A stretch of DNA of 64,000 nucleotides. Origin: Thermoanaerobacterium sp. RBIITD (lineage in GTDB: Bacteria > Bacillota > Thermoanaerobacteria > Thermoanaerobacterales > Thermoanaerobacteraceae). Below the pieces are notes generated by a model. It was not told where the DNA came from. It saw only the letters and a program-made list of their open reading frames with translations, and searched no databases. The stretch is from assembly GCF_900205865.1 (NCBI RefSeq), contig NZ_LT906662.1:2493411-2557410 (forward strand), in the 5' to 3' direction. The position numbers and the translations under genes are program-made. This document shows, in pieces, positions 1 to 64,000 of this stretch (its first letter is position 1; every line of letters begins with the position of its first letter).

Positions 1-1
1 A

Positions 2-304
2 CCTGTATTATCAGGTGGGAAGCCAGGACCCCATAAGATACAGGGTATCGGCGCAGGCTTTGTACCGGATGTATTAAATAGAGATATAATTGATGAAGTT
101 TTTCAAGTAAAAAATGATGAAGCTTTTGAGACATCAAGGACACTTGCAAAGACTGAAGGGCTTTTAGTAGGTATTTCGTCAGGTGCGGCTGTATTTGCAG
201 CAACACAAATCGCTAAAAGACCAGAGAACAAAGGCAAAACAATAATAGCTCTGTTACCAGATACAGGTGAAAGGTATCTATCAACGACATTATTCCAAGA
301 TTAG
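2..304 (+). CDS. cysK: Cysteine synthase (O-acetylserine sulfhydrylase), C-terminal part
   Basis: The window opens inside this gene; about 100 C-terminal residues are present and end at TAG 302-304. The visible stretch has the PLP-enzyme signatures GISSGAA and [13 protein letters not shown] typical of cysteine synthase A. The enzyme makes cysteine from O-acetylserine and sulfide in the cytoplasm. A terminator follows directly, so it is probably a separate transcription unit from the sulfite reductase operon downstream, though the pathway is shared. The N-terminus, active-site lysine and promoter lie outside the window. Confidence 0.93.
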
Positions 305-341
305 TGTAAAAAACTTTAACGTAATTTGTTTTGTAATTTAT

Positions 342-372
342 AGGGGCTTTGTATTTCAAGCCCCTAATTTTT
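342..372 (+). terminator. Rho-independent terminator after cysK
   Basis: An 8-bp stem AGGGGCTT/AAGCCCCT (342-349 with 358-365) is followed by a T-rich stretch. It separates cysK from the following operon. Confidence 0.88.
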
Positions 373-446
373 TATATATTAATTATTATATCTTGTACTC
401 AATCAAAGAGTTAAAATATTTTTATAAGCATTACAAAATATTAAGA

Positions 447-475
447 TTGACACTACTTAAACAATGTGTTAAATT
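447..475 (+). promoter_or_regulatory. Sigma-A type promoter of the sulfite reductase operon
   Basis: A perfect TTGACA (447-452) is followed 17 bp later by TAAATT (470-475), about 60 bp before the sulfite reductase ATG. No SAM, T-box or cysteine-type leader RNA structure is evident between promoter and start. This is probably the main promoter for the cluster down to metY and perhaps cysH. Confidence 0.65.
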
Positions 476-533
476 ATACAAAAGAAATTCACAAATTCAT
501 ATCAGTTTACTATGAATTTAAGGAAGGGATAAT

Positions 534-1406
534 ATGATTTCAAGTGATGATTTAGTAAAGACATTAAAAGATGGTGGATTCATTAAACAAAAGCAAAAAG
601 ATTACTACTCAATAAGAATAAGAGTGGTCGCCGGCAATATTACCGCTGAACAGATGAGAAAAGTATCTGAACTTGCTGAAAAATACGGTAGGGGATATGT
701 TACCTTTACAGTAAGGCTCGGAATAGAGATTCCATGGGTTCACTATTCCAAATTACAAGAGGTAAAAGAAGAAGTTGAGAGAATTGGACTTGCAATGGCT
801 GGTTGTGGACCGAGAGTAAGACCGATTGTAGCCTGCAAAGGTACTATTTGCCCATATGGATTAATTGATACGCAAGGTTTAGCAAAAAAACTCGATGACG
901 AGTTCTTTCCAACACCTGGTTTCCCTCATAAATTTAAGATGGGAATTTCAGGTTGCCCTAATAATTGTACGAAGCCTCAATTTAATGATATCGGATTTCA
1001 AGGGCAGGTAGAGCCTGAACTTAATGAGGATTTATGCACAGGTTGCGGACTATGCGCAGATGTCTGTGACGTGAAAGCAATTATGATTAAAGACAATTTA
1101 GCCAGAAGAGATGATGATAAATGTATTTATTGCGGTTCATGCATTAGAGTGTGCCCAATGGATGCATGGAAGAGAAAAAGAAACGGCGTAGCAGTTTTTG
1201 TGGGCGGCAAGTTTGGCAAAAAGTACAACTTTGGGTACCATATTGCAGACCTTGTTGATGTAGAAAAAATACCAAACATTATTGAGAAAACAATGAATTT
1301 TTACAAAAGCAATGGGATCAGCAAAGAAAGGCTTTATGACACAATAAATAGAATTGGACTTGAAAATTTCAAAAAAGAAATTTTAGAAGATGAAAATATA
1401 AAGTGA
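534..1406 (+). CDS. Small siroheme [4Fe-4S] sulfite reductase fused to a 2x[4Fe-4S] ferredoxin domain
   Basis: Predicted to reduce sulfite to sulfide (290 aa, cytoplasmic). Residues 1-150 form a nitrite/sulfite reductase-type module with siroheme/cluster cysteines at 101, 106, 141 and 145 (CKGTIC and GCPNNC). The first pair is spaced C-x4-C rather than the more usual C-x5-C. Residues 165-210 carry two CxxCxxCxxxC ferredoxin motifs (168/171/174/178 and 197/200/203/207) that could pass electrons to the siroheme. The size matches small low-molecular-weight sulfite reductases rather than full CysI. RBS AAGGAAGGG precedes the ATG. First gene of an operon with a sulfur-carrier system and MetY, so the sulfide produced is probably loaded on the carrier. 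Donor and exact subclass are inferred. Confidence 0.88.
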   Translation: MISSDDLVKTLKDGGFIKQKQKDYYSIRIRVVAGNITAEQMRKVSELAEKYGRGYVTFTVRLGIEIPWVHYSKLQEVKEEVERIGLAMAGCGPRVRPIVACKGTICPYGLIDTQGLAKKLDDEFFPTPGFPHKFKMGISGCPNNCTKPQFNDIGFQGQVEPELNEDLCTGCGLCADVCDVKAIMIKDNLARRDDDKCIYCGSCIRVCPMDAWKRKRNGVAVFVGGKFGKKYNFGYHIADLVDVEKIPNIIEKTMNFYKSNGISKERLYDTINRIGLENFKKEILEDENIK

Positions 1407-1417
1407 GGAGTGTAACT

Positions 1418-1627
1418 ATGAATATCAAAGTAAATGGCAATGATCAAAAAATTGACAGAGAGTATACTGTAAAGGAATTGTTAGATGTATTAAATGTTAA
1501 AATGAAAGAATATGTAACGGTTCAGCTTAACGATGAAATATTGTCAAGAGATGATTTTGATAAAATAATTGTAAAAGACGGAGATACAGTTGAATTCCTT
1601 TATTACATGGGAGGAGGAAGTAGATGA
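1418..1627 (+). CDS. ThiS/MoaD-family sulfur-carrier protein (HcyS/CysO-like)
   Basis: A 69-aa beta-grasp carrier. The ATG at 1418 is chosen because GAGGAG lies at 1405-1410; an upstream GTG at 1403 overlaps that site. The C-terminus reads MGGGSR, so the reactive Gly-Gly is followed by extra residues instead of ending the protein as in ThiS. Such masked carriers need a protease to expose the Gly-Gly before adenylation and thiocarboxylate formation. The neighbouring JAMM protease and E1-like gene fit this. The stop overlaps the next ATG, so translation is coupled. The set resembles the protein-thiocarboxylate homocysteine pathway described for Wolinella (HcyS/HcyF/HcyD/MetY plus sulfite reductase); the assignment here is by family and order. 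Confidence 0.85.
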   Translation: MNIKVNGNDQKIDREYTVKELLDVLNVKMKEYVTVQLNDEILSRDDFDKIIVKDGDTVEFLYYMGGGSR

Positions 1628-2445
1628 ATTTTTCTAATGAACAGTTAGAAAGGTATTCACGTCATATTATATTAAAAGAAGTTGGTGCAAATGGGCAGCA
1701 AAAAATATTAAATTCAAAGGTTTTGATAGTAGGGACAGGTGGCCTTGGAGCGCCAGCAGCTATGTACCTTGCGGCAGCAGGTGTTGGAACTATAGGATTA
1801 GTAGATTATGATAAGGTGGATTTATCAAACCTTCAAAGACAAATAATTCATAGAACAAAGGACATTGGCAAAGATAAAGTTATATCTGGTAAAGAGACAA
1901 TCAACGAGATGAATCCTGATGTAAATGTAATAACATATCATGAATGGATAAGCTCTAAAAACATAATTGATATCATAAATGATAAAGATTACGACTTTAT
2001 AATTGATGGTACGGATAATTTCCCGGCAAAATTTTTAATAAATGATGCTTGTGTGCTTATAAAGAAACCTTTCTCACATGCCGGAATAATAAGATTTGAA
2101 GGTCAAACAATGACATATGTACCTGGTGAAGGACCGTGCTATAGATGTGTTTTTCAAGATCCGCCGCCGAAGGATGCCGTTCCTACATGTAAACAGGCAG
2201 GAGTGCTTGGAGTCATGGGTGGGATAATTGGTACGATTCAGGCAACAGAAGCATTAAAATATATACTTGGAGTTGGTGAACTTTTAAAAGGCTATTTATT
2301 GACATTTGATGCGTTAAAAATGGAATTCAGGAAAATAAAAATATCAAAGAGAAAGAGCTGTCAAGTTTGTGGTGTCCATCCTTCAATAAAAGAGTTGATA
2401 GATTATGCAGGGCCGCAGTGCGATCTTAAGGAGGATCATAAATGA
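1624..2445 (+). CDS. E1-like adenylyltransferase activating the sulfur carrier (ThiF/MoeB/HesA family)
   Basis: A 273-aa cytoplasmic ThiF-fold enzyme. The nucleotide-binding loop VGTGGLGAPAA is near residue 36, with the R-Q-I-I-H acceptor region near 72. Zinc-type cysteine pairs are at 172/175 (CYRC) and 246/249 (CQVC), and the candidate active cysteine is Cys189 in DAVPTCKQ. It should adenylate the C-terminal glycine of the adjacent carrier so that sulfur can be added as thiocarboxylate. It overlaps both neighbours by 4 bp. ThiF or MoeB alone would be possible by sequence, but the JAMM and MetY neighbours favour a homocysteine or cysteine thiocarboxylate role. Confidence 0.88.
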   Translation: MNFSNEQLERYSRHIILKEVGANGQQKILNSKVLIVGTGGLGAPAAMYLAAAGVGTIGLVDYDKVDLSNLQRQIIHRTKDIGKDKVISGKETINEMNPDVNVITYHEWISSKNIIDIINDKDYDFIIDGTDNFPAKFLINDACVLIKKPFSHAGIIRFEGQTMTYVPGEGPCYRCVFQDPPPKDAVPTCKQAGVLGVMGGIIGTIQATEALKYILGVGELLKGYLLTFDALKMEFRKIKISKRKSCQVCGVHPSIKELIDYAGPQCDLKEDHK

Positions 2446-2855
2446 TAATACTGTCAAGGAATGATTATGAAAAAATATTAAATCATGCAAAGAAAGAAAG
2501 TCCTATTGAAGCATGTGGCTTACTTGCAGGAATAGTAGATGGTGAAAAGAAATTTGTTAAGGAAGTTCGTTTACTGACTAATATAGATAGAAGTCCTGAA
2601 CACTTTTCAATGGATCCGAAAGAACAATTTGAGGCTTTGAAGCATTTCAGACAAAACAAATTTACGCTTATCGGGAATTTCCACAGTCATCCTCAATCAC
2701 CTGCAAGACCTTCTGAAGAAGACAAAAGATTGGCATTTGATAGTAAACTCAGCTATTTAATATTGTCACTGATGGACAAAGAAAACCCTGTCTTAAAGAG
2801 TTTCATAATTGAGGATGGGAATAGCTATGAAGAAGATATTTTAATTGAAGATTAA
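2442..2855 (+). CDS. JAMM/Mov34 zinc metalloprotease (Mec+/HcyD-like)
   Basis: A 137-aa JAB1/MPN+ protease. Catalytic residues are Glu23 (ESPIEACG), His81 and His83 (HSHP), Ser91 and Asp94 (SEED), the complete JAMM zinc set. In carrier-dependent pathways this enzyme either trims residues after Gly-Gly or cleaves the amino acid off the loaded carrier. Since the adjacent carrier ends GGGSR, trimming of the two terminal residues is the natural inference. It overlaps the E1-like gene by 4 bp and is intact, with no signal peptide. Confidence 0.87.
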   Translation: MIILSRNDYEKILNHAKKESPIEACGLLAGIVDGEKKFVKEVRLLTNIDRSPEHFSMDPKEQFEALKHFRQNKFTLIGNFHSHPQSPARPSEEDKRLAFDSKLSYLILSLMDKENPVLKSFIIEDGNSYEEDILIED

Positions 2856-2879
2856 AAATTTTGGAAAGGAAGTATAGTC

Positions 2880-3137
2880 ATGAAAGATATAAAAGCTGAC
2901 AGTTTTATAGATATAACTGATGTAGTATGCCCTATTACTTTTGTCAAAGCAAAGGTGGCTATAGAAGAATTAGAAGATGGGCAAATCCTTGAAGTAAGAA
3001 TGAATGAAGGAGAGCCGATTAAGAATGTACCATCCAGCTTTAAAGATGAAGGACATAAAATATTAAATGTTATAAATAACCGAGATGGAACTTATACGAT
3101 ATTTGTTAAAAAGGGAGGCCTTGTCAATGAGGTTTAA
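2880..3137 (+). CDS. TusA/SirA-family sulfur-transfer protein
   Basis: An 85-aa protein with the two-layer TusA pattern and one conserved cysteine in DVVCPITF near residue 19. Classic TusA has CPxP; here the last proline is replaced by threonine-phenylalanine. TusA proteins relay persulfide sulfur between partners. Between the JAMM protease and MetY it may deliver sulfur to the carrier or take it from the sulfite reductase, an addition not seen in the simplest HcyS systems. RBS GGAAAGGAAG precedes the ATG. The 3' end overlaps metY by 11 bp. Confidence 0.82.
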   Translation: MKDIKADSFIDITDVVCPITFVKAKVAIEELEDGQILEVRMNEGEPIKNVPSSFKDEGHKILNVINNRDGTYTIFVKKGGLVNEV

Positions 3138-4353
3138 TACAAAGCTATTACATCTGAATTATGGACCTGATGAAAAGACTGGAGCCTCATTGACGCCTAT
3201 ATATCAATCTACATCGTTTAGCCATTCAGCAGAGGAACTGGAGAATATATTTAAAGGCAGTGAATATGGCTTTACATATACGAGAATAAATAACCCAACT
3301 ATTGAAGCTTTTGAAAGAAGGATTGCATCACTGGAAAGTGGAATAGGGGCAGTTGCATGCTCCTCAGGAATGGCTGCTATAACTTTAGCCATTTTAAATA
3401 TCTTGAAGACTGGTGATGAAATACTATCTAGTTCAGGAATATTCGGTGGGACGTATGAACTATTTAAAGATTTCGAAAACTTTGGCATTACTGTAAAATT
3501 TGCAAAAGATAATTCGATAGACGCTTTTAAAGAATCTATAACTAATAATACAAAATTGATTTATATCGAAACGATTGGAAATCCTAAATTAGATGTTCCT
3601 GATATAAAAAGTCTTTCAGTTCTGGCACACGAAAATAAAATTCCTTTAATTGTGGATAATACTGTAACTACTCCATATTTAATTCGACCGATAGAAATGG
3701 GAGCAGACATCGTTATACATTCAACATCAAAATTTATAAATGGACATGGGAATTCTATTGGTGGAATTATAGTCGATTCTGGTAAATTTAATTGGGATTT
3801 TAATAAGTATTCAATGTTGAAAAAGTTTGAAAAATATGGGCAATTTGCTTATCTAGCAAAGCTTAGAAAAGGCCTATTTAGAAATATTGGTGCGTGTATG
3901 TCTCCATTTAATGCATATCTTAACAATTTGGATTTAGAAACGCTTGGAATAAGGATGGAGAGGCTATGCCAGAATGCTTATGAATTAGCTGTTTTTTTGA
4001 AGGAATTTGATAAAGTACTATCAGTTAACTATCCGGGGCTTAAAGAAAGCCCATTTCATGATATTGCAAAAAGACAGTTTGGTGATAAATTTGGTGCGAT
4101 ATTGACAATTCGTGTAGGTTCTAAAGAAAAAGCTTATAAAATGATTAACTCTTTAAAGTATGCAACAAATATCACGAATATAGGTGATACACGTACGCTT
4201 ATAATTCATCCATCATCTACGATTTTAGCTGAAAGCAGTGATGAGGAAAAAAAGTTCATGGGAGTGTTTGACGATTTAATAAGAATCTGTGTTGGGCTGG
4301 AAGATATAGAAGATTTAAAAGAAGATTTTAAGCAGGCTATTGATAGACTATAA
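3127..4353 (+). CDS. metY: O-acetylhomoserine sulfhydrylase, Cys/Met-metabolism PLP enzyme
   Basis: Predicted to make homocysteine from O-acetylhomoserine using sulfide or carrier-bound thiocarboxylate sulfur. The start is ATG 3127 (MRFNTKLLH), preceded by GGGAGG; an in-frame ATG at 3085 lies inside the TusA-like gene and adds non-homologous residues. 408 aa, the normal length. The PLP lysine is Lys202 in HSTSKFINGHGNSIGG, and SSGMAA near 79-84 is the phosphate-binding segment. Last gene of the carrier block; a 73-bp gap with an inverted repeat precedes cysD. Cystathionine gamma-synthase/lyase relatives share the fold; length and context favour MetY. Confidence 0.9.
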   Translation: MRFNTKLLHLNYGPDEKTGASLTPIYQSTSFSHSAEELENIFKGSEYGFTYTRINNPTIEAFERRIASLESGIGAVACSSGMAAITLAILNILKTGDEILSSSGIFGGTYELFKDFENFGITVKFAKDNSIDAFKESITNNTKLIYIETIGNPKLDVPDIKSLSVLAHENKIPLIVDNTVTTPYLIRPIEMGADIVIHSTSKFINGHGNSIGGIIVDSGKFNWDFNKYSMLKKFEKYGQFAYLAKLRKGLFRNIGACMSPFNAYLNNLDLETLGIRMERLCQNAYELAVFLKEFDKVLSVNYPGLKESPFHDIAKRQFGDKFGAILTIRVGSKEKAYKMINSLKYATNITNIGDTRTLIIHPSSTILAESSDEEKKFMGVFDDLIRICVGLEDIEDLKEDFKQAIDRL

Positions 4354-4370
4354 TTTTATTTTTATGCAAA

Positions 4371-4401
4371 TTATAAGTAATTTGATATGCATACTTATAA
4401 T
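4371..4401 (+). promoter_or_regulatory. Inverted repeat and possible internal promoter before cysD
   Basis: TTATAAGTA (4371-4379) is mirrored by TACTTATAA (4392-4400), with a TATAAT at 4396-4401. No good -35 is visible. It may be a regulator site or an mRNA processing hairpin in the metY-cysD gap. Confidence 0.4.
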
Positions 4402-4426
4402 TAAATTGCTACGGTGAGGTGTTAAT

Positions 4427-5227
4427 ATGGATCATTTAGATATGTTGGAAGCTCAAAGTATATACATATTAAGAGAAGCTTATAAAAGCTTTGGTAAACT
4501 CGGTATGTTGTGGTCGATTGGGAAAGATTCTACAGTAATGTTGTGGCTTGCGAAAAAAGCTTTTTTTGGACATTGCCCGTTTCCTTTTATTCATATAGAT
4601 ACGACATATAAAATACCCGAAATGATAAGATTTAGAGATAAGATTGCAAAGGAGTATAATCTCGACCTTATCGTCTACACAAACTGGGATGCTATAAATA
4701 ATGGCATGGGTCCAGAAAAAGGCAGATTAGTTTGCTGTAAGGCACTAAAAACAGATGCATTGCAGCATGTGATAGATAAATATAAATTTGAAGGATTGAT
4801 TGTAGGTGTGAGAAGGGATGAAGAAGGTTCAAGATCAAAAGAAAGGATTTTTAGTGAACGAAATAAAGAGTCTGAGTGGAATTACACAAACCAGCCTCCA
4901 GAGCTTTGGGATCAGTTTAAGACAGATTTTCCAAAAGGTAACCATATCAGGGTACATCCTATATTAAACTGGACTGAGTTAGATATTTGGGAATATATAA
5001 AGAGGGAAAATATACCGGTTGTGGATTTGTATTTTGCAAAGAATGGTAAAAGGTATAGAAGTCTTGGATGTGCACAATGTACAGGACAAATAGATTCAAA
5101 TGCCTCAACAGTTGATGAAATTATAGAGGAATTAAAGCACACAAATATAAATGAACGTGCTGGCAGAGCACAGGACAAAGAAGACGCATATGCTATGCAA
5201 AAACTGAGGAAAGATGGTTATATGTAA
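4427..5227 (+). CDS. cysD: Sulfate adenylyltransferase subunit 2
   Basis: The catalytic PP-loop ATP pyrophosphatase subunit of CysDN sulfurylase (266 aa), forming APS from ATP and sulfate in the cytoplasm. The PP-loop [10 protein letters not shown] is near residue 31, and the C-terminal R-S-L-G-C-A-Q-C-T segment near 217 is conserved in CysD. RBS GGTGAGG. It is followed after 15 bp by its GTPase partner. It is slightly shorter than enterobacterial CysD (about 300 aa). All expected core motifs are present. Confidence 0.94.
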
Positions 5228-5242
5228 AAGGAGGAAAAATAC

Positions 5243-6928
5243 ATGCTTAAGTTTAGGGAGACTCTTAAGATTGTTGTTGTAGGTCACGTTGATCACGGAA
5301 AGTCGACAGTTATCGGAAGGCTTTTATACGATACAAAGTCATTGCCGGAGGGGGCAATTGAAAAAGTAAAAAGAATATCAAAAGAAACTGGTAAGCCATT
5401 TGAATATGCGTATTTATTAGATGCTTTTGAAGAGGAACAAAAACAAGGTATAACCATCGATACAACGCAAATTCAATTTCATACAAAAAAAAGAGATTAC
5501 GTAATAATAGATGCACCGGGACATGTAGAATTTTTAAAAAATATGATATCTGGTGCAGCTAATGCAGAAGCTGCGTTACTTGTTATCGACGCCAATGAAG
5601 GTGTAAGAGAACAGTCAAAAAGGCATGGATACATTCTTTCATTGCTGGGCATAAAAAAAGTTTATGTTCTAGTTAATAAAATGGACTTAATAGATTATTC
5701 GGAAGAAAAATTTTTAGATGTAAAAAGCGATATGGATACCTTTTTAAAAAGCATTAATGTCTTTCCACAAAAATATATACCCGTATCCGCTTTTTATGGT
5801 GAGAATATAGCTTTAAGGTCAAAAAAAATGCCGTGGTATAAAGGTGATACAGTCTTAGATGCTTTAGATGTTTTTGAAAAGGATAAAGAGATAATCGATA
5901 AACCACTGAGGTTACCTATACAAGACGTTTATAAATTTGACAATAGAAGGATTATTGCTGGCAGGATAGAATCTGGCGTACTTAATGTGGGAGATGAAAT
6001 AGTAATATATCCAAGTAAAAGAACGTCTAAAATAAAAACCATCGAATACTGGCAAGAAAAAGACAAGACGACAAAAGTTGAAGCGGGAATGTCAGTCGGA
6101 ATTACGCTTTTTGATGAGTTTTTTTATAAAAGGGGAGAATTTATAACCCGCAAGGACGATGAAGCTCCGCTGGTAGGAGATACGTTTAAGGCGAATATAT
6201 TCTGGATGGGTGAAAAAAGGCTGACAATGAATAAAAGATATAAACTTAAATTAGTTACACAAGAGACAGAATGTGAAATAGCCGCAATTAACAAAGTTAT
6301 AGATGCTTCTACGCTTTTTTCCAATGACAACGCAAAAGAAGTAAATACTAATGAAGTCGCTGAAGTTGTGATAAAGACTAAAGATAAAATTTGTTTTGAT
6401 GAATTTAGAAATAATCATGTAACAGGGAGATTTGTTATTGTAGATGGTTATGATATAAGTGGTGGGGGAATTATAAATGGCCTAGAGATTTTAGATGCAG
6501 CAAATAAATTTGTAAAAGGAAATGTGGAACTTCCAATAACCTGCTTTGATGAATATTATTATTTAATACCATACAACGAGATAAAGAAAGTAGCTGTTGA
6601 AAGAAAATCCTATAAAATAGGTGATGATTTGCCTGTAAATGGAGACACATATTATTACCCTGATAATTTTGATGTCATTGACTTAAATATTGAGCTATCT
6701 GCATTAATAAGGAATGGTAAGTTGATTGATTTAATCAATTTAAATGAGTATAAGTATGAAGGTTATCCTGTATATAGCAGTGATGGATTTTTGGCAAAGG
6801 TAAAAAATCAAGATGATTTTATTAATTTTAAAAATGATTTTAAGGAGTCAAAATACGATTTAGTTGATTTTGCAAACAAGTGGTATGATCCCATGGCTAA
6901 TAAGCGGATTGTATATAAAGCAGTTTAA
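5243..6928 (+). CDS. cysN: Sulfate adenylyltransferase subunit 1 (regulatory GTPase)
   Basis: The EF-Tu-like GTPase subunit that couples GTP hydrolysis to APS synthesis. G motifs: GHVDHGKS near residue 13, DAPGHVEF near 89, NKMD near 145. The 561 residues exceed the roughly 475 of the E. coli protein. The extra sequence is C-terminal (about residues 470-561), ends in IVYKAV, and contains no CysC kinase P-loop, so this is not a CysNC fusion. RBS AGGAGG lies 5-10 bp before ATG. The partner cysD is directly upstream. Confidence 0.93.
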
Positions 6929-6950
6929 ATATATGTAGGAGGTTGGTACA

Positions 6951-7973
6951 TTGAATAAACATATGAAATTTAAAATTTTAACTTTATTTACTATTATAGG
7001 AATTTTAATTTTAGCTACCGGTTGTTCAAATAAATCGGGAAATGGTGAGGTATCAACGGTTAGGATAGGATTGTTTCCAAATATAACACATGCGCAAGGA
7101 TTGCTTGGTAAAGAAAATGGAGCGTTTCAAAAGGCACTTGGAGAGACAAAGATTGATTGGAAAATATTTAATGCAGGGCCATCTGAAATAGAAGCGTTGT
7201 TAGCTGATGAAATTGATATAGGATATATAGGCCCGGGACCTGCCATAAACGGTTTTGCAAAATCAAATGGTGCTATTAAGATAATTTCTGGTGCTGCAAA
7301 TGGCGGTGAAGTGCTTGTATCAAGAAAAGATCTGAAAATCGATGATGTAAAAGGATTAAGCGGCAAAAAAGTAGCTGTTCCACAGTTTGGAAATACACAA
7401 GATTTAACTCTTCGTCATCTTCTTAATGAATATGGATTAAAGGATACAACTAAAGGAGGTACTGTCGAAATAAGGCAGGCAGAGAACCCTGATATTGAGA
7501 CATTAATGGGGAAAGGAGATATAGATGCAGCGTTGGTGCCTGAGCCATGGGGATCTATACTCATAAAAGAGATAAATGCAAATGTAGTGCTTGATTACGA
7601 TAAAATTTTAAGAGGTGGTGATTATTCAACTACAGTAGTTGTGGTCAGAACACAATTTTTAAAAGAGCATCCAGATATTGTTGAAGAGTTCTTAAAGGCA
7701 CATGTTCAACTGACAGATTATATAAATAAGAACAAGAGTGAAGCCTATACAAGTATCAATAAAGAAATCTATGAATTGACAAAGAAGCCATTGCCAAATG
7801 ATATACTTAATACGTCTTTCAACAGATTGAAAGTAACAGTTGATCCAGAAAAAAGTTCAATTAATGATTACATTAATCTATCAAAAGAAGCAGGTTTTCT
7901 TAAAAATGATGTAGATGTCAATAAAATGATAGATACTAGTTTGCTAAATAAAATTTTAGGGAATATCAAATAG
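6951..7973 (+). CDS. ssuA: ABC transporter substrate-binding lipoprotein, SsuA/NitT/TauT family
   Basis: An extracellular lipid-anchored solute-binding protein of the sulfonate/nitrate/taurine family (about 340 aa). The N-terminal hydrophobic segment ends in the lipobox LATGC near residue 25. The TTG at 6951 sits 8 bp after TAGGAGG; an in-frame ATG at 6963 is an alternative. Core motifs GYIGPGPAINGFAK and VPEPWG are typical. No FMN-dependent sulfonate monooxygenase lies in the locus, and that reaction needs O2, so between cysDN and cysH the real substrate may be sulfate or another oxyanion. The family is certain, the ligand is not. Confidence 0.88.
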   Translation: MNKHMKFKILTLFTIIGILILATGCSNKSGNGEVSTVRIGLFPNITHAQGLLGKENGAFQKALGETKIDWKIFNAGPSEIEALLADEIDIGYIGPGPAINGFAKSNGAIKIISGAANGGEVLVSRKDLKIDDVKGLSGKKVAVPQFGNTQDLTLRHLLNEYGLKDTTKGGTVEIRQAENPDIETLMGKGDIDAALVPEPWGSILIKEINANVVLDYDKILRGGDYSTTVVVVRTQFLKEHPDIVEEFLKAHVQLTDYINKNKSEAYTSINKEIYELTKKPLPNDILNTSFNRLKVTVDPEKSSINDYINLSKEAGFLKNDVDVNKMIDTSLLNKILGNIK

Positions 7974-7993
7974 ATATTTAAGAGGTGTTTAAT

Positions 7994-8833
7994 TTGAGCC
8001 TTGTCATAGAGAATATATCGAAGAGTTTTATGCTAGATTTAAAAACAAATATAGTGTTGGACAATGTGAATCTTTTAATAAATAAAGGAGAATTTATATG
8101 CATCATAGGTCCTTCTGGCTGCGGTAAGTCTACACTACTTAATATAATTGCCGGCCTCGAAAGTGCGTCATGCGGTAGAATTATTTTAAATGGTAGTGTA
8201 GTAAAGGATGCAGGTATTGATAGAGCAGTTATGTTTCAAGAACCTGCCCTTTTTCCTTGGCTCACAGTGATAGATAATGTAGAATTTGGGATGAAGATGG
8301 CGGGCATAAAAAAAGAGGAAAGAAAAAGAAGAGCTATGAAATATTTGAAAATGGTTCATCTTACAAAATTTAAAGACTCATATATTCATCAATTGTCTGG
8401 TGGTATGATGCAACGTGTTGCACTTGCAAGAGCATTAGCCATTGATTCTGAGGTGCTCTTAATGGATGAACCATTTTCAGCCCTTGACAGTCAAACTAGG
8501 GATATTTTACAGTTGGAATTACAGCGGATTTGGATGGACACAAAAAAGACAATTGTCTTTGTTACACATAATATAGAAGAAGCGGTGGTATTAGCGGATC
8601 GCGTTGTCGTAATGTCTACAAATCCAGGAAGAGTTAAAAAAGAATTTAAGATAGAACTTTCTAGGCCAAGAAAACCAGAAAGTCCGGACGTAAATTACTA
8701 TGTAAGGGAAATAATGGATGAGTTAAGGGAGGAGGTAGAGAAAGTTGCAAAATCTGAATATGACGGCGGCTGGAGTGTTGAAAAGGATTTGTTTCTATCT
8801 AATGTTGATAGCAATATGGGAATTGGTCTATAA
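7994..8833 (+). CDS. ssuB: ABC transporter ATPase, SsuB/TauB type
   Basis: The cytoplasmic ATPase of the importer (279 aa from TTG 7994, 6 bp after AGAGGTG; GTG 7985 is in frame but lies inside the ribosome site). Walker A GPSGCGKST, signature LSGGMMQR, Walker B LLMDEP and the H-loop VTHNIEEAV are complete. The end of the gene overlaps the permease gene by up to 89 bp, so the two are translated together. Confidence 0.92.
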   Translation: MSLVIENISKSFMLDLKTNIVLDNVNLLINKGEFICIIGPSGCGKSTLLNIIAGLESASCGRIILNGSVVKDAGIDRAVMFQEPALFPWLTVIDNVEFGMKMAGIKKEERKRRAMKYLKMVHLTKFKDSYIHQLSGGMMQRVALARALAIDSEVLLMDEPFSALDSQTRDILQLELQRIWMDTKKTIVFVTHNIEEAVVLADRVVVMSTNPGRVKKEFKIELSRPRKPESPDVNYYVREIMDELREEVEKVAKSEYDGGWSVEKDLFLSNVDSNMGIGL

Positions 8834-9548
8834 AATAGGCGCAGATATTTTAAATGTTTGGAAGCCTTACATGTTTCCTTCTCCAATTTCAGTTTTTACA
8901 TCCATAACAGGCTTATTAAAGGATAATACACTGTTAATTGCAATTTTAGCCAGCCTGAAAAGACTTATCATAGGGTATTTCATATCGGTTGTAATTGGTT
9001 CTACAATAGGATTGTTGATGGTTCGCTTTAAATATATAGATGATAATTTCCGTTCATTAATTCTCGGGCTCCAAACTTTACCTAGCATTGCATGGCTGCC
9101 TTTTGCAATTCTCTGGTTTGGCCTCAATGAAAGTTCAATTATTTTTGTCATAGCTGTTGGATCTATATTTTCCATTAGCCTTGCTGTAGATTCAGGCATT
9201 AAAAATATAAATCCGATTTATTTAAAAGCAGCGAAGACAATGGGTGCTAAAGGATATAAATTATATTCAAATGTGATTGTTCCTGCAGCGCTTCCAAATA
9301 TTGTATCAGGGCTTAAAGAGGGTTGGTCATTTGCTTGGAGAAGCTTGATTTCTGGCGAAATGTTGGTAGCTACAACAGGACTTGGACAGATTCTTATGGT
9401 TGGAAGAGAGTTATCTGACATAAGCCAAGTTGTTGCTGTTATGCTTGTAATTTTAATTTTAGGTTTAGTCATAGATAAATTTGTATTTGGAAGAATAGAA
9501 GGCTCAATAAGATATAGATGGGGATTGAATATGCGCAAAGTTTTATAG
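8745..9548 (+). CDS. ssuC: ABC transporter permease, SsuC/TauC type
   Basis: An inner-membrane permease of about 267 aa with around six hydrophobic helices. The EAA-loop region KAAKTMGAKGYKLY is near residues 163-176. The proposed start is TTG 8745, 9 bp after a strong GGAGGAGG embedded in ssuB; ATG 8760 would shorten it by 5 aa. The overlap with ssuB is long (74-89 bp) and in a different frame, which is unusual but supported by the strong ribosome site. It completes a three-gene ABC importer. Confidence 0.9.
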   Translation: MQNLNMTAAGVLKRICFYLMLIAIWELVYKIGADILNVWKPYMFPSPISVFTSITGLLKDNTLLIAILASLKRLIIGYFISVVIGSTIGLLMVRFKYIDDNFRSLILGLQTLPSIAWLPFAILWFGLNESSIIFVIAVGSIFSISLAVDSGIKNINPIYLKAAKTMGAKGYKLYSNVIVPAALPNIVSGLKEGWSFAWRSLISGEMLVATTGLGQILMVGRELSDISQVVAVMLVILILGLVIDKFVFGRIEGSIRYRWGLNMRKVL

Positions 9549-9562
9549 AAGAGGTGAAAATA

Positions 9563-10291
9563 ATGAACATAGACAAATTAGATCTTGAATTATTAAACAA
9601 TGAATATAAAAATAAAAGCCCATTTGAAATTATAAAGTATGTTTATGATAAAATTGGTGCATCACGTGTGGCATTAGCTTCAAGTCTTTCAATAGAAGAT
9701 CAGCTTTTAACAGATATACTATTGAAGATTGATAATAAGGCAAGGATATTTTTTATCGATACTGGAAGACACTTTCAATCCACATATGATCTGATGGAAC
9801 GAACAATGAGGAGATATCATTTTAAATACGAAGTGTATACTCCTGAAAGCCAGGACTTAGAACCACTAATTAGAGAATATGGTCCAAATCTTTTTTACCA
9901 AAGCGTTGATCTTAGGAAAAAATGCTGTGAAATTAGAAAAGTAAAACCCCTAAAAAGAGTTCTTGCTACGGTTGATGGATGGATATGTGGCTTAAGAAGA
10001 GAACAATCTGTAACTCGTGAGAATATAAATATATTTGAGTGGGACTACGTTCATTCTATATACAAGATAAATCCCATTGCATTTTGGACTGAAGATATGG
10101 TCTGGGATTATATAAAAAAAGAAAATATCCCTTACAACAGCCTTTATGATAAAGGCTTCAGAAGCATTGGATGTCAGCCTTGTACAAGGGCTGTAAAGCC
10201 TGGAGAAGATGTTAGAAGCGGAAGATGGTGGTGGGAGGACCCTGATAAAAAAGAATGTGGACTTCATATTCAAAATAAAACTGTTGAATAA
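9563..10291 (+). CDS. cysH: APS-type adenylylsulfate reductase
   Basis: Assimilatory reductase of 242 aa. Cysteine pairs KKCCEIRK (121/122) and GCQPC (204/207) form the [4Fe-4S] ligand set that distinguishes APS reductases from cluster-free PAPS reductases; Cys232 in ECGLH is the catalytic thiol. No APS kinase (cysC) is present, which agrees with direct use of APS. ATG 9563 follows GAGGTG; an upstream in-frame start at 9518 lies inside the permease gene. Last gene of the locus, closed by a strong terminator. Confidence 0.93.
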   Translation: MNIDKLDLELLNNEYKNKSPFEIIKYVYDKIGASRVALASSLSIEDQLLTDILLKIDNKARIFFIDTGRHFQSTYDLMERTMRRYHFKYEVYTPESQDLEPLIREYGPNLFYQSVDLRKKCCEIRKVKPLKRVLATVDGWICGLRREQSVTRENINIFEWDYVHSIYKINPIAFWTEDMVWDYIKKENIPYNSLYDKGFRSIGCQPCTRAVKPGEDVRSGRWWWEDPDKKECGLHIQNKTVE

Positions 10292-10302
10292 GCAAAAACC
10301 AT

Positions 10303-10356
10303 AAAAACTCGTTTAAGCTATGCAGTTTAGATGCATAAATTTAAACGAGTTTTTTT
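10303..10356 (+). terminator. Terminator of the sulfur-assimilation operon
   Basis: A 14-bp stem AAAAACTCGTTTAA/TTAAACGAGTTTTT encloses a smaller TATGCA/TGCATA hairpin and ends in T7. Confidence 0.9.
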
Positions 10357-10476
10357 GATTTTTGATGCATAAACGTACAAAACTTTATAAATTTGATAAA
10401 AATTTTAGAAGGAATTTCTATACTTTTATAGAAAATATATATAATATAAGTGTAAGTGATAGAGGAGTTGATATCA

Positions 10477-11286
10477 ATGTATAATGAATCAAAATATGAA
10501 AAGGATTTTTTTGACACAAAAAGGAAAACATATAATATAAATATTGATCCAAACAAACATATTTTTGATAATTCGATTAATGATGAAGAATTGAAATATG
10601 AAAAAAAGAAAAACAATTTTTTGATATCAATGCTTTATAATGCTATTGCAAGATTTGTTGGATATGAGTCTCTTCTCAAAAGAGGGTACTTTTTTATTTT
10701 GTGTAATAAAAATGGATATATAATAAAAATTATCAATAATAATGAGTTGACTAATTATTTTAAAGAGCTGAATTTTAAAGAAGGTAATAGTTTACGAATT
10801 GAAGATTGTGGGATTAATGCAGTAAATCTTTCTATGAAATATAATAACTTAACTGAATTATGCGGTAATGATCATTATTGTTACCTGTTAAAGGATTGGT
10901 ATTGTACGGCAATGCCAATTAGGGATGGTTACTATGGTAGAGTAATTGGATATCTTGATGTTTCACGAATTGGAATTAACAACATTGTTCATCAAAATAC
11001 ACTTCTTAAAAATATAGTTTCTTTTCTTGAAGAAAAAATATCCATTAAAAGCGAGAAGATCTCGCAAATATATGTGGGTCTTGATGATATTGATGCATTA
11101 ATTCTATCATCATTATTACGTAATGGTGTGAGAAAAGCAGTGCTTGAAGAAATGGGCATTTCGGAGAGAACACTAAGAAGACGGATTAATAAACTTTATA
11201 ATTTGTTAAATGTAAATAATGATATTCGATTAATTATAAATGCTGTGTATTTAAGGATTATAAACTGTTATGGGGATATATTATAA
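10477..11286 (+). CDS. GAF-domain transcriptional regulator with C-terminal HTH (AcoR-type sensor)
   Basis: A 269-aa protein. Residues about 65-170 match the sensor half of AcoR-type regulators, with the pattern CGINAV ... HYCYLLKDWYCTAMPIRD ... VIGYLDVS. Residues about 210-250 form a helix-turn-helix (LEEMGISERTLRRRINKLY). No sigma-54 AAA+ domain is present, so it is a sensor plus DNA-binding protein. ATG 10477 follows AGAGGAG. A 30-bp dyad lies in the next gap before a secreted-protein gene, which suggests that this is the target. The ligand is unknown. Confidence 0.72.
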   Translation: MYNESKYEKDFFDTKRKTYNINIDPNKHIFDNSINDEELKYEKKKNNFLISMLYNAIARFVGYESLLKRGYFFILCNKNGYIIKIINNNELTNYFKELNFKEGNSLRIEDCGINAVNLSMKYNNLTELCGNDHYCYLLKDWYCTAMPIRDGYYGRVIGYLDVSRIGINNIVHQNTLLKNIVSFLEEKISIKSEKISQIYVGLDDIDALILSSLLRNGVRKAVLEEMGISERTLRRRINKLYNLLNVNNDIRLIINAVYLRIINCYGDIL

Positions 11287-11382
11287 AATTAATATAATTC
11301 TTAAAATATTATATTTAATCGATGACTGAAAAAAGGTTACAAAGAGACTTTCCATATTTTGAATTAAACTTTATAATACTAA

Positions 11383-11412
11383 TTAACAGTTAGTAACGTT
11401 ACAAGCTGTTAA
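11383..11412 (+). promoter_or_regulatory. 30-bp dyad operator candidate before the secreted-protein gene
   Basis: Arms TTAACAG/CTGTTAA surround an inner perfect GTAACGTTAC, centred at 11397/11398; 13 of 15 pairs match. It lies 5 bp after a TATAAT (11372-11377), an expected repressor position. As RNA it could also fold as a leader hairpin. Confidence 0.6.
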
Positions 11413-11440
11413 AAATGTTATAAAGGGGTGATATTTTAAA

Positions 11441-12307
11441 ATGTTGAAAAAATTAGTTTTACTACTTCTTGTTATGCTTCTATCAGTTTCTACATTTAAT
11501 TGTATATATGCATCAGAAGTTCAAACAGATTCCTCGCCTTTTTATGAGGAAAAAGGCCAGGTTATTTTTGACTCTGTTAAATTAACAAATGAAAATGGTC
11601 GAATCGAAATCCAGAAAAGCACTAATATCGAGCAATCACAGAAACTATCACAGAAACTAGATGATCCAGATATACAAGACATTCTCTCTAAATATATGGG
11701 TGAAGGTAAAACACCAGTTGCTATAGGTTGGACAAAAGTTTACTTAAAAGATTCAAAAGATCCTAACAATAAAACCGGTGTTGTGCCTATGACAATAGAA
11801 GATGTTGAGAGACTTTCAGGTAATATTGCAAATCCAAATGCTGCATCTGGAACACCAACAGTGAAAGGAAATTTTACGTTATATACTCTTGTTGGATATG
11901 ATAACTATGATCCTACAGCATTATATGCTGAATCAATAGGGAAATGGAATGGTGGGCAGTATGGCAGCAATGGTCCTGCAAATGATAATGATGACTTTAT
12001 GACTATTACATGGCCGAATGGATATGTATTGACGTCTTCAACCATTTTTGGTGATTGTTCTGGACCTTACAAGAAAGACGAAGCTTATTCCAGTGTTGTT
12101 TGGGGTTTTGGTGAGGAATCAGGAGAAATTATACTGGCGAGCAATGGTCGTAATGATAGCAGTTCTGGTACACGTAAGTGGGTTAGCAAGTATGTTCATA
12201 CATGGGCAGAGACTGTTCCTTCGTTTAACTTCTCACTAACTGATGTTGGTATCACATTAACTAATTCCAGCGCATCTTGGCAGATTGCTAGTTCTCTAAT
12301 ATATTGA
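11441..12307 (+). CDS. Secreted protein of unknown function
   Basis: A 288-aa protein with a clear N-terminal signal peptide (MLKKLVLLLLVMLLSVSTF..., cleavage near IYA-SE). The mature part is rich in Gly, Asn, Ser, Asp and Trp (GKWNGGQYG, YVHTWAETVPSF) and looks like an extracellular beta-rich domain; no catalytic motif is recognised. The signal peptide is very similar to that of the broken gene at 43838-44525, so the two may be distant family members. It sits between the GAF-HTH regulator with its dyad and a small membrane-anchored protein, so the three may act together. RBS AAGGGGTGAT. Confidence 0.65.
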   Translation: MLKKLVLLLLVMLLSVSTFNCIYASEVQTDSSPFYEEKGQVIFDSVKLTNENGRIEIQKSTNIEQSQKLSQKLDDPDIQDILSKYMGEGKTPVAIGWTKVYLKDSKDPNNKTGVVPMTIEDVERLSGNIANPNAASGTPTVKGNFTLYTLVGYDNYDPTALYAESIGKWNGGQYGSNGPANDNDDFMTITWPNGYVLTSSTIFGDCSGPYKKDEAYSSVVWGFGEESGEIILASNGRNDSSSGTRKWVSKYVHTWAETVPSFNFSLTDVGITLTNSSASWQIASSLIY

Positions 12308-12352
12308 TGGTATATATTGCTTAGATGTGTAGGAAATAATAGAGGTGATGCT

Positions 12353-12862
12353 TTGAAAAGGAATAAGAATATTGTTAGACTAATTGGTCTATTAGTAATT
12401 GCTGCCATGTTTTTAATCGTTGTCGGCAAATATTTTTTTACAAAGACAATGAACCCAGAAGAAATTTTGAGAGACAAATACTCAAATAAACCTAGTTATG
12501 ATATCAAGTTACAAAAGGCAAACGAGTATTTTTCAGGTTTCCTCGGACAAGATGGAGAAAATGTTTATTTAGATTTGTTTAGAGATGGGAAATACTTTGG
12601 AGGATCAGTAGCATCAATAAAGCAAAGAGATTTGGTATGGGTTTATCAATTTCAGCAATATGAAACTCTTGTTGTTGTCTATGGATATAATCCTGATTCA
12701 AATTATCTTTCATATTATCTTGAGGTTTCCAGCACTACTACCGAACCCAAAGTAATTAAAAAGGATATATCAAAAGAAAAATATATCCTTGATATATATG
12801 TATTTGATACTAAATATAATGGAACAGCTAATCTTGAACTTATTAAAAAGCCTGGAAAATAA
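12353..12862 (+). CDS. Small membrane-anchored protein of unknown function
   Basis: 169 aa from TTG 12353, 6 bp after AGAGGTGAT; an upstream in-frame start lacks a ribosome site. One N-terminal membrane helix (LIGLLVIAAMFLIVVGKYFF) is followed by a soluble extracytoplasmic domain of about 135 residues with no recognised motif. It is 46 bp downstream of the secreted-protein gene and probably co-transcribed with it; a strong terminator follows. Possibly a partner or immunity-like protein for the secreted product (inference). Confidence 0.6.
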   Translation: MKRNKNIVRLIGLLVIAAMFLIVVGKYFFTKTMNPEEILRDKYSNKPSYDIKLQKANEYFSGFLGQDGENVYLDLFRDGKYFGGSVASIKQRDLVWVYQFQQYETLVVVYGYNPDSNYLSYYLEVSSTTTEPKVIKKDISKEKYILDIYVFDTKYNGTANLELIKKPGK

Positions 12863-12879
12863 AAATATTTTAGAACTAA

Positions 12880-12912
12880 AGAGAGCAGGATCCCTACATC
12901 CTGCTCTCTTAT
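12880..12912 (+). terminator. Terminator after the secreted/membrane pair
   Basis: A 12-bp stem AGAGAGCAGGAT/ATCCTGCTCTCT with a 6-nt loop, followed by TT. Confidence 0.85.
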
Positions 12913-12977
12913 GATGCTAAAACAGCAATCTTTAAATTTCCTAATTATATTACCTGACTTTTGCAGCAAAAAGAGAT

Positions 12978-13024
12978 AAAAAAAGCCTTAAACCTCTTTA
13001 AAATAAAGGGTTTCGGGCTTTTTA
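12978..13024. terminator. Bidirectional hairpin at the transposase 3' side
   Basis: AAAAAGCC...AAACC pairs with GGGTTT...GGCTTTTT. It contains GGTTTCGGG, which also occurs in the hairpin at 13875-13909 on the other side of the transposase relic, so the two may mark the element's ends. Confidence 0.5.
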
Positions 13025-13050
13025 AATTTGTCCCAAAGATGTAGTGAAAA

Positions 13051-13872
13051 TTAACTTTTTTTCGTTTCTCCTAAAATTTTTTTAATCTCTCCAAGTGTCA
13101 TAAACTTTTTACTAAAATCAATGTTTAACTCTTTTCCGATATCTTCAAGTACATCATTATAAAAATCAAAAAGATAATAGTTCTCCTTAACATGACTACA
13201 AGATGCTTTACTTAAGCTTTCAAGCATTTCTGTTACTGAATATTTGCCCTTCGATCTGTGTTCCAGTATCCTTACAATTACAAGAGCTATAAAACATGTC
13301 AGAAAATGAGCATCAATATGCTCCTTCAACGATAAATAAACTGGCCTACTCTCAAAATCACTTTTTGTTACCTTGAAGGACTCTTCTATCTTCCAAAGTC
13401 CACGGTACATCTCAATGATTTTCTCAGGTGTCTCTTTGTATTCACTTGTAACAATAGCATAATAACCGTCGAATTTTTCTTCTTCACGTAATTTTTCTTC
13501 GTCAAAAGTCAAGCTTTGATGTACGTTCTCAGATATTTCACCTGTATCAGCATCAAATGTAAGGTTTTTCACATATTTGGCTGCACCATAAGATATAGAT
13601 TTATTATACTTTCCAGGATTTTTAATCAGGTCCATTGCTTTAGCTAGTACAGCAGCACGATCTTGCTTGGCCTTTGCTGCATATTCAGGACTATAGAAAA
13701 TAACCTGTTTTTCATGTACTACCTTTTTTATCTTTTTACCATTCGTTGCAGTCACTTGAATTTCCCTAGGATAAAGTCTTGATTTAATTTTAAAACCATT
13801 ACCTTTGTTAATATATCCATTTTCATCAAGAACATAATCCTGAAAATCTTTATCTGCACCACGAACAGAAAT
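13051..13872 (-). pseudogene. IS1634/IS4-like transposase, N-terminally truncated
   Basis: Minus-strand reading gives about 270 residues of a DDE transposase C-terminal half. The stretch near 13400, YRGLWKIEESFKVTKSD, is the conserved Y-R-x-W-x-I-E-x-x-F/K region around the catalytic glutamate, followed by HFLTCFIALVIVRILEHR. The frame is open from about 13872 to 13051, but the N-terminal DNA-binding half and first catalytic aspartates are missing, so the copy is dead. Confidence 0.8.
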
Positions 13873-13874
13873 TT

Positions 13875-13909
13875 ACCCGAAATCATTAGTAGAATAAATG
13901 GTTTCGGGT
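13875..13909. repeat. Hairpin at the transposase 5' side
   Basis: ACCCGAAATCATT (13875-13887) is mirrored by AATGGTTTCGGGT (13897-13909). Probably an IS end or a remnant terminator. Confidence 0.55.
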
Positions 13910-13942
13910 TACATCACTTTAAGTTTTGCTGTAAAATTAGGG

Positions 13943-14063
13943 TTGACATTTCATGTTTTTTTATGATAAAATTAAAAAAAAGACAAAGTGATAAATTAAA
14001 TATCTATATAAAAATAAGGCAATGAAGCTTATGAGTGCATTATGCATTTATAAGCTTTTATTT
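13943..14063 (+). promoter_or_regulatory. Promoter and leader hairpin before the broken permease
   Basis: TTGACA at 13943 with TAAAAT at 13967 (18-bp spacer) forms a promoter. Downstream a hairpin AAGCTTAT/ATAAGCTT (14025-14032/14050-14057) ends in a T-rich run and resembles a leader terminator or attenuator. Confidence 0.5.
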
Positions 14064-14142
14064 TTAAATACAAAACTGGGTAAGGGTGCTTGTTCTTTTA
14101 TGAGTGGACACCCTATATAATTTTAGAAAGGGTGATATATAA

Positions 14143-15065
14143 ATGAGTATTAAAGAAAGTACATTTAACACACTTAAAGAAGATGCATTAAACTTTTTAG
14201 AAGTTGTTGCATTGTCAGTTGCAATTATTGCACCAACTTTTGCTATGTCAATGAATGTTGGGCTAATGGCACAACAAGTATCCTTTTCGGTTAGTACCGT
14301 ATTTTTTATCTCTGCCATATTGGTAGGTTTTGTTACTCTTTCATTTATTAAATTCAATCAATATTTTTCTTCCGCAGGGTCTGTTTACACATTTATTAAA
14401 AAATCATGGGGCAAAAATGCTGCATCTGTCTCTGGATGGATTCTATCTCTTGCATATCTTTGTTTCGCATGTGGCTGTTCTTGTGCGTTTGGCTCACTAT
14501 GCAGTAACTTTATTCAACATTTCAGGTGCAAAAGTTCCATGGCTGATTTTTGCAATTCTATGTGAACTGATCATTTGGTTCATTGCATTTACAGATATAA
14601 AGCTCAGTTCAAATATTATGCTGCTCGTAGAAGGTATCTCTATTATCTTAGTGATTGGAATTTCACTCGTTATTCTACGTGAGATAAGTTTTACAAAAAG
14701 CTTGAATTTTATTCCTTTCAGCGTCAGCGAAAATGGGAAAAATTTTTTAAATTATGGTACTGGCATTGTCTATGCAATTCTCTGTTTTGGCGGTTTTGAA
14801 GCTGCCTCAAATTTCGGGGAGGAAAGCAAAAATCCGATATTTTGGCAAGAGAAAGATTTGGACATGGCAGCTGATTTTTCCAGTCATTGCATGTATGGTA
14901 TTTATTTTCTCATTCTATTCCAGCATCTATCCGGTTCCAACTTGCCCGATGGACCTTCCTCCTTATGTTGTAATTGTATGGATTCTTATAGGTGTCATTA
15001 TTACCACTTTCAGCAGGAGCCAATTGGAAGAAACAAGCATCAACAGCAATCAAGAAAATCAGTAG
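14143..15065 (+). pseudogene. APC-family amino-acid permease, frameshifted and internally deleted
   Basis: Three successive frames encode pieces of one permease: an N-terminal part from ATG 14143 (signature helix EVVALSVAIIAPTFAMS), a middle part about 14530-14830 (CFGGFEAASNFGEESKNP), and a C-terminal part about 14870-15065 (PPYVVIVWILIGVIITT). At least two frameshifts are needed, and the total of roughly 300 residues is well short of the usual 450-500, so several helices are lost. The promoter and RBS (AAAGGGTGAT) remain. It probably once fed the cyclase/panE/ilvE cluster downstream. Confidence 0.85.
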
Positions 15066-15101
15066 AAATCTAAAAAAATATAATATAAAGGAGTTTTGAA
15101 A

Positions 15102-15836
15102 ATGAGTACTGAACTATGGGATTTACTAGTAAAACTGAAAAATCACAAATGGGTCGATTTAACCCAAGGATTTGGTCCCGATACTCCACATTTTCCGGGA
15201 TTCAATCCTGCTAAGTTTGAGACAATTTTCACTCATAAAGATGGGTTTTTCGTCAAACAATTCACTTTTCCTGGCCAATATGGCACTCACATGGATGCCC
15301 CGGTGCACTTTGCCCCCGGATTGCGCTATGTTGATGAAATAAGTCTCAAGGAAATGGTACTTCCGCTTGTTGTAATAGATTGTTCGAAAGAAACGGCGAG
15401 CAATGCGGATTATGTTCTGACCAAAGAGCGTATTCTTGAGTGGGAAAAACAATATGGAATAATTCCTGAAGGTTGCTTTGTTGCAATGAGAACGGATTGG
15501 AGCAAAAGGTGGCCTAATCAAGATCAATATACCAATACAGATGAAAAAGGCAATGCTCATTATCCTGGATGGGATCTGGAAGCGTTGAAATTCCTGTACG
15601 AAGAACGTAAAATTGCAGCAAGCGGGCATGAGCCTTTTGATACAGATGCACCGATCAATCAGCGTAAAACAGGCTTTGTTTGTGAAGATTACATTTTGAG
15701 AACAAATCATTTCCAGCTTGAGGTAATGACCAATCTTGATCAGTGTCCTCCAATTGGAGCGATTATCTTCTGCATTGTACCAAAGGCGGAAAAAGCGCCA
15801 GGTTTTCCAGTTCGTGCTTTTGCAATCTTGCCATAA
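15102..15836 (+). CDS. Cyclase-family metal-dependent hydrolase (kynurenine formamidase-like)
   Basis: 244 aa; ATG 15102 is 9 bp after AAGGAG. The metal-binding signature QYGTHMDAPVHF near residue 65 matches the H-G-G-T-H-x-D-x-P pattern of the cyclase/formamidase family, with the first histidine/glycine replaced by Q-Y. HEPFDTDAP near 172 provides the second conserved part. These enzymes hydrolyse cyclic amides or N-formyl compounds in the cytoplasm. Base composition is visibly richer in G+C than the flanks, as in the ilvE relic, which suggests a transferred catabolic cluster. Substrate unknown. Confidence 0.8.
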   Translation: MSTELWDLLVKLKNHKWVDLTQGFGPDTPHFPGFNPAKFETIFTHKDGFFVKQFTFPGQYGTHMDAPVHFAPGLRYVDEISLKEMVLPLVVIDCSKETASNADYVLTKERILEWEKQYGIIPEGCFVAMRTDWSKRWPNQDQYTNTDEKGNAHYPGWDLEALKFLYEERKIAASGHEPFDTDAPINQRKTGFVCEDYILRTNHFQLEVMTNLDQCPPIGAIIFCIVPKAEKAPGFPVRAFAILP

Positions 15837-15941
15837 ACAATTAAGTGACAGACTTATAGTAGTCTATACGTTGTTGTGGTTTAACTTACTTTTTCACACA
15901 ATATAAATTATTTAAAATTAGATATGAGCATAATCAAAAAA

Positions 15942-17042
15942 TCAATCCAAAATAAAAACCAGAATAGGCAGGTTATATAAATGATAAAGGCTAAAAAATA
16001 TACTATCGATTGAAGACCTGTAATCAGTAGATATAGAAGTATATTTAATGCAACCTCTGTACTTTTTGCCATTGAAGTATTTAGGATGATGGCATGGGCA
16101 AAGAGAATCATCTTTTGATTTATAGTATTTACAACGATGTTTTTGCTTAATAAAACCATCAAAATACTCTTTGCCATCTTTAATCATTGGAATACCTGCA
16201 TCACAAACAACATGACCATCATTAGTCAAATTATGCTTTTTAGAACCTCTCTTATTAAGAGGGATAAAACAATGGCCACGGAGGGTGTTTCTTGCAAAAT
16301 TATAGACTTTCTTAACATCATAGCCTTTGTCAGCAATGAAATTGACACCTTCAAGATTAAACCAATTGTTAGTTTCAGATAAAAGAGGAATTGCAGCATC
16401 AAAATCGGGGATATTAGCAGGAGTGGTTACTTCAGCAATAGGAAGACCAGACAAACAATCAATAATAATGTGGTTTTTATATCCCCAATAAAACTCATAA
16501 TTTTTATTAGAAGAATCATTAGAAGCAGTATGAACACCAAGTTTACAATCCTTGTCAGACTTAGGCTGATTATCTGAATTTATTTTTAGAAAAATACTTA
16601 GGATTGTTAAACTTAGTATTAGCCTTAATAGGGGTAGAATCCAAAGAAATAGATTCACCAGAAATAAGGCCAAAATCCTTAAGAATATTTACTTAATTCT
16701 GCATAACATAAGACAAATATTTATGGTCAAAATTCTTAAGGAAACGCTCAAAAGTCCAATAAGAAGGCAGCTTTTTAGTAATATCAAATCCGCAGAGGTG
16801 AGCAATAATAAAATTATTGCGAAGATAATCAATGAGATCAGAAATCTCACCGAATTTCTCAGCTTTCATAACAATTAAGCTAAAGAGAGCATGGCGAGAA
16901 TAGCCTATAGGGCCAAATTTAGAAGGCGGGAATTAGGAATGGGAGATAAATCAAGATTACTAAATAAAGAAGAATAAAAATCAATTTTAGGTTGAGAAGT
17001 AAAAAGGTCTGTAAGGTTTAAAACTTGTTGAAGCTGGTACAT
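15942..17042 (-). pseudogene. DDE transposase (IS1182-like), multiply frameshifted
   Basis: Minus strand: RBS AAAGGAGG and ATG at 17042 (MYQLQQVLNLTDLF) start the protein, but the first third (17042-16674) has stops and frame changes. The rest, 16673-15942, reads EFYWGYKNHIIIDCLSGLPIAEV ... FIADKGYD, the DDE core, then a cysteine-rich stretch (HRCKYYKSKDDSLCPCHH). No clean terminal repeats are seen. The insertion separates the cyclase gene from panE. Confidence 0.8.
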
Positions 17043-17151
17043 GTAGGTTTTCCTCCTTTAATGCTTAATGATGCTTATAATACTATAATTTAACAAAAAA
17101 GGTAGGAAACCTTACATATCAGATAAAAATTTTTAGGGTGATAAGAAAAAA

Positions 17152-17194
17152 GCATATCTCAGAAATAGCTTAAATCAAGGCTTTTGAGATATGC
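17152..17194. repeat. Inverted repeat between transposase relic and panE
   Basis: GCATATCTCA and TGAGATATGC form a 10-bp stem with a 23-nt loop and no T-run. Possibly an IS end or mRNA leader structure. Confidence 0.45.
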
Positions 17195-17237
17195 ATAAGT
17201 CTAATTTAAAATCAATAAGAGGGTGAATATTTATAGA

Positions 17238-18212
17238 ATGAATAAAATTGAAAAGGTTTCGGTTATTGGCTTGGGAGCAATTGGCAGCACTTATTTGAGC
17301 CAAATGTCAAAATTTATTTCCAATGAAAACATCAGTGTAATCGCAGATGGTGCGCGTGCAGAAAAATACAAGGCAAATGGTATTAATGTTAATGGTATTA
17401 ATTACAGATTTAAAGTGATAGATCCTTCAGAAAAATGTGAACCTGCTCATCTGTTAATTTTTTCAGTTAAATTCAATCAGCTTTATGAGGCTATTGAACA
17501 AGTTAAAAATCATGTAGGCTCTGATACTATTATTATTTCATTGTTAAATGGTATAACAAGTGAAGATATTATTGGTAGAGCTTATGGAATTGAAAAGGTG
17601 CTTTATTCTGTTTCTCTCGGCATTGATGCTGTACGGGTTGGTAACTCCACTACCTTTAAAAACTTAGGTATTATTTCATTTGGAGAAAAGACAAATATTC
17701 CAGGTCATTATACGCCAAAAGTTTTAAGATTAAAGGAATTTTTCGAAAGAACAAGGATAAACTATACTATACCAGAGGATATGATGAGGATGTTATGGTA
17801 TAAATTCATGATCAATGTTGGCGTAAACCAAGTTTCGGCGGTGCTCAGGGCACCATATGGCGTGTTTCAAAATGTTAAAGAAGCAAGGGATATTATGATT
17901 GCATCTATGAAGGAGGTTGTCAACATCTCAAAGATGGCTAAAATCAATCTCAATGAGTCAGATATTGATGAAGCAGTTAAAATGTTATACAAACTTTCCC
18001 CTATTGGAAAAACTTCGATGCTTCAGGATATGGAAGCCGGGCGGCAGACTGAAGTGAACATCTTTGCAGGTACTGTCATTGAATTAGGCAAAAGGTATAA
18101 CATCCAAACACCTGTGAATAAAATGTTATATGATATTATCAAAGCCTCAGAGGGTATGTTTATGTACAATAAATCTTTACATGGGAGGTGCATTGATGAA
18201 TATAAAAATTGA
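17238..18212 (+). CDS. panE: 2-dehydropantoate 2-reductase-family oxidoreductase
   Basis: A cytoplasmic NADPH-dependent ketopantoate reductase-type enzyme of about 324 aa. The Rossmann motif VIGLGAIGSTY is near residue 8, and the C-terminal half has the conserved K/N/E segment (MLWYKFMINVGVNQVSAV). ATG 17238 is preferred; GTG 17223 is in frame but overlaps the probable ribosome site AAGAGGGTG. The end overlaps the broken ilvE start by 17 bp, so the two were translationally coupled. Paralogs of PanE act on other 2-oxoacids, so the pantothenate role is not certain here. Confidence 0.83.
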   Translation: MNKIEKVSVIGLGAIGSTYLSQMSKFISNENISVIADGARAEKYKANGINVNGINYRFKVIDPSEKCEPAHLLIFSVKFNQLYEAIEQVKNHVGSDTIIISLLNGITSEDIIGRAYGIEKVLYSVSLGIDAVRVGNSTTFKNLGIISFGEKTNIPGHYTPKVLRLKEFFERTRINYTIPEDMMRMLWYKFMINVGVNQVSAVLRAPYGVFQNVKEARDIMIASMKEVVNISKMAKINLNESDIDEAVKMLYKLSPIGKTSMLQDMEAGRQTEVNIFAGTVIELGKRYNIQTPVNKMLYDIIKASEGMFMYNKSLHGRCIDEYKN

Positions 18213-19272
18213 GAAAATCAGCAATTTAGAGCTTAAACCCCTTGTCACAGACAATAGTAAGCTTGGATTTGGGCAAGTCTATACCGACTATATGTTTACC
18301 ATGGAGTGGACTGAAAGCACAGGATGGACAAATGCGAAACTTTCCAAGTACAAGGATTTGCCGTATGATCCGGCCTCGGTCATCATATAATATGCCCAGC
18401 AATTTTTTGAAGGAATGAAGGCGTATTGTGCGGGTGACGGCAGAATTCTGCTGTTCAGGCCGGGAGAAAACGCAAAACGCATGTATCGTTCGGCTCAACG
18501 CCTCTGCATGACACCTGTGCCGGTGGTTTTATTACAGGAAGCTGTAAAAGCTCTCGTGAACATCGACAAATGATGGCTTCCGAAAGGTGGTGGCACATCC
18601 CTATATATCAGACCAACGCTGATCGGAAATGGCGTAAAGCTGGGTGTCCATTTTCAGATAAATATCTCTTCTTCATTGTTATGACGGCGGTTGGACCGTA
18701 TTTTGTAAGTGGATTCAATCCGATCGGCCTTTATGTTGAAGAAAACTATATTCGAGCGTGTGCAGGCGGTGTGGGCAATGTAAAAACAGGCGGAACTATG
18801 CTGCAAGCCTGCTAGCGGGAGCAAAAGCTGAAAAGAAAGGCTATTCTCAGGTTTTCTGGCTTGATGGAATGTTTAAAAAAATATTGAGGAAGCAGGCTCC
18901 ATGAATATCTTCTTTGTTTATGCCAATAAACTTGTAACGCCACGGCTGACTGATTCCATTCTTCCGGGTATAACCCGTGATTCCGTGCTAGCTCTGGCTC
19001 CTCAACTTGGTTACGAGGTCGAAGAAAAAGATATTTCGATCGATGAAGTGTTAAGTGATATTAAGAGCGGAACTCTTACAGAGTCATGTGGAACCGGCAC
19101 AGCTGCCGTGTTAGCTCCAGTTGGGGAGCTTTTCTACAAAGGCGAAAAAAATATAATCAATGACAACAAAGTTGGCAAGGTCACGAGAGATCTTTATAAA
19201 AGACTGGTTGGTATTCAATATGGTATAGAGAAAGATGTCTTCGGCTGGTTTGATGTTGCCGGTAAAATCTAA
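18196..19272 (+). pseudogene. ilvE: Branched-chain amino acid aminotransferase, degenerate
   Basis: Starts at ATG 18196 after GGGAGGTG. Pieces recognisable across three frames are LGFGQVYTDYMFTMEW, QQFFEGMKAY and, near the end, SCGTGTAAVLAPVGE, all class IV aminotransferase IlvE signatures. Multiple in-frame stops (for example after PASVII and after NIDK) and frameshifts occur away from homopolymers, so this looks like genuine decay. Higher G+C than surrounding genes. Confidence 0.9.
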
Positions 19273-19595
19273 TAAAATGATTTTAATTATCTATATTGAT
19301 CAAAACCTTTTGGATATTGTATTTACAACAACACTCCAAAACATGAGATATTATAAATATAGCAGCCATGATGGTTATTTTTTACAGAAAAATGAGTACA
19401 AACATTATTTACCTCCTCAATCGATGATATGAAAGATATAAACCTTGACATACTTCGAAGTTACATCCATACCTACAAAAGCTCATTTAAAACCATTGCA
19501 CCTCTTTTCAAAGGTAATGCAGTAAGAAGAAGTTAATTTATGATAATTCTATCAATCAGATTATATAGCAACTTTGCAATTAGCTCTTAATTTAT
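19273..19595. other. Degenerate spacer
   Basis: No convincing gene. A short open stretch near 19430-19540 reads DDMKDINLDILRSYIHTYKSS then stops; it could be the tail of a lost gene but cannot be assigned. Confidence 0.4.
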
Positions 19596-19620
19596 AAACC
19601 CCTGTTGCCAGGGGTTTTAT
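19596..19620 (+). terminator. Rho-independent terminator
   Basis: AAACCCCTG/CAGGGGTTT stem with a 3-nt loop followed by T-rich sequence. Confidence 0.8.
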
Positions 19621-19760
19621 ATATAACAAAAAGCAGATTTTGTGTTCTAATGTTATATTTAAGATACGAGATTTTCTAATTAAAATGTGTAAAACTAAGA
19701 AAATGAGGGATTATTAAAGAAAAATAAACTTACTTAATAGAAGAAGGAGGTCTAATAAGT

Positions 19761-20522
19761 ATGTTCACAAAGGAAGCCTTAAAGATGACTGCAAATGCAT
19801 ATAAAAATAGCAATTTTGATAAGGCTATTTTAGCGGTGGGGTCTTGTGAAAAACATGGGGAAGCACTTGCCATTGGGAACAGATACTCTGGTATCATAAA
19901 ATCTTGTATTGAAAATCGCAGAAAGAGTAGAAGGACTTCTTGTGCTTCCTCCAATATCAATAGGTTATAGTGAATATTATAGTAGATTTCCATTTACCCT
20001 TTCCTTACGGGCAGAGACACTTATAGAAGTATTGAAAGATATTTTGATTTCTGTAATAAAAAATGGTATTACAAAAATTATATTGTAAATGGGTATGATG
20101 GTAATATTGCTTCTATAGAGGTTGCGACACGTTCTGTAAAAATGCAATATCCTGAAGTTAAAATAGCTTCATTAGATGCATGGTGGGTCACAGCAGGACA
20201 GTTACTTACCAAAGAGACTTTGAAGTATGGGGAGGTCTTGGACATGCGGGGGGAAGGAGAGACATCTATTGCCCTTTGGATGTTTGGAGAATTAGTAGAA
20301 ATGGAGTATGCAAAAGGAGTTGTTCCAAGTCTTCCACCTTATATAGATATAAAGTGGGATTTTGCTGAACTTACTAATTGTGGTGCTACAGGGGATCCTA
20401 CAAAAGCTACTCCAGAAAAAGGGAAGAGGATGGAAGAAGTATTGATAAACGTTATAGTAGATTTTATAAAAAAGATGGATGAAAATGAATGGAATTATAA
20501 ATCGGAAAAATCACTAATTTAA
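19761..20522 (+). pseudogene. Creatininase-family amidohydrolase, frameshifted
   Basis: RBS GAAGGAGGT precedes ATG 19761. The N-terminus AILAVGSCEKHGE matches the creatininase E-x-H-G-x-H-L-P metal motif, but the frame changes right there; the shifted frame reads HLPLGTDTL. Later fragments LVNGYDGNIASI (about 20087) and MRGEGETSIALW (about 20244) keep the family pattern. At least one frameshift near 19865, an in-frame stop near 19890 and another break near 20087 are needed. A homolog was probably part of the nearby amide/amino-acid cluster. Confidence 0.82.
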
Positions 20523-20548
20523 TTTTGATTTTACTGCTAAAACCAACT

Positions 20549-20591
20549 CCAAAATCATGACCATCCGTTTAATGGGTGGTTATGATTTTGG
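20549..20591 (+). terminator. Long hairpin after the creatininase relic
   Basis: CCAAAATCATGACCA pairs with TGGTTATGATTTTGG (15-bp stem with one G-T pair). No strong T-run follows, so termination is plausible but not certain. Confidence 0.5.
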
Positions 20592-20711
20592 CGGGAAAAT
20601 TTATAAAAATTTAATATAAGAAAGAAGGATATTAAGGTATTATGACGAATTATGAAATTATAGAATAAAATATCAAATTTACAATTTAGCAAAAGAAAGG
20701 ATTTAATATTA

Positions 20712-22061
20712 TGACGTTTTTTATCATTTTATTACTTGTTACAAATGTTGTTTTTCAATAATTTTAATGATATCATCTACAAAAGGTAATTTTGAAAAAG
20801 TGTTAAAAGCGGAAATAGCACAAAATAGAAAAGAACTTATGGATAATCTAAGCCAAAGCAGAAAAGAAATAAATGATACTTTAGGCAGAACTAATTCAAT
20901 TACAATCAAGCAATTGTAAGCAATGAACAATGTAAATAAAAACCAATTAGATACATTTTCCAATCAAATAATTTCACTTAAAGACACTACACAGCAAAAT
21001 CTAGAATTATCGGCAAAAATTCAAAAAGATCAATTGCAGCAAATAGCTGATCAAATATATAAATTAAACACCACTAACAGTCAAGAACTAAAACAAATGA
21101 GAGAAACAATAGAAAATAAGCTTACATCAATACAAAAGGATAATAATGAAAAACTTGAACAAATGCGTGCAACTGTTGATGAAAAATTACATAATACACT
21201 AGAAACACGACTCGGTGAATCATTTAATAAAATGAATGAATGACTTGAATCACTGTATAAAGAATTAGGAGAGGTACAAAGTCTTTCTACAGGCGTAAAT
21301 GATTTAAAAAAGTCTCTTACAAATATCAAGACAAGGGGAACATGGGGAGAAATTGCACTTGGCAATATAATAGAAGACATGTTAAGTCCAGAGCAATATG
21401 CTGAAAATATAATTACTAAGAAGGGAAGTAAAGATAGAGTTGAATTCGCTATCAAATTACCTGGGCGTGAAGACAATAATAAAATAGTTTATCTTCCTAT
21501 TGATGCAAAGTTTCCTCAAGAAGATTATCAAAGATTATTGGATGCAGAGGAAGAAGGCAATAAAGAAAAGATCGATGAAAGCATAAAACAACTAGAAAAA
21601 AGAATTAAATCTGAGGCTGCCGATTTATATAATAAATACCTTGGTCCGCCGAATACAACTGATTTTGGTATAATTTTTCTTCCAACAGAAAGTTTGTTTG
21701 CTGAAGTTTTGAGAATACTAGGATTGCTTGAAACTTTGCAATTACTGGACCGACTACATTATCAGCTATATTAAACAGTCTGCAAATGAGCTTTAAAACA
21801 CTGGCAATTCAAAAAAGGACAAGCGAAGTATGGGATATACTGCGTTTTGTTAAAACAGAATTCGGAAAATTTAAGAGTATCTTAATAAAAACGCAAAAGA
21901 AAATACAAGAAGTTAATGATACGATTGATAAAGCAACAAAATCTACAGAAAAAATGGAATGTAAACTTAAAGATGTAGAACAATTGCCAGATGCAGAAGT
22001 TCAATATTTAGAGGAACCAGAAGATATTATGGAATCAGATATCTTGTATCGGAAAGTATAG
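20712..22061 (+). pseudogene. rmuC: RmuC-family DNA recombination protein, broken
   Basis: Pieces in order: N-terminal membrane helix from ATG 20712 (TFFIILLLVTNVVF), coiled-coil (about 20920-21240), and the RmuC nuclease-like core (TRGTWGEIALGNIIEDMLSPEQY; VYLPIDAKFPQEDY; FGIIFLPTESLFAEVLR), then a C-terminal coil. Disruptions: TAA at about 20758, TAA near 20917, TGA at 21241 and a frameshift near 21770. The intact protein limits inverted-repeat rearrangements. Several independent lesions argue for real decay. Confidence 0.88.
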
Positions 22062-22094
22062 AAAATTGACAGTATTAAGGAGAGGGGAACTAAA

Positions 22095-23147
22095 ATGTCA
22101 ATTATTGATAATGCTATATATACAATGCTAAATGGCAAAAGAACAATAACTAAGCCCATATTCATTAAAGATTTTGACGCAGATAATAAGCAATTAAATG
22201 ACCTGATAGAAATATCAAAAAATGTTTCACCAGAAAAGAGAAGGTTGATAGAAAAAGACATAAAATTATTAAAACAAGGATTGGAAGGCGAAAAAAATGT
22301 TTATTATGAGCTGAAAAATTCATTTTTACCAATGCTTTGTCTTTATGATATAAGACTTGAGTATGATGATTATATTGCTCAATACGATTTTATTATAATA
22401 ACGAGAAAATTTATGTATGTTTTAGAAACTAAAAAATTAAGCGGAGATATAGAAATAACTAAAGATGGAGATTTTATTCGCATTATAAAATCTGATAACG
22501 GCAAAATAATTAAAAGAGAAGGCATGTATAGTCCAATATCACAGAATGAAAGACATGTAAAAATATTAAAAGAAGTATTAGCGAAAGAAAAACTGATTAA
22601 AAATTTTCCAATAAAATCAGCAATCGTCATAGCTAATCCTAAAACTATCATTGATAAATCAAAATGTCCTAAAAGTATTAAAAACAATATATATAAGTAC
22701 GACCAAATTGTCAATCTAATTAAAAAAGAGTTGGAAGACAAATCAAATGAAAGAGATTTACTTGAAAAATTTTTATATAACATAGCAGATTATTTAATAA
22801 GTAATAATAAACCAATAACGTATAATTACGCTGCAAAATATTCTCTTGACAATGAAGATGTTAAAATTAAAGAAGAACCTAAAAAAGAACAGAAAAATAA
22901 CAATTTAGGTTCTGATAAAAGTAATGATAAAGCCCAAATATATGAAATGTTAAAAAAATATAGGCTAGAAACGGCTAAAAAAGAAAATATAAAGGCATAT
23001 TGGGTGTTTACAAATGAAGAATTAAATTCTTTGATAGAAAAAATGCCAAAAACTAAAGAAGAATTATTGCAGATAAAAGGGTTTGGCCAAAAGAAAGTAG
23101 AAAAATATGGGGATGAAATTTTATCAATTTTAAATAAAAGGGGATAA
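22095..23147 (+). CDS. NERD-domain protein with C-terminal HRDC domain
   Basis: 350 aa, cytoplasmic. Residues about 70-190 match the nuclease-related domain (GLEGEKNVYYELKN ... YDFIIITRKFMYVLETK), whose D/E-x-K core is found in restriction-like nucleases. The C-terminal 70 residues form an HRDC nucleic-acid-binding domain (LPKTKEELLQIKGFGQKK-like). A lysine/glutamate-rich linker joins them. ATG 22095 follows GGAGAGGGG. It stands 4 bp before a second, broken NERD gene, so the two formed a pair. Possibly DNA processing or defence; no partner restriction genes are seen. Confidence 0.75.
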   Translation: MSIIDNAIYTMLNGKRTITKPIFIKDFDADNKQLNDLIEISKNVSPEKRRLIEKDIKLLKQGLEGEKNVYYELKNSFLPMLCLYDIRLEYDDYIAQYDFIIITRKFMYVLETKKLSGDIEITKDGDFIRIIKSDNGKIIKREGMYSPISQNERHVKILKEVLAKEKLIKNFPIKSAIVIANPKTIIDKSKCPKSIKNNIYKYDQIVNLIKKELEDKSNERDLLEKFLYNIADYLISNNKPITYNYAAKYSLDNEDVKIKEEPKKEQKNNNLGSDKSNDKAQIYEMLKKYRLETAKKENIKAYWVFTNEELNSLIEKMPKTKEELLQIKGFGQKKVEKYGDEILSILNKRG

Positions 23148-23151
23148 AGCT

Positions 23152-23891
23152 ATGGCTCAAAGTTATGGAAAAGCTGGAAAGTATGTCAAAAATATAGGAA
23201 AGAAACAAGTTTATATAAAGTACATATTCATTTTAATTTCAATTATACTATCATACATTTTTTACGAAATTTATATAATAATCCCTTCAGTAAACTTTTA
23301 CTTAAAAGTTGTCAAAAATGTTTTTGGTGCTTTTTCTATTGGATCATTGTTATCAATGTTCATACCATTATTTGATGATAAATTAGACATAAAAATTAAA
23401 AATGCTTTTAATGGTGCAAAAGGAGAACAAGAAGTACAGAATTATTAGAGACTTTACCTGATGAATATGTTGTTTTTAATAATATCTTTTATGATAACAA
23501 AAAGATAGATCATATTGTAATTGGTCCTACGGGAGTTTATATAATCGAAACTACAAGCAGCCGTGGAAAAGTGGAGATAAAAAATAATAATATTTTGATT
23601 AATGGATATAAATATAAATTTCTCGGCAGAATGTTTTCAAATGTATTTTGGTTGAAAAATTTCTTAGGAGTAGATTTTGTGAAAGGCATCGTAGTATTTA
23701 CTAATGCCTTTGTCCCAATGGATTCCGAAATTAAAAATATAATGATAATAAATAAAAAATATTTGATTAGCAAAATAACAAATGAAAAACAATATATGGA
23801 TAGTGATACAATAGAGTATTTAAAGAATAAAATTCTATTGTTATATAGGGAAGACAAAACAGATGTCCTTTCTAAAAATGACGCAATATGA
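23152..23891 (+). pseudogene. Membrane-anchored NERD-domain protein, frameshifted
   Basis: From ATG 23152 two membrane helices (YIFILISIILSYIFYEIYIII and a second near residue 60) lead to GAKGEQEVQ, the start of a NERD domain. The frame is lost near 23440; the shifted frame continues LLETLPDEYVVFNNI ... IDHIVIGPTGVYIIETT to 23891. A one-base loss in cagaattatta explains the break. Restored length is about 246 aa. Function unknown. Confidence 0.8.
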
Positions 23892-23945
23892 CCTATTAAT
23901 ATGCTATAATGTGCTTATGTAAAATATGGTAAGCGATGGTGAAAG

Positions 23946-24053
23946 GTGTATAAAAAGATTCTGTCAGTCTTTTTAACAGTTCTTTTTATACTTTCTTTTA
24001 TAGTGCTTTCTCAAACTTATTCAGGTAATATCATAATTATAATTAATTGTTAA
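23946..24053 (+). CDS. Short signal-peptide-like ORF, probably a relic
   Basis: A GTG start (23946) after GGTGAAAGG gives 35 aa, mostly one hydrophobic helix (ILSVFLTVLFILSFIVLS), then stops. The following 190 bp have no open frame of interest. It is probably the 5' end of a lost exported protein, or a small membrane peptide. Confidence 0.35.
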   Translation: MYKKILSVFLTVLFILSFIVLSQTYSGNIIIIINC

Positions 24054-24242
24054 TGAGTGTAGGTCTAGTATGACGGGTGCAAAAAGAAGAAATAATATTG
24101 GCGAAGATAGACTGCTATATAGCATCATTACTAGTTCCTTTGTGATGTTGAAAAAACATATTGCATACAGATTTAGCTGATGTATTCAATTTTACAAATA
24201 CGGAAGGAGGAAAAGGTACATTCCTTTTTGCGCTATTAAGAG

Positions 24243-25015
24243 ATGAAGTATCCTGTACCTAATTTGATGAAGGGAAAAAAGAAAGTGAAAGTTATTATCA
24301 AAGAACCAAAAAAGATACTGCCCGAACAAAAAGATTTATTAGATAGCCAATTTATGGATTGGACAGTAGAAGAAGTAAAGATTCCAATAGATAATTGGAC
24401 TCTAGATAAAAAGAAAGCCTTTATAAATGAAGCACTTAATGTGGATTGGAATGGGATATTTACTTTTTATATTTTTGTATCATATGACTCTTATTTGTAC
24501 TCAAATTTAAATTTCTATAGTAATCGTGGCGTACTTACAAGAAAGATAAAAGAATATACACCAGGAATAAATATCAGGGTTGGTGCATTCCGATACAGAA
24601 ACCATGAAGCAATCAATCTTCGCGGAGAACGAGTATTGTCGGTTATTTATCCTCGTGATTGGAAGATGCCAGTAAAAGTAATTGGAATGAGTCATGGATA
24701 TCCCGCAAAAGGGTTTCCGTTGCCTGAAAAGTATCATCAAGTGATAGATAGTATAGGATCTGTGTATATATTGTAGATTTTAATGATTATAAGAGAAAAA
24801 ATAAAATTATACCAGCACTAGTTGTTTGCGATTCACTTAATATAAATTTAAGCGATTATAAACGCAACTGGAGATTACTGGAAGATATTAAGGTTGTATC
24901 AGGACGTGAAATATATTCATCGCCATTTTATAAATTGTATGAGTGGAATCTCCAAGCAAGCAGTATAGAAAAACTAGATGAGAAAATTGCAAAGAAAATG
25001 ATTATTTTTAAATAA
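24243..25015 (+). pseudogene. Hypothetical protein, frameshifted near 24773
   Basis: ATG 24243 opens 177 residues without a recognised domain (FYSNRGVLTRKIKEYTPG; MPVKVIGMSHGYPAKGFPLP). The frame stops at 24776, but the next frame continues at once as VDFNDYKRKNKIIPALVVCDSL ... MIIFK to 25015, giving about 257 aa if joined. The join at tatattgtagat suggests a one-base change. Function not assigned. Confidence 0.6.
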
Positions 25016-25187
25016 ATCAAAGTAACTGGTCAATTATATTATAATTAAACGCAACAAATAGAAAACAGATTTTAAAATATATGTTTAAGGAAAAAGAAAG
25101 CTAAAATGTGATTATAAATAAATAGATACAAATATGAAAGGGGGTAAAAGGCACATACCTCTCTAATTTTTAAAAGATGAGGCTTTT

Positions 25188-25705
25188 GTGCTGAATCTGG
25201 TGAAAAAAGTTATTTACGCTGTTTACGGATCTAACTTATTAGAAGAAAGATTTTTAGCTTATATTAAAGGTGGCTTCTATGAAGGAAAAGAATATAAAGG
25301 CTGTACTAATAAAAAAGAACCAATAGATTTAGGTTGGATGTATATTCCCCACAGATTATATTTTGCTAAAAATTCGTCAAGATGGGATAACAAAGGAGTA
25401 GCTTTTATAACTCCCAAAAAAAAGAAGAAAATACTAATTTCCATACCATCGTGAGATTATGGAAGGTAACTGAAGAACAATTTAAAGAAATTCAAGAGCA
25501 AGAAGGAAAAGCTTGGTATAATATAATAGTAGATTTAGGCGAAAAAGATGGATTTAAAATATTAACAATAACTGGTGACTGGCTAAATGAAATTGATTTA
25601 CCTTCTTCAAGATATATTGAAATTATCAAAAAAGGTCTAAAGGAGACCACAGAATGGCCAGACGAAGAAATTAAAAATTATCTAAAGAAATTTATAAATA
25701 GCTAA
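25188..25705 (+). pseudogene. Gamma-glutamylcyclotransferase-like (GGCT/AIG2 fold) protein, frameshifted at an A8 tract
   Basis: The first part has the family substrate loop YAVYGSN near residue 12. After PKKKKK the frame shifts at an eight-A run (about 25416-25423). The downstream frame contains RLWKVTEEQFKEIQEQEG, the usual continuation of GGCT-like proteins, and ends at 25705. Joined length is about 170 aa. The start GTG 25188 is uncertain because no good RBS precedes it. Confidence 0.65.
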
Positions 25706-25858
25706 TTAATATTGTTTGATAAAAAGTCCTATTTAAGAAATACTTTTTGTGATGCTGACATTAATATATAAATATAAACACAATAACTAAACAATGAAAA
25801 ACATAAGTCATATAGGTTAAATAGAGTCTATTAGAAATCAAAAAATTGGTGCGTGCAG

Positions 25859-26718
25859 ATGAAGATAATTGCAAATGAAGAAGATAAAAATTTATTGCTT
25901 AAGGATATCTTATTAAAAAGGGGTTTTTCGTCGACTCGCATTAGAAGCTATAAACATAGCGGAAAATTTTAGTAAACAATCAAATATCAATGGTAAATAG
26001 GATAATCAAAAAAGGGGATATTATTGAGCTTTGCTTAAATGATGAAAATACATCTATAAAGCCAGAGAAAATTGAATTAAATATTTGCTATGAAGATGAT
26101 GATATTCTTGTTGTAAATAAAGAGGCTGGCGTTGTAGTTCATCCTACAACAGGATATCCCGAAAATACTTTAGCTAATGGGGTAAGCATGGTATTATGCC
26201 GAAAATAAGATAAAAACCTCAATAAGGCCGGTTAATAGGCTTGACAAAGATACATCTGGTTTAGTCATTTTTGCAAAAAATCCATTTATGCAAAACTATC
26301 TGCAAATAGTATGTCCTATTAAGAAATTATATGTTGCTATAGTCCATGGAAATCTAGAAGAAAAAGGGACAATTGATTTGCCGATATGTAGAAAACCGGG
26401 AAGCACCATTGAAAGAATGGTTAGAGATGATGGAGATAAGGCAGTAACAGATTTTTGCGTATTAAGAAGAAGTGAGAAATTAAGTCTTGTTAAATTGGAG
26501 ATAAAAATAGGTAGAACCCATCAGATAAGAGTTCATTTAAGCCATATAGGACATCCTATCATTGGTGATACACTATATGGCTCAGATGCTTTTTATATAA
26601 AAAGGCAGGCACTACATGCATATAGAATCACATTCAATCATCCATTTCTGAATAAGTGTATTTCATATATGCACCTATGCCTGAGGATATGAAAAGCGTT
26701 TTAGACTATGCCTTTTAA
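25859..26718 (+). pseudogene. RluA-family 23S/tRNA pseudouridine synthase, broken
   Basis: Fragments in order: S4-like N-terminus from ATG 25859, CYEDDDILVVNKEAGVVVHPT, then in another frame RPVNRLDKDTSGLVIFAKN with the catalytic-Asp motif (R-L-D-x-x-T-S-G), then IGRTHQIRVHLSHIGHPIIGD and finally YAPMPEDMKSVL. Stops near 25970, a frameshift near 26195 and another near 26665 break it. All RluA landmarks are recognisable. The end converges with and overlaps the radical-SAM gene by 18 bp. Confidence 0.87.
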
Positions 26719-27595
26719 ATCAAAATCAGGTATATAATTTGTCGATGCGCTCTTATCATCCTGTACATATCCGTTTTCTAAACCTATTTCAAAGAAATAT
26801 TCTATTGCCTCTTCGTATTCTTTTTTGCTTATTTTTTTTGTTTATTTCGGGATATTTATATGCTTCAAAATATGGGATATATTGTCCCATAAGGCTTACA
26901 TATATTTCTTTAGGGAGATTATCACTTATCCATTTTAAAATTTCTTTTGTTTCATTTAATTTCCCCGGCAATATTAGATGACGTATAATCATTCCTTTTT
27001 TCATTATGCCTTCGTTATCAAAGACAGGGTTACCTACCTGACGATACATTTCTAAAATCGCCTTTGTAGCATATTTGAAATAATATGGTGCTCTTGAGTA
27101 TTTTAAAGCCGTTTCATTACTGTAATATTTTAGATCAGGTAAGTATATATCTATAAGGCCATCTAAGGTTTTTAGAGACTCTATGTTTTCATACGCATTT
27201 GAATTGTAGACTATAGGTATATTGAGTCCTTTATTTCTAGCTATGATTATAGACTCTTTTATTTTTGGAATAAATATTGTAGGCGATACAAGATTGATGT
27301 TGTGAGCACCTGATTTTTCTAAATTCATAAAAATATCAGCAAGCTTTTCAGGTAAAACATTTATTCCAAAATTTTTTTGGCTGATTTTATAATTTTGGCA
27401 GAAAACGCATTTTAAATTACAACCTGTAAAAAATACTGTTCCAGACCCTCTAGTACCGCTTATGCAAGGCTCTTCCCATTTGTGAAGATATGCTTTTGCT
27501 ACTTTTATATCGTTTGACATTCCGCAGAAGCCCTTCTCTGTACTGCGGTCTACATTACAATTTCGTGGACATATGTTGCAATTTTGTGATATCAT
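26701..27595 (-). pseudogene. Radical-SAM protein (PflA/AmmeMemoRadiSam-like), frameshifted near the C-terminus
   Basis: ATG 27595 lies 6 nt after GAGGTG on the minus strand. N-terminal cysteines (CNICPRNC) precede the [4Fe-4S]/SAM motif CNLKCVFC near residue 60; the family activates glycyl-radical enzymes or modifies small molecules. At an eight-A tract (26832-26839) the frame changes: the annotated frame ends at 26789, whereas dropping one A restores KKEYEEAIEYFFEIGLENGYVQD and ends at 26701, the normal family tail. The break removes about 30 residues only, so the product may still fold, or the A8 call may be wrong. Confidence 0.75.
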
Positions 27596-27664
27596 ATAAA
27601 ACACCTCAATAAGTATTTTAACACATTAATCAGGAGATAAGTAATTTTGATTTATCGAATTATC

Positions 27665-27684
27665 TGTTTATGTTACACTAAAAG
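27665..27684. repeat. 20-bp direct repeat, left copy
   Basis: TGTTTATGTTACACTAAAAG is identical to 38192-38211. The pair brackets the sigma/lipoprotein/muralytic island. Confidence 0.75.
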
Positions 27685-27956
27685 TCTAAAAGTACCCAAG
27701 TATTTCAGTTGAAAAATCTCCCTTTAAGATAGAATTTCTCTCATGAGATAAGATCATGAAGGAATGGTAGAGTTTAATCAATGGGTAAATAAACAAGAAA
27801 TCATATTACATATATTAATGATGGTAAATTTCAAAGACAGATATCTAGAGAAACTAGTGTTGATAGGCTATTATCTATTATACATATATTTTACCAACAA
27901 AATGAATTGATAATGTGTCTATAGATTGTATTAGTTCAGATTAAGGAGGTACAAAA
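27685..27956. other. Non-coding gap before the sigma factor gene
   Basis: No supported gene. Short frames such as ITYINDGKFQRQISRETSVD may be a transposon relic but are interrupted. TTGATA near 27907 may belong to the sigma gene promoter; no convincing -10 could be fixed. Confidence 0.4.
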
Positions 27957-28460
27957 TTGTATGACGAAAAACAAAAACATGATGATGAATTTATAAAAAT
28001 ATATATGAAGTACAAAACACCTGTGTATTTTTATCTTTTATCTATCCTGAAAGATGCTGGACTTTCAGAAGACATCATGCAAGAAACATTCATAAGAGTG
28101 AGAACAAACGTCTATAAATATGGCTCTATTAATAATTTACGAACATGGATAATGAAAATTGCTCGGAATCTTGCTTTAAATTGTTTGCGGGATAGAAAGT
28201 TTGAATTATTAAATTATGAAGAAATAAACGCTAATGTTGAAGAAGCTGTAAATGTTGATGAGTTTGTGACGGATTCTATAATGATAAATGATGTGCTGAA
28301 TTATCTCAGTAATGATGAGAGAGAAATATTTTCGCTACATGTCTTTGGATGTTATACACATAGAGAAATCAGTGAGATTTTGAATATTCCACAAGGTACT
28401 GTACGGTGGAAATATTCCATAATCAAGAAAAAACTTCGTAAATTATTAAAAAAATATTAG
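27957..28460 (+). CDS. ECF-type RNA polymerase sigma factor
   Basis: A 167-aa sigma-70-family protein with region 2 (residues about 12-75: YFYLLSILKDAGLSEDIMQETFIRV, NLRTWIMKIARNLALN) and region 4 (about 112-160: LSNDEREIFSLHVFGCYTHREISEILNIPQGTVRWK). The TTG start is supported by TAAGGAGGT 6 bp upstream; the only nearby ATG is out of frame. It lies 11 bp before a membrane protein with the layout of an anti-sigma factor, the usual ECF arrangement, and is the first gene inside the repeat-bounded island. Confidence 0.9.
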   Translation: MYDEKQKHDDEFIKIYMKYKTPVYFYLLSILKDAGLSEDIMQETFIRVRTNVYKYGSINNLRTWIMKIARNLALNCLRDRKFELLNYEEINANVEEAVNVDEFVTDSIMINDVLNYLSNDEREIFSLHVFGCYTHREISEILNIPQGTVRWKYSIIKKKLRKLLKKY

Positions 28461-28471
28461 GAGATGATATC

Positions 28472-29602
28472 ATGAAGTTGTATAACCTTTATAAGGAGTG
28501 TCGCAAGTATGCTAATGAGCATACGCCTGATGTATTAGAAAAGGTATTGAAAGCACCTTTAAACGAAAATACAGAAAATACAAGCGTAGAGTGTCAAAAA
28601 AGATCAGTATGGAATTATTTATTGACATCATTCATAGCAGCAGCTATTTTAATGTCTTTGTCAATAATATTTGTTAATATACATTTTTGGGGATCAAATA
28701 GGGAAAATGGAATAGTTCCTAAGGTTACTTTAAGTACATCGTATAATATTGTCTATGCTATGCAAAAAACTTATGACAATATTAAAACTATTGTAATTGA
28801 GGGCAAAGAAATATCAAAAAACATGAAGACAAATGTGGTTTTATCTAATAATTCCTGGAAAGAAATATATGCTGGCCCATTAAACTATCGATATGAAACG
28901 CCTGATTTTATAAGAGTCGTAAATGGTGATAAGTCATGGAATTATTATAAAGACTTGAATCGGATTGAAATAATTCCTTCAGATCCATCTGGCTCACCTT
29001 TCTTAGCCCTTAAATCAAAAATAGATGATATAGCAAAAAATGATAGTTATAAATTGGTAGGCAGCGAAAAAATAGATGGAATTGATACCAATGTAATTGA
29101 AGTGAGATCAGGTAATTCTAAGAATGATAGCTGGGTAGACACTTATTGGATAGATAAAAAGACAAATTTCATTTTAAAACAAGAAACTCTCCATAACGAT
29201 ATTAAAACTGTAATAACGTATAAGACAGATTTTGCTTCTGACATTGACGAGGAAAGTTTAAAACCTAATTTTCCTTCAAACGTTCCTGTAATTGATAGAT
29301 TAACCGAGTTTGATATTTTTCATTCGATTAATGATGCACAAAAGGCTGTTAATTTTGATATAATTGTACCAGATAAGATTCCTAAAGGTTTTAAGCTATT
29401 TGAGGTACGGAAATATAAAAATGAAAATGCTATTGAGCTTGACTACTACAACGAGGATTTTACAAAATTTATATTTATACAAGAATACCATAAAGATAAG
29501 ACAACTGTAAATATTATGTCAAATTTAAATGACGACGTATTAAAACGATTGAAGGATGATTTGAAATCAAAATACAAAAATATTGTTATTAATATGAATT
29601 AA
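28472..29602 (+). CDS. Membrane anti-sigma factor candidate with LolA/RseB-like and DUF4367-like outer part
   Basis: 376 aa. Residues 1-45 are cytoplasmic; one membrane helix lies near 50-70 (LTSFIAAAILMSLSIIFVNI). The extracytoplasmic part includes a lipoprotein-carrier-like beta region (about 85-270; WNYYKDLNRIEIIP) and a C-terminal segment (FDIIVPDKIPKGFKLFEVRKY) typical of DUF4367. ECF anti-sigma factors often have this topology and neighbour their sigma gene. No zinc HxxxCxxC motif is seen in the cytoplasmic part. It overlaps the convergent PG-binding gene by 36 bp. Confidence 0.75.
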   Translation: MKLYNLYKECRKYANEHTPDVLEKVLKAPLNENTENTSVECQKRSVWNYLLTSFIAAAILMSLSIIFVNIHFWGSNRENGIVPKVTLSTSYNIVYAMQKTYDNIKTIVIEGKEISKNMKTNVVLSNNSWKEIYAGPLNYRYETPDFIRVVNGDKSWNYYKDLNRIEIIPSDPSGSPFLALKSKIDDIAKNDSYKLVGSEKIDGIDTNVIEVRSGNSKNDSWVDTYWIDKKTNFILKQETLHNDIKTVITYKTDFASDIDEESLKPNFPSNVPVIDRLTEFDIFHSINDAQKAVNFDIIVPDKIPKGFKLFEVRKYKNENAIELDYYNEDFTKFIFIQEYHKDKTTVNIMSNLNDDVLKRLKDDLKSKYKNIVINMN

Positions 29603-29881
29603 ATAATAGGTATCACCCCATATTGCAACTGGACCGGCATTATATCTTTTTACAAGATGATCTGAAATTATATTTCCGAAAATCCCGTCGGCAGTTATAT
29701 TGTCCCAGGTCTGAAAAGACATTAAATCACTTTTAGTTTCTGGTCCAAATATGCCATCTGTTTCGCAATGACAGCTTGAAATTAAATAGTATCTGCCGAC
29801 GGCATTTAATGCATATTGTAATCTGTACACATCTAGTCCAGCATCGCCTTGAGATAATATACGTGTGAAAGGATACGTCAT
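29567..29881 (-). CDS. Leaderless peptidoglycan-binding domain protein
   Basis: 104 aa. Residues about 8-75 are a PG_binding_1 domain (LSQGDAGLDVYRLQYALNAVG ... TDGIFGPETKSDLMSFQ), followed by a second partial repeat (ITADGIFGNIISDHL). No signal peptide: the protein begins directly with the domain. RBS GCGAGGTG. The promoter and leader are shared with the two DUF1906 genes and the holin operon, so it belongs to that regulon. Export may need the holin-like protein encoded at 33751-34047 (inference). Confidence 0.8.
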   Translation of the reverse strand: MTYPFTRILSQGDAGLDVYRLQYALNAVGRYYLISSCHCETDGIFGPETKSDLMSFQTWDNITADGIFGNIISDHLVKRYNAGPVAIWGDTYYLIHINNNIFVF

Positions 29882-29908
29882 TTTTTCACCTCGCTTTTAT
29901 TATTTTTT

Positions 29909-29975
29909 AAAAGGAATTCATCGGCCGATTTACCCTTCTATATAGAAAAGAGTGTTTTATTTTTAAAATACAACC
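29909..29975 (-). promoter_or_regulatory. Shared promoter plus leader hairpin, copy A
   Basis: Minus-strand GGTTGT (29970-29975), 17-bp spacer, CTCTTT (29947-29952). About 7 nt later a leader hairpin begins, AGAAGG ... ATCGGCCGAT ... CCTTTT (29909-29939). The same layout occurs at 33159, 34073 and 36200. Confidence 0.75.
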
Positions 29976-30007
29976 TTTGCTAAATATGTTTTTAAAATTT
30001 AATTTTT

Positions 30008-30091
30008 TTTAATCATTTTTAATGTTTATGTAATATTTTACAGTTCAATTAGATGTATAATAATGTTAAAAGTTTTAGGGAGGATGTGAAT
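30008..30091 (+). promoter_or_regulatory. Lipoprotein-type promoter module, copy 1
   Basis: TATAAT (30056-30061) within GTATAATAATGTTAAAAG and a conserved AT-rich upstream block (AATCATTTTTAATGTTTATG). Also found before 31617, 34384, 36403 and 37249; no TTGACA-like -35 is present. Confidence 0.65.
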
Positions 30092-31552
30092 ATGAAAAGA
30101 TTTTTAGTTTACCTTTTGATTTTAGCTTTATTTTTAACTGGTTGTGGAATTGGTACAAAACAAAGCAATACAATTAGTCAAAATACAATGTCTAATAATT
30201 TTTCAAAAGCAAATAAATCTGATATTAGGTGGAAATGGTCTTTTAAAAATGACCAAAATACATTAGAGAATTTGCAGATTTTCAAGTCAACAGATAAAGG
30301 TAACTCATGGATTGAAGTAAATTTACCTATAAACACTTTTCCAAAAGATGCATATAGTGACGTTTATGTAGAAAATGTTGTCCCATATTTTTTAGACTCT
30401 GATAATGGTTGGATTTCATGGATAAATAATAATGATACAGCATTGTATATTCTTAAAACAACAGATGGAGGTAAAACGTGGAGCAAATTAAGTTATAAAC
30501 TTCCGCAGTTAGCACAAAGCATCTCGAAAATCCAATTTGTAACATCAAATATAGGCTGGCTTTTAGCTGTATCTGATGCAGCAGCCGGGCAACAAATAAA
30601 ATATTTATTCAAAACGATTGACGGTGGAAAGACATGGGAAAAGGTCAATGTTACAACGACAGGATCTTATTCAGGCTTACCCGATATAGGAACATCGACT
30701 GATATGATATTTTATGGTGAAGATAATGGATGGATAGGTGTTTCAAATCCGATATCAGCGGATGTAATCTTGTACAAAACAGGTGATGGAGGCAATACGT
30801 GGAGTAAAGTTTCAGTTCCTACACCACAAGGCTATGAAAAGTATTGTATCGTGTCGGCTTCAGTACCTGTATTTAAAGACGATAAAAATGGAACATTAAA
30901 TATCGATTTTTATAGAACAGACAATGGTAAATCTGAAAATCATACTGTAACTTATGTGACAAATGATGGAGGAAATTCTTGGTCAACAAATGTATACGCG
31001 GGTGATGAAAATAAACATATATTTGTAAAATTAAACACAAAAGGTGAGATTAAAAAATTTGATTTGACAGATTATGTAATAATGAAAGATTACAAGATTA
31101 CAAGTATTGCTGATGTAAAATCTGTATCTCTGTCTTATGACAACAAATTCATATATGTTAATTTTAATTTGCCTGAAGATACTGATAGTATAATAATTCA
31201 GGTTAATGATGGAAAGTTTATTAAATTTGGTGATAGATATGGAGGCGCGACTAATGGGGTTTGGTCTCCTAACCATGATGAATTAGCTTTTACATCCGGT
31301 ACTATAGGTAAAGGTGGAGTATATTTGTACGATGCTGAAAATAATGTTTATAAAAATTTTCATGTTCCTTATCTTAATATTGCGAAAATTTTTTGGAATA
31401 GCGATGGTGATCGCATTGCTTTTATAGGCGAAAAGAATAGTGATTTTGAATTATGTACTATTGATTTAAAAAACGGCAAATATTCAGTTATCAATAAATT
31501 AAAACCCGAAGATATAAAATCATTTAGCGAGAAATCTATTATATGGAAGTAA
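30092..31552 (+). CDS. Lipoprotein with Asp-box (BNR/YCF48-like) repeats and C-terminal propeller segment
   Basis: 486 aa from ATG 30092 after GGGAGG. The lipobox LFLTGC near residue 18 predicts surface anchoring. The N-terminal two thirds contains repeated Asp-box turns: TTDGGKTWSKL, TIDGGKTWEKV, TGDGGNTWSKV and TNDGGNSWS, the blade pattern of beta-propellers. The last 180 residues are nearly identical to the lipoprotein at 37249 and resemble TolB-like repeats (WSPNHDELAFTSG; WNSDGDRIAFIGE). It is divergent from the PG-binding gene. Probably senses or binds a surface ligand; function unknown. Confidence 0.8.
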   Translation: MKRFLVYLLILALFLTGCGIGTKQSNTISQNTMSNNFSKANKSDIRWKWSFKNDQNTLENLQIFKSTDKGNSWIEVNLPINTFPKDAYSDVYVENVVPYFLDSDNGWISWINNNDTALYILKTTDGGKTWSKLSYKLPQLAQSISKIQFVTSNIGWLLAVSDAAAGQQIKYLFKTIDGGKTWEKVNVTTTGSYSGLPDIGTSTDMIFYGEDNGWIGVSNPISADVILYKTGDGGNTWSKVSVPTPQGYEKYCIVSASVPVFKDDKNGTLNIDFYRTDNGKSENHTVTYVTNDGGNSWSTNVYAGDENKHIFVKLNTKGEIKKFDLTDYVIMKDYKITSIADVKSVSLSYDNKFIYVNFNLPEDTDSIIIQVNDGKFIKFGDRYGGATNGVWSPNHDELAFTSGTIGKGGVYLYDAENNVYKNFHVPYLNIAKIFWNSDGDRIAFIGEKNSDFELCTIDLKNGKYSVINKLKPEDIKSFSEKSIIWK

Positions 31553-31570
31553 AGGCAGGTTGCCCTGCTC
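31005..31570 (+). repeat. Duplicated C-terminal propeller segment, copy 1
   Basis: About 560 bp nearly identical to 37367-37930, including the stop codon and the start of the following terminator (AAAGGCAGG...). The terminator itself is broken here after CCCTGC. Confidence 0.85.
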
Positions 31571-31574
31571 GTCG

Positions 31575-31616
31575 CGATATAATATTGTTAAAAGTTTCAA
31601 GAGGGAGGAAGATTAC
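31575..31616 (+). promoter_or_regulatory. Lipoprotein-type promoter module, copy 2 (short)
   Basis: CGATATAATATTGTTAAAAG with TATAAT at 31578-31583, 39 bp before the ATG as in the other copies. The AT-rich upstream block is absent because the duplicated segment ends here. Confidence 0.5.
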
Positions 31617-32447
31617 ATGAAAAGATTTTTTATCGCTTTGTTGGTTTTAACAATATTCTTAAGTGGGTGTGGAAGTATTAATAATACAAATATTCACTCA
31701 AAAGATAACTCTTTAAACAATAAAGCAAAAGCAGAAATTAACTCAACTTCAAAAATTAATTCGAAAGAAGCAGATTTGCAAAAGTCTAAAATAGATAATA
31801 GTAATATTTATGATGTTTTAAAAACAATTAAACCTCAAATACAGAAAGTTACGAATGTGCCAGTTATATTGCCAACCTATGTGCCAACAATTGAAACACT
31901 TAATTTTCTTGGCTCTTCTGTTAGAAATAATAAATACTATGCCATTAAATATGAAGCTAATAAAGATTATTATTTTATCGCTATAGATACTATAAATGCG
32001 ATTATTCCTATTAACGATGAACGTTTAACTTATGTTCCGGTCGGTTTAGACCCTCTCACATTTTTTTTGCTTTCGGCTGGTGAAAACAAATTTAAAGATG
32101 AGATTAAATATCCAATAATTAAACCTAATAAATCATTTAAAAAGGTAGTAATTGACGGTGTAGAATTTTTAACAGGCGAAAATTTTCCTGGACAGTTAGC
32201 ATATACAAAATATAATAATTGGGATATTTATATACGGGGTTATGATAATAATGATATGATAAAAGAAGTTAAAAGTTATTTGTCATATTTTCGATTATTT
32301 AAAAGTGATATAAAAGAAGGAGAAATTTTTATTGAAAATAACTCTTTCCAATACATAAAATGGACATCAAAAATAGGTTACAATTATTGGTTATATCCAC
32401 ATGCCAGTAATATGGACGTGATCAAAATGTTTAATAGTTTATTTTAA
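31617..32447 (+). CDS. Lipoprotein of unknown function
   Basis: 276 aa from ATG 31617, after GAGGGAGGAAG. The lipobox IFLSGC is near residue 17, and the signal sequence is almost the same as in the lipoproteins at 34384 and 36403. A Ser/Asn/Lys-rich linker (residues 20-65) leads to a globular domain with no recognised motif (VPVILPTYVPTIETLNFLG). The ending (YPHASNMDVIKMFNSL) resembles anti-sigma-associated sensor domains with DUF4367-like topology, but this is weak. Convergent with the DUF1906 gene, sharing a terminator. Confidence 0.7.
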   Translation: MKRFFIALLVLTIFLSGCGSINNTNIHSKDNSLNNKAKAEINSTSKINSKEADLQKSKIDNSNIYDVLKTIKPQIQKVTNVPVILPTYVPTIETLNFLGSSVRNNKYYAIKYEANKDYYFIAIDTINAIIPINDERLTYVPVGLDPLTFFLLSAGENKFKDEIKYPIIKPNKSFKKVVIDGVEFLTGENFPGQLAYTKYNNWDIYIRGYDNNDMIKEVKSYLSYFRLFKSDIKEGEIFIENNSFQYIKWTSKIGYNYWLYPHASNMDVIKMFNSLF

Positions 32448-32452
32448 TGAAA

Positions 32453-32502
32453 ATATTCAATAGATCTTACTTATTTTTCAGATCTATTGAATATTTTTTT
32501 AA
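32453..32502. terminator. Shared terminator between lipoprotein and DUF1906 gene
   Basis: ATATTCAATAGATCT/AGATCTATTGAATAT, a 15-bp stem followed by T7; usable in both directions. Confidence 0.88.
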
Positions 32503-33129
32503 TTAGATCCTAAATCCGCCGTAATTGCCAGGTGAACGGTCTTTATCTACTTCTACATTACATAATTTAACAGGATTTGACTTCGTACTGATTTCGTATT
32601 GATAAATATTATATCCTGGATAAATATTTCCATTGCTCCATGAAGATGTTTGCCAAACATAAGAAACTCCCCACTTACCTTTTATATAGTTAACAACTGC
32701 ATAACCTCCATACACACCAATATACCATTTGCTTCCGCCATTCATTTTTTCATATTGTTGCATCGCATCACCTACACCATGGAAATAATTATTTATGTTG
32801 GGTAAATCATTGCTTGCATCGTAATCAACAGCAAAATATATAGCACTATTGTATGGCTGTCCTACTTCTCCTGCTCTGGAAACTGCATCAAGGCAATCAT
32901 TATAGCCTTGGTTATAAGTAAAATAGCTTGCATATGTCGGATTCGTTTCATAAACAGTTACTATATCAATCCCGTTACTAGATATTGTTTTTGCTTCACT
33001 TTGTGTCAAATTTTTTGTATTATTGCTAGTAGCATAATATCTGCATATAAATTTTATTCCATTTTGTGCAAAGCAACTAACAGTGTTAGCTGGAACTGCA
33101 TACATATAATCTACACCTTCTACACTCAT
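32503..33129 (-). CDS. DUF1906 glycoside-hydrolase-like (lysozyme-fold) protein, leaderless
   Basis: 208 aa. Starts directly with the catalytic-fold motif EGVDYMYAVPAN and continues FICRYYAT, AIYFAVDYDAS, WYIGVYGGYAVVNYI and YQYEI, the strand ends of a TIM barrel of the DUF1906/Rv2525c-like family near GH25 lysozymes. The acidic FAVDYDAS pair is the likely active site. No signal peptide. ATG 33129 is 6 nt after GAGGTG; an in-frame ATG is 3 nt earlier. Its promoter begins 6 bp after the end of the split-sigma gene. Predicted to act on peptidoglycan or another polysaccharide once outside. Confidence 0.83.
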   Translation of the reverse strand: MSVEGVDYMYAVPANTVSCFAQNGIKFICRYYATSNNTKNLTQSEAKTISSNGIDIVTVYETNPTYASYFTYNQGYNDCLDAVSRAGEVGQPYNSAIYFAVDYDASNDLPNINNYFHGVGDAMQQYEKMNGGSKWYIGVYGGYAVVNYIKGKWGVSYVWQTSSWSNGNIYPGYNIYQYEISTKSNPVKLCNVEVDKDRSPGNYGGFRI

Positions 33130-33158
33130 CATTTTCACCTCATTTCGTTAGTTTTTTA

Positions 33159-33226
33159 AGAAGGATTTTATCGGCCGATTTACCCTTCTATATATGAAAG
33201 AGTGCTTTATATTGAATTTAACAACC
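33159..33226 (-). promoter_or_regulatory. Shared promoter plus leader hairpin, copy B
   Basis: Minus-strand GGTTGT (33221-33226), 18-bp spacer, CTCTTT (33197-33202), then the hairpin AGAAGG...ATCGGCCGAT...CCTTCT (33159-33189). Confidence 0.78.
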
Positions 33227-33231
33227 AATTC

Positions 33232-33589
33232 TCAATGATTTTTTTCTAAAAACTTTCTCATTTTTTCTAAAGCTTTCTTTTTTGTCTTGCTTACCGCTTG
33301 CTGTGATATATTCAATTTGGCTGCTATATCTGTTTCTTTTTTTCCATATATGATTGTCTCCAGTATTATCTTTTTTTTGTAATGGTGTAAGCTTATTCAA
33401 AGCCTCTTGTACAAAGATTTTATTCTCTATATTTTCATATTCAAAATTATCAACTATAATTTCTTTATCATCAAGAATAAAAAATTCATTTTCTTTTATT
33501 TTTACATTCTTTTTTGAAAGTCTTATATATTCGTTTTTCATGCCTTCAGCTATATAAGCTATAATTTTATTGTCATCAAAATTTATCAT
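33232..33589 (-). CDS. Sigma factor region-4-type subunit, frameshifted at an A8 tract (split sigma, SigO/TcdR-like)
   Basis: ATG 33589 after AAAGGTG. The N-terminal part (to residue about 72, ALNKLTPLQKK) reads in one frame, then an eight-A run (33371-33378) changes frame. Omitting one A gives IILETIIYGKKETDIAAKLN followed by ISQQAVSKTKKKALEKMRKF, a clear region-4 HTH, ending at TGA 33232. The uncorrected frame continues without meaning to 33218. Either an inactivating insertion, a homopolymer error, or a tract corrected by transcriptional slippage. With the upstream region-2-like gene it forms a two-part sigma resembling B. subtilis SigO-RsoA or small clostridial TcdR-group factors. Confidence 0.72.
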
Positions 33590-33779
33590 TTTTCTCACCT
33601 TTTTTATACTTTTTAACAGTTTTTACAAGCCATAAAATTATGTCTTCTTCCGCACCGTCATAGCCCAATTTTCTTTTATATTTATTTATCAAAGGCTTAA
33701 ATCTCTGAATTAGTTCCAATAGTGCATCTTTATCCCCTGTATTTATATCGTTAATCAACTCTTTTAGACTTTTTTCCAT
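33576..33779 (-). CDS. Small helix-turn-helix (HTH_16, sigma region-2-like) protein
   Basis: 67 aa from ATG 33779 (in-frame GTG at 33785 also possible). Pattern SLKELINDINTGDKDALLELIQRFKPLINKYKRKLG matches the short HTH_16 domain found in front of split clostridial sigma factors; it corresponds to sigma region 1.2/2 start. It overlaps the holin-like gene by 29 bp and the region-4 gene by 14 bp, so the three are translated as one unit. No strong RBS of its own, as expected for coupling. Together with the region-4 protein it may form the active sigma. Confidence 0.72.
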   Translation of the reverse strand: MEKSLKELINDINTGDKDALLELIQRFKPLINKYKRKLGYDGAEEDIILWLVKTVKKYKKGEKNDKF

Positions 33780-34047
33780 TTTCACTATTAATAGTATGAT
33801 AAGTACCTATAGCCGATGATGCAGCCAATATAGAATTTAATAAATACAGGGGAATATCCTTAAAAGAAAATTTACCAGTTACAGCAGATACAAATATAAT
33901 GATGGAGAATGAGATAATAAGGACAAGCAGCTGTGTTGGAATTTTCTTTATTAATTTTAACTTTTTTATGAATTGGACTATGAGGATTGTTGCTGCAATA
34001 TTACCTGCCAACGTGCTAAGAGATGTATAATTGAAAAACTCTTGCAA
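33751..34047 (-). CDS. Holin-like small membrane protein
   Basis: 98 aa with three hydrophobic helices: near residues 10-30 (LAGNIAATILIVQFI), 40-60 (LLVLIISFSIIIFVSAV) and 70-90 (LYLLNSILAASSAIGTY), then a charged tail (NGKKSKRV). This is the class-I/II holin layout. TTG 34047 is 6 nt after GGAGGTG; ATG 34062 would overlap that site. First gene of the operon with the split sigma factor. In TcdR/TcdE-like and phage systems a holin releases leaderless lysins or toxins, and the nearby muralytic proteins are leaderless. Similarity is by topology, so moderate confidence. Confidence 0.65.
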   Translation of the reverse strand: MQEFFNYTSLSTLAGNIAATILIVQFIKKLKLIKKIPTQLLVLIISFSIIIFVSAVTGKFSFKDIPLYLLNSILAASSAIGTYHTINSENGKKSKRVD

Positions 34048-34072
34048 CTTCAACACCTCCATTAAAGGAAAA

Positions 34073-34135
34073 ATTTTAAAATTATCTATTTTCCTTTTAT
34101 CTATTAAAGAGTGCCTATATATAAAAAATACAACC
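34073..34135 (-). promoter_or_regulatory. Shared promoter plus leader hairpin, copy D (holin/sigma operon)
   Basis: Minus-strand GGTTGT (34130-34135), 18-bp spacer, CTCTTT (34106-34111). The leader hairpin differs in sequence (AAAGGAAAA/TTTTCCTTT) but holds the same place. The sigma operon carrying this promoter implies autoregulation. Confidence 0.72.
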
Positions 34136-34289
34136 CATTAATTGTAGTTTTTAGGAAAAACAATCATATAAGTAAGAAAGTAAAAACAGGGCTTAATAAT
34201 TTATTTGCCCTGTTCCCCATAATTTTAAAATCAAAATCTATTATTTTGTGCATATTATAGCATAATTTTAAATTAATGTAATTTATTTT

Positions 34290-34383
34290 AATAATTTTTA
34301 ATCATTTGTAATATTTGCGTAATAAATAATGAAACGATTAGTTGTATAATATTGTTAAGAATTTTAAGTGGGAGGAAGATTAC
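34290..34383 (+). promoter_or_regulatory. Lipoprotein-type promoter module, copy 3
   Basis: TATAAT (34345-34350) in GTATAATATTGTTAAGA with the AT-rich upstream block (TAATCATTTGTAATATTTG). Confidence 0.65.
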
Positions 34384-35475
34384 ATGAAAAGATTTTTTAT
34401 CGTTTTGTTGGTTTTGACAATATTTTTAAGTGGGTGTGGAAGTAAAACAAGTAATGTTATAAAGAATAAAATTGCTAAGCAAACATATGATTTTCAGTAT
34501 ATTAAAATGACGACACAATACAACGGTTGGGCTTTAGGGAAAAATAAAATTTATATTACTAGCGATAGGGGTAAGACATGGATTGATGTATCACCTGCCA
34601 ATAAAAATAACATTTTTTCATGGTACTTTTTAAACGAAAATTATTCTTGGGTGCTTTATTCAGATGGAACTTTATATGAGACCAGAAATAAAGGTAAAAG
34701 TTGGGTTGGTTCGAAAGTTCCTTTTACAATGGGTAAATTATTTTTTCTTCAAAAGAAAGATGGATTAAGTGGTTGGATGTTAAAAGAATATGGGCCGGCA
34801 TCTGGAGATAGTCCTGTTGACGTGTATAAATTAATAGATAGCAAATGGATTCTAATCAGCAAAGGGGAAATTCCAAATAATTCGTTAAAAGATGATAATT
34901 CAATTTCATTTGAAGGAGAAAAGATATCTTTCATCTTTTTATCTGATGCTAAGACTGGTTTTATTACAGTAGAGTATCGTATACCAGGGAAATATGGATT
35001 GTACCTAAGCAGTGATAGTGGTTATACATGGAATAAAAAAGACATACCATTACTTTCGGAATTCAAAGATGATAGCATATTATTTTATTCTCCTAAATTT
35101 TTTGATTATGAAAAAGAAACTATCGTAATTTTACCAGTTTGTATTTACGATATTAAGCATAACGACTACCGAATAATTTTTATGGACAGTAGTGATAATG
35201 GTTCAACATGGAAAGAAGTATCGTCATTTTCAACGAAAGAAAAACCGATTGAGATAAATTTAGTAAATAAAATTAATTGGAATGTTTTAATAAATAATGT
35301 ATTATTTATCACAAATAACAACGGTAAAACGTGGAATAAAGTTAATCTCCCTAAGAATACAGTACAAATACAATTTATAGATTCTAAAAATGGATGGGCT
35401 TTAGTTAAATCACAATTGGGTACAAATTTATATTACAGTAAAAATGGTGGATTTTCATGGGAAAATCTTTTTTAA
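34384..35475 (+). CDS. Lipoprotein with Asp-box (BNR-like) propeller repeats
   Basis: 363 aa from ATG 34384 after GGGAGGAAG. Lipobox IFLSGC near residue 17. Repeated Asp-box turns: SDRGKTWIDV, RNKGKSWVG, SDSGYTWNKK, SDNGSTWKEV, NNNGKTWNKV and KNGGFSWENL, one about every 45-60 residues, with aromatic GW pairs between (NGWALGK, NGWALVK). Likely a six- or seven-bladed surface propeller. Diverges from the holin operon. Related in design to the lipoprotein at 30092 but without its duplicated C-terminal segment. Confidence 0.8.
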   Translation: MKRFFIVLLVLTIFLSGCGSKTSNVIKNKIAKQTYDFQYIKMTTQYNGWALGKNKIYITSDRGKTWIDVSPANKNNIFSWYFLNENYSWVLYSDGTLYETRNKGKSWVGSKVPFTMGKLFFLQKKDGLSGWMLKEYGPASGDSPVDVYKLIDSKWILISKGEIPNNSLKDDNSISFEGEKISFIFLSDAKTGFITVEYRIPGKYGLYLSSDSGYTWNKKDIPLLSEFKDDSILFYSPKFFDYEKETIVILPVCIYDIKHNDYRIIFMDSSDNGSTWKEVSSFSTKEKPIEINLVNKINWNVLINNVLFITNNNGKTWNKVNLPKNTVQIQFIDSKNGWALVKSQLGTNLYYSKNGGFSWENLF

Positions 35476-35478
35476 AAG

Positions 35479-35521
35479 AAGAAGAGAAGGCACTAAGTCT
35501 ATTATAAAGCCTTCTCTTCTT
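35479..35521. terminator. Shared convergent terminator
   Basis: AAGAAGAGAAGGC/GCCTTCTCTTCTT, a 13-bp stem usable by both the lipoprotein and the convergent DUF1906 gene. Confidence 0.88.
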
Positions 35522-35527
35522 TGGTAA

Positions 35528-36169
35528 TTATAATTTCCATCCACCAGCTGCATTATTTGATGTGTCTAAATCTACATTTATCGAACAAAGTGATTGATTT
35601 GAAGCTGTCTGTCTTAAATGATATCCTGACTATGGATTTGCATTTCTGCCACCACTCCAACCCGGTGCATATGCTTGGAAAAAGTAAGATGCAATTCCTT
35701 GATCTTTGCACCATGTTAGTACATCATAACTTCCATAAACACCAATTTTATAATGTACAACTTGTTCGCCAGCCTTTTGGCGTTCGTAAATATACTGAAG
35801 GTATCCATCATTAATTCCTTTAAAATAATCCAAAATACTTTGCTTTTGGGTCGTAGTAGCATCAAAATCAACTGCAAAGTATATAGGAGTATCAGCACTT
35901 TGCTCTAAATCAGCGGCATAATTGAATGCATTATCTCCATCTAATTTTCCCTGATTATACGTAAAATAACTAGGACTATTGGCAGGACCATCCTCCCATA
36001 TAGATACGATATATAACCCTGCCGAAGAGATTTTTTGTACTTCATTTGCTGTTAAAGCTTTCCATGTATTTGTAACTGCAAAGTAACGTCCTATAAAGGT
36101 CTTACCTTGATTTTTTAAACATGTTAAAACGTTTGATACATTTGTTGCTGTATGAATTCCATTACCCAT
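35528..36169 (-). pseudogene. Second DUF1906 lysozyme-fold protein with an in-frame TAG
   Basis: From ATG 36169 (7 nt after GAGGT) 179 residues follow the DUF1906 pattern: FIGRYFAVT, PIYFAVDFDAT and YKIGVYGSYDVL, collinear with the gene at 32503. A TAG at 35630-35632 then stops the frame at GRNANP. The same frame continues as SGYHLRQTASNQSLCSINVD to TAA 35528, giving the last strand seen in the other copy (YQYEI...NVEVDKD). Restored length is 213 codons with no other lesion, so the stop is recent or read through. No signal peptide. Confidence 0.82.
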
Positions 36170-36199
36170 TTTTTTTACCTCACTTTCGTTAGTTTTTTA

Positions 36200-36267
36200 A
36201 GAAGGATTTTATCGGCCGATTTACCCTTCTATATTATAAAAGAGTGTTTTATTTTTAAAATACAACC
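36200..36267 (-). promoter_or_regulatory. Shared promoter plus leader hairpin, copy C
   Basis: Minus-strand GGTTGT (36262-36267), 17-bp spacer, CTCTTT (36239-36244), hairpin AGAAGG...ATCGGCCGAT...CCTTCT (36200-36230). Nearly identical to copy A over about 60 bp. Confidence 0.78.
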
Positions 36268-36309
36268 TTTGCTAAAAAATTCTAATTCAATTTGGCTAGA
36301 AATTTAATT

Positions 36310-36402
36310 GTTTTTTAATCATTTTTAATATTTATGTAATAATTAACAAATTGATTAGATGTATAATATTGTTAAAAGGTTACGGGGAGGATGATCGATC
36401 AC
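36310..36402 (+). promoter_or_regulatory. Lipoprotein-type promoter module, copy 4
   Basis: TATAAT (36362-36367) in GTATAATATTGTTAAAAG with the AT-rich block (TAATCATTTTTAATATTTATG); closest to copy 1. Confidence 0.65.
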
Positions 36403-37152
36403 ATGAAAAGATTTTTAGTCGGTTTATTGGTTTTGACATTATTCTTGAGTGGATGCGGAAGCAAAACGAGTGAAGATAGCAGTAGTAAATTGCAAACAAT
36501 TCAAACTTCAAATACTGCAAAAAATAATAGTGATAGTATAGGCGCGCCACACATTAATCAATATGTTCCACAGTTAATTACATATAATGGAAATCATATA
36601 TCTGCTTGGGTGAATCAATTCTTATTTGTTGAAAATGGTGACTTAAAAGAAAGCTATAATAATGATAAAAGTTATATAAAACTTAGTTATGTAAAAGATA
36701 ATACCATAAAAACTATTGATTTAACTTCATACGCATTAAAGTACGATTTGTTTAATGGTATTGACTATATAACTGCTTCTGCATCAGGTAAATATATTGT
36801 TTTAGAGTTTTCATCAGACGTTCCAATTAGTATTATTGTTGATACTTATACAAGTAAAAGCAGTATACTGTGGTATGATGAGTCAAAAAAAGAAAGCATG
36901 ATGAGAATTTCATTTAACCCCAATAATGATGAAGAGTTTGCTTTTTTGCCGTCAGCAGAAATAAATGGGCTTAATGGCAGTCATTCTTTAAAACTTTATG
37001 AAATAAAAACTCATAAGATAAATACAGTAGGTGAAATTTCAGAGAAAGATATATCAATGCAAAATTCAATGATACAATGGGGAAAAAACACAATCAGTGT
37101 CATTTCACTGGATAAAAACAAAATATTTAATTTTACTTATAATAATAAATAA
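36403..37152 (+). CDS. Lipoprotein of unknown function
   Basis: 249 aa from ATG 36403, the position that aligns with the other lipoprotein starts; ATG 36391 is in frame but touches the ribosome site GGGGAGG. Lipobox LFLSGC near residue 17, then a Ser/Asn-rich linker. The remaining 190 residues resemble the TolB-like propeller pieces of its neighbours (YITASASGKYIVLEFSS, FNPNNDEEFAFLPS) but no full repeat set is clear. Divergent from the second DUF1906 gene. Confidence 0.68.
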   Translation: MKRFLVGLLVLTLFLSGCGSKTSEDSSSKLQTIQTSNTAKNNSDSIGAPHINQYVPQLITYNGNHISAWVNQFLFVENGDLKESYNNDKSYIKLSYVKDNTIKTIDLTSYALKYDLFNGIDYITASASGKYIVLEFSSDVPISIIVDTYTSKSSILWYDESKKESMMRISFNPNNDEEFAFLPSAEINGLNGSHSLKLYEIKTHKINTVGEISEKDISMQNSMIQWGKNTISVISLDKNKIFNFTYNNK

Positions 37153-37159
37153 TAATTAA

Positions 37160-37248
37160 AAAAGGACAAATATATCTCTCAACATATTTTCCTAATGTTA
37201 ATGTCAGTTGTATAATATTGTTAAAAGTTTTAGGAGGGGTTATTGCTT
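37160..37248 (+). promoter_or_regulatory. Lipoprotein-type promoter module, copy 5
   Basis: TTGTATAATATTGTTAAAAG with TATAAT at 37211-37216, 38 bp before the ATG; the upstream AT block is only partly kept. Confidence 0.55.
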
Positions 37249-37914
37249 ATGAAAAAATTTTTACTCATTTTATTAATTTCGTTATTACTTTTAAGCGGGT
37301 GTAAAAATAATAAAGGCAATAATATTAAAGATTCGATAAGCACTATCTCAAATGTATATACAGTTCAGGAAAATAAACATATATTTGTAAAATTGAACTC
37401 AGAAGGTAAGACTAAAAAATTTGATTTAACAGATTATGGAATAATGAAAGATTACAAAATTACAATGATTGCTGATGTAAAATCTGTATCTCTGTCATAT
37501 GACAACAAATTCATATATGTTAATTTTAATTTACCTGAAGATACTGATAGTATAATAATTCAGGTTAATGATGGAAAGTTTATTAAATTTGGTGACAGAT
37601 ATGGAGGCGCGACTAATGGGGTTTGGTCTCCTAACCATGATGAATTAGCTTTTACATCCGGTACTATAGGTAAAGGTGGAGTATATTTATACGATGCTGA
37701 AAATAAAGTTTATAAAAATTTTCATGTTCCTTATTTTAATATTGTGAAAATTTTTTGGAATAGTGATGGTGATCACATTGCTTTTATAGGCGAAAAGAAT
37801 AGTGATTTTGAACTATGTACTATTGATTTAAAAAATGGCAAATATTCAGTTCTCAATAAATTAAATCCCGAAGATATAAAATCATTTAGCGAGAAATCTA
37901 TTATATGGAAGTAA
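37249..37914 (+). CDS. Short lipoprotein made of the duplicated propeller segment
   Basis: 221 aa from ATG 37249 after AGGAGGGG. The signal peptide (lipobox LLLSGC) and 25 unique residues lead straight into about 180 residues nearly identical to the C-terminus of the 30092 lipoprotein (WSPNHDELAFTSG; WNSDGDHIAFIGE). It looks like a fusion of a lipoprotein leader to a copied domain, or the source of that domain. The terminator is intact here. Confidence 0.8.
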   Translation: MKKFLLILLISLLLLSGCKNNKGNNIKDSISTISNVYTVQENKHIFVKLNSEGKTKKFDLTDYGIMKDYKITMIADVKSVSLSYDNKFIYVNFNLPEDTDSIIIQVNDGKFIKFGDRYGGATNGVWSPNHDELAFTSGTIGKGGVYLYDAENKVYKNFHVPYFNIVKIFWNSDGDHIAFIGEKNSDFELCTIDLKNGKYSVLNKLNPEDIKSFSEKSIIWK

Positions 37915-37930
37915 AGGCAGGTTGCCCTGC
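37367..37930 (+). repeat. Duplicated C-terminal propeller segment, copy 2
   Basis: Matches 31005-31570 with few substitutions, beginning around GAAAATAAACATATATTTG and running past the stop codon. Confidence 0.85.
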
Positions 37931-37936
37931 CTTTTG
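37913..37936 (+). terminator. Terminator after the short lipoprotein
   Basis: AAAGGCAGG/CCTGCCTTT with a 4-nt loop. Confidence 0.85.
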
Positions 37937-37939
37937 CAA

Positions 37940-38191
37940 TTATAGACTATTATTTACGTATAAAACACCTAATCCTTCTATAGATATACTTTTTATTTTT
38001 GCAATTAATGCTTGTTGATTATTATTTGATAGTCTTATACATCCATATGTTGGCCTCAAAGGATACCATATATCATTTGCATTTGTATCTGGATCTCCAC
38101 CATGAATAAGAAAACCACTTCTACCATTATTAGCAGCTAACAGAGCATTACCACCAACTGGATCTAATTCTATTACAGGATTAGGTCCATA
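37940..38191 (-). pseudogene. L,D-transpeptidase-like domain, N-terminally truncated
   Basis: Minus-strand reading gives about 83 C-terminal residues with FLIHGG and RPTYGCIRLSN, the histidine and catalytic-cysteine motifs (H-G and Y-G-C-I-R-L-S) of the YkuD-type/tlde1 L,D-transpeptidase family. The frame runs up to the 20-bp repeat at 38192, where homology ends, so the 5' part and its promoter were cut off at the island boundary. Another peptidoglycan-active member of the - strand set. Confidence 0.78.
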
Positions 38192-38211
38192 TGTTTATGT
38201 TACACTAAAAG
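38192..38211. repeat. 20-bp direct repeat, right copy
   Basis: Identical to 27665-27684; sits exactly at the break in the transpeptidase relic. The 200 bp that follow hold no supported gene. Confidence 0.75.
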
Positions 38212-38413
38212 AAATTCAATAAAATTCACTTGTATCACCTTTTCTATACATTATATACAAAAATTATAAAGCAATTATAGAAAAAAAGTAAACTATGTGG
38301 CAAAGAAAATATGTGCGTTTTAGTTTATTTATAAAGCTTGCAATACAGAATAATATATATATATGTATTTAATTATATGTGTTTAATTTTTATGGAAGTA
38401 GAGTGAATGAAAA

Positions 38414-38757
38414 GTGAATGGTGATATTGATTTAAAAGAAGTCGGAATGCGTATAAGAGAAGAAAGAGAGCGAATAGGATTAACAAGAGAGCAGTTTGCA
38501 GAAGCGGTTGGAGTCTCTGCTATGTATATTGGACACATAAGAGCGTGCTCAACGTGTGATGAGCTTAAAGACATTTGTGCGGATTGCAAAAAGCCTTCAT
38601 GTATCAGCTGATTATCTTTTATTCGGAAAGATGAAGTGGAAAATGAAAATAGCGAGTAAAAAGAGGACGTATTAATAGAGCTGCTTAATAAATGTACGGA
38701 TAGAGAACGTAAAATTGCTGAAGAGGTTTTAAAACTTTTTGTAACGTATGTAAAATA
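38414..38757 (+). pseudogene. XRE-family HTH regulator, frameshifted
   Basis: A GTG start (38414) opens DLKEVGMRIREERERIGLTR and EQFAEAVGVSAMYIGHI, a Cro/CI-type HTH. The frame then wanders; the shifted frame gives AKSLHVSADYLLFGK and later LIELLNKCTDRERKIAEEVLKLF, typical of clostridial XRE regulators of about 110 aa. At least two breaks. A terminator follows. Confidence 0.72.
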
Positions 38758-38760
38758 GGT

Positions 38761-38792
38761 AAGATGCAATTGATATAGCATCTTATTTTTTT
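38761..38792 (+). terminator. Terminator after the XRE relic
   Basis: AAGATGC/GCATCTT stem with a 10-nt loop and T7. Confidence 0.8.
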
Positions 38793-39070
38793 ACTTACAG
38801 TTTCTTAACCGATACTTTTTCTCCGTAGTCTTATCCATAGATTTAACAAAAAATAAATTATTTGGGAATAAAAAAACAGTGAAAAGTATTTTTAATTTGG
38901 TATTTTATTTTCACTGCTAAATTTTGATGCTATAATAGAAAAGTGCATCGGATTATAAAAGAGAAAAGCCCCAAAAAACCGCATCGGATCAACGATTTTT
39001 CGAGGCGTTTATGGATTATTTCATTATACACAAATAACAAATATTTATGCAATTTTAGAAAAATAATTTT

Positions 39071-39156
39071 TGGTGCCGCTGGTCGGATTCGAACCGACAC
39101 GTCCAGAGGACACTTGATTTTGAGTCAAGCAAGTCTGCCAATTCCATCACAGCGGC
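39071..39156 (-). tRNA. tRNA-Leu (anticodon CAA)
   Basis: Minus strand: acceptor GCCGCTG pairs with CAGCGGC, discriminator A and encoded CCA. Anticodon stem CTTGA/TCAAG with loop CTCAAAA places CAA as anticodon. A long variable arm (GTCCTCTGGAC) and T-loop GGTTCGAATCC fit a class II leucine tRNA. Confidence 0.96.
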
Positions 39157-39224
39157 ATATAAGGAAGTTTAAAAGACCTAATAAATATTAAATTATGTGT
39201 ATAACCACATTATGCCATTAATTA

Positions 39225-39268
39225 GTGGATTTTGAGTCCAGCGCGTCTGCCAGTTTTACCACTTCGGC
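39225..39268 (-). pseudogene. 5' half of a tRNA-Leu, relic
   Basis: Minus-strand GCCGAAGTGG, D-loop, TGGCAGACGCGCTGGACTC and the CAA anticodon are present; sequence departs after the 3' side of the anticodon stem. Variable arm, T arm and acceptor 3' strand are absent, so it cannot fold as a tRNA. Confidence 0.82.
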
Positions 39269-39338
39269 ACGTCACATAAAATATATTAACATATTAAAAA
39301 TGAAATTTCAATATCTAATTTACTGTAATTGTAATTAT

Positions 39339-41087
39339 TCTGTGATAATGTCATATTGAATTTATTCTGATAAAATGTCATATATGAGAGAAGGAGATAT
39401 TCAATATAACTCAAAAAGAAATAACTCGTCTTAGAGTTATCAATCAAACTATTGATAAAGTCATAATCATCAGAGAAGCTGCTGAGCTTCTGGGCTTCAG
39501 TGAACGCCAAGTAATTAGGTTAAAAGGAGGGGTTTTAAAAGATGGTCCTGCGTTCATAATTCATAAAAATAGAGGTAGGAAGCCTCAGCACGCTCTTTTG
39601 GATGAAATCAGAACTAGAATTGTTGAATTAAAGCAATCGAGGCTAATTTCATGCATTTTTCTGAGCTGCTTGAGGAACATGAAAATATTAAACTGAGTTA
39701 TTCAACAATATATAGGGTCCTGACTCAAGAGGGTATTAAAAGCACTAAAAAACATCGTAAGCGTAAATCTCATCATCGAAGAAAGAGAAAACCTCAAAAG
39801 GGAATGCTGGTTCAGATTGATGCTTCTCCTCATGAGTATATCATAGGAGGTAAATCATTTACTCTTCATGAGGCAATAGATGATGCTACCGGTGAAATTC
39901 TTGCTCTTTTCTTCGCTCCAAACGAGTGTATGGAAGGGTATTTTGAAATTATAAGGCAAATAGTTAGCAAATATGTTGTCCCTATGAGTATATATTGTGA
40001 CCGTCACTCTATTTTTGTCTCTCCTAATAGTGGTAAACTATCTATAGAAGTGCAATTAGAGGGAAAGACAGTTAATCTTACTCAGTTCGAAAGAGCCATG
40101 GGAGAGCTTGGAATCAATATTATTAAGGCCAATTCTCCACAAGTTAAAGGCCGCATTGAAAAGCTATGGGATACGCTTCAAAACAGGCTTCCTGTCGAGT
40201 TTAAGATTCATGGGATTGACACTATGGAAGCTGCTAATGCCTTTTTATCGCAATTTATTGTTGCTTATGATGAAAAGTTTGGTGTTGAACCTGAAAATCC
40301 CGAGTCTGCTTTTAGGCCACTTGATTCTAATATTAACCTTGATTATATTTTATGCGTAAAGGAGGAACGTACTATCATCGAAGGGTCTGCTTTTTCTTAC
40401 AAGGGTAAGTATTATCAACTTATCAAGAATGGTAAAAAAGGCTCCAGCTATGCCCAAAGCTAAACTTACTGTTTTAAGTAAGCAGTTCTAAAATAGGCTT
40501 AAAAAGCTTTGTGTGCTGATGTTATATTGATACTTTGCTTCTTGATGAACGTCCGAAAAAAGAATCTTTAAAATCATCTAAAGAGAAAGCTGTAAAACGG
40601 ACTATAGTAAAGCCAAGTGCTGATCCCCCATGGCGACAAACACAAAAGAAGAAGCCCAATTGCGCGTATGAAGAAAGCGATCGTAAGATCGTTGAAATGC
40701 TTAATCAGCTTTTCAATTCTACGCGTGCATGGGCATAGAAAAATATTGTCATATATTATGATACTCGCTTTGATGGTATTTATCAAGGCTTAATTTCCTA
40801 TGCCTTTTTAAGGCTTTTCTTTTAAAGATATGTATAGAATAAATTGCATGTTTTTATGTCTATAGATTACAAGACATAACATTCTATACATAGTATGTCT
40901 ACAATTAACGCGTGCTTTAAAAGGCTTCTTCGACAATTTTATATTATTATCAATTTAAAATCTTTTGCTACAATTTTACTTCGTTTTAAGAAAAAATTTG
41001 TTACCATCACTGAAACATAAAAGCATATTTAAACATGGACATTTTTACTGAATAAATTTGCTCTTTTTTAGGTGACATTTTCACAGA
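39339..41087 (+). mobile_element. ISNCY-like insertion sequence with both ends, transposase broken
   Basis: Left end TCTGTGATAATGTCA (39339-39353) and right end TGACATTTTCACAGA (41073-41087) are inverted repeats matching at 14 of 15 positions. Similarity continues inward: left TGAATTTATTCTGATAAAATG mirrors right CATTTTTACTGAATAAATTT apart from a few changes. Length about 1.75 kb. The 350 bp between the transposase end and the right terminus hold no gene. Confidence 0.75.
39406..40738 (+). pseudogene. ISNCY-family transposase, frameshifted
   Basis: N-terminal HTH part (INQTIDKVIIIREAAELLGF; SERQVIRLKGGVLKDGP) is in one frame; near 39645 it shifts to HFSELLEEHENIKLSYSTIYRVL and then the DDE core: LVQIDASPHEYIIGG (Asp), YCDRHSIF (Asp), QVKGRIEKLWDTLQNR (Glu). 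The main piece ends at 40461, and a further shifted tail (LLDERPKKESLKSS) reaches 40738. No clean start codon was found, so the 5' limit is approximate. Confidence 0.85.
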
Positions 41088-41172
41088 CTATTGACATATC
41101 TTTCCTTCAATGTATCTAATTTGTCAAGAACACTTTAGATGTATTTGAACGCTATCACATCTTCTTGATAAT

Positions 41173-41487
41173 CTAATTCTTTCTTATATTTATTAATTTT
41201 ATAATTCCGCCATAAATGAGAGAAAATCCAATTATAGCTGGTACTGCAAATGAAATAATATTTAATACATCAGTATTATTAATTATCTCAATTATTGTAG
41301 GTATTACTATTATCAAGCCAATAATCAATTGCATAATAGGATATTTGCTGATTCCTTTTATTGGCTTTGAAATCCGTCCTGTTCCGATATAATAGCCGGG
41401 ATTGTACTGGTTTTCTTCCCATTCTTTCAAGTCATTTAATTGCTTCTCAAATTCATCGTTTTTATTCGACTCATTGCTTTTTTTCAT
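41173..41487 (-). CDS. Small membrane protein of unknown function
   Basis: 104 aa; ATG 41487 follows AGAGGTG. A charged cytoplasmic N-terminus (residues 1-50) is followed by two helices, near 53-70 (LIIGLIIVIPTIIEII) and 78-95 (ISFAVPAIIGFSLIYGGII). No family recognised. A stand-alone gene next to a SurA-N-like gene on the same strand, separated by that gene's terminator. Confidence 0.55.
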   Translation of the reverse strand: MKKSNESNKNDEFEKQLNDLKEWEENQYNPGYYIGTGRISKPIKGISKYPIMQLIIGLIIVIPTIIEIINNTDVLNIISFAVPAIIGFSLIYGGIIKLINIRKN

Positions 41488-41559
41488 AAAAAAACACCTC
41501 TATTCATGGAATGTATTGAAACATTCTAACTTTAGAATTATTATACAACTTTAAAAAAT

Positions 41560-41585
41560 GCAATTCCAGTATTTACTGGAATTGC
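41560..41585 (-). terminator. Terminator of the SurA-N-like gene
   Basis: A perfect GCAATTCCAGTA/TACTGGAATTGC hairpin, followed on the minus strand by T6. Confidence 0.87.
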
Positions 41586-41594
41586 ATCAACATA

Positions 41595-42299
41595 TTACAA
41601 GTTATTGTCTAATATCTCGACTTTATAACTATTTCTTAATGTATTTTTGTATTGATCAAAGTATTTATTAATTTTATCAATATCCTTTCTATCATTTTCC
41701 GGCAACGTAGATATAATTTTATTTTTTAATTTTGCAACTGTTAAAACTCGTTGATAATCTTTTATTGACTGATTCCAATATTCATCTTCAGACATTCCTA
41801 ATCCTTTAATATATTCTTTGAAATTATTGATATCATCAATAGCTTCTTTCTGATTGGCACATTTTAATTTCCCGCTTATAATAGCATTCATAGTATCTCT
41901 TGTGTTTTCCATAAACTTTTTAGCTTCATCATAACTAATACTTAAACCTTCTTTTTGTGCTTCTTCATATAAAATATCGTTATTGATTAAATCATTTAAC
42001 ACATCCTCTTTAGTAAGACTTTGAGTTGAAAGAATATTATTGCTGCTTTGCAATTCAGATGCATTTTCATTTAAAATGTCATTTTGAAATTTTTTGAACA
42101 GCATTTGTGTTTCAACATCTCTTTTTGTTATTTCCATATCTCCAACTTTTGCTACTACAACAGTGCTGTCATTTTTCAATTTTGAAATATTGTTGCCAAG
42201 CAAAAACCATGAATTTGAACTTTGTGCTACTAATATTGATGCAACTAATAATGCCATAATTGTTGTCAGTATAATTATAATATTTTTCTTTTTAATCAT
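41595..42299 (-). CDS. Membrane-anchored SurA N-terminal-like (parvulin-type chaperone) protein
   Basis: 234 aa from ATG 42299 after AGAGGT. An N-terminal signal-anchor (IIIILTTIMALLVASILVAQ) leads to the SurA_N pattern VVAKVGDMEITKRDVETQMLF ... DVLNDLINNDILYEEAQKEGLSI. No PPIase domain is present; the protein ends where it would begin. It may be an extracytoplasmic chaperone or a remnant of a longer foldase. The neighbouring genes do not clarify its client. Confidence 0.72.
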   Translation of the reverse strand: MIKKKNIIIILTTIMALLVASILVAQSSNSWFLLGNNISKLKNDSTVVVAKVGDMEITKRDVETQMLFKKFQNDILNENASELQSSNNILSTQSLTKEDVLNDLINNDILYEEAQKEGLSISYDEAKKFMENTRDTMNAIISGKLKCANQKEAIDDINNFKEYIKGLGMSEDEYWNQSIKDYQRVLTVAKLKNKIISTLPENDRKDIDKINKYFDQYKNTLRNSYKVEILDNNL

Positions 42300-42392
42300 C
42301 TTTCTACCTCTTAAATGAATCAAATTTGGATAACTGCATTATTTTGTCTTGAGAGCATGCTAATATATTTCATTGTATCGCTTTTATAATAA

Positions 42393-42663
42393 TTATAAGC
42401 TACAACTAAATAAATGCCAAATATTAAGCGTTTCTGGTGCTATAACTTCTATCTGCCCATTTTCACTCCATGTATCAGCTAATACATCGAAGGATAAACG
42501 ATCGTAGTTATCACCACTAACACAGATGTCATCTTTCTTTATCAATTGCATTATTAAAAATTTTTTTATTCGGATTGATATTCATTTGCAATGATTCTCC
42601 ATATGATAGTGTTAATTCTGTGCATCCTTTTTTTATCACAATTTTGCTTATCATATTTATCAT
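42393..42663 (-). pseudogene. Small protein, frameshifted, unknown
   Basis: Minus strand: ATG 42663 after AGGTGG gives MINMISKIVIKKGCTELTLSYG and stops; the next frame continues DDICVSGDNYDRLSFDVLAD and ends LNIWHLFSCSL at 42393. Joined length is about 90 aa. The end looks like a short receptor-like or phage tail accessory fold, but no family is assigned. Confidence 0.5.
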
Positions 42664-42740
42664 ACACCACCTAAATTCAACCATTACATACTTAAAGCTT
42701 ATATTCTACAAAAACTTAGAAATTCCTCCTTCATTTTATG

Positions 42741-43453
42741 GGGGTCAGAGATTTCGCACTTAAAAAAGTTTATGAGGCAATAGCCTGTTGATTTATAAGG
42801 ATTTACGAATAGTCAATGGGAATATGATAATTTCCGATTTTTACTGGAAATTATAGAGAAAAATTTGCAAAATAAAAGCATCCTTTTTATAATGGTTTTG
42901 TCACAAACTCAATAAAAAGGATGCTGATGAAATGAACAAAAGTTATTTAAAACAAATGCTTACCTACCTTTCTAAGATATACCATCTTGGAGAAAAATCA
43001 ATACCCTAAAAGATAAAAGTGTAAAATCTTCAGTAAAAATTTCAACAATTACCTTTGTAGTATTGTTTGGATTTATGCTTCAAATTAGAAGCTTTAATAG
43101 ATTAGAACATTGGCTTGAAAGAGGAAAGCGTTTGATTAATAGGCTATATAAAGAATTTCATCATTTTGCAGATATAATAGTAGCTGACGCTTTATACTGC
43201 AAATCTAGTTGGATTAAAGAGGTACTCTCCATAGGAATGGATGCAGTAGTAAGAGTTAAAGATGAAAGACTTCATATTGTAAAAAATGCGTTAGCATTAT
43301 TTAAATGCCGTAAAGCAAGGAGAATTAATAGAGGGAGGTATAACTATTTTTACGACCTATCGGTCTGTATCATTACCAAATTTTAAAGTAAATATAAAAA
43401 ATTTAAGTAAAAATAAAATTTCTACTGAATTTTGGTGCGAAATCTCTAAAGTG
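42741..43453 (+). mobile_element. IS remnant with inverted ends and internal deletion
   Basis: AGAGATTTCGCAC (42747-42759) is mirrored exactly by GTGCGAAATCTCT (43435-43447). Inside, a start-like fragment (MNKSYLKQMLTYLSKIYHLG at 42932) and a transposase core piece (43063-43386: HHFADIIVADALYCKSSWIKEV) remain; the catalytic region is incomplete. It is non-autonomous but could be mobilised by a related full copy. Confidence 0.75.
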
Positions 43454-43489
43454 TTGCATTTAATATTGCAATTTACAGAAACTATATTG

Positions 43490-43529
43490 TATAATATATA
43501 AAAATGCAATAATACTTATTGTTGGAGGA
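43490..43529 (+). promoter_or_regulatory. Promoter -10 and RBS of the small membrane peptide
   Basis: TTGCAA (43466-43471), 18-bp spacer, TATAAT (43490-43495), then GGAGGAG (43524-43530). Confidence 0.55.
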
Positions 43530-43534
43530 GAATT

Positions 43535-43693
43535 ATGGATAGTATTATGTACGTTTTACGATTCTTATACGTTCTATTTTTATTTATTGTAATTATTAAA
43601 ATTTTAATGAATATAGCAAATCATATCGGTGAGAGGGTAGGATTTGAAGAGTTTTTCATGCACTTATTACAATTACAAAAAAAGAAAAAATAG
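43535..43693 (+). CDS. Small single-helix membrane peptide (52 aa)
   Basis: ATG 43535 follows GGAGGAG. One membrane helix (YVLRFLYVLFLFIVIIKILM) and a basic tail (LLQLQKKKK). A good promoter and RBS support expression despite the small size. It has the size and charge of small stress or toxin-like membrane peptides, but no antitoxin RNA or partner is visible. Function unknown. Confidence 0.5.
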   Translation: MDSIMYVLRFLYVLFLFIVIIKILMNIANHIGERVGFEEFFMHLLQLQKKKK

Positions 43694-43837
43694 ATTTCAT
43701 AGAATTGATAATGTAACCTGCAGTATGAGGTTCCATTATTAATTATTAATGTACAATATCAACATTATTTTAAAGATATTAAAAGCAAGGTTACATTACC
43801 ATGGATTAATATCTGTTTATTAAATATATGACATATC

Positions 43838-44525
43838 TCAATTAGTAGTTGAAGTTATAGTATTACTATTTATTTTAACAAGATCAATGTTACTTACTCC
43901 TACATACATATCTAATCTAACTTCTGCATTCAATGTTATATAATCCGAATTATATGTTCCTTGCATACTTATAGGAGTTACTTTATATACCATTAAAAAA
44001 GAGTCTGTATCTACACTAACAGATGAAGCTCCAACACCTGTCCAGTAAGGTGTTCAAGAAATACCATAATAATCATAATACCCTAAAATTGAATAGGTTA
44101 ATGAATATCCATCCCCACTATATGTATAATATAATATCTTAGAATAACTAGAAGATACTGTATTATTGGGTAAAATATTAGTTTTTGATATGGAAGATAC
44201 CCAATATTTGGAGAAACTTTGTTTTTTGGCACTGTAGTTTCTGATAAATTAATTGTACTAGGTTGTGCTTTTGCTTGATTAATAGCTTTTTCTAATTCCC
44301 ATACAGTATAAACACTTTTTCCCGTTACTTTCGTTCTTTCAAAATTATTGCATCAATACCTAAATATTTGCAAACCTCTAAAATATTATTTTCTGTAATT
44401 ATAGTATTTGAAGATATTTTTATTACTTTTTCCTTTGACAGAACTTCTGAAGCAAAAACAGAACTAAAAGTTGAAACTGAAAGAAGCATAACAACAAGAA
44501 ATAATGAAACCAACTTCTTTAACAT
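43838..44525 (-). pseudogene. Secreted protein, frameshifted
   Basis: Minus strand: ATG 44525 starts a signal peptide (MLKKLVSLFLVVMLLSVSTF) nearly the same as that of the secreted protein at 11441. After a stop at 44325 the reading continues in the same frame region as KVTGKSVYTVWELEKAINQAK, then shifts near 44200 to SYSKILYYTYSGDGYSLTYS, meets TGA near 44056 and goes on to RLDMYVGVSNIDLVKINS. At least three lesions. The mature part is beta-rich and of unknown role. Confidence 0.68.
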
Positions 44526-44856
44526 ATTTTACTTTCTCCCCTTTTTGAGTCGCAATACCATTTTGGTATCTAAACAGTATTACTAACTACATTTTTTATT
44601 AAACATCCAACGGCCATCTTCTGTTTGATTCCATTATAAACCATATTAATCTATTTGTGAATGAACCAAATTAGGTCATTTAATTGGTATTATTAGTAAA
44701 TTAGTGAACCCTTTTGGTTCAAAAATCATTTTTAAGTTAATATATTGCCGTCAAAATCTACAATACCGGTTTTTAAAGTATGATAGCTATTCCTATGCCG
44801 TTATTCGTATTAAACATATTATAAAGTTTATATGAATGTTATGTGGATAAAAGTTA

Positions 44857-44953
44857 TTTACAAAATTACGTTTTAAGTGGTATAATATTATTAGATGAAA
44901 GTTCGAAGCTCGAACTAATTTTTTAAAGATATTTGGTTCGGACTGTGAACTAA
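44857..44953 (+). promoter_or_regulatory. Promoter and twin operators of the ROK-nagB operon
   Basis: TTTACA (44857), 18-bp spacer, TATAAT (44881). Two dyads follow: AGTTCGAAGCTCGAACT (44900-44916) and GGTTCGGACTGTGAACT (44935-44951), both RGTTC-N7-GAACT and 35 bp apart, as expected for autoregulation by the ROK repressor. Confidence 0.78.
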
Positions 44954-44969
44954 TTAGGGGGGTGATAGA

Positions 44970-46118
44970 TTGACGCAGTACCGAAAGGGCACTAATTATC
45001 TTATCAAAAATATTAACACGGCAAATGTTTTGGATGTCATTAAAAAAATGCAGCCTGTCTCACGAATTAAAATTTCTAAAGTTCTTAATATGAGCAAGTC
45101 GACGGTATCTGTGATAGTTGATGAATTAATCAAGGAAGGGCTTGTAAGTGAAGAAGGGTATGGCAAGACGACATCAGCGGGTCGAAAGCCTATAGAGCTT
45201 ACTTTTAATCCTAATGCGAAGTTTTCAATAGGTATTGATATAGAATCGACAAATACAATTGGAGTGCTTACAAATTTGGAAGGAAAAATAATAAAAAAGA
45301 TAAAAAGACCGACTGGTGTGAAAGATGAAGCTTTTGATAACGCTGTTGGCATAATTAGAGAACTATTAAATTGTCAAAAAGAAATAACAGGCATAGGAGT
45401 TGGAGCTCCTGGCATAACAAATATAGAAAAAGGAACAGTGTACGCACCGGGGCTTTCATGGGTTGATTTTAATCTCCTTCCTAAGTTAAAAGAAGCGTTT
45501 GACTATGACATATTTATCGACAACAGCGTTAATTACGCAGCACTAGGCGAGAGATGGGTTGGCTCCTGCAAAGATGTCAATGATTTTGTACTTGTAACAA
45601 TAGGAAATGGAATAGGTTCTGGAATATACATTAACGGAAAACTAGTAAGAGGGCACAAATATTCGGCGGGAGAAGCTGGATACATGGCTATAGGCAAAGA
45701 TATCTTTAATAAAAAGTATCTGTATGAAGATTATGGATATTTTGAAAGCAAAGCATCACTTTTAGGTCTTCTCTCGTCTCTAAAAAATTTGTCAAATGGA
45801 AAATTTAATACGATGGAAGACTTTATTAATGGCTATTTGGCAAAAGATGAGATTTGCATTAGGGTTTTTAACGAATTTATAGAAAATTTAAGTATGGGTT
45901 TTGCTAATATCATCAGCATATTAAATCCGGAGCTTATAGTTATAGCAGGTGATATTATAAATTATGACATTGATATAATAGAAAGCTTAAAAAGACTGAT
46001 TGAAAGGATAGTTCCTTTTGATGTAAAAATCATATATACAAAGCTAAACGAAGATGCTGCCGCAATAGGTGCATCTGCGTATGTTCTTCTTAAAACTAAT
46101 TATTTAATTTTAATATAA
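44970..46118 (+). CDS. ROK-family transcriptional repressor (NagC-like)
   Basis: 382 aa. N-terminal winged HTH (residues about 20-60: VSRIKISKVLNMSKSTVSVIVDELI), then a ROK sugar-binding domain with GIGVGAPG near 140 and the glycine-rich GNGIGSGIYI near 205. The GHKYSAGEAGYMAI segment carries the usual histidine/glutamate, but the ROK zinc-cysteine cluster (CxCGxxGC) is absent. TTG 44970 follows GGGGGGTGAT. Directly before nagB, so it probably responds to N-acetylglucosamine/glucosamine-6-phosphate. Confidence 0.87.
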   Translation: MTQYRKGTNYLIKNINTANVLDVIKKMQPVSRIKISKVLNMSKSTVSVIVDELIKEGLVSEEGYGKTTSAGRKPIELTFNPNAKFSIGIDIESTNTIGVLTNLEGKIIKKIKRPTGVKDEAFDNAVGIIRELLNCQKEITGIGVGAPGITNIEKGTVYAPGLSWVDFNLLPKLKEAFDYDIFIDNSVNYAALGERWVGSCKDVNDFVLVTIGNGIGSGIYINGKLVRGHKYSAGEAGYMAIGKDIFNKKYLYEDYGYFESKASLLGLLSSLKNLSNGKFNTMEDFINGYLAKDEICIRVFNEFIENLSMGFANIISILNPELIVIAGDIINYDIDIIESLKRLIERIVPFDVKIIYTKLNEDAAAIGASAYVLLKTNYLILI

Positions 46119-46138
46119 ATATGAAAGGATGAATGTTT

Positions 46139-46909
46139 ATGAAGATAATGATAACAAATGACTATGATGAGATGAGTAGAGCTGCAGCAGAAATCATAAA
46201 AGAACAAATAAATAAAAAGGCAAACTCCGTATTAGGTCTTGCTACAGGTTCTACACCTCTTGGGACTTATAGAGAGTTAATTAATATGTACAAGAATGGA
46301 GAGATTGATTTTTCGTACGTCATAACTTTCAATCTTGATGAATATGTGGGCTTGCCGGATGATCATCCTCAAAGTTATCACTACTTCATGTACGAAAATT
46401 TGTTTAATCATATAAATATAAAAAAGGAAAATATTCATATTCCAAAAGGAATTTCAGATGATTTTGATAGAGATTGTAGATTGTACGATGAAGCGATTGA
46501 AAAGTTTGGAGAAATTGATCTTCAAATATTGGGTCTGGGTGTCAATGGACACATAGGATTTAATGAGCCTGATGATTATATAAATACCAAAACTCATATA
46601 GTGGAATTGGCGGAAGAAACAATAAATGCTAATAAGAGGTTTTTCAAAAGCATTGATGAAGTTCCCAGAAAGGCAGTTACAATGGGATTAGGCACGATAA
46701 TGAAGGCGAGGAAGATTATGCTTTTGGCATCCGGAAAAAACAAAGCAAAAGCTATAAAAGAGACTTTGAATGGCTATCTTACAACAGATGTTCCTTCAAC
46801 AGTGCTGTCATTACATCCTGATGTTACGATTATTATTGATAAAGATGCTGCATCATTAGTTGATGTAGAGAAAGTAAAAGAAAATGATGATATTGTTTTT
46901 TTGCTATAA
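46139..46909 (+). CDS. nagB: Glucosamine-6-phosphate deaminase
   Basis: 256 aa. Converts glucosamine-6-phosphate to fructose-6-phosphate and ammonia. [11 protein letters not shown] near 39, FNLDEYVGL near 68 (catalytic Asp region) and [12 protein letters not shown] near 137 are all intact. ATG 46139 is 9 nt after AAAGGA; ATG 46133 is too close. No nagA lies alongside, so deacetylation must be encoded elsewhere or the substrate is glucosamine itself. Ends in a terminator that overlaps the stop codon. Confidence 0.94.
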
Positions 46910-46931
46910 ACAATTGTTTATAGCTTTTTAT
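46903..46931 (+). terminator. nagB terminator
   Basis: GCTATAAACA/TGTTTATAGC stem then TTTTTATTTG. Confidence 0.88.
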
Positions 46932-46989
46932 TTGTTTTTATGAATATAATGTAATATAATGAAAATAAACAACCCCCCTATACAGGGGG
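46932..46989 (+). promoter_or_regulatory. ccdA promoter with CsoR-type dyad
   Basis: TTGTTT (46932), 17-bp spacer, TATAAT (46955-46960). The dyad CCCCCTATACAGGGGG (46974-46989) lies at the start-site side, with G/C runs around a TATA-like centre as in CsoR/CstR operators. Confidence 0.6.
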
Positions 46990-47004
46990 ATAAGGGGGAT
47001 TTAA

Positions 47005-47667
47005 GTGTCTTTATTTGCGGCGTTTTTAGGTGGTATTGTTTCGTTCTTTTCACCATGTATTTTACCACTAATACCTGTTTACGTAACATATATTTTTGGC
47101 GGGAAAAAGAAAAATTTTTTTAATCTGTTTCTGTTTGTATTAGGTTTCAGCATTGTTTTTATTCTTATGGGTGCGACAGCCAGCCAATTGGGGAAGATTT
47201 TTGTTTCATATAAAGTTCTTTTTAGAAAGGCAAGCGGCATAATAATATTATTGTTTGGGCTTTATATGATGGGAGCTATAAGGCCGATGTTTCTTAATAA
47301 AGAGGCTAAGCTAAATGTTTCTGGCATGAAAGAAGGATATTTAAGCAGCTTTATTTTTGGTATAACGTTTGCTGCTGGATGGACACCTTGCGTGGGGCCT
47401 ATTCTCGCGACTATTCTTTTATATGCTGGTACTACAAGTACAGTGTCAGTAGGTGTTATTCTGCTTTTTGCATATTCATTAGGGTTAGGACTGCCGTTCA
47501 TAGTAGCTGCGATACTTATTGACAGATTTAAATCATTTTACAAAAAAATTAATTCTATTATGCCGTATATAGAAAAAATCGGCGGTTTGATTTTGATAAT
47601 TTTTGGAATTCTTTTGTATTTTAATTTAATAATAAGACTAGAAAGTTATATCAATATTCTGGGGTGA
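47005..47667 (+). CDS. ccdA: CcdA-type membrane thiol-disulfide transporter
   Basis: 220 aa, about six membrane helices. The paired-proline cysteine motifs SPCILPLIPVY near residue 17 and GWTPCVGP near 130 are the redox cysteines that carry electrons across the membrane. GTG 47005 follows AAGGGGGAT. It overlaps no gene but is 6 bp from tlpA, to which it would supply reducing power. Confidence 0.9.
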   Translation: MSLFAAFLGGIVSFFSPCILPLIPVYVTYIFGGKKKNFFNLFLFVLGFSIVFILMGATASQLGKIFVSYKVLFRKASGIIILLFGLYMMGAIRPMFLNKEAKLNVSGMKEGYLSSFIFGITFAAGWTPCVGPILATILLYAGTTSTVSVGVILLFAYSLGLGLPFIVAAILIDRFKSFYKKINSIMPYIEKIGGLILIIFGILLYFNLIIRLESYINILG

Positions 47668-47673
47668 TTTAGC

Positions 47674-48291
47674 ATGAAAAACAATAAGTCTAAGGATATT
47701 AAAATATCAGGTAAAAAGAAAAAAAATATTAAATTTGCTGCATCCGTATTTATAATTTTAATATTAGGAACATCAATTTACTTTTTAAATAGCTATGTAA
47801 TGTCAAACCAATCAAAAAGCAATAGCCAAAATGTTTCCGGCGTGAATACTGCTGATGAAAAAGTACAAGTCGGCACTGAGAAAGGAGATTTAGCACCAGA
47901 TTTTTCATTAAAAGATATAAACGGCAATACAGTGACTTTGTCAAAGCTAAGAGGCAAAAAAGTTATATTAAATTTCTGGGCTACAACATGTCCATATTGT
48001 AAAATTGAAATGCCGGAGTTGAATAAGTTTTATCAAAACAATAAGAAAGATGTCGTGCTATTAGCAATAGATATAGGGGAAGAAAAATCTACAGTTGAAA
48101 ATTATCTTGAAGGCAAAGGGTATGGTTTTACGATACTTCTAGACAGTGATGCCAAAACTGCTATAAACTATAAAGTTCAATTTATACCTATGTCATTTTT
48201 CATTGATGAAAAGGGAATAATAAGATCTATAAGCAATGGTGCAATGACGTATGATGAGATAGAGGAATACTATCAGACGATTTCTCAATAA
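47674..48291 (+). CDS. Membrane-anchored TlpA/ResA-like thioredoxin
   Basis: 205 aa. N-terminal signal anchor (residues 21-43), an Asn/Ser linker, then a thioredoxin fold with the active site WATTCPYCKIEMP near residue 107 and the cis-proline FIPMSFF. It probably reduces extracytoplasmic thiols (cytochrome c, metal or spore proteins) using electrons from CcdA. It is 6 bp downstream of ccdA, same operon. CPYC differs from the CEPC of ResA. Confidence 0.88.
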   Translation: MKNNKSKDIKISGKKKKNIKFAASVFIILILGTSIYFLNSYVMSNQSKSNSQNVSGVNTADEKVQVGTEKGDLAPDFSLKDINGNTVTLSKLRGKKVILNFWATTCPYCKIEMPELNKFYQNNKKDVVLLAIDIGEEKSTVENYLEGKGYGFTILLDSDAKTAINYKVQFIPMSFFIDEKGIIRSISNGAMTYDEIEEYYQTISQ

Positions 48292-48314
48292 TTACAGAAT
48301 TTCATATATTCCGA

Positions 48315-48369
48315 TTGACTTTTAATAGATTAGATGTTATTATAATGAAAGGATACCTAATAGGGGTAT
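48315..48369 (+). promoter_or_regulatory. Promoter and CsoR-type dyad of the YHS gene
   Basis: TTGACT (48315) with TATTAT/TATAAT (48338-48346) and, just downstream, ATACCTAATAGGGGTAT (48353-48369), a CsoR-like operator. Confidence 0.65.
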
Positions 48370-48393
48370 AAAGTACCAAAGGAGGCGCGAAAA

Positions 48394-48594
48394 ATGGCAA
48401 AAGATCCTGTATGTCGAATGGATTTAAGAGAAGAAGATGCCGCAGCTAAAACAACATATAACGGGAAGGAGTATTTCTTCTGTTCGAATAGCTGCAAAGT
48501 AGAATTTGAGAAAGATCCAGAGAAATATGTTAATGACCAAAAAGAACATCTGCATCAAGTACATCATCGCCATGGTAATCATGGTTGCTGTTAA
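48394..48594 (+). CDS. YHS-domain metal-binding protein
   Basis: 66 aa. The YHS core DPVCRMDLREEDAAAKTTYNG is followed by FFCSNSCKVEFEKDPEKY, giving cysteines typical of copper/heavy-metal YHS proteins. A histidine-rich tail (HLHQVHHRHGNHGCC) adds metal ligands. RBS AAAGGAGGCG. The CsoR-type dyad in its promoter supports a copper or related metal response. Confidence 0.85.
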   Translation: MAKDPVCRMDLREEDAAAKTTYNGKEYFFCSNSCKVEFEKDPEKYVNDQKEHLHQVHHRHGNHGCC

Positions 48595-48683
48595 TTTGTT
48601 TTTGGAGTGATAGCAATGAGTAGGGTTTGATAAATCAAATCCTATTCATTTATGTGGACTTATTTTCTTGAATATCCGACGCA

Positions 48684-49160
48684 GTGGCACATGGGCTTAC
48701 TATAAGACAAGCAATAGGAGGAATAGGTTGCGATGTATTCGGTTATGCGATGGCACGTCCATGGCCATGTGGTGTAAGAGTAGATGGACAATTATTGCAC
48801 CCTGCACAAGTTTATGAATTTTTACTTGACTATATCATGTTTCTCGTGCTATGGAGAAGAAGGGGTTAGATAAAATACAATGGGCAATTATTTATCATAT
48901 ATATAATCTTCTTCAATATAAATAGGGCAATTGTGGAATTCTTCATGGCAAATCCAATGATTTTACCACCATTTAATATAGCGCATCTTGCAAGTGCAGT
49001 ATTTATAGTAGCAGCTCTGATTTCAACACATTATATTAAAAAATATAACACTGTTGAAAAAGATGAAATGCCAGTACAAACTAAAAAAGGTTATACAGAC
49101 ATTATAGTTATAGTAATGCTAATGGTAATGTCGACAGCTTTCTTTTACTATATACATTAA
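48684..49160 (+). pseudogene. lgt: Prolipoprotein diacylglyceryl transferase, truncated and frameshifted
   Basis: Only the C-terminal half remains: RQAIGGIGCDVFGYAMARPW and GVRVDGQLLHPAQVYEFLLD (the Lgt arginine-rich and HPxQxYE parts), a stop near 48868, then GQLFIIYIIFFNINRAIVEFF and a last membrane helix in a second frame, ending in a helix of its own (IIVIVMLMVMSTAFFYYI). The N-terminus is missing. Such lgt-like genes accompany metal-resistance clusters as paralogs of the housekeeping gene. Confidence 0.78.
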
Positions 49161-49198
49161 TTAAATTTAAATTTTAATTTATGAAAGGAGAATCATAG

Positions 49199-49360
49199 AT
49201 GAAGTTTTTATCATACATTTTACCATTTTTATTTCTACTATTATGTCCATTAATGCATCTTTTTATAATGAAGGGAATGCATGATCATAATCAAAATCAT
49301 GATCAAGAAATTAATAATGAGCAAATCGAAAAACCCGAAGATAAAGAGAATATAATATAG
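49199..49360 (+). CDS. Small DUF2933-like membrane peptide (53 aa)
   Basis: ATG 49199 after GAAAGGAG. A single helix (YILPFLFLLLCPLMHLFIM) is followed by a His/Met/Asp-rich tail (MKGMHDHNQNHDQE). The pattern matches DUF2933 proteins found in copper and other metal-resistance operons. Co-directional with the YHS gene and lgt relic. Confidence 0.65.
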   Translation: MKFLSYILPFLFLLLCPLMHLFIMKGMHDHNQNHDQEINNEQIEKPEDKENII

Positions 49361-49494
49361 GCTAAATATTGGTCTTCTCTTTTCATTTGGAGAAGTGGTA
49401 TGTAACATTTAATAGTTTTTTAAGAGGTATTTCATTAGATCTTCATAGTTTTGATATATTATTAAAATATAAAATTTAAAAAGGAGAGATTTAT

Positions 49495-50202
49495 ATGAGT
49501 ATAATAAAACGCATATCTACAATCTTTAAAGCAAAGGCAAATTATATAGTAGAAAAAATGGAGGACCCAGAAGATACTCTAAATTATTCATTAGTGGAGA
49601 TGAGAGAAAACTTATCAAAAATAAAAAGTTCCATGGTAGAAGTAGCAACGGTAAAGAAAAGATTAGAGAACGAATTAAATGAAATCAATATTAAGGTATC
49701 AGAATATGACAAAAATGTGGAATTAGCATTAGAAAATGGTAGAGAGGATTTGGCGAAAACATTGATACAAAATAAAAATGATCTATTAGAAAAAAAGACA
49801 AATCTTGAAATACAGATAAAAAGCATCGAAGAACAGCTTAAAAATATAGAAAAAAGCAAAGAGCAGATGGAAGAAAATGTAGTGAAATTACAAAGCAAAA
49901 AAGAAGAACTTATTACAATGAAAAAAGTAGCGGATGCCCAGGTCATGATTAAGGAAACATTGACAGGAATTGCAGGTGATTCAACAAATATAGGGGAGAG
50001 GATAAAAAATGCGGAAGGAAAAATTAAAGAAAAATATGCTAAATCACAGGCTATAGATTATATGGTTGATGAAGGTATGCTCGATAATATTTTAGATGAT
50101 GGAGATAATGTTGAGAAGGAATTAAAAAATATTGAAAAGGAGAAAAAAGTCAATGAAGAACTTGAAGAACTAAAAAAACGAATTATGGAAAAAATCAAAT
50201 AA
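49495..50202 (+). CDS. pspA: PspA/IM30-family membrane-stress protein
   Basis: 235 aa, almost wholly helical coiled coil. The N-terminal amphipathic helix (IIKRISTIFKAKANYIVEKM) and DPEDTLNYSLVEMRENL are the PspA hallmark; the remaining residues are heptad-rich with charged spacing. These proteins coat and stabilise damaged membrane. RBS AAAGGAGAG. Followed after 16 bp by a second coiled-coil protein likely to be its partner. Confidence 0.86.
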   Translation: MSIIKRISTIFKAKANYIVEKMEDPEDTLNYSLVEMRENLSKIKSSMVEVATVKKRLENELNEINIKVSEYDKNVELALENGREDLAKTLIQNKNDLLEKKTNLEIQIKSIEEQLKNIEKSKEQMEENVVKLQSKKEELITMKKVADAQVMIKETLTGIAGDSTNIGERIKNAEGKIKEKYAKSQAIDYMVDEGMLDNILDDGDNVEKELKNIEKEKKVNEELEELKKRIMEKIK

Positions 50203-50218
50203 ATAAGGAGTGATTTTT

Positions 50219-50869
50219 ATGGGATGTGGCGGAAGAGGTTTCTTCAAGATCTTTGATTTTTATGATATTTATGGAGGCTGTGGAAGTGGTGGTTACCATC
50301 ATGAAAGGCATTATGAATATGACAGATATGATGAAATGATCACAGTAATAGATAGATTATATGCAGAAGGTAAGATTGATACAGAATTGTATTCAAGATT
50401 AAGAAAAGATGCTGCAAGTGGTAACCTTACAATTGATGATTTAATGAGAATCGAGATAAATAGCCGTAAGAAATCAAATAGTGAATACAGTGAGACTGAT
50501 TTTGAATTAAAAAAGTATTATGACAAATTAAATCAAATTGATAAGGCTAAAGAAGAATCATTGAAGATAAAAAATGAATTAATTTCACAGATTGAAGATT
50601 TAAAAAGAAAAGCAACAAATCTTGAAAAAGCGGCAGAAACAATGCTTTCCGCAGACGAGTCTTCAGCTAAAGACTATCTTAAAGAAAAAATAGACATGGA
50701 AAGTAAGATATCTACACTTGAAAAGAGAAAGCAAGATCTTGATAAAGATATTTCTGATATGGATGAACTTAAAAATGAATTGAATCTCAAAATCCTTGAG
50801 CTAAAATCATTAAAACAAAGAGAAAAGCTAAATGACTTAAAATTTGATATAAAGAATGTAAAAAAATAG
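50219..50869 (+). CDS. Coiled-coil partner protein of PspA, glycine/cysteine-rich N-terminus
   Basis: 216 aa from ATG 50219, after AAGGAGTG. Residues 1-30 are Gly/Cys/His/Tyr-rich (MGCGGRGFFKIF ... GGCGSGGYHHERHYEY), then a short helical SHOCT-like pair (ITVIDRLYAEGKIDTELYSRL) and a long coiled coil to the end. No known family for the whole protein. Ends in a terminator against which a group II intron fragment lies. Confidence 0.68.
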   Translation: MGCGGRGFFKIFDFYDIYGGCGSGGYHHERHYEYDRYDEMITVIDRLYAEGKIDTELYSRLRKDAASGNLTIDDLMRIEINSRKKSNSEYSETDFELKKYYDKLNQIDKAKEESLKIKNELISQIEDLKRKATNLEKAAETMLSADESSAKDYLKEKIDMESKISTLEKRKQDLDKDISDMDELKNELNLKILELKSLKQREKLNDLKFDIKNVKK

Positions 50870-50896
50870 AACTCTTTATAGGAGTTCTATTTTTAT
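50867..50896 (+). terminator. Terminator of the pspA operon
   Basis: TAGAACTC/GAGTTCTA stem with TTTTTAT; overlaps the stop codon. Confidence 0.88.
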
Positions 50897-51170
50897 GTGG
50901 GTGGCATGCGCGCAGCCTTGACGTCGAAAGTCCGTTATGGGGGGATAGCACATAACCGTTAGCTAAAGATAAGGGTGTCCATCGTGAGGCCGGGTACTCA
51001 ACATAGGTAGGTTGCGATAGAAGTAAGCAGCAAAATCATGGCGTGACGAACAGAAACTGCATATAAGACATATATGCTGGTTGCAAAGCGTAATCCCTTG
51101 ATAGTTGGATTCAAAGAAGACTAAAAGCATATATTAAAACAGTGGAAGAAAGTCAAAACAAGGCATGAAA
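50897..51170 (+). mobile_element. Group II intron 5' fragment (domain I), no reverse transcriptase
   Basis: Begins GTGGGTGGCATGCGCG right after the terminator T-tract. It contains the domain I signatures AAGGGTGTCCATCGTGAGG (about 50970) and GTGACGAACAGAAACTGC (about 51043), as in clostridial group II introns. No ORF or domain V follows before the next terminator at 51283. Its boundary matches the insertion habit of terminator-targeting introns; subclass is not proven. Confidence 0.75.
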
Positions 51171-51282
51171 ATTTAATAAAACAAGGAATTGAAAGACATG
51201 AAGTTTGAGATTATGCCGATACAAGGAAAAGTTATTGGAGGATTTCCATTAGGTAATTTTAGATAAAACTTTAATTTATTGT

Positions 51283-51308
51283 GAGAAAAAAAGAGCCATA
51301 AGGCTCCT
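51283..51308 (-). terminator. Terminator of the small exported protein gene
   Basis: GAGCC/GGCTC stem, followed on the minus strand by T7. Confidence 0.82.
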
Positions 51309-51318
51309 AAATCCTAAA

Positions 51319-51612
51319 TTATTTTTGTGACCCATTAGTTGTATTTTTTAAAGAATTCGTGCAGGCATTAAGCATATTTTGTGCATCTTTTTCGTCTATT
51401 TTTCCACCCATCATATTTTGCACATCTTTTGCTGTGAGTCCTTTCATGTAATTATACATTGCTTTATAGTTGAGATTTGTGCTCATCATGCCATAGCCAT
51501 AACCATTATTTGAGGTATCTGCTTTTGCTCTTAATGCAGGTATTTGTGTAAATACTATTGCACCTATTAATAATACGCCTGCAATTATAGCTAAAACTTT
51601 CTTCTTCATCAT
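51319..51612 (-). CDS. Small exported protein of unknown function
   Basis: 97 aa; ATG 51612 is 5 nt after GAGGAGG, and the next codon is also ATG. N-terminal signal or anchor (VLAIIAGVLLIGAIVF), probable cleavage after LRAKA. The mature part is Asn/Met-rich and helical (YMKGLTAKDVQNMMGGKIDEKDAQNMLNAC) with one cysteine. It is probably an envelope stress or metal-related protein, given the neighbourhood. Confidence 0.6.
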   Translation of the reverse strand: MMKKKVLAIIAGVLLIGAIVFTQIPALRAKADTSNNGYGYGMMSTNLNYKAMYNYMKGLTAKDVQNMMGGKIDEKDAQNMLNACTNSLKNTTNGSQK

Positions 51613-51668
51613 AAATTCCTCCTCAATTTTTTATTATGCTTTTATTATACAAGGTAATTATAAAGATC

Positions 51669-51913
51669 TTATGAAGATAAAAATATTAAAAAACTTTTAT
51701 TATTTTGCATACCCAGAGGTAGTTTATATGGTATTATCTTAATAAGTATATCAACAATATAAGAGTATTTCCTCGTTAAAAGTAATAATCCGAATATAGC
51801 CACAATTGTATTCAAGATTCTTGAAATTGTTCCTATATACTTACTAACTTTAGTTAATCCTGAAAGTATTCTTCCATCTATAAAAGCCTTTAAGATTCCC
51901 GCATTAAGTTTTT
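51669..51913 (-). pseudogene. Membrane protein relic
   Basis: Minus strand open stretch of about 80 residues (ILKAFIDGRILSGLTKVSKY then ILNTIVAIFGLLLLTRKYS) without a start codon or RBS; ends TAA at 51669. Probably the 3' end of a lost membrane protein. Confidence 0.4.
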
Positions 51914-51962
51914 AGGAAATAAAAGAGAGCCGTAATTTTATGGCTCTTGATTCATATTCTTT

Positions 51963-52122
51963 CTATTTAGAAGGTTTATAGAATTTTACATTTGGTATTA
52001 ATTTAAAATGCTTGTCAAGTGTATATATAGATATTTCAGCAATCAATATATCTGTCATTGGTATTGTACATAGCCTCGGTTTCCTTAATTAATTCTTCTG
52101 AAATATTTATTGTAGTCCTCAT
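51963..52122 (-). pseudogene. VapB antitoxin/VapC toxin relic, fused by deletion
   Basis: Minus strand: ATG 52122 gives MRTTINISEELIKETEAMYN, the start of a VapB-like antitoxin; after a frame change comes DILIAEISIYTLDKHF and KLIPNVKFYKPSK, the usual end of a VapC PIN toxin. The middle is missing, so the pair is inactive. Confidence 0.7.
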
Positions 52123-52198
52123 ATTAATCAACTCTTTCATACATATTTTACATCATCTTTATATGAATATTAATATGCGAAATACAATAAGGATTATT

Positions 52199-52325
52199 CT
52201 TGTGAACTATAACAAAAAGTATTATAATTATAATGTAAAAAAAAAGGGATGAAGCTCCCTTATGAATTGCTGATAACGGCTGATGGCTTCTACGAGAAAG
52301 AGTAGATGGCTATCGGCCTTTTTAT
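52199..52325 (+). ncRNA. Fluoride (crcB) riboswitch before MutS-like pair 1
   Basis: Promoter TTGTGA-18-TATAAT (52199/52223). The aptamer has GGGATGAAGCTCCC (about 52246-52259) and GGCTGATGGCTTCTAC (about 52278-52293); GAAGC pairs with GCTTC to form the crcB pseudoknot, changed in concert with the common GGAGT/ACTCC. A terminator hairpin ending in GGCCTTTTTAT overlaps the 3' half, so ligand binding would control readthrough. The same element recurs at 55527. Confidence 0.82.
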
Positions 52326-52443
52326 ATGAGTTGGTTTCAAAGGGGAGATTTTTTATGTTGCTGAATTTATCTATATGTTACAAATGCGGAATATGTTGCA
52401 GTTTATTTGATACTATAAATACCCAAGGAGGTGTTATAATTAA

Positions 52444-53980
52444 ATGACTTTTCAAAGCATACTATTTAAAAATATTGAAAACAAGTCAAAAAAAAGAATT
52501 ATTTGAAGAGCCTGAATTTTTTGCGGATTTACATCTTGATCAGATTATAGAAGCTATAACATTTGGCAGAGGAGAATATAATCTAAAACCATTTTTTTAT
52601 ACTTTATTAAATGACATCAATGCAATCAGGTATCGTCAAGAAATAATGGAAGATCTTGAAAATAAAGTATTATTTGAGTATATAAAATCATTTGCTCAAA
52701 AATTTCATGAAATGCGTGAACATCTGGCACAGGCAGATAAACTTTACTATAAATACCAAAAGGAAAGTTGGTTTTTGGATGCAGTTGAAATTTATTGTGA
52801 AGCTGTAACTTGCTTAGCACGTGATTTAACACTTGTAGATTTAAAATCAACTGGTTTTCTTGCATTTCGCGAATATCTAGCGAAGTATGTTGAATCTGAA
52901 TCTTTTACTTCACTTTTGTCTGGGACAAAAAAGCTTAAAGCCGAATTATCATCTATAAAATATTGTTTGCTTATAAATGGCAACTGCATCAAGGTTTGTA
53001 AATATGAATCAGAAATTAATTACAGCGATATAGTTGAAAAAACATTTAAAAAATTCAAAGAAGGAGATGTGAAAGACTATCGGATGAAATTTTCCGAATA
53101 TACGGAAATGAACCATGTTGAAGCAAATATATTGGATTTTGTAGTTCAATTATATCCAGAAATATTTACAAATCTTGATAATTATTGCATAAAAAATATC
53201 AATTATATAGATGAAAAAATAAGTGTTTTTGATCGTGAAATACAATTTTATATGGCCTATTTAGAGTTTATATCGATGTTTAAACAAGTGGGATTAAAAT
53301 TTTGTTATCCGCAAATTTCCAGTACATGCAAGGAAGTTTATGATTATGAAAGTTTTGATTTGGCTTTAGCTAATAAACTTATATCTAATCAATCGCCAGT
53401 CGTCTTAAATGACTTTTATCTTAAAGGGAATGAAAGAATTTTCGTCGTATCTGGTCCTAATCAAGGTGGAAAAACAACTTTTGCTCGCACATTTGGGCAG
53501 GTACATTATTTGGCTAGTATAGGCTGTCCTGTCCCCGGTAGCGAGGCACAACTTTTCTTATTCGACAAGTTTTTTACACATTTTGAAAGAGAGGAAAACA
53601 TAAATGATCTTCATGGTAAATTAGAAGACGAATTGATTAGAATTCATAACATTTTTAGTAAATCTACACCAAATAGTATTATTATAATAAATGAAATATT
53701 TACTTCCACTACCTTAAAAGATGCAGTTTTTTTAAGCAAAAGGATAATGGATAAAATAATTAAATTGGATTTGCTTTGTGTTTGGGTAACATTTATAGAT
53801 GGATTGTCTTCTTATAGCGGAAAAACTGTAAATGTAGTTAGTACAGTAGTACCAGATAATCCAGCAGAAAGAACTTATAAAATTATAAGGAAGCCGGCTG
53901 ATGGGCTTTCATATGCTTTATCAATTGTGGAAAAATACAGACTCACGTATGACTATATAAAGGAGCGGATAAAATCATGA
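52444..53980 (+). pseudogene. MutS-family ATPase protein A, copy 1, N-terminally frameshifted at an A8 tract
   Basis: By comparison with copy 2 (55664) the start is ATG 52444 (MTFQSILF) after AAGGAGGTG, but the frame shifts in an eight-A run at 52488-52495. The remaining 500 residues are open (a TTG at 52475 could restart). The C-terminal half is a MutS ATPase domain with VSGPNQGGKTTFART (P-loop), INEIFTSTTLKDA (Walker B) and VWVTFIDGL. No mismatch-recognition domain I (F-x-E) is present. Located behind a fluoride riboswitch. Confidence 0.8.
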
Positions 53981-55397
53981 AGACATTTCTTATGTTTAGA
54001 AACCGTGATTTTGATTTAAAACAAGATTTACCATGGAATGAGCAAATATTGATACAGGATTTGGAATTAAAGACGCTTTTTGATACAATGGCACAAGGTG
54101 ACGAATTTTTGTTTAATGTTGCTAAAGAAGCTATTTTATCTAGCTTAAATGATATTGATGAAATACTTTACCGCCAGTATATTCTCAAGGATTGCCTTAA
54201 GAATCCTTCCGTTGTCAGAAATATTTATAATATTACAGTAGAAACGATCGAAAACGAGAGGAGAAATTTTTGGAGCATTTTTAGCAATTATTCAGGATCC
54301 ATATTGCATAGTTCAATTGAAATGATGCAGATGTATTTGGATATGCTAAAAAAATTAAGGAATGTTGCAGATGAGAATGCTCATAATTTTGAAACAGAAG
54401 GGTTTAAATCACTATTTTCAATGCTTAAAAAAGAATTGAATGATGAATATATATTGAAAGTGTAAAAGATCATTTAAAAGAGCTGAAATTTGATAATGGT
54501 GTACTAATAAGTGCAGAACTAGGAAAGGGCAATAAGGGAATTCATTATATTCTTCGTAAGTCAAAGGAGATTAAACAAGGCTTAATTGAGAGGATTTTTT
54601 CAAAAAAGCCACCCGCATTTACTTTTTACATCAGTGATCGGGATGAAAGCGGCATGAAAGCATTGTCAGAATTAAAAGATAAAGGGATAAATCTTGTAGC
54701 AAATGCGTTAGCACAATCTGCTGATCATATTAACGGCTTTTTTAATATGTTAAGGGCAGAATTGGCCTTTTATATTGGTTGTATCAAATTATATGAACAA
54801 CTCATTCAAAAAGGAGAACCAGTATGCTTTCCAGTACCTGTATCTCCTGATGAACGCAAGCTTTCTTTTAAGGGCTTATATGATGTTTGCTTAGCAATAA
54901 CTATGAAGCAGAAAATTGTAGCAAATGATTTGAATGCTAATGATAAGGATCTTTTTATTATAACTGGTGCTAATCAAGGCGGAAAAACCACTTTTTTAAG
55001 AAGTATTGGCTTAGCACAATTGATGATGCAATGTGGCATGTTTGTGCCAGCTGAAACATTCTGTTCAAATATCTGCAATGGTCTTTTTACTCATTATAAA
55101 CGGGAAGAAGATATTACAATGAAAAGCGGGAAACTTGATGAAGAACTTAGGAGAATGAGCGATATTGTAGATAATATAACATCAAATTCTACGATACTCT
55201 TTAATGAATCATTTGCGGCGACAAATGAAAGGGAGGGTTCGGAGATTTTTAGGCAAATAATAAGTGTATTATTAGAAAAACGAATAAAAATCATCTTTGT
55301 TACGCATTTATATGAACTCTCACATAGCTTATATGATAAAAAAATGGATAATGCAATTTTTTTAAGAGCAGAAAGGCAGAACACAATTTCGTATTGA
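53977..55397 (+). pseudogene. MutS-family ATPase protein B, copy 1, frameshifted and 3'-truncated
   Basis: Overlaps protein A by 4 bp (ATGA). Collinear with the intact copy at 57196: reading frame lost near 54460 by an extra TA in tatatattg, then regained as HLKELKFDNGVLISAELGK and continuing through ITGANQGGKTTFLRSIG and LFNESFAATNEREGSE. The end (AERQNTISY) lacks the last 30 residues of copy 2. Non-functional duplicate. Confidence 0.85.
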
Positions 55398-55502
55398 CAT
55401 TAGCAACTAATTGATTTAGTATAATATACAACATTGTATCAAGATTAATAAAAGGTTATTAGCTTGCATAAAAATGCTCTTCCATATTAATGGATAAAAT
55501 GA

Positions 55503-55607
55503 TATAATATATTTGACAATAAAAAAGAGGATGAAGCTCCCTCATTTAAACTGCTGAAAAGCTGATGGCTTCTACTAGTAGAGTAGATAGCTGTCGGCTT
55601 TTTAATT
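55503..55607 (+). ncRNA. Fluoride (crcB) riboswitch before MutS-like pair 2
   Basis: TATAAT at 55503 is followed by GAGGATGAAGCTCCCTC (55527-55543) and GCTGATGGCTTCTAC (55561-55575) in the crcB arrangement, with a terminator stem ending GTCGGCTTTTTAATTTTT. The aptamer matches the first copy in all core positions. Confidence 0.85.
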
Positions 55608-55663
55608 TTTAGATGAAATATCCTTTTAAGTATCGTTCTAATTATTTTAGGAGGTGCGATGAA

Positions 55664-57199
55664 ATGACGTTTCAAAGTATCCTGTTTTTAAATACCAATG
55701 ATTTGTTAAATAAAGAGGTACCTAGTGAACCAGATTTTTTTCAGGATTTGAATATTGATCAAATAGTAGATGCTATAACATTTGGCAGGAGCGAATATAA
55801 CCTCAAACCATTTTTCTACAAAACGCCTAATGACATTGATACTATAAAATATCGTCAGGAAATAATGAGGGATCTTGAAGATAATAAACTTTTTGAGTGC
55901 ATAAAATCTTTTTCTGAGAAATTTCAACATATGCGTGAAAATCTGATGCAGGCAGATAAACTTTACTACAAGTATCAAAAAGAAAGATGGTTTTTAGATG
56001 CAGTTGATATTTATTGTGATGCTGTAGCTTCTCTAGCTAACGATTTAACGCTTATGGATTTAAAGTCTACTGGTTTTATTGCATTTCGAGAATATATCTT
56101 GAAATATGTTAAAAGCGATTCTTTTGTATCTTTGAATGAAGCAACAAAAAAGCTTAAAGACGATTTGTCATCTATAAAGTACAGTATACTTATAAGGGGA
56201 AACGGCATAAAAGTAAGCAAATACGAATCAGAGATAAATTACAGCGACATTGTGGAAGAAACTTTTAAGAAGTTTAAAGAAGGAGAAGCGAAAGATTACA
56301 GAAAGAAGTTTTCAGAGTATGCAGATATGAACCATGTGGAGGCAAACATTTTAGATTTGGTAGCTCAATTATACAAAGAAATATTTGCAGAGCTTGATGA
56401 TTACTGCCTTAAAAATAGCGATTACATTGATGATAAGATAGGCGCATTTGAACGAGAGGTACAGTTTTATATGTCGTATTTGGAGTTTATTTCAAGGTTC
56501 AAAGAGATAGGATTGGATTTCTGCTATCCACTTGTTGTCAGCGAATCTAAAGAAGTTTTTGATTATGGATGTTTTGACTTGGCTTTGGCCAATAAACTTA
56601 TTGCCAATAAATCGACAGTTGTCACAAACGATTTTTACCTAAGTGGCAAAGAGAGAATTTTCGTTGTATCTGGACCTAATCAAGGTGGGAAAACGACATT
56701 TGCTAGGACATTTGGGCAAGTTCATTATTTAGCAAGTATTGGGTGCCCTGTTCCAGGTTATAAAGCGCAGCTATTTTTATATGACAATATTTTTACACAC
56801 TTTGAAAGAGAGGAAGACGTAAATGACCTTCATAGCAAATTAGAAGATGAATTGATTAGAATTTACGATATCCTTTTAAAAGCTACATCAAATAGCATTG
56901 TTATATTGAATGAAATATTTACTTCTACTACATTAGAAGATGCGATCTTTCTCAGCAAAAAAATAATGGATAAGATAATAAAATTAGATTTGCTTTGTGT
57001 TTGGGTTACATTTATAGATGAATTATCCACTTATAGCGAAAAGACTGTAAGCGTAGTTAGTACAGTGGTACCAGACAATCCTGTACTTAGAACTTATAAG
57101 GTTGTAAGAAAACCGGCTGATGGATTATCTTATGCTATTACAATTGCGGAAAAATACAGACTTACGTACGACTATATAAAGGAGCGTGTAAAGCAATGA
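55664..57199 (+). CDS. MutS-family ATPase protein A, copy 2 (fluoride-switch controlled)
   Basis: 511 aa from ATG 55664 (MTFQSILFLN), after GGAGGTGCG; an in-frame ATG 51 bp upstream lacks an RBS. Residues 1-330 are a helical clamp/lever-like region, and 330-511 a MutS domain V: VSGPNQGGKTTFART (P-loop), LNEIFTSTTLEDA (Walker B) and the H-like VWVTFID. No F-x-E mismatch domain. Together with protein B, which starts inside its stop codon, it probably forms a heterodimer, since each has one ATPase domain and they are always paired. Fluoride-responsive MutS genes are known in Clostridia, but their job is not established. Confidence 0.85.
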   Translation: MTFQSILFLNTNDLLNKEVPSEPDFFQDLNIDQIVDAITFGRSEYNLKPFFYKTPNDIDTIKYRQEIMRDLEDNKLFECIKSFSEKFQHMRENLMQADKLYYKYQKERWFLDAVDIYCDAVASLANDLTLMDLKSTGFIAFREYILKYVKSDSFVSLNEATKKLKDDLSSIKYSILIRGNGIKVSKYESEINYSDIVEETFKKFKEGEAKDYRKKFSEYADMNHVEANILDLVAQLYKEIFAELDDYCLKNSDYIDDKIGAFEREVQFYMSYLEFISRFKEIGLDFCYPLVVSESKEVFDYGCFDLALANKLIANKSTVVTNDFYLSGKERIFVVSGPNQGGKTTFARTFGQVHYLASIGCPVPGYKAQLFLYDNIFTHFEREEDVNDLHSKLEDELIRIYDILLKATSNSIVILNEIFTSTTLEDAIFLSKKIMDKIIKLDLLCVWVTFIDELSTYSEKTVSVVSTVVPDNPVLRTYKVVRKPADGLSYAITIAEKYRLTYDYIKERVKQ

Positions 57200-58689
57200 A
57201 GACATTTCTATTATACAAAAATCGCGATTTTGATATGAAGCAGGAATTGCCTTGGAATGAACAGATGCTGATACAGGATTTAGGTTTGAATGTGGTTTTT
57301 GATGCTATGGCACAAGGTGATGAGTTTTTGTACGATGTAGCTTATAGAGTCATTCTAACAAGTCTAAATGATATTGATGAAATCCTTTATCGTCAAGATA
57401 TTCTCAGAGATTGTCTTAAGAATCCTTATGTCGTCAGAACCATTTATGGCATTGCAGTTGAAACAATAGAAAATGAAAAGAAAAATTTTTGGAGCATTTT
57501 TAGTAGCTACCCGTCATCAATTTTGCATAGCTCCATTGAACTAATGCACATGTATATTGATATGCTTAAAAAATTAAGAAACGTTGCGGAAGAAAATATT
57601 CATAATTTTGATTCTGATGGTTTTAAGTCGCTATTTTCAATGCTTCAAAAAGAATTGGATGATGGATATATTGAAACTGTGAAAAATCATTTGAAAGAGC
57701 TGAAATTTGATAATGGCGTACTAATAAGTGCAGAACTGGGAAAGGGAAATAAAGGAATTCACTATATTCTTCGTAAGTCAAAGGAGACTAAACAAGGCTT
57801 AATTGAGAGGATTTTTTCAAAAAAGACACCCGCATTTACTTTTTACATCAGTGATCGAGACGAAAGCGGTATGAAAGCATTATCAGAATTAAAAGATAGA
57901 GGCATAAACCTTGTAGCGAATGCTTTAGCGCAGTCTGCAGATCACATTAACGGCTTTTTTAAGATGCTTAGGACGGAATTAGCATTTTATATCGGTTGCA
58001 TTAATTTATATGAGCAACTTACGAAGATAGGTGAGACTATATGTTTTCCCGTGCCTTTATCTGCGGATGAACGGAAACACTCTTTTGTTGGTCTATATGA
58101 TATTAGTCTGTCTCTGACAATGAAACAGAAAGTAGTGGCAAATGATTTGAATGCGGACAAAAAAGACCTTTTTGTCATAACAGGAGCTAACCAAGGGGGA
58201 AAAACGACATTTTTAAGAAGCATTGGGCTGGCGCAGTTAATGATGCAGTGCGGGATGTTTGTGGCGGCAGAGAAATTTTCATCAAATATATGTATTGGCT
58301 TATTTACACACTTTAAAAGAGAAGAAGATGAAGAAATGAACAGCGGTAAATTAGACGAAGAATTAAGCAGGATGAGTGATATTGTTGATAATATAAAGCA
58401 AGACTCAATGATACTTTTTAATGAATCATTTGCAGCTACAAATGAAAGAGAGGGCTCAGAGATTTCAAGACAGATAATAAGCGCATTGCTGGAAGTCCGA
58501 GTAAAAATATTTTTTGTAACTCATCTTTATGAATTATCTCGCAGCTTGTATGATAAAAAAATGGACAATGCGATTTTTTTAAGAGCCGAAAGAAAGCCTA
58601 ATGGTGAAAGATCTTTTAAATTAGTTGAGGGTGAACCGCTTAAGACAAGCTATGGCGAAGATTTATACAAGAGAATATTCAGAGAATAA
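57196..58689 (+). CDS. MutS-family ATPase protein B, copy 2
   Basis: 497 aa; ATG overlaps the TGA of protein A by 4 bp. N-terminal half helical. A MutS domain V from about 300: ITGANQGGKTTFLRSIGLAQ (P-loop), FNESFAATNEREGSEI (Walker B/D region) and VTHLYELSRSLYD. The C-terminal tail (FKLVEGEPLKTSYGEDLYKR) is the typical MutS2/MutS end. The N-terminus is related to that of protein A (both begin with a helix bundle of the same length), so the pair arose by duplication. Likely partner of A in an ATPase clamp. Confidence 0.85.
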   Translation: MKTFLLYKNRDFDMKQELPWNEQMLIQDLGLNVVFDAMAQGDEFLYDVAYRVILTSLNDIDEILYRQDILRDCLKNPYVVRTIYGIAVETIENEKKNFWSIFSSYPSSILHSSIELMHMYIDMLKKLRNVAEENIHNFDSDGFKSLFSMLQKELDDGYIETVKNHLKELKFDNGVLISAELGKGNKGIHYILRKSKETKQGLIERIFSKKTPAFTFYISDRDESGMKALSELKDRGINLVANALAQSADHINGFFKMLRTELAFYIGCINLYEQLTKIGETICFPVPLSADERKHSFVGLYDISLSLTMKQKVVANDLNADKKDLFVITGANQGGKTTFLRSIGLAQLMMQCGMFVAAEKFSSNICIGLFTHFKREEDEEMNSGKLDEELSRMSDIVDNIKQDSMILFNESFAATNEREGSEISRQIISALLEVRVKIFFVTHLYELSRSLYDKKMDNAIFLRAERKPNGERSFKLVEGEPLKTSYGEDLYKRIFRE

Positions 58690-58724
58690 TAGTATTGTTT
58701 TTAGAATAGGAAGGTGTGGCCGTG

Positions 58725-59057
58725 ATGAAAAAAGTATCATTTGAAATAAGTGACGAACAAATCGAAGAAATAAAAGAATTAAAAGAGGATTTGGAAAGGG
58801 ACGGTTTCAGCAGTGATGACTGCTATAGAGCTATTTTTGAGATGGGAATAAAGGCATATTGGATGGAGCGGAAAAATCCTGATGATAAAGATATAAGAAA
58901 GCAGCTTATAATGTTGGCATCAAAGTATTCTGCGATGAGATTTAAATATTTCCAGCTAGTAAGAGATAATCAAACACTGGATATAAAATTGAAAGGGTAT
59001 GAAGCAGAAAACAATTATTTAAGAGGTCTTTCTGGCATAAGGACTGATGAAGAATGA
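58725..59057 (+). CDS. Hypothetical protein with ribbon-helix-helix-like start
   Basis: 110 aa from ATG 58725, after AGGAAGGTG. The first 60 residues (VSFEISDEQIEEIKELKEDL; FSSDDCYRAIFEMGIKAYWM) have a strand-helix-helix pattern as in MetJ/Arc DNA-binding proteins; the rest is a charged coiled coil. 36 bp after the MutS-like pair and overlapping the next gene, so probably the same operon. No firm assignment. Confidence 0.55.
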   Translation: MKKVSFEISDEQIEEIKELKEDLERDGFSSDDCYRAIFEMGIKAYWMERKNPDDKDIRKQLIMLASKYSAMRFKYFQLVRDNQTLDIKLKGYEAENNYLRGLSGIRTDEE

Positions 59058-59449
59058 GGTATATATGTCCTAACTGCTTTAAAATAGCAGACATTGGCGA
59101 TGAAAAGTGTCAAAAATGCGGGTATGATTTTAAAAATATTGTGAATGATGATTATAGTCGAAAACTTATAACGGCTTTAAATCATCCTGATTATAATGTT
59201 CAGTATATGGCAGCGAAAATTATTGGGGAACTTAAGATTAAAGAAGCAAAAAGTGCTTTAATAGAATTTCTTAAGAAGGATAAAAAAAATAGGGATCCAT
59301 ATATTGAACAAGCCATTGTAGCGGCATTAGGCGAAATAGGCGATAAAACTGCATACGACTATATTTACAACAATATAGATAATTTTTCAATTTTAACAAA
59401 GAACATCGCTTTAATTGCTTTAGAAAATATTAAATCAAGATTTAATTAA
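59054..59449 (+). CDS. Zinc-ribbon plus HEAT-repeat protein
   Basis: 131 aa; overlaps the previous gene by 4 bp (ATGA). Two CxxC pairs (CPNC at 5/8 and CQKC at 19/22) form a zinc ribbon; residues 38-128 make about three HEAT-like helical pairs (NVQYMAAKIIGELKIKEAKS; QAIVAALGEIGDKTAYDYI). Such proteins are scaffolds or adaptors. Its role in the MutS-like operon is unknown. Confidence 0.68.
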   Translation: MRYICPNCFKIADIGDEKCQKCGYDFKNIVNDDYSRKLITALNHPDYNVQYMAAKIIGELKIKEAKSALIEFLKKDKKNRDPYIEQAIVAALGEIGDKTAYDYIYNNIDNFSILTKNIALIALENIKSRFN

Positions 59450-59461
59450 GGAGGTAATAAA

Positions 59462-60649
59462 ATGGACAACAAAGAAAGACCAAATAAGAATACAGTCAAT
59501 AATATTAAAACATTGGGATGGGTTGCCTTTTTTGGCGGCTTGAGTCAAGACATGATACAGCCTATTTTGCCAACATTTTATACTCAGATATTGGGTTTAA
59601 GTAAAGAAACCGTAGGGTTAATTGAGGGAAGTGTAACAACAATTGTCAGTATTATGAGGATAGTTTCTGGCATAATATCTGACAAACTTGGAAAGAGAAA
59701 ATCAATCGTCTTTATAGGATATCTATTTTCTGCAATAGGAAGAATTTTTCTATCATTGACTAATGGTGCGGCAATGACGTTTGGATTGCGCTTTACTGAT
59801 GGCATTGGTAAAGGTTTAAAGGATGCGCCAAGAGATGCACTTGTTGCAAAGTCATCTGAAATGAAAAATATGGGCTATTCATTTGGATTTCAAAGAATGC
59901 TTGATACGTTAGGCTCATTTATAGGACCACTTATCACAACAGGGTTAATGGTTTTGCTAGCTAAATATATAGATGAAACGAAATACAGGATAATATTTTT
60001 AGTTGCAGGGCTTGTTGGCTTTATCACAATATTGCTTATTGGATTATTTATAGTTGAAAGAAAAGGGGAGAATATCAGTACACCATTTAAATTTGATTTT
60101 ACTATATTCAAAGGAAAATTTTTGTTGTTTTTTATAGTTATGCTCATATTTACACTTGGAAATAGCAGTGATGCATTTTTAATATTAAGAGCTCGTAGTG
60201 TAGGTGTAAGCTCAGCCATGATACCTATTATTATTGCTATGTTTAATCTTTTTTATGCTTTATTGTCTATACCGAGCGGAATGCTGTCTGACAAGATTGG
60301 GAGAGTTAATGTAATCAAAATCGGATGGTTAATTTATGCAGTTACGTACATTGGATTTGCATTAGCCAGGGTGCCTTGGCATATATGGGTTTTATATGCA
60401 ATTTACGGTGTTTATTATTCTACGACGGAAGGTGTAGCAAAGTCTCTTGTTGCACACCTTGTAGATGAAAATAGTAGAGGAACGGCTTTTGGATTATATA
60501 ATGCCTCTATTGGTATTCTTGCACTGCCTGCCAGTTTTATTGCTGGATATTTGTGGGATAAAGTCACACCCTCTGCACCATTCTATTTTGGTGCAATATG
60601 CTCATTTTTAGCCGTAATTCTTATAACAATGTTTAAAATAGAAAAATAA
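59462..60649 (+). CDS. MFS transporter (12 helices)
   Basis: 395 aa with twelve hydrophobic segments. The MFS signature between helices 2 and 3 is visible as GIISDKLGKRKSIVFIGY, and its half-repeat as GMLSDKIGRVNVIKIGW. FTDGIGKGLKDAPRDALVA is characteristic of a subgroup of efflux-type MFS proteins. RBS AAGGAGG. 12 bp behind the HEAT protein, so the whole run from riboswitch 2 may be one transcript. Possible efflux of fluoride-linked or toxic compounds is inference; known fluoride exporters are Fluc and CLC-F, not MFS. Confidence 0.85.
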   Translation: MDNKERPNKNTVNNIKTLGWVAFFGGLSQDMIQPILPTFYTQILGLSKETVGLIEGSVTTIVSIMRIVSGIISDKLGKRKSIVFIGYLFSAIGRIFLSLTNGAAMTFGLRFTDGIGKGLKDAPRDALVAKSSEMKNMGYSFGFQRMLDTLGSFIGPLITTGLMVLLAKYIDETKYRIIFLVAGLVGFITILLIGLFIVERKGENISTPFKFDFTIFKGKFLLFFIVMLIFTLGNSSDAFLILRARSVGVSSAMIPIIIAMFNLFYALLSIPSGMLSDKIGRVNVIKIGWLIYAVTYIGFALARVPWHIWVLYAIYGVYYSTTEGVAKSLVAHLVDENSRGTAFGLYNASIGILALPASFIAGYLWDKVTPSAPFYFGAICSFLAVILITMFKIEK

Positions 60650-60900
60650 ATTTTTTAATTTATTTTAAAAGTGCATATAAATTTTTAATAAATTACTTAT
60701 ATTTATGAATCGTAATATCGACTTAATTATATTAAGTTTATATTGCCAAGAATAATGGCTGATAGAACTTTAATGAATAATATTGAAATATAAGGTAAAT
60801 GGAAAATTAGTTAAGACCATAATGGTAAATCATACTTCAGTACCTAAATATGATAAATTCAACTTTAGGGAAAATACAGGAACAATAGAATATTTATAAT
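60650..60900. other. Gap with a possible gene relic
   Basis: A short open stretch near 60794-60898 reads KVNGKLVKTIMVNHTSVPKY but has no start, RBS or continuation. No supported gene. Confidence 0.35.
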
Positions 60901-60930
60901 AAAAAAGCATTGGTTACCCAATGCTTTTTT
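60901..60930 (-). terminator. Terminator of the DUF1540 gene (bidirectional)
   Basis: AAAAAAGCATTGG/CCAATGCTTTTTT with a 4-nt loop; also available to + strand transcripts. Confidence 0.88.
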
Positions 60931-60932
60931 AT

Positions 60933-61085
60933 TTATCTTGTTCTGAATGTTGTACATTCAGTTTCTGCACTTGTCTTTGCTGTTGGTGTTTTAGGATTTA
61001 CTTCTATTGATTGTGCATGGCATTTCATATCTTTCCAGTATGTGCAAGTATTAACTCCGCATTTAACTACGCTTTCCGCGTTCAT
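60933..61085 (-). CDS. DUF1540 small cysteine-rich protein (50 aa)
   Basis: Minus strand ATG 61085 after GGAGGTG. Reads SVVKCGVNTCTYWKDMKCHA then ECTTFRTR: four cysteines in the DUF1540 spacing V-x-C-x5-C-x-Y/W...C-x-A...C-x-T-F. These short metal-binding proteins are widespread in Clostridia and often sporulation- or metal-linked. It has its own terminator and lies divergent from the copper-type operon. Confidence 0.83.
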   Translation of the reverse strand: MNAESVVKCGVNTCTYWKDMKCHAQSIEVNPKTPTAKTSAETECTTFRTR

Positions 61086-61176
61086 AAAAAACACCTCCAA
61101 AAATCAATTCAAAATTATTATTTACAATTTAATTAATGCTATACATATTTTATTGGGATATTTACAAAAAATAATA

Positions 61177-61232
61177 TTGACATAATTATATCGGAATAAT
61201 ATAATAACAATAGAGATACCTATAGGGGGTAT
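61177..61232 (+). promoter_or_regulatory. Promoter and CsoR-type operator of the thioredoxin-like/copA operon
   Basis: Perfect TTGACA (61177), 17-bp spacer, TATAAT (61200-61205). The dyad ATACCTATAGGGGGTAT (61216-61232) sits at the start site, closely resembling copper CsoR operators. Confidence 0.78.
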
Positions 61233-61286
61233 TACTAATACAAAAATTAGTCCAGTAATACAGCTAAAAATTTAAGAGGTGAAGAT

Positions 61287-61616
61287 ATGCAAGTAAGTTT
61301 TTTATATTTCGAAGGATGTCCTAATTCAGAACCTGCATTAAAGCTATTAAAGGAAGTTTTATTAGAGAAAGGTTTTAAAGAAGATATTGATATTATAAAA
61401 ATAAATTCTGAAGAAGATGCAAATAGATACAATTTTTTAGGTTCACCATCAATTCATGTAAATGGTACAGATATAGAAAAAGAGAGAAAAAATGACGAGC
61501 CTCTTTATGGTTGCAGGGTATATAAAACCAAAAATGGATATTCAGGTATACCTTCTAAGAAAATGATATTAAATGCTATAAATGAAGCATTAATATATAA
61601 AAATCAATTAATTTAA
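61287..61616 (+). CDS. Thioredoxin-fold small protein (DUF2703/alkylmercury-resistance-like)
   Basis: 109 aa; ATG after AAGAGGTG. Begins with a beta strand and FEGCPNSEPALKLLKEV, a thioredoxin-fold first helix with one cysteine in place of CxxC, then FLGSPSIHVNG, the cis-proline strand. A third cysteine lies in YGCRVY. Similar proteins are found in mercury and copper clusters. It is 15 bp before copA and under the CsoR-type dyad, so a metal-binding or reductase-like role is likely. Confidence 0.72.
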   Translation: MQVSFLYFEGCPNSEPALKLLKEVLLEKGFKEDIDIIKINSEEDANRYNFLGSPSIHVNGTDIEKERKNDEPLYGCRVYKTKNGYSGIPSKKMILNAINEALIYKNQLI

Positions 61617-61631
61617 TAGGAGATGAGCTAT

Positions 61632-62262
61632 ATGTCAGTAAAAGCAACTTTAAAGATATCTGGGATGTCCTGCGCATCATGTGCAGCTAAGATAGAAAAG
61701 GGCCTTAAGAATATGGATGGCATTAGTGAAGCAAATGTCAATTTAGCCATTGAAAAAGTGACGGTAACATATGACCCTGAAAAAGTTAATACAGATGATA
61801 TGACCAAAAAAATCGAGGATTTAGGATATGGAGTAATTAAAGAAAAAGTCGAACTAATACTTATAGGGATGTCATGTGCATCATGTGCAGCTAAGATAGA
61901 AAAAGCATTAAACAATTTACCCGGTATAAATAGAGCGACAGTTAATTTTGCAACTGAAACTGCAACTGTTGAATATGATTCAAGCAAAGTAGATGCCGCT
62001 ACTATGATAAAAGCTATTAGAAATATCGGTTATAATGCAAAAGAAAAGACAGAGATTGGAATAGATACAGAAAAAGAGGAAAGAGAAAAAACGATAAAAA
62101 CATTAAAAAAGTTAGTTATTATTTCAACTATATTAACAATACCATTACTTATATCAATGTTCGGGAGGATATTTAATTTTTCTGCAGGTATATTAGATAA
62201 TCCATGGGCTCAAATAGTAATATCTTTTCCAGTGCAATTTATTATTGGATTTAGTAGTGATA
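61632..62262 (+). pseudogene. copA: Copper-transporting P-type ATPase, N-terminal part, interrupted by a group II intron
   Basis: About 210 residues from ATG 61632 (9 nt after AGGAG; ATG 61623 abuts the RBS). Two heavy-metal domains each carry GMSCASCAAKIEK (near 10 and 80), then the first membrane helices (LVIISTILTIPLLISMF and PWAQIVISFPVQFIIGF). Homology stops at FIIGF, where a normal CopA continues with F-Y; the next bases belong to an antisense intron, giving a stop at 62265-62267. Phosphorylation (DKTGT) and CPC motifs are absent from the window. Confidence 0.87.
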
Positions 62263-64000
62263 GGTAAGGCTTTGAAGTTATCTTTGCCTTTTCCCCCACT
62301 CCAAACCGTACGTGAGACTTTCGCCTCATACGGCTTTCCAACGATTAGTCGCCTTTACGGGGACAGGCGTTAGTGTCGCCACTATTACCTGCTTGCAATA
62401 ATTCTCTGAATTTATTGATTTTCACTTTCTGTCTATCCGTATAGTTGCTTGGAATTGGACTTCCATGTACAATATGATGGCATTGTTCGCACAACCATGC
62501 TAGGTTAGGCACCTTGTTTACCTTATCAGATTTTAGTTGTGGTTGGATATGATGACATTCCATGTTGCATTTTTCCAGCCATTTTCCGCATATCCTGCAT
62601 TTGCCTTTATCACGATTATAGGCGTATTCTCTATTCATAAAATATTCAAAATTATATAGTTTATTATTTTTGTGGTGTATTAGAGTCTTTATATCGTATA
62701 GTGGCGGTCTATCCAAAGGTACTTTCTCTTTCTTTTTAAACTGCTTTAAATACAGGTTTCTGCCTTCTTCCGTATATGGCGTCATCTTTTGGTTGAACGG
62801 ATATTTTGTCCACTGGCTATGAGTGATAAATGTTTTGGTGATGCCAATGTACTGGTCTTTAACTTTGACCGCAAATGTTTTGGTCTTGTAGCCTTGATGT
62901 CTCTGCGGTCTGTTTGCCAATTTTTCCAGTTCAACTTGATGTTCCATATACGTTTTAGGATAGAGCTTTTGGAAAGTTCGGAATGCACAGCGATATATTT
63001 TATTGTCGATATATTGATAAGTGTTGCTGCATATTCCTGTTTTCCAATATTCTGCCATGCCTATAATCATAGAGTTAACCTTCTCAATTTGGATGGCTCT
63101 GTCAAGCTCTTTAGGTACATCTTTCAATTTACGTATCTCCTTATTGATTATTTTGACCTGCTCTTTGACTTTCTTGAAGTCAGGTCTTGATTTACCTACG
63201 AGCTTGGTAGGATGTGGATTGTCCGGAGATGGCCGCTTATAGTCCGCCTGTATAAGGAAGCCTAAAAATTTGACATATTTTTGTGTCATATCCGTTATGA
63301 TCGTCTTTTCTTCGGAAAGTTCAAGTTTAAGCTTATGCTTAAAGTATTTCCGGAGATACTTTAACAGTCTGTTGGCTTCTTTTTCAGTCGTTGTCATTAT
63401 TATCCAATCGTCAGCGTATCTGACTAGGTACTTTGGTATTGTGCCCTGATTCTTAAGTCTTGCTCTATCATGGTTTAGTCTTTGATATTGTTGCTTTGGT
63501 TCCTGATACATTCTACCAATGGTCCAGTCAAAATTGTTTAGATATATATTCGCTAAGATTGGTGATATAATACCACCTTGTGGCGTTCCTAGTTCTGTTA
63601 GGTGTTTAAGGTCTGTTTCTATATAACCAGCCTTGAGCATTTGTTTAATTAGCATCAATATTCGTTTATCATGTATACCTATGCGATAGCATTTGTTTAA
63701 TAATATGCGATGGTTGATGTTGTCAAAGCAACCTTTGATATCGCCTTCTATTGCATATTTAGGTACATCCTTTTTGGCCTTGTTGATGTTATTAATGATA
63801 TCAGCTATTGCATGTTTGGTAGCACGATAAGGTCTAAAACCATAACTGTGAGGATAAAATTTTGCCTCACAAACAGGTTCTATGACTATGTGGATACATT
63901 CCTGAATTATTCTGTCTAACATGGTAGGAATACCCAGCGGTCTCTTCTTGCCATTCTTTTTAGGAATATATATCCTTCTGACTGGTTGTGGCTGGTAGTT
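62263..64000 (-). mobile_element. Group II intron, 3' part, antisense to copA
   Basis: On the minus strand the reverse transcriptase gene is followed by domain V (GCCGTATGAGGCGAAAGTCT near 62312-62331, GTACGGTTT after it) and a domain VI-like stem (AAGGC...GCCTT), ending near ACCTAT at about 62263. The 5' end is beyond the window. In this orientation the intron cannot be spliced from copA mRNA. The exact junction is uncertain by a few bases. Confidence 0.8.
62345..64000 (-). CDS. ltrA: Group II intron reverse transcriptase/maturase/HNH endonuclease (partial 5')
   Basis: About 551 residues are inside the window; the N-terminus is missing. Reverse transcriptase blocks: [45 protein letters not shown] (RT catalytic Asp), [18 protein letters not shown], and [11 protein letters not shown] (YADD). 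Next comes the maturase X domain (near [12 protein letters not shown]). The C-terminal HNH endonuclease reads [20 protein letters not shown] then [15 protein letters not shown] with zinc cysteines. All domains are intact, so the intron could be mobile. Confidence 0.95.

Follow-up and report, generated by a model that had tools for sequence, protein, structure and literature searches.

The locus examined here raises the question of whether an MFS transporter of Thermoanaerobacterium sp. RBIITD belongs to a fluoride regulon. A 2024 review names two types of fluoride exporter, Fluc and CLC-F, and states that a bacterium typically has one or the other (PMC11139923). In the window, i.e., the whole analyzed stretch of 64,000 nucleotides, the MFS gene stands last in a string that begins behind a fluoride riboswitch with two MutS-like genes and continues with an RHH-like and a HEAT-repeat gene; the last three genes are called the trio below. 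We consider it likely that the trio is a real part of the fluoride regulon, that MutSA to MFS are read as one message under the switch in the leader, and that the MFS protein exports a stress solute.

Leader and gene string in the window

The string and its flanking signals comprise the following features.

55518..55581, plus strand: fluoride riboswitch aptamer (crcB motif, RF01734; cmscan 43.8 bits, gathering score 34, E 7.8e-9)
55555..55604, plus strand: terminator hairpin lying over the 3' half of the aptamer (RNA fold −27.6 kcal/mol, z −6.1, U-rich tail)
55664..57199, plus strand: MutSA, a short MutS-like ATPase (Pfam MutS_V, 74.5 bits)
57196..58689, plus strand: MutSB, a second short MutS-like ATPase (Pfam MutS_V, 76.4 bits)
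58690..58724, plus strand: gap of 35 nt between MutSB and the RHH-like gene, without a riboswitch by cmscan, unlike in genomes G016 and G021
58725..59057, plus strand: RHH-like small protein of 110 aa (ATG start; in-frame GTGs at 58722 and 58716)
59054..59449, plus strand: zinc-ribbon-like and HEAT-repeat protein (HEAT_2, 46 bits, cut-off 27.7)
59462..60649, plus strand: MFS transporter of the "F-MFS" clade, 395 aa (MFS_1, 146.9 bits, cut-off 33.4)
60898..60933, plus strand: probable intrinsic terminator of the gene string (16-pair stem, T-rich flank)

The successive gaps from MutSA to MFS measure −4, 35, −4, and 12 nt. The tight spacing that the first-pass annotation had described after MutSB, with a 4-nt overlap and a 12-nt gap, is borne out by the ORF coordinates; the gap behind MutSB is short as claimed, its length being 35 nt from the ATG at 58725 instead of 36 bp. 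The claim that no terminator occurs until about 60901 also held, the first convincing one after MutSB being the 16-pair stem at 60898 to 60933. Between the end of MutSB and 60898, a weak stem of 5 pairs (60531 to 60546) lies inside the MFS gene, and the terminator scan, which also missed the riboswitch's own terminator, yielded no convincing terminator between MutSA and 60898.

As to the proteins, the identity of the MFS transporter is established by the MFS_1 score given above. Of the proposed zinc-ribbon/HEAT label, the HEAT part stands, and the zinc ribbon scored below the cut-off (Zn_ribbon_3, 22.4 bits versus 27). The small ORF preceding it is present as described, but its RHH name could not be confirmed: the best Pfam and NCBIfam matches (E 0.056 and 0.059) were both to unrelated families, and AlphaFold modelled it poorly (pLDDT 51.3).

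The hairpin at 55555 to 55604 is expected to serve as a fluoride-ON expression platform. A second riboswitch of the window lies upstream (52236 to 52299; cmscan 41.5 bits, also above the gathering score of 34), and a terminator overlapping the aptamer was found in both leaders, with z values of −4.3 to −6.5 in three folds. Overall, six folds of five leaders gave z values of −3.1 to −6.5 relative to shuffles, specifically −6.5 for the other window leader, −3.2 and −4.3 for the trio leaders of G021 and G016, respectively, and −3.1 for the MFS leader of G022. The switching mechanism is established for this riboswitch class. Without fluoride, the leader (55518 to 55604) would form the terminator; with fluoride, the aptamer would keep the strand that the terminator requires, and the polymerase would read MutSA-MutSB-RHH-HEAT-MFS as one message ending near 60900. 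For a terminator layout like that of the window leader, Weinberg et al. expected ligand binding to raise expression, as far as the accessible text goes (2010; PMC2864571). Because the riboswitch nearest to the window MFS lies 3881 nt upstream on the same strand, co-transcription across these 3.9 kb is something we infer; likewise, fluoride control of the window MFS would follow from how closely the genes are spaced and from no better promoter or terminator having been found.

Two further observations concern the flanks of the string. Just upstream, at 52236 to 55397, lies a tandem paralogous riboswitch-MutSA-MutSB unit, whose MutSA is 76% identical to the other copy and whose MutSB is split into two ORFs. 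On the minus strand, a group II intron domain (62254 to 62338) and a reverse-transcriptase-like ORF (62345 to 63922, named by eye) adjoin the end of the N-terminal part of a copper-ATPase-like gene (61623 to 62267), the entire region covering 61623 to 63922.

Fluoride riboswitches at orthologous loci

Within the order of the window genome, 24 genomes were compared. The RHH-like protein had a match in 11 of them, the window genome included and two disrupted copies (G010 and G020) counted, and its relatives were found only in genera g1 and g3. In two genomes of the same genus as the window genome (G021 and G016), the trio stands directly behind its own fluoride riboswitch, the aptamer lying 0.8 kb ahead of MFS. 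The order riboswitch-DUF6062-RHH-like-HEAT-MFS occurs in six genomes of genus g3 (G004, G005, G006, G009, G010, and G011), with the RHH-like gene broken in G010; riboswitch-DUF6062-RHH-HEAT is kept in G013, where an MFS orthologue is absent. G001 shows riboswitch-DUF6062-MFS, and in G022 the MFS gene starts 45 nt after the riboswitch. Overall, 11 of the 13 MFS orthologues in the order (66 to 100% identity) have a same-strand riboswitch within 5 kb, and the remaining two, both in G018, start less than 400 nt from a contig end. The corresponding count for paralogous MFS loci in genomes of the order (35 to 44% identity) is 0 of 21.

Named genomes were scanned using only the MFS alignment, and the 26 loci obtained were searched for riboswitches and gene order. 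A locus was called linked if its upstream riboswitch shared strand and contig with MFS and all genes identified between the two ran on that strand. Seventeen are linked (L115, L116, L117, L119, L121, L123, L124, L125, L126, L127, L129, L132, L133, L134, L136, L137, and L138); the aptamers of L129 and L132, at 26.9 and 32.0 bits, fall short of the cut-off, yet they lie 57 and 88 nt before the MFS match. L120 is ambiguous, since its upstream riboswitch (33.5 bits) is below the cut-off and an opposite-strand ORF separates DUF190 from two MFS genes. Four loci lie at contig ends (L114, L118, L122, and L135). Four are unlinked, with no riboswitch upstream (L128, L130, L131, and L139; the riboswitch is downstream of MFS in L130 and on another contig in L139), and these speak against the fluoride-regulon reading, as do three MFS of other clades that lie within the distance rule applied to the controls below. 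Seven of the 26 loci (L114 to L119 and L124) are in genomes that also belong to the order set. With every locus counted a single time, the 13 of the order set, 19 others, and G340 make up 33 orthologue loci from Bacillota, Chloroflexota, Armatimonadota, and one Holophagaceae MAG, of which 24 are linked, 1 is ambiguous, 4 are unlinked, and 4 are at contig ends. Two broken orthologues within 5 kb of riboswitches (G362 and G379) are outside the 33, and two that look truncated (G011 and L127) are inside.

The gene orders differ widely. Nothing intervenes between riboswitch and MFS in eight loci (G022, L123, L125, L126, L129, L132, L133, and L138). Elsewhere we found riboswitch-HEAT-MFS (L127), riboswitch-enolase-DUF190-MFS (L121), riboswitch-CrcB-DUF190-MFS (L137), riboswitch-Na/H exchanger-Usp-enolase-MFS (L134), and riboswitch-Na/H exchanger-Usp-dynamin-HEAT-MFS (G340), with several hundred nucleotides from the riboswitch to the next identified gene in L134 and L137. 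A Chloroflexota MAG (L136) has riboswitch-MutSA-MutSB-MFS, the same logic as the window. The HEAT_2 protein adjoins MFS in L127, L170, and L172 as well. Because the linkage recurs in differing gene orders, fluoride control of the F-MFS family is well supported by comparative genomics. The earlier proposal that the MFS gene may be under fluoride control is supported by orthologues standing behind fluoride riboswitches in many gene orders, eight of them directly, and this linkage backs it better than the gene spacing in the window does. The repeated first or near-first position of one MFS clade after fluoride riboswitches, seen in several phyla, suggests that a step of fluoride tolerance has been overlooked; what is exported may be fluoride, a fluoride complex, or an acid accumulating when enolase is blocked.

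For control MFS proteins, linkage meant a same-strand riboswitch within 5 kb; the riboswitch searches scored 98 to 150 candidates per genome, and up to 4 (Bacillota) or up to 6 (Chloroflexota) MFS candidates were scored per genome, further MFS existing in each case. Among 398 Bacillota genomes, MFS profile matches scored either above 678 or below 400 bits, the lower group including the broken orthologues G362 and G379. Matches occurred in 71 of the 398 genomes; 40 of these were scanned for riboswitches, 7 more belong to the order set, and 24 were left out. The 40 scanned genomes (without G023) held 43 matches, which after subtraction of 4 intact or broken orthologues leave 39 controls, 2 of them within the 5-kb rule (G195 and G317). 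Specifically, G195 (L173, 3378 to 5491) carries a genuine riboswitch-CrcB-DUF190-MFS order with an MFS of a third clade, and since this is another clade, MFS genes seem to have joined fluoride regulons more than once. G317 is doubtful, with a riboswitch of 25.7 bits and opposite-strand genes in between. In 301 Chloroflexota genomes, an F-MFS orthologue was found only in G036 and G033, both already counted, and none of 37 other MFS had a riboswitch within 5 kb, although two have one on their contig at a distance of over 1 Mb. Another 10 MFS were compared in the 17 genomes in which the MFS and riboswitches of the orthologue loci were placed on contigs, and 1 of them fell within the rule (G026, 4.6 kb downstream of a riboswitch on the L121 contig, by distance alone); one of the 10, in G027 (an assembly identical to G044), is counted in the 39 as well. 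Fisher's P for riboswitch linkage was 2.7e-7, with shared ancestry ignored.

These controls bear on the reading that MFS is linked merely by its neighbourhood in fluoride islands and is under no functional control, which we regard as highly improbable. Several riboswitches do occur together in L074, L123, and L138, and in G195, G317, and G026 a riboswitch is found less than 5 kb from an MFS gene of another clade. Mere proximity, however, fits poorly with an MFS gene that is first behind the riboswitch in eight loci and elsewhere follows widely varying genes, and with the 0 of 21 paralogous MFS in the order that are linked.

Some observations on fluoride loci of the order are recorded here in their own right. 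In G004 (L009, 2511 to 3247), group II intron parts separate the fluoride riboswitch from the DUF6062-RHH-HEAT-MFS genes. G021 (L074, 2967 to 14725) has a fluoride island with four riboswitches and the units MutS pair, Na/H exchanger-Usp-dynamin-like, enolase-second MFS, and RHH-HEAT-MFS, the riboswitch before the MutS pair scoring 33.5 bits, just under the cut-off. Paired same-strand riboswitches, 52 to 71 nt apart, precede Na/H exchanger genes and may be double switches (G010:C17:73802-73976, G009:C33:15557-15747, G006:C1:1687117-1687307, and G018:C34:1807-1979); three of these four pairs have one member that scores under the cut-off.

Proposed origin of the fused arrangement

The arrangement of the window looks secondary, the trio having apparently lost its private riboswitch and become joined to the MutS operon. 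The order in G016 is MutSB, dynamin-like gene, riboswitch, trio. The MutSB/RHH junction without riboswitch is common to the window, G020, and G019, as judged by pairwise alignments. G020 has nearly the same junction, with a frameshifted start of the RHH-like gene and then a remnant reading like the tail of MFS; in G019, the RHH-like start alone remains of the trio. All three ORFs of the trio are open in the window. The simplest reading of these sequences would be that a deletion between MutSB and the trio removed the trio's own switch and that the trio was later lost in two lineages. The ancestral state would then be the trio, or MFS alone, with a fluoride riboswitch of its own; in the window lineage that switch, together with the dynamin-like gene if G016 represents the earlier order, would have disappeared, resulting in fusion of the trio to the MutS operon.

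Such a history could also mean that the trio now uses a constitutive promoter of its own in or near the end of MutSB and that the window MFS is no longer fluoride-controlled after the riboswitch was lost. We think this unlikely. It draws on the trio riboswitch missing in the window and present in G016 and G021, on the decay of the fused trio in G019 and G020, and on two 9/12 promoter-like matches ending at 58690 and 58707. Promoter-like matches are, however, no commoner than in shuffles (16 over 58600 to 60950 versus 13.9 ± 4.0), and because they are at chance level, this consensus-type scan is uninformative on co-transcription and could have missed an internal promoter. The independent riboswitch-MutSA-MutSB-MFS order in L136 further shows that the pairing of MutS genes with MFS recurs.

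That the window trio is a passing relic, fused by deletion to the MutS operon and heading for loss, is distinctly unlikely in our judgment. Two of the three genomes with the fused junction retain only trio fragments, as expected of such a relic; against this stand the open ORFs of the window and the low dN/dS values of the trio relative to G021 and G016 (0.04 to 0.14), a divergence that is partly older than the fusion. Specifically, these values are 0.07 to 0.09 for MFS, 0.04 to 0.05 for the RHH-like gene, and 0.10 to 0.14 for HEAT; relative to G006, they are 0.06 for MFS and 0.28 for HEAT, the RHH-like gene being saturated.

The MFS protein and its putative cargo

In a tree of 59 proteins built by a quick method, the F-MFS proteins form a single clade of 25 (SH-aLRT 100), of which 18 were labelled as linked; in these labels L120 was taken as linked and L134 as unlinked, later revised to ambiguous and linked, respectively. 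AlphaFold gave a confident MFS model (pLDDT 86.8), and the predicted fold is NorA-like: by sequence profile and fold, NorA was the best PDB match, with 22% identity and a TM score of 0.81. Residues G151, G155, and P156 (GxxxGP, TM5), which we take to be antiporter motif C, are invariant in 23 of 23 F-MFS. Among the residues that at least 22 of 23 F-MFS share and that none of 28 paralogues has are A22, G25, G26, Q29, D30, and Y40 (first helix), K120-D121 (helix 4 of the model, 103 to 131), Q144, and S152. A polar core of E55, D74, R110, K117, D125, D148, N234, D277, and R281 is also present in 28 of 28 paralogues.

F-MFS is thus similar to the NorA/DHA1-type drug:H+ antiporters in fold and GxxxGP motif, but it differs from them as a distinct clade with its own residues and fluoride-linked genes, and we know of no drug phenotype for it. 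From the predicted fold and the antiporter-type motif, we infer that F-MFS is a proton-coupled exporter, which would probably use the proton gradient to expel a solute that is harmful in fluoride stress. The likeliest solute would be an acid or anion accumulating when enolase and other metal-dependent enzymes are inhibited; fluoride or a metal-fluoride complex would be less likely.

Membership in the two established exporter families was considered and rejected. No CRCB domain was found in the protein by Pfam, in which MFS-type families alone matched at E ≤ 0.1, and it was on this account dismissed as a Fluc/CrcB member; assignment to CLC-F was dismissed because no CLC family occurred among the 4 Pfam matches and the best 25 of 36 NCBIfam matches. 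Like Fluc/CrcB, it is a membrane protein encoded behind fluoride riboswitches, in this genome included, but it is a 395-aa carrier with an MFS fold, whereas CrcB is small. With the CLC-F F−/H+ antiporters it shares riboswitch control, which they show in many bacteria, and the expected proton coupling of an MFS antiporter, but it differs in superfamily and in the lack of any CLC match.

A fairly unlikely alternative is that the MFS protein represents a third class of fluoride exporter beside Fluc and CLC-F, moving F−, HF, or a metal-fluoride complex. Its position as first gene behind the riboswitch in eight loci would suit such a function, as would the residues in TM1 and TM4 that are fixed in the clade and absent from paralogues. 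We hold it to be fairly unlikely that F-MFS is an unrecognized third class of fluoride-stress transporter working by proton antiport of fluoride, HF, or a metal-fluoride complex, and just as unlikely that the TM1 sequence W-V-A-F-F-G-G-x-x-Q-D and the K-D pair of TM4 would be counterparts of the fluoride-specific residues of CLC-F. The best fold matches, in contrast, are drug and metabolite carriers of the MFS, and the gene is frequently accompanied by genes for enolase, Usp, an Na/H exchanger, or CrcB and does not take the place of an exporter. Moreover, a third riboswitch of the genome, at 1477765, directly precedes two CrcB genes, so that the cell also has a fluoride-linked exporter of the Fluc type. 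Because of this riboswitch-linked pair, and because many fluoride-regulon proteins are not exporters, fluoride control does not make the MFS protein a fluoride exporter; fluoride export by it is possible and not favored. Export of a stress metabolite is the preferred reading, and the F-MFS family, as its linkage suggests, probably aids survival in fluoride, the cargo of the carrier being putative. With its diagnostic residues and its short riboswitch-MFS loci, the family lends itself to a direct test of this role.

The company of enolase, Usp, Na/H exchanger, and CrcB means that the MFS fits a general mitigation set like the FRM operon of Enterobacter cloacae, in which pyrophosphatase, Usp, enolase, CrcB, and others were found by experiment to be transcribed together on fluoride (PMC5533749). 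Genes for mutS in the context of the fluoride (crcB) riboswitch had already been named by Weinberg et al. in the available part of their paper (2010; PMC2864571). The window thus resembles known crcB regulons in its riboswitch with overlapping terminator, its mutS genes, and its putative multi-gene mitigation operon, and differs from them in the recurrent MFS clade and, in some taxa, the HEAT partner. The term "MFS" has 0 occurrences in the accessible text of the E. cloacae paper (PMC5533749), and no MFS is named in that of Weinberg et al. (PMC2864571). More broadly, the titles and abstract openings listed gave no MFS in a fluoride riboswitch regulon, an earlier mention being possible. The likeliest place for one would be Baker et al. 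2012.

A second MFS family, 23 to 25% identical to the first where measured, occurs beside or near it in L074 (11452 to 12639), L120, L125, L135, L136, and L172, and is represented in L135 by fragments only.
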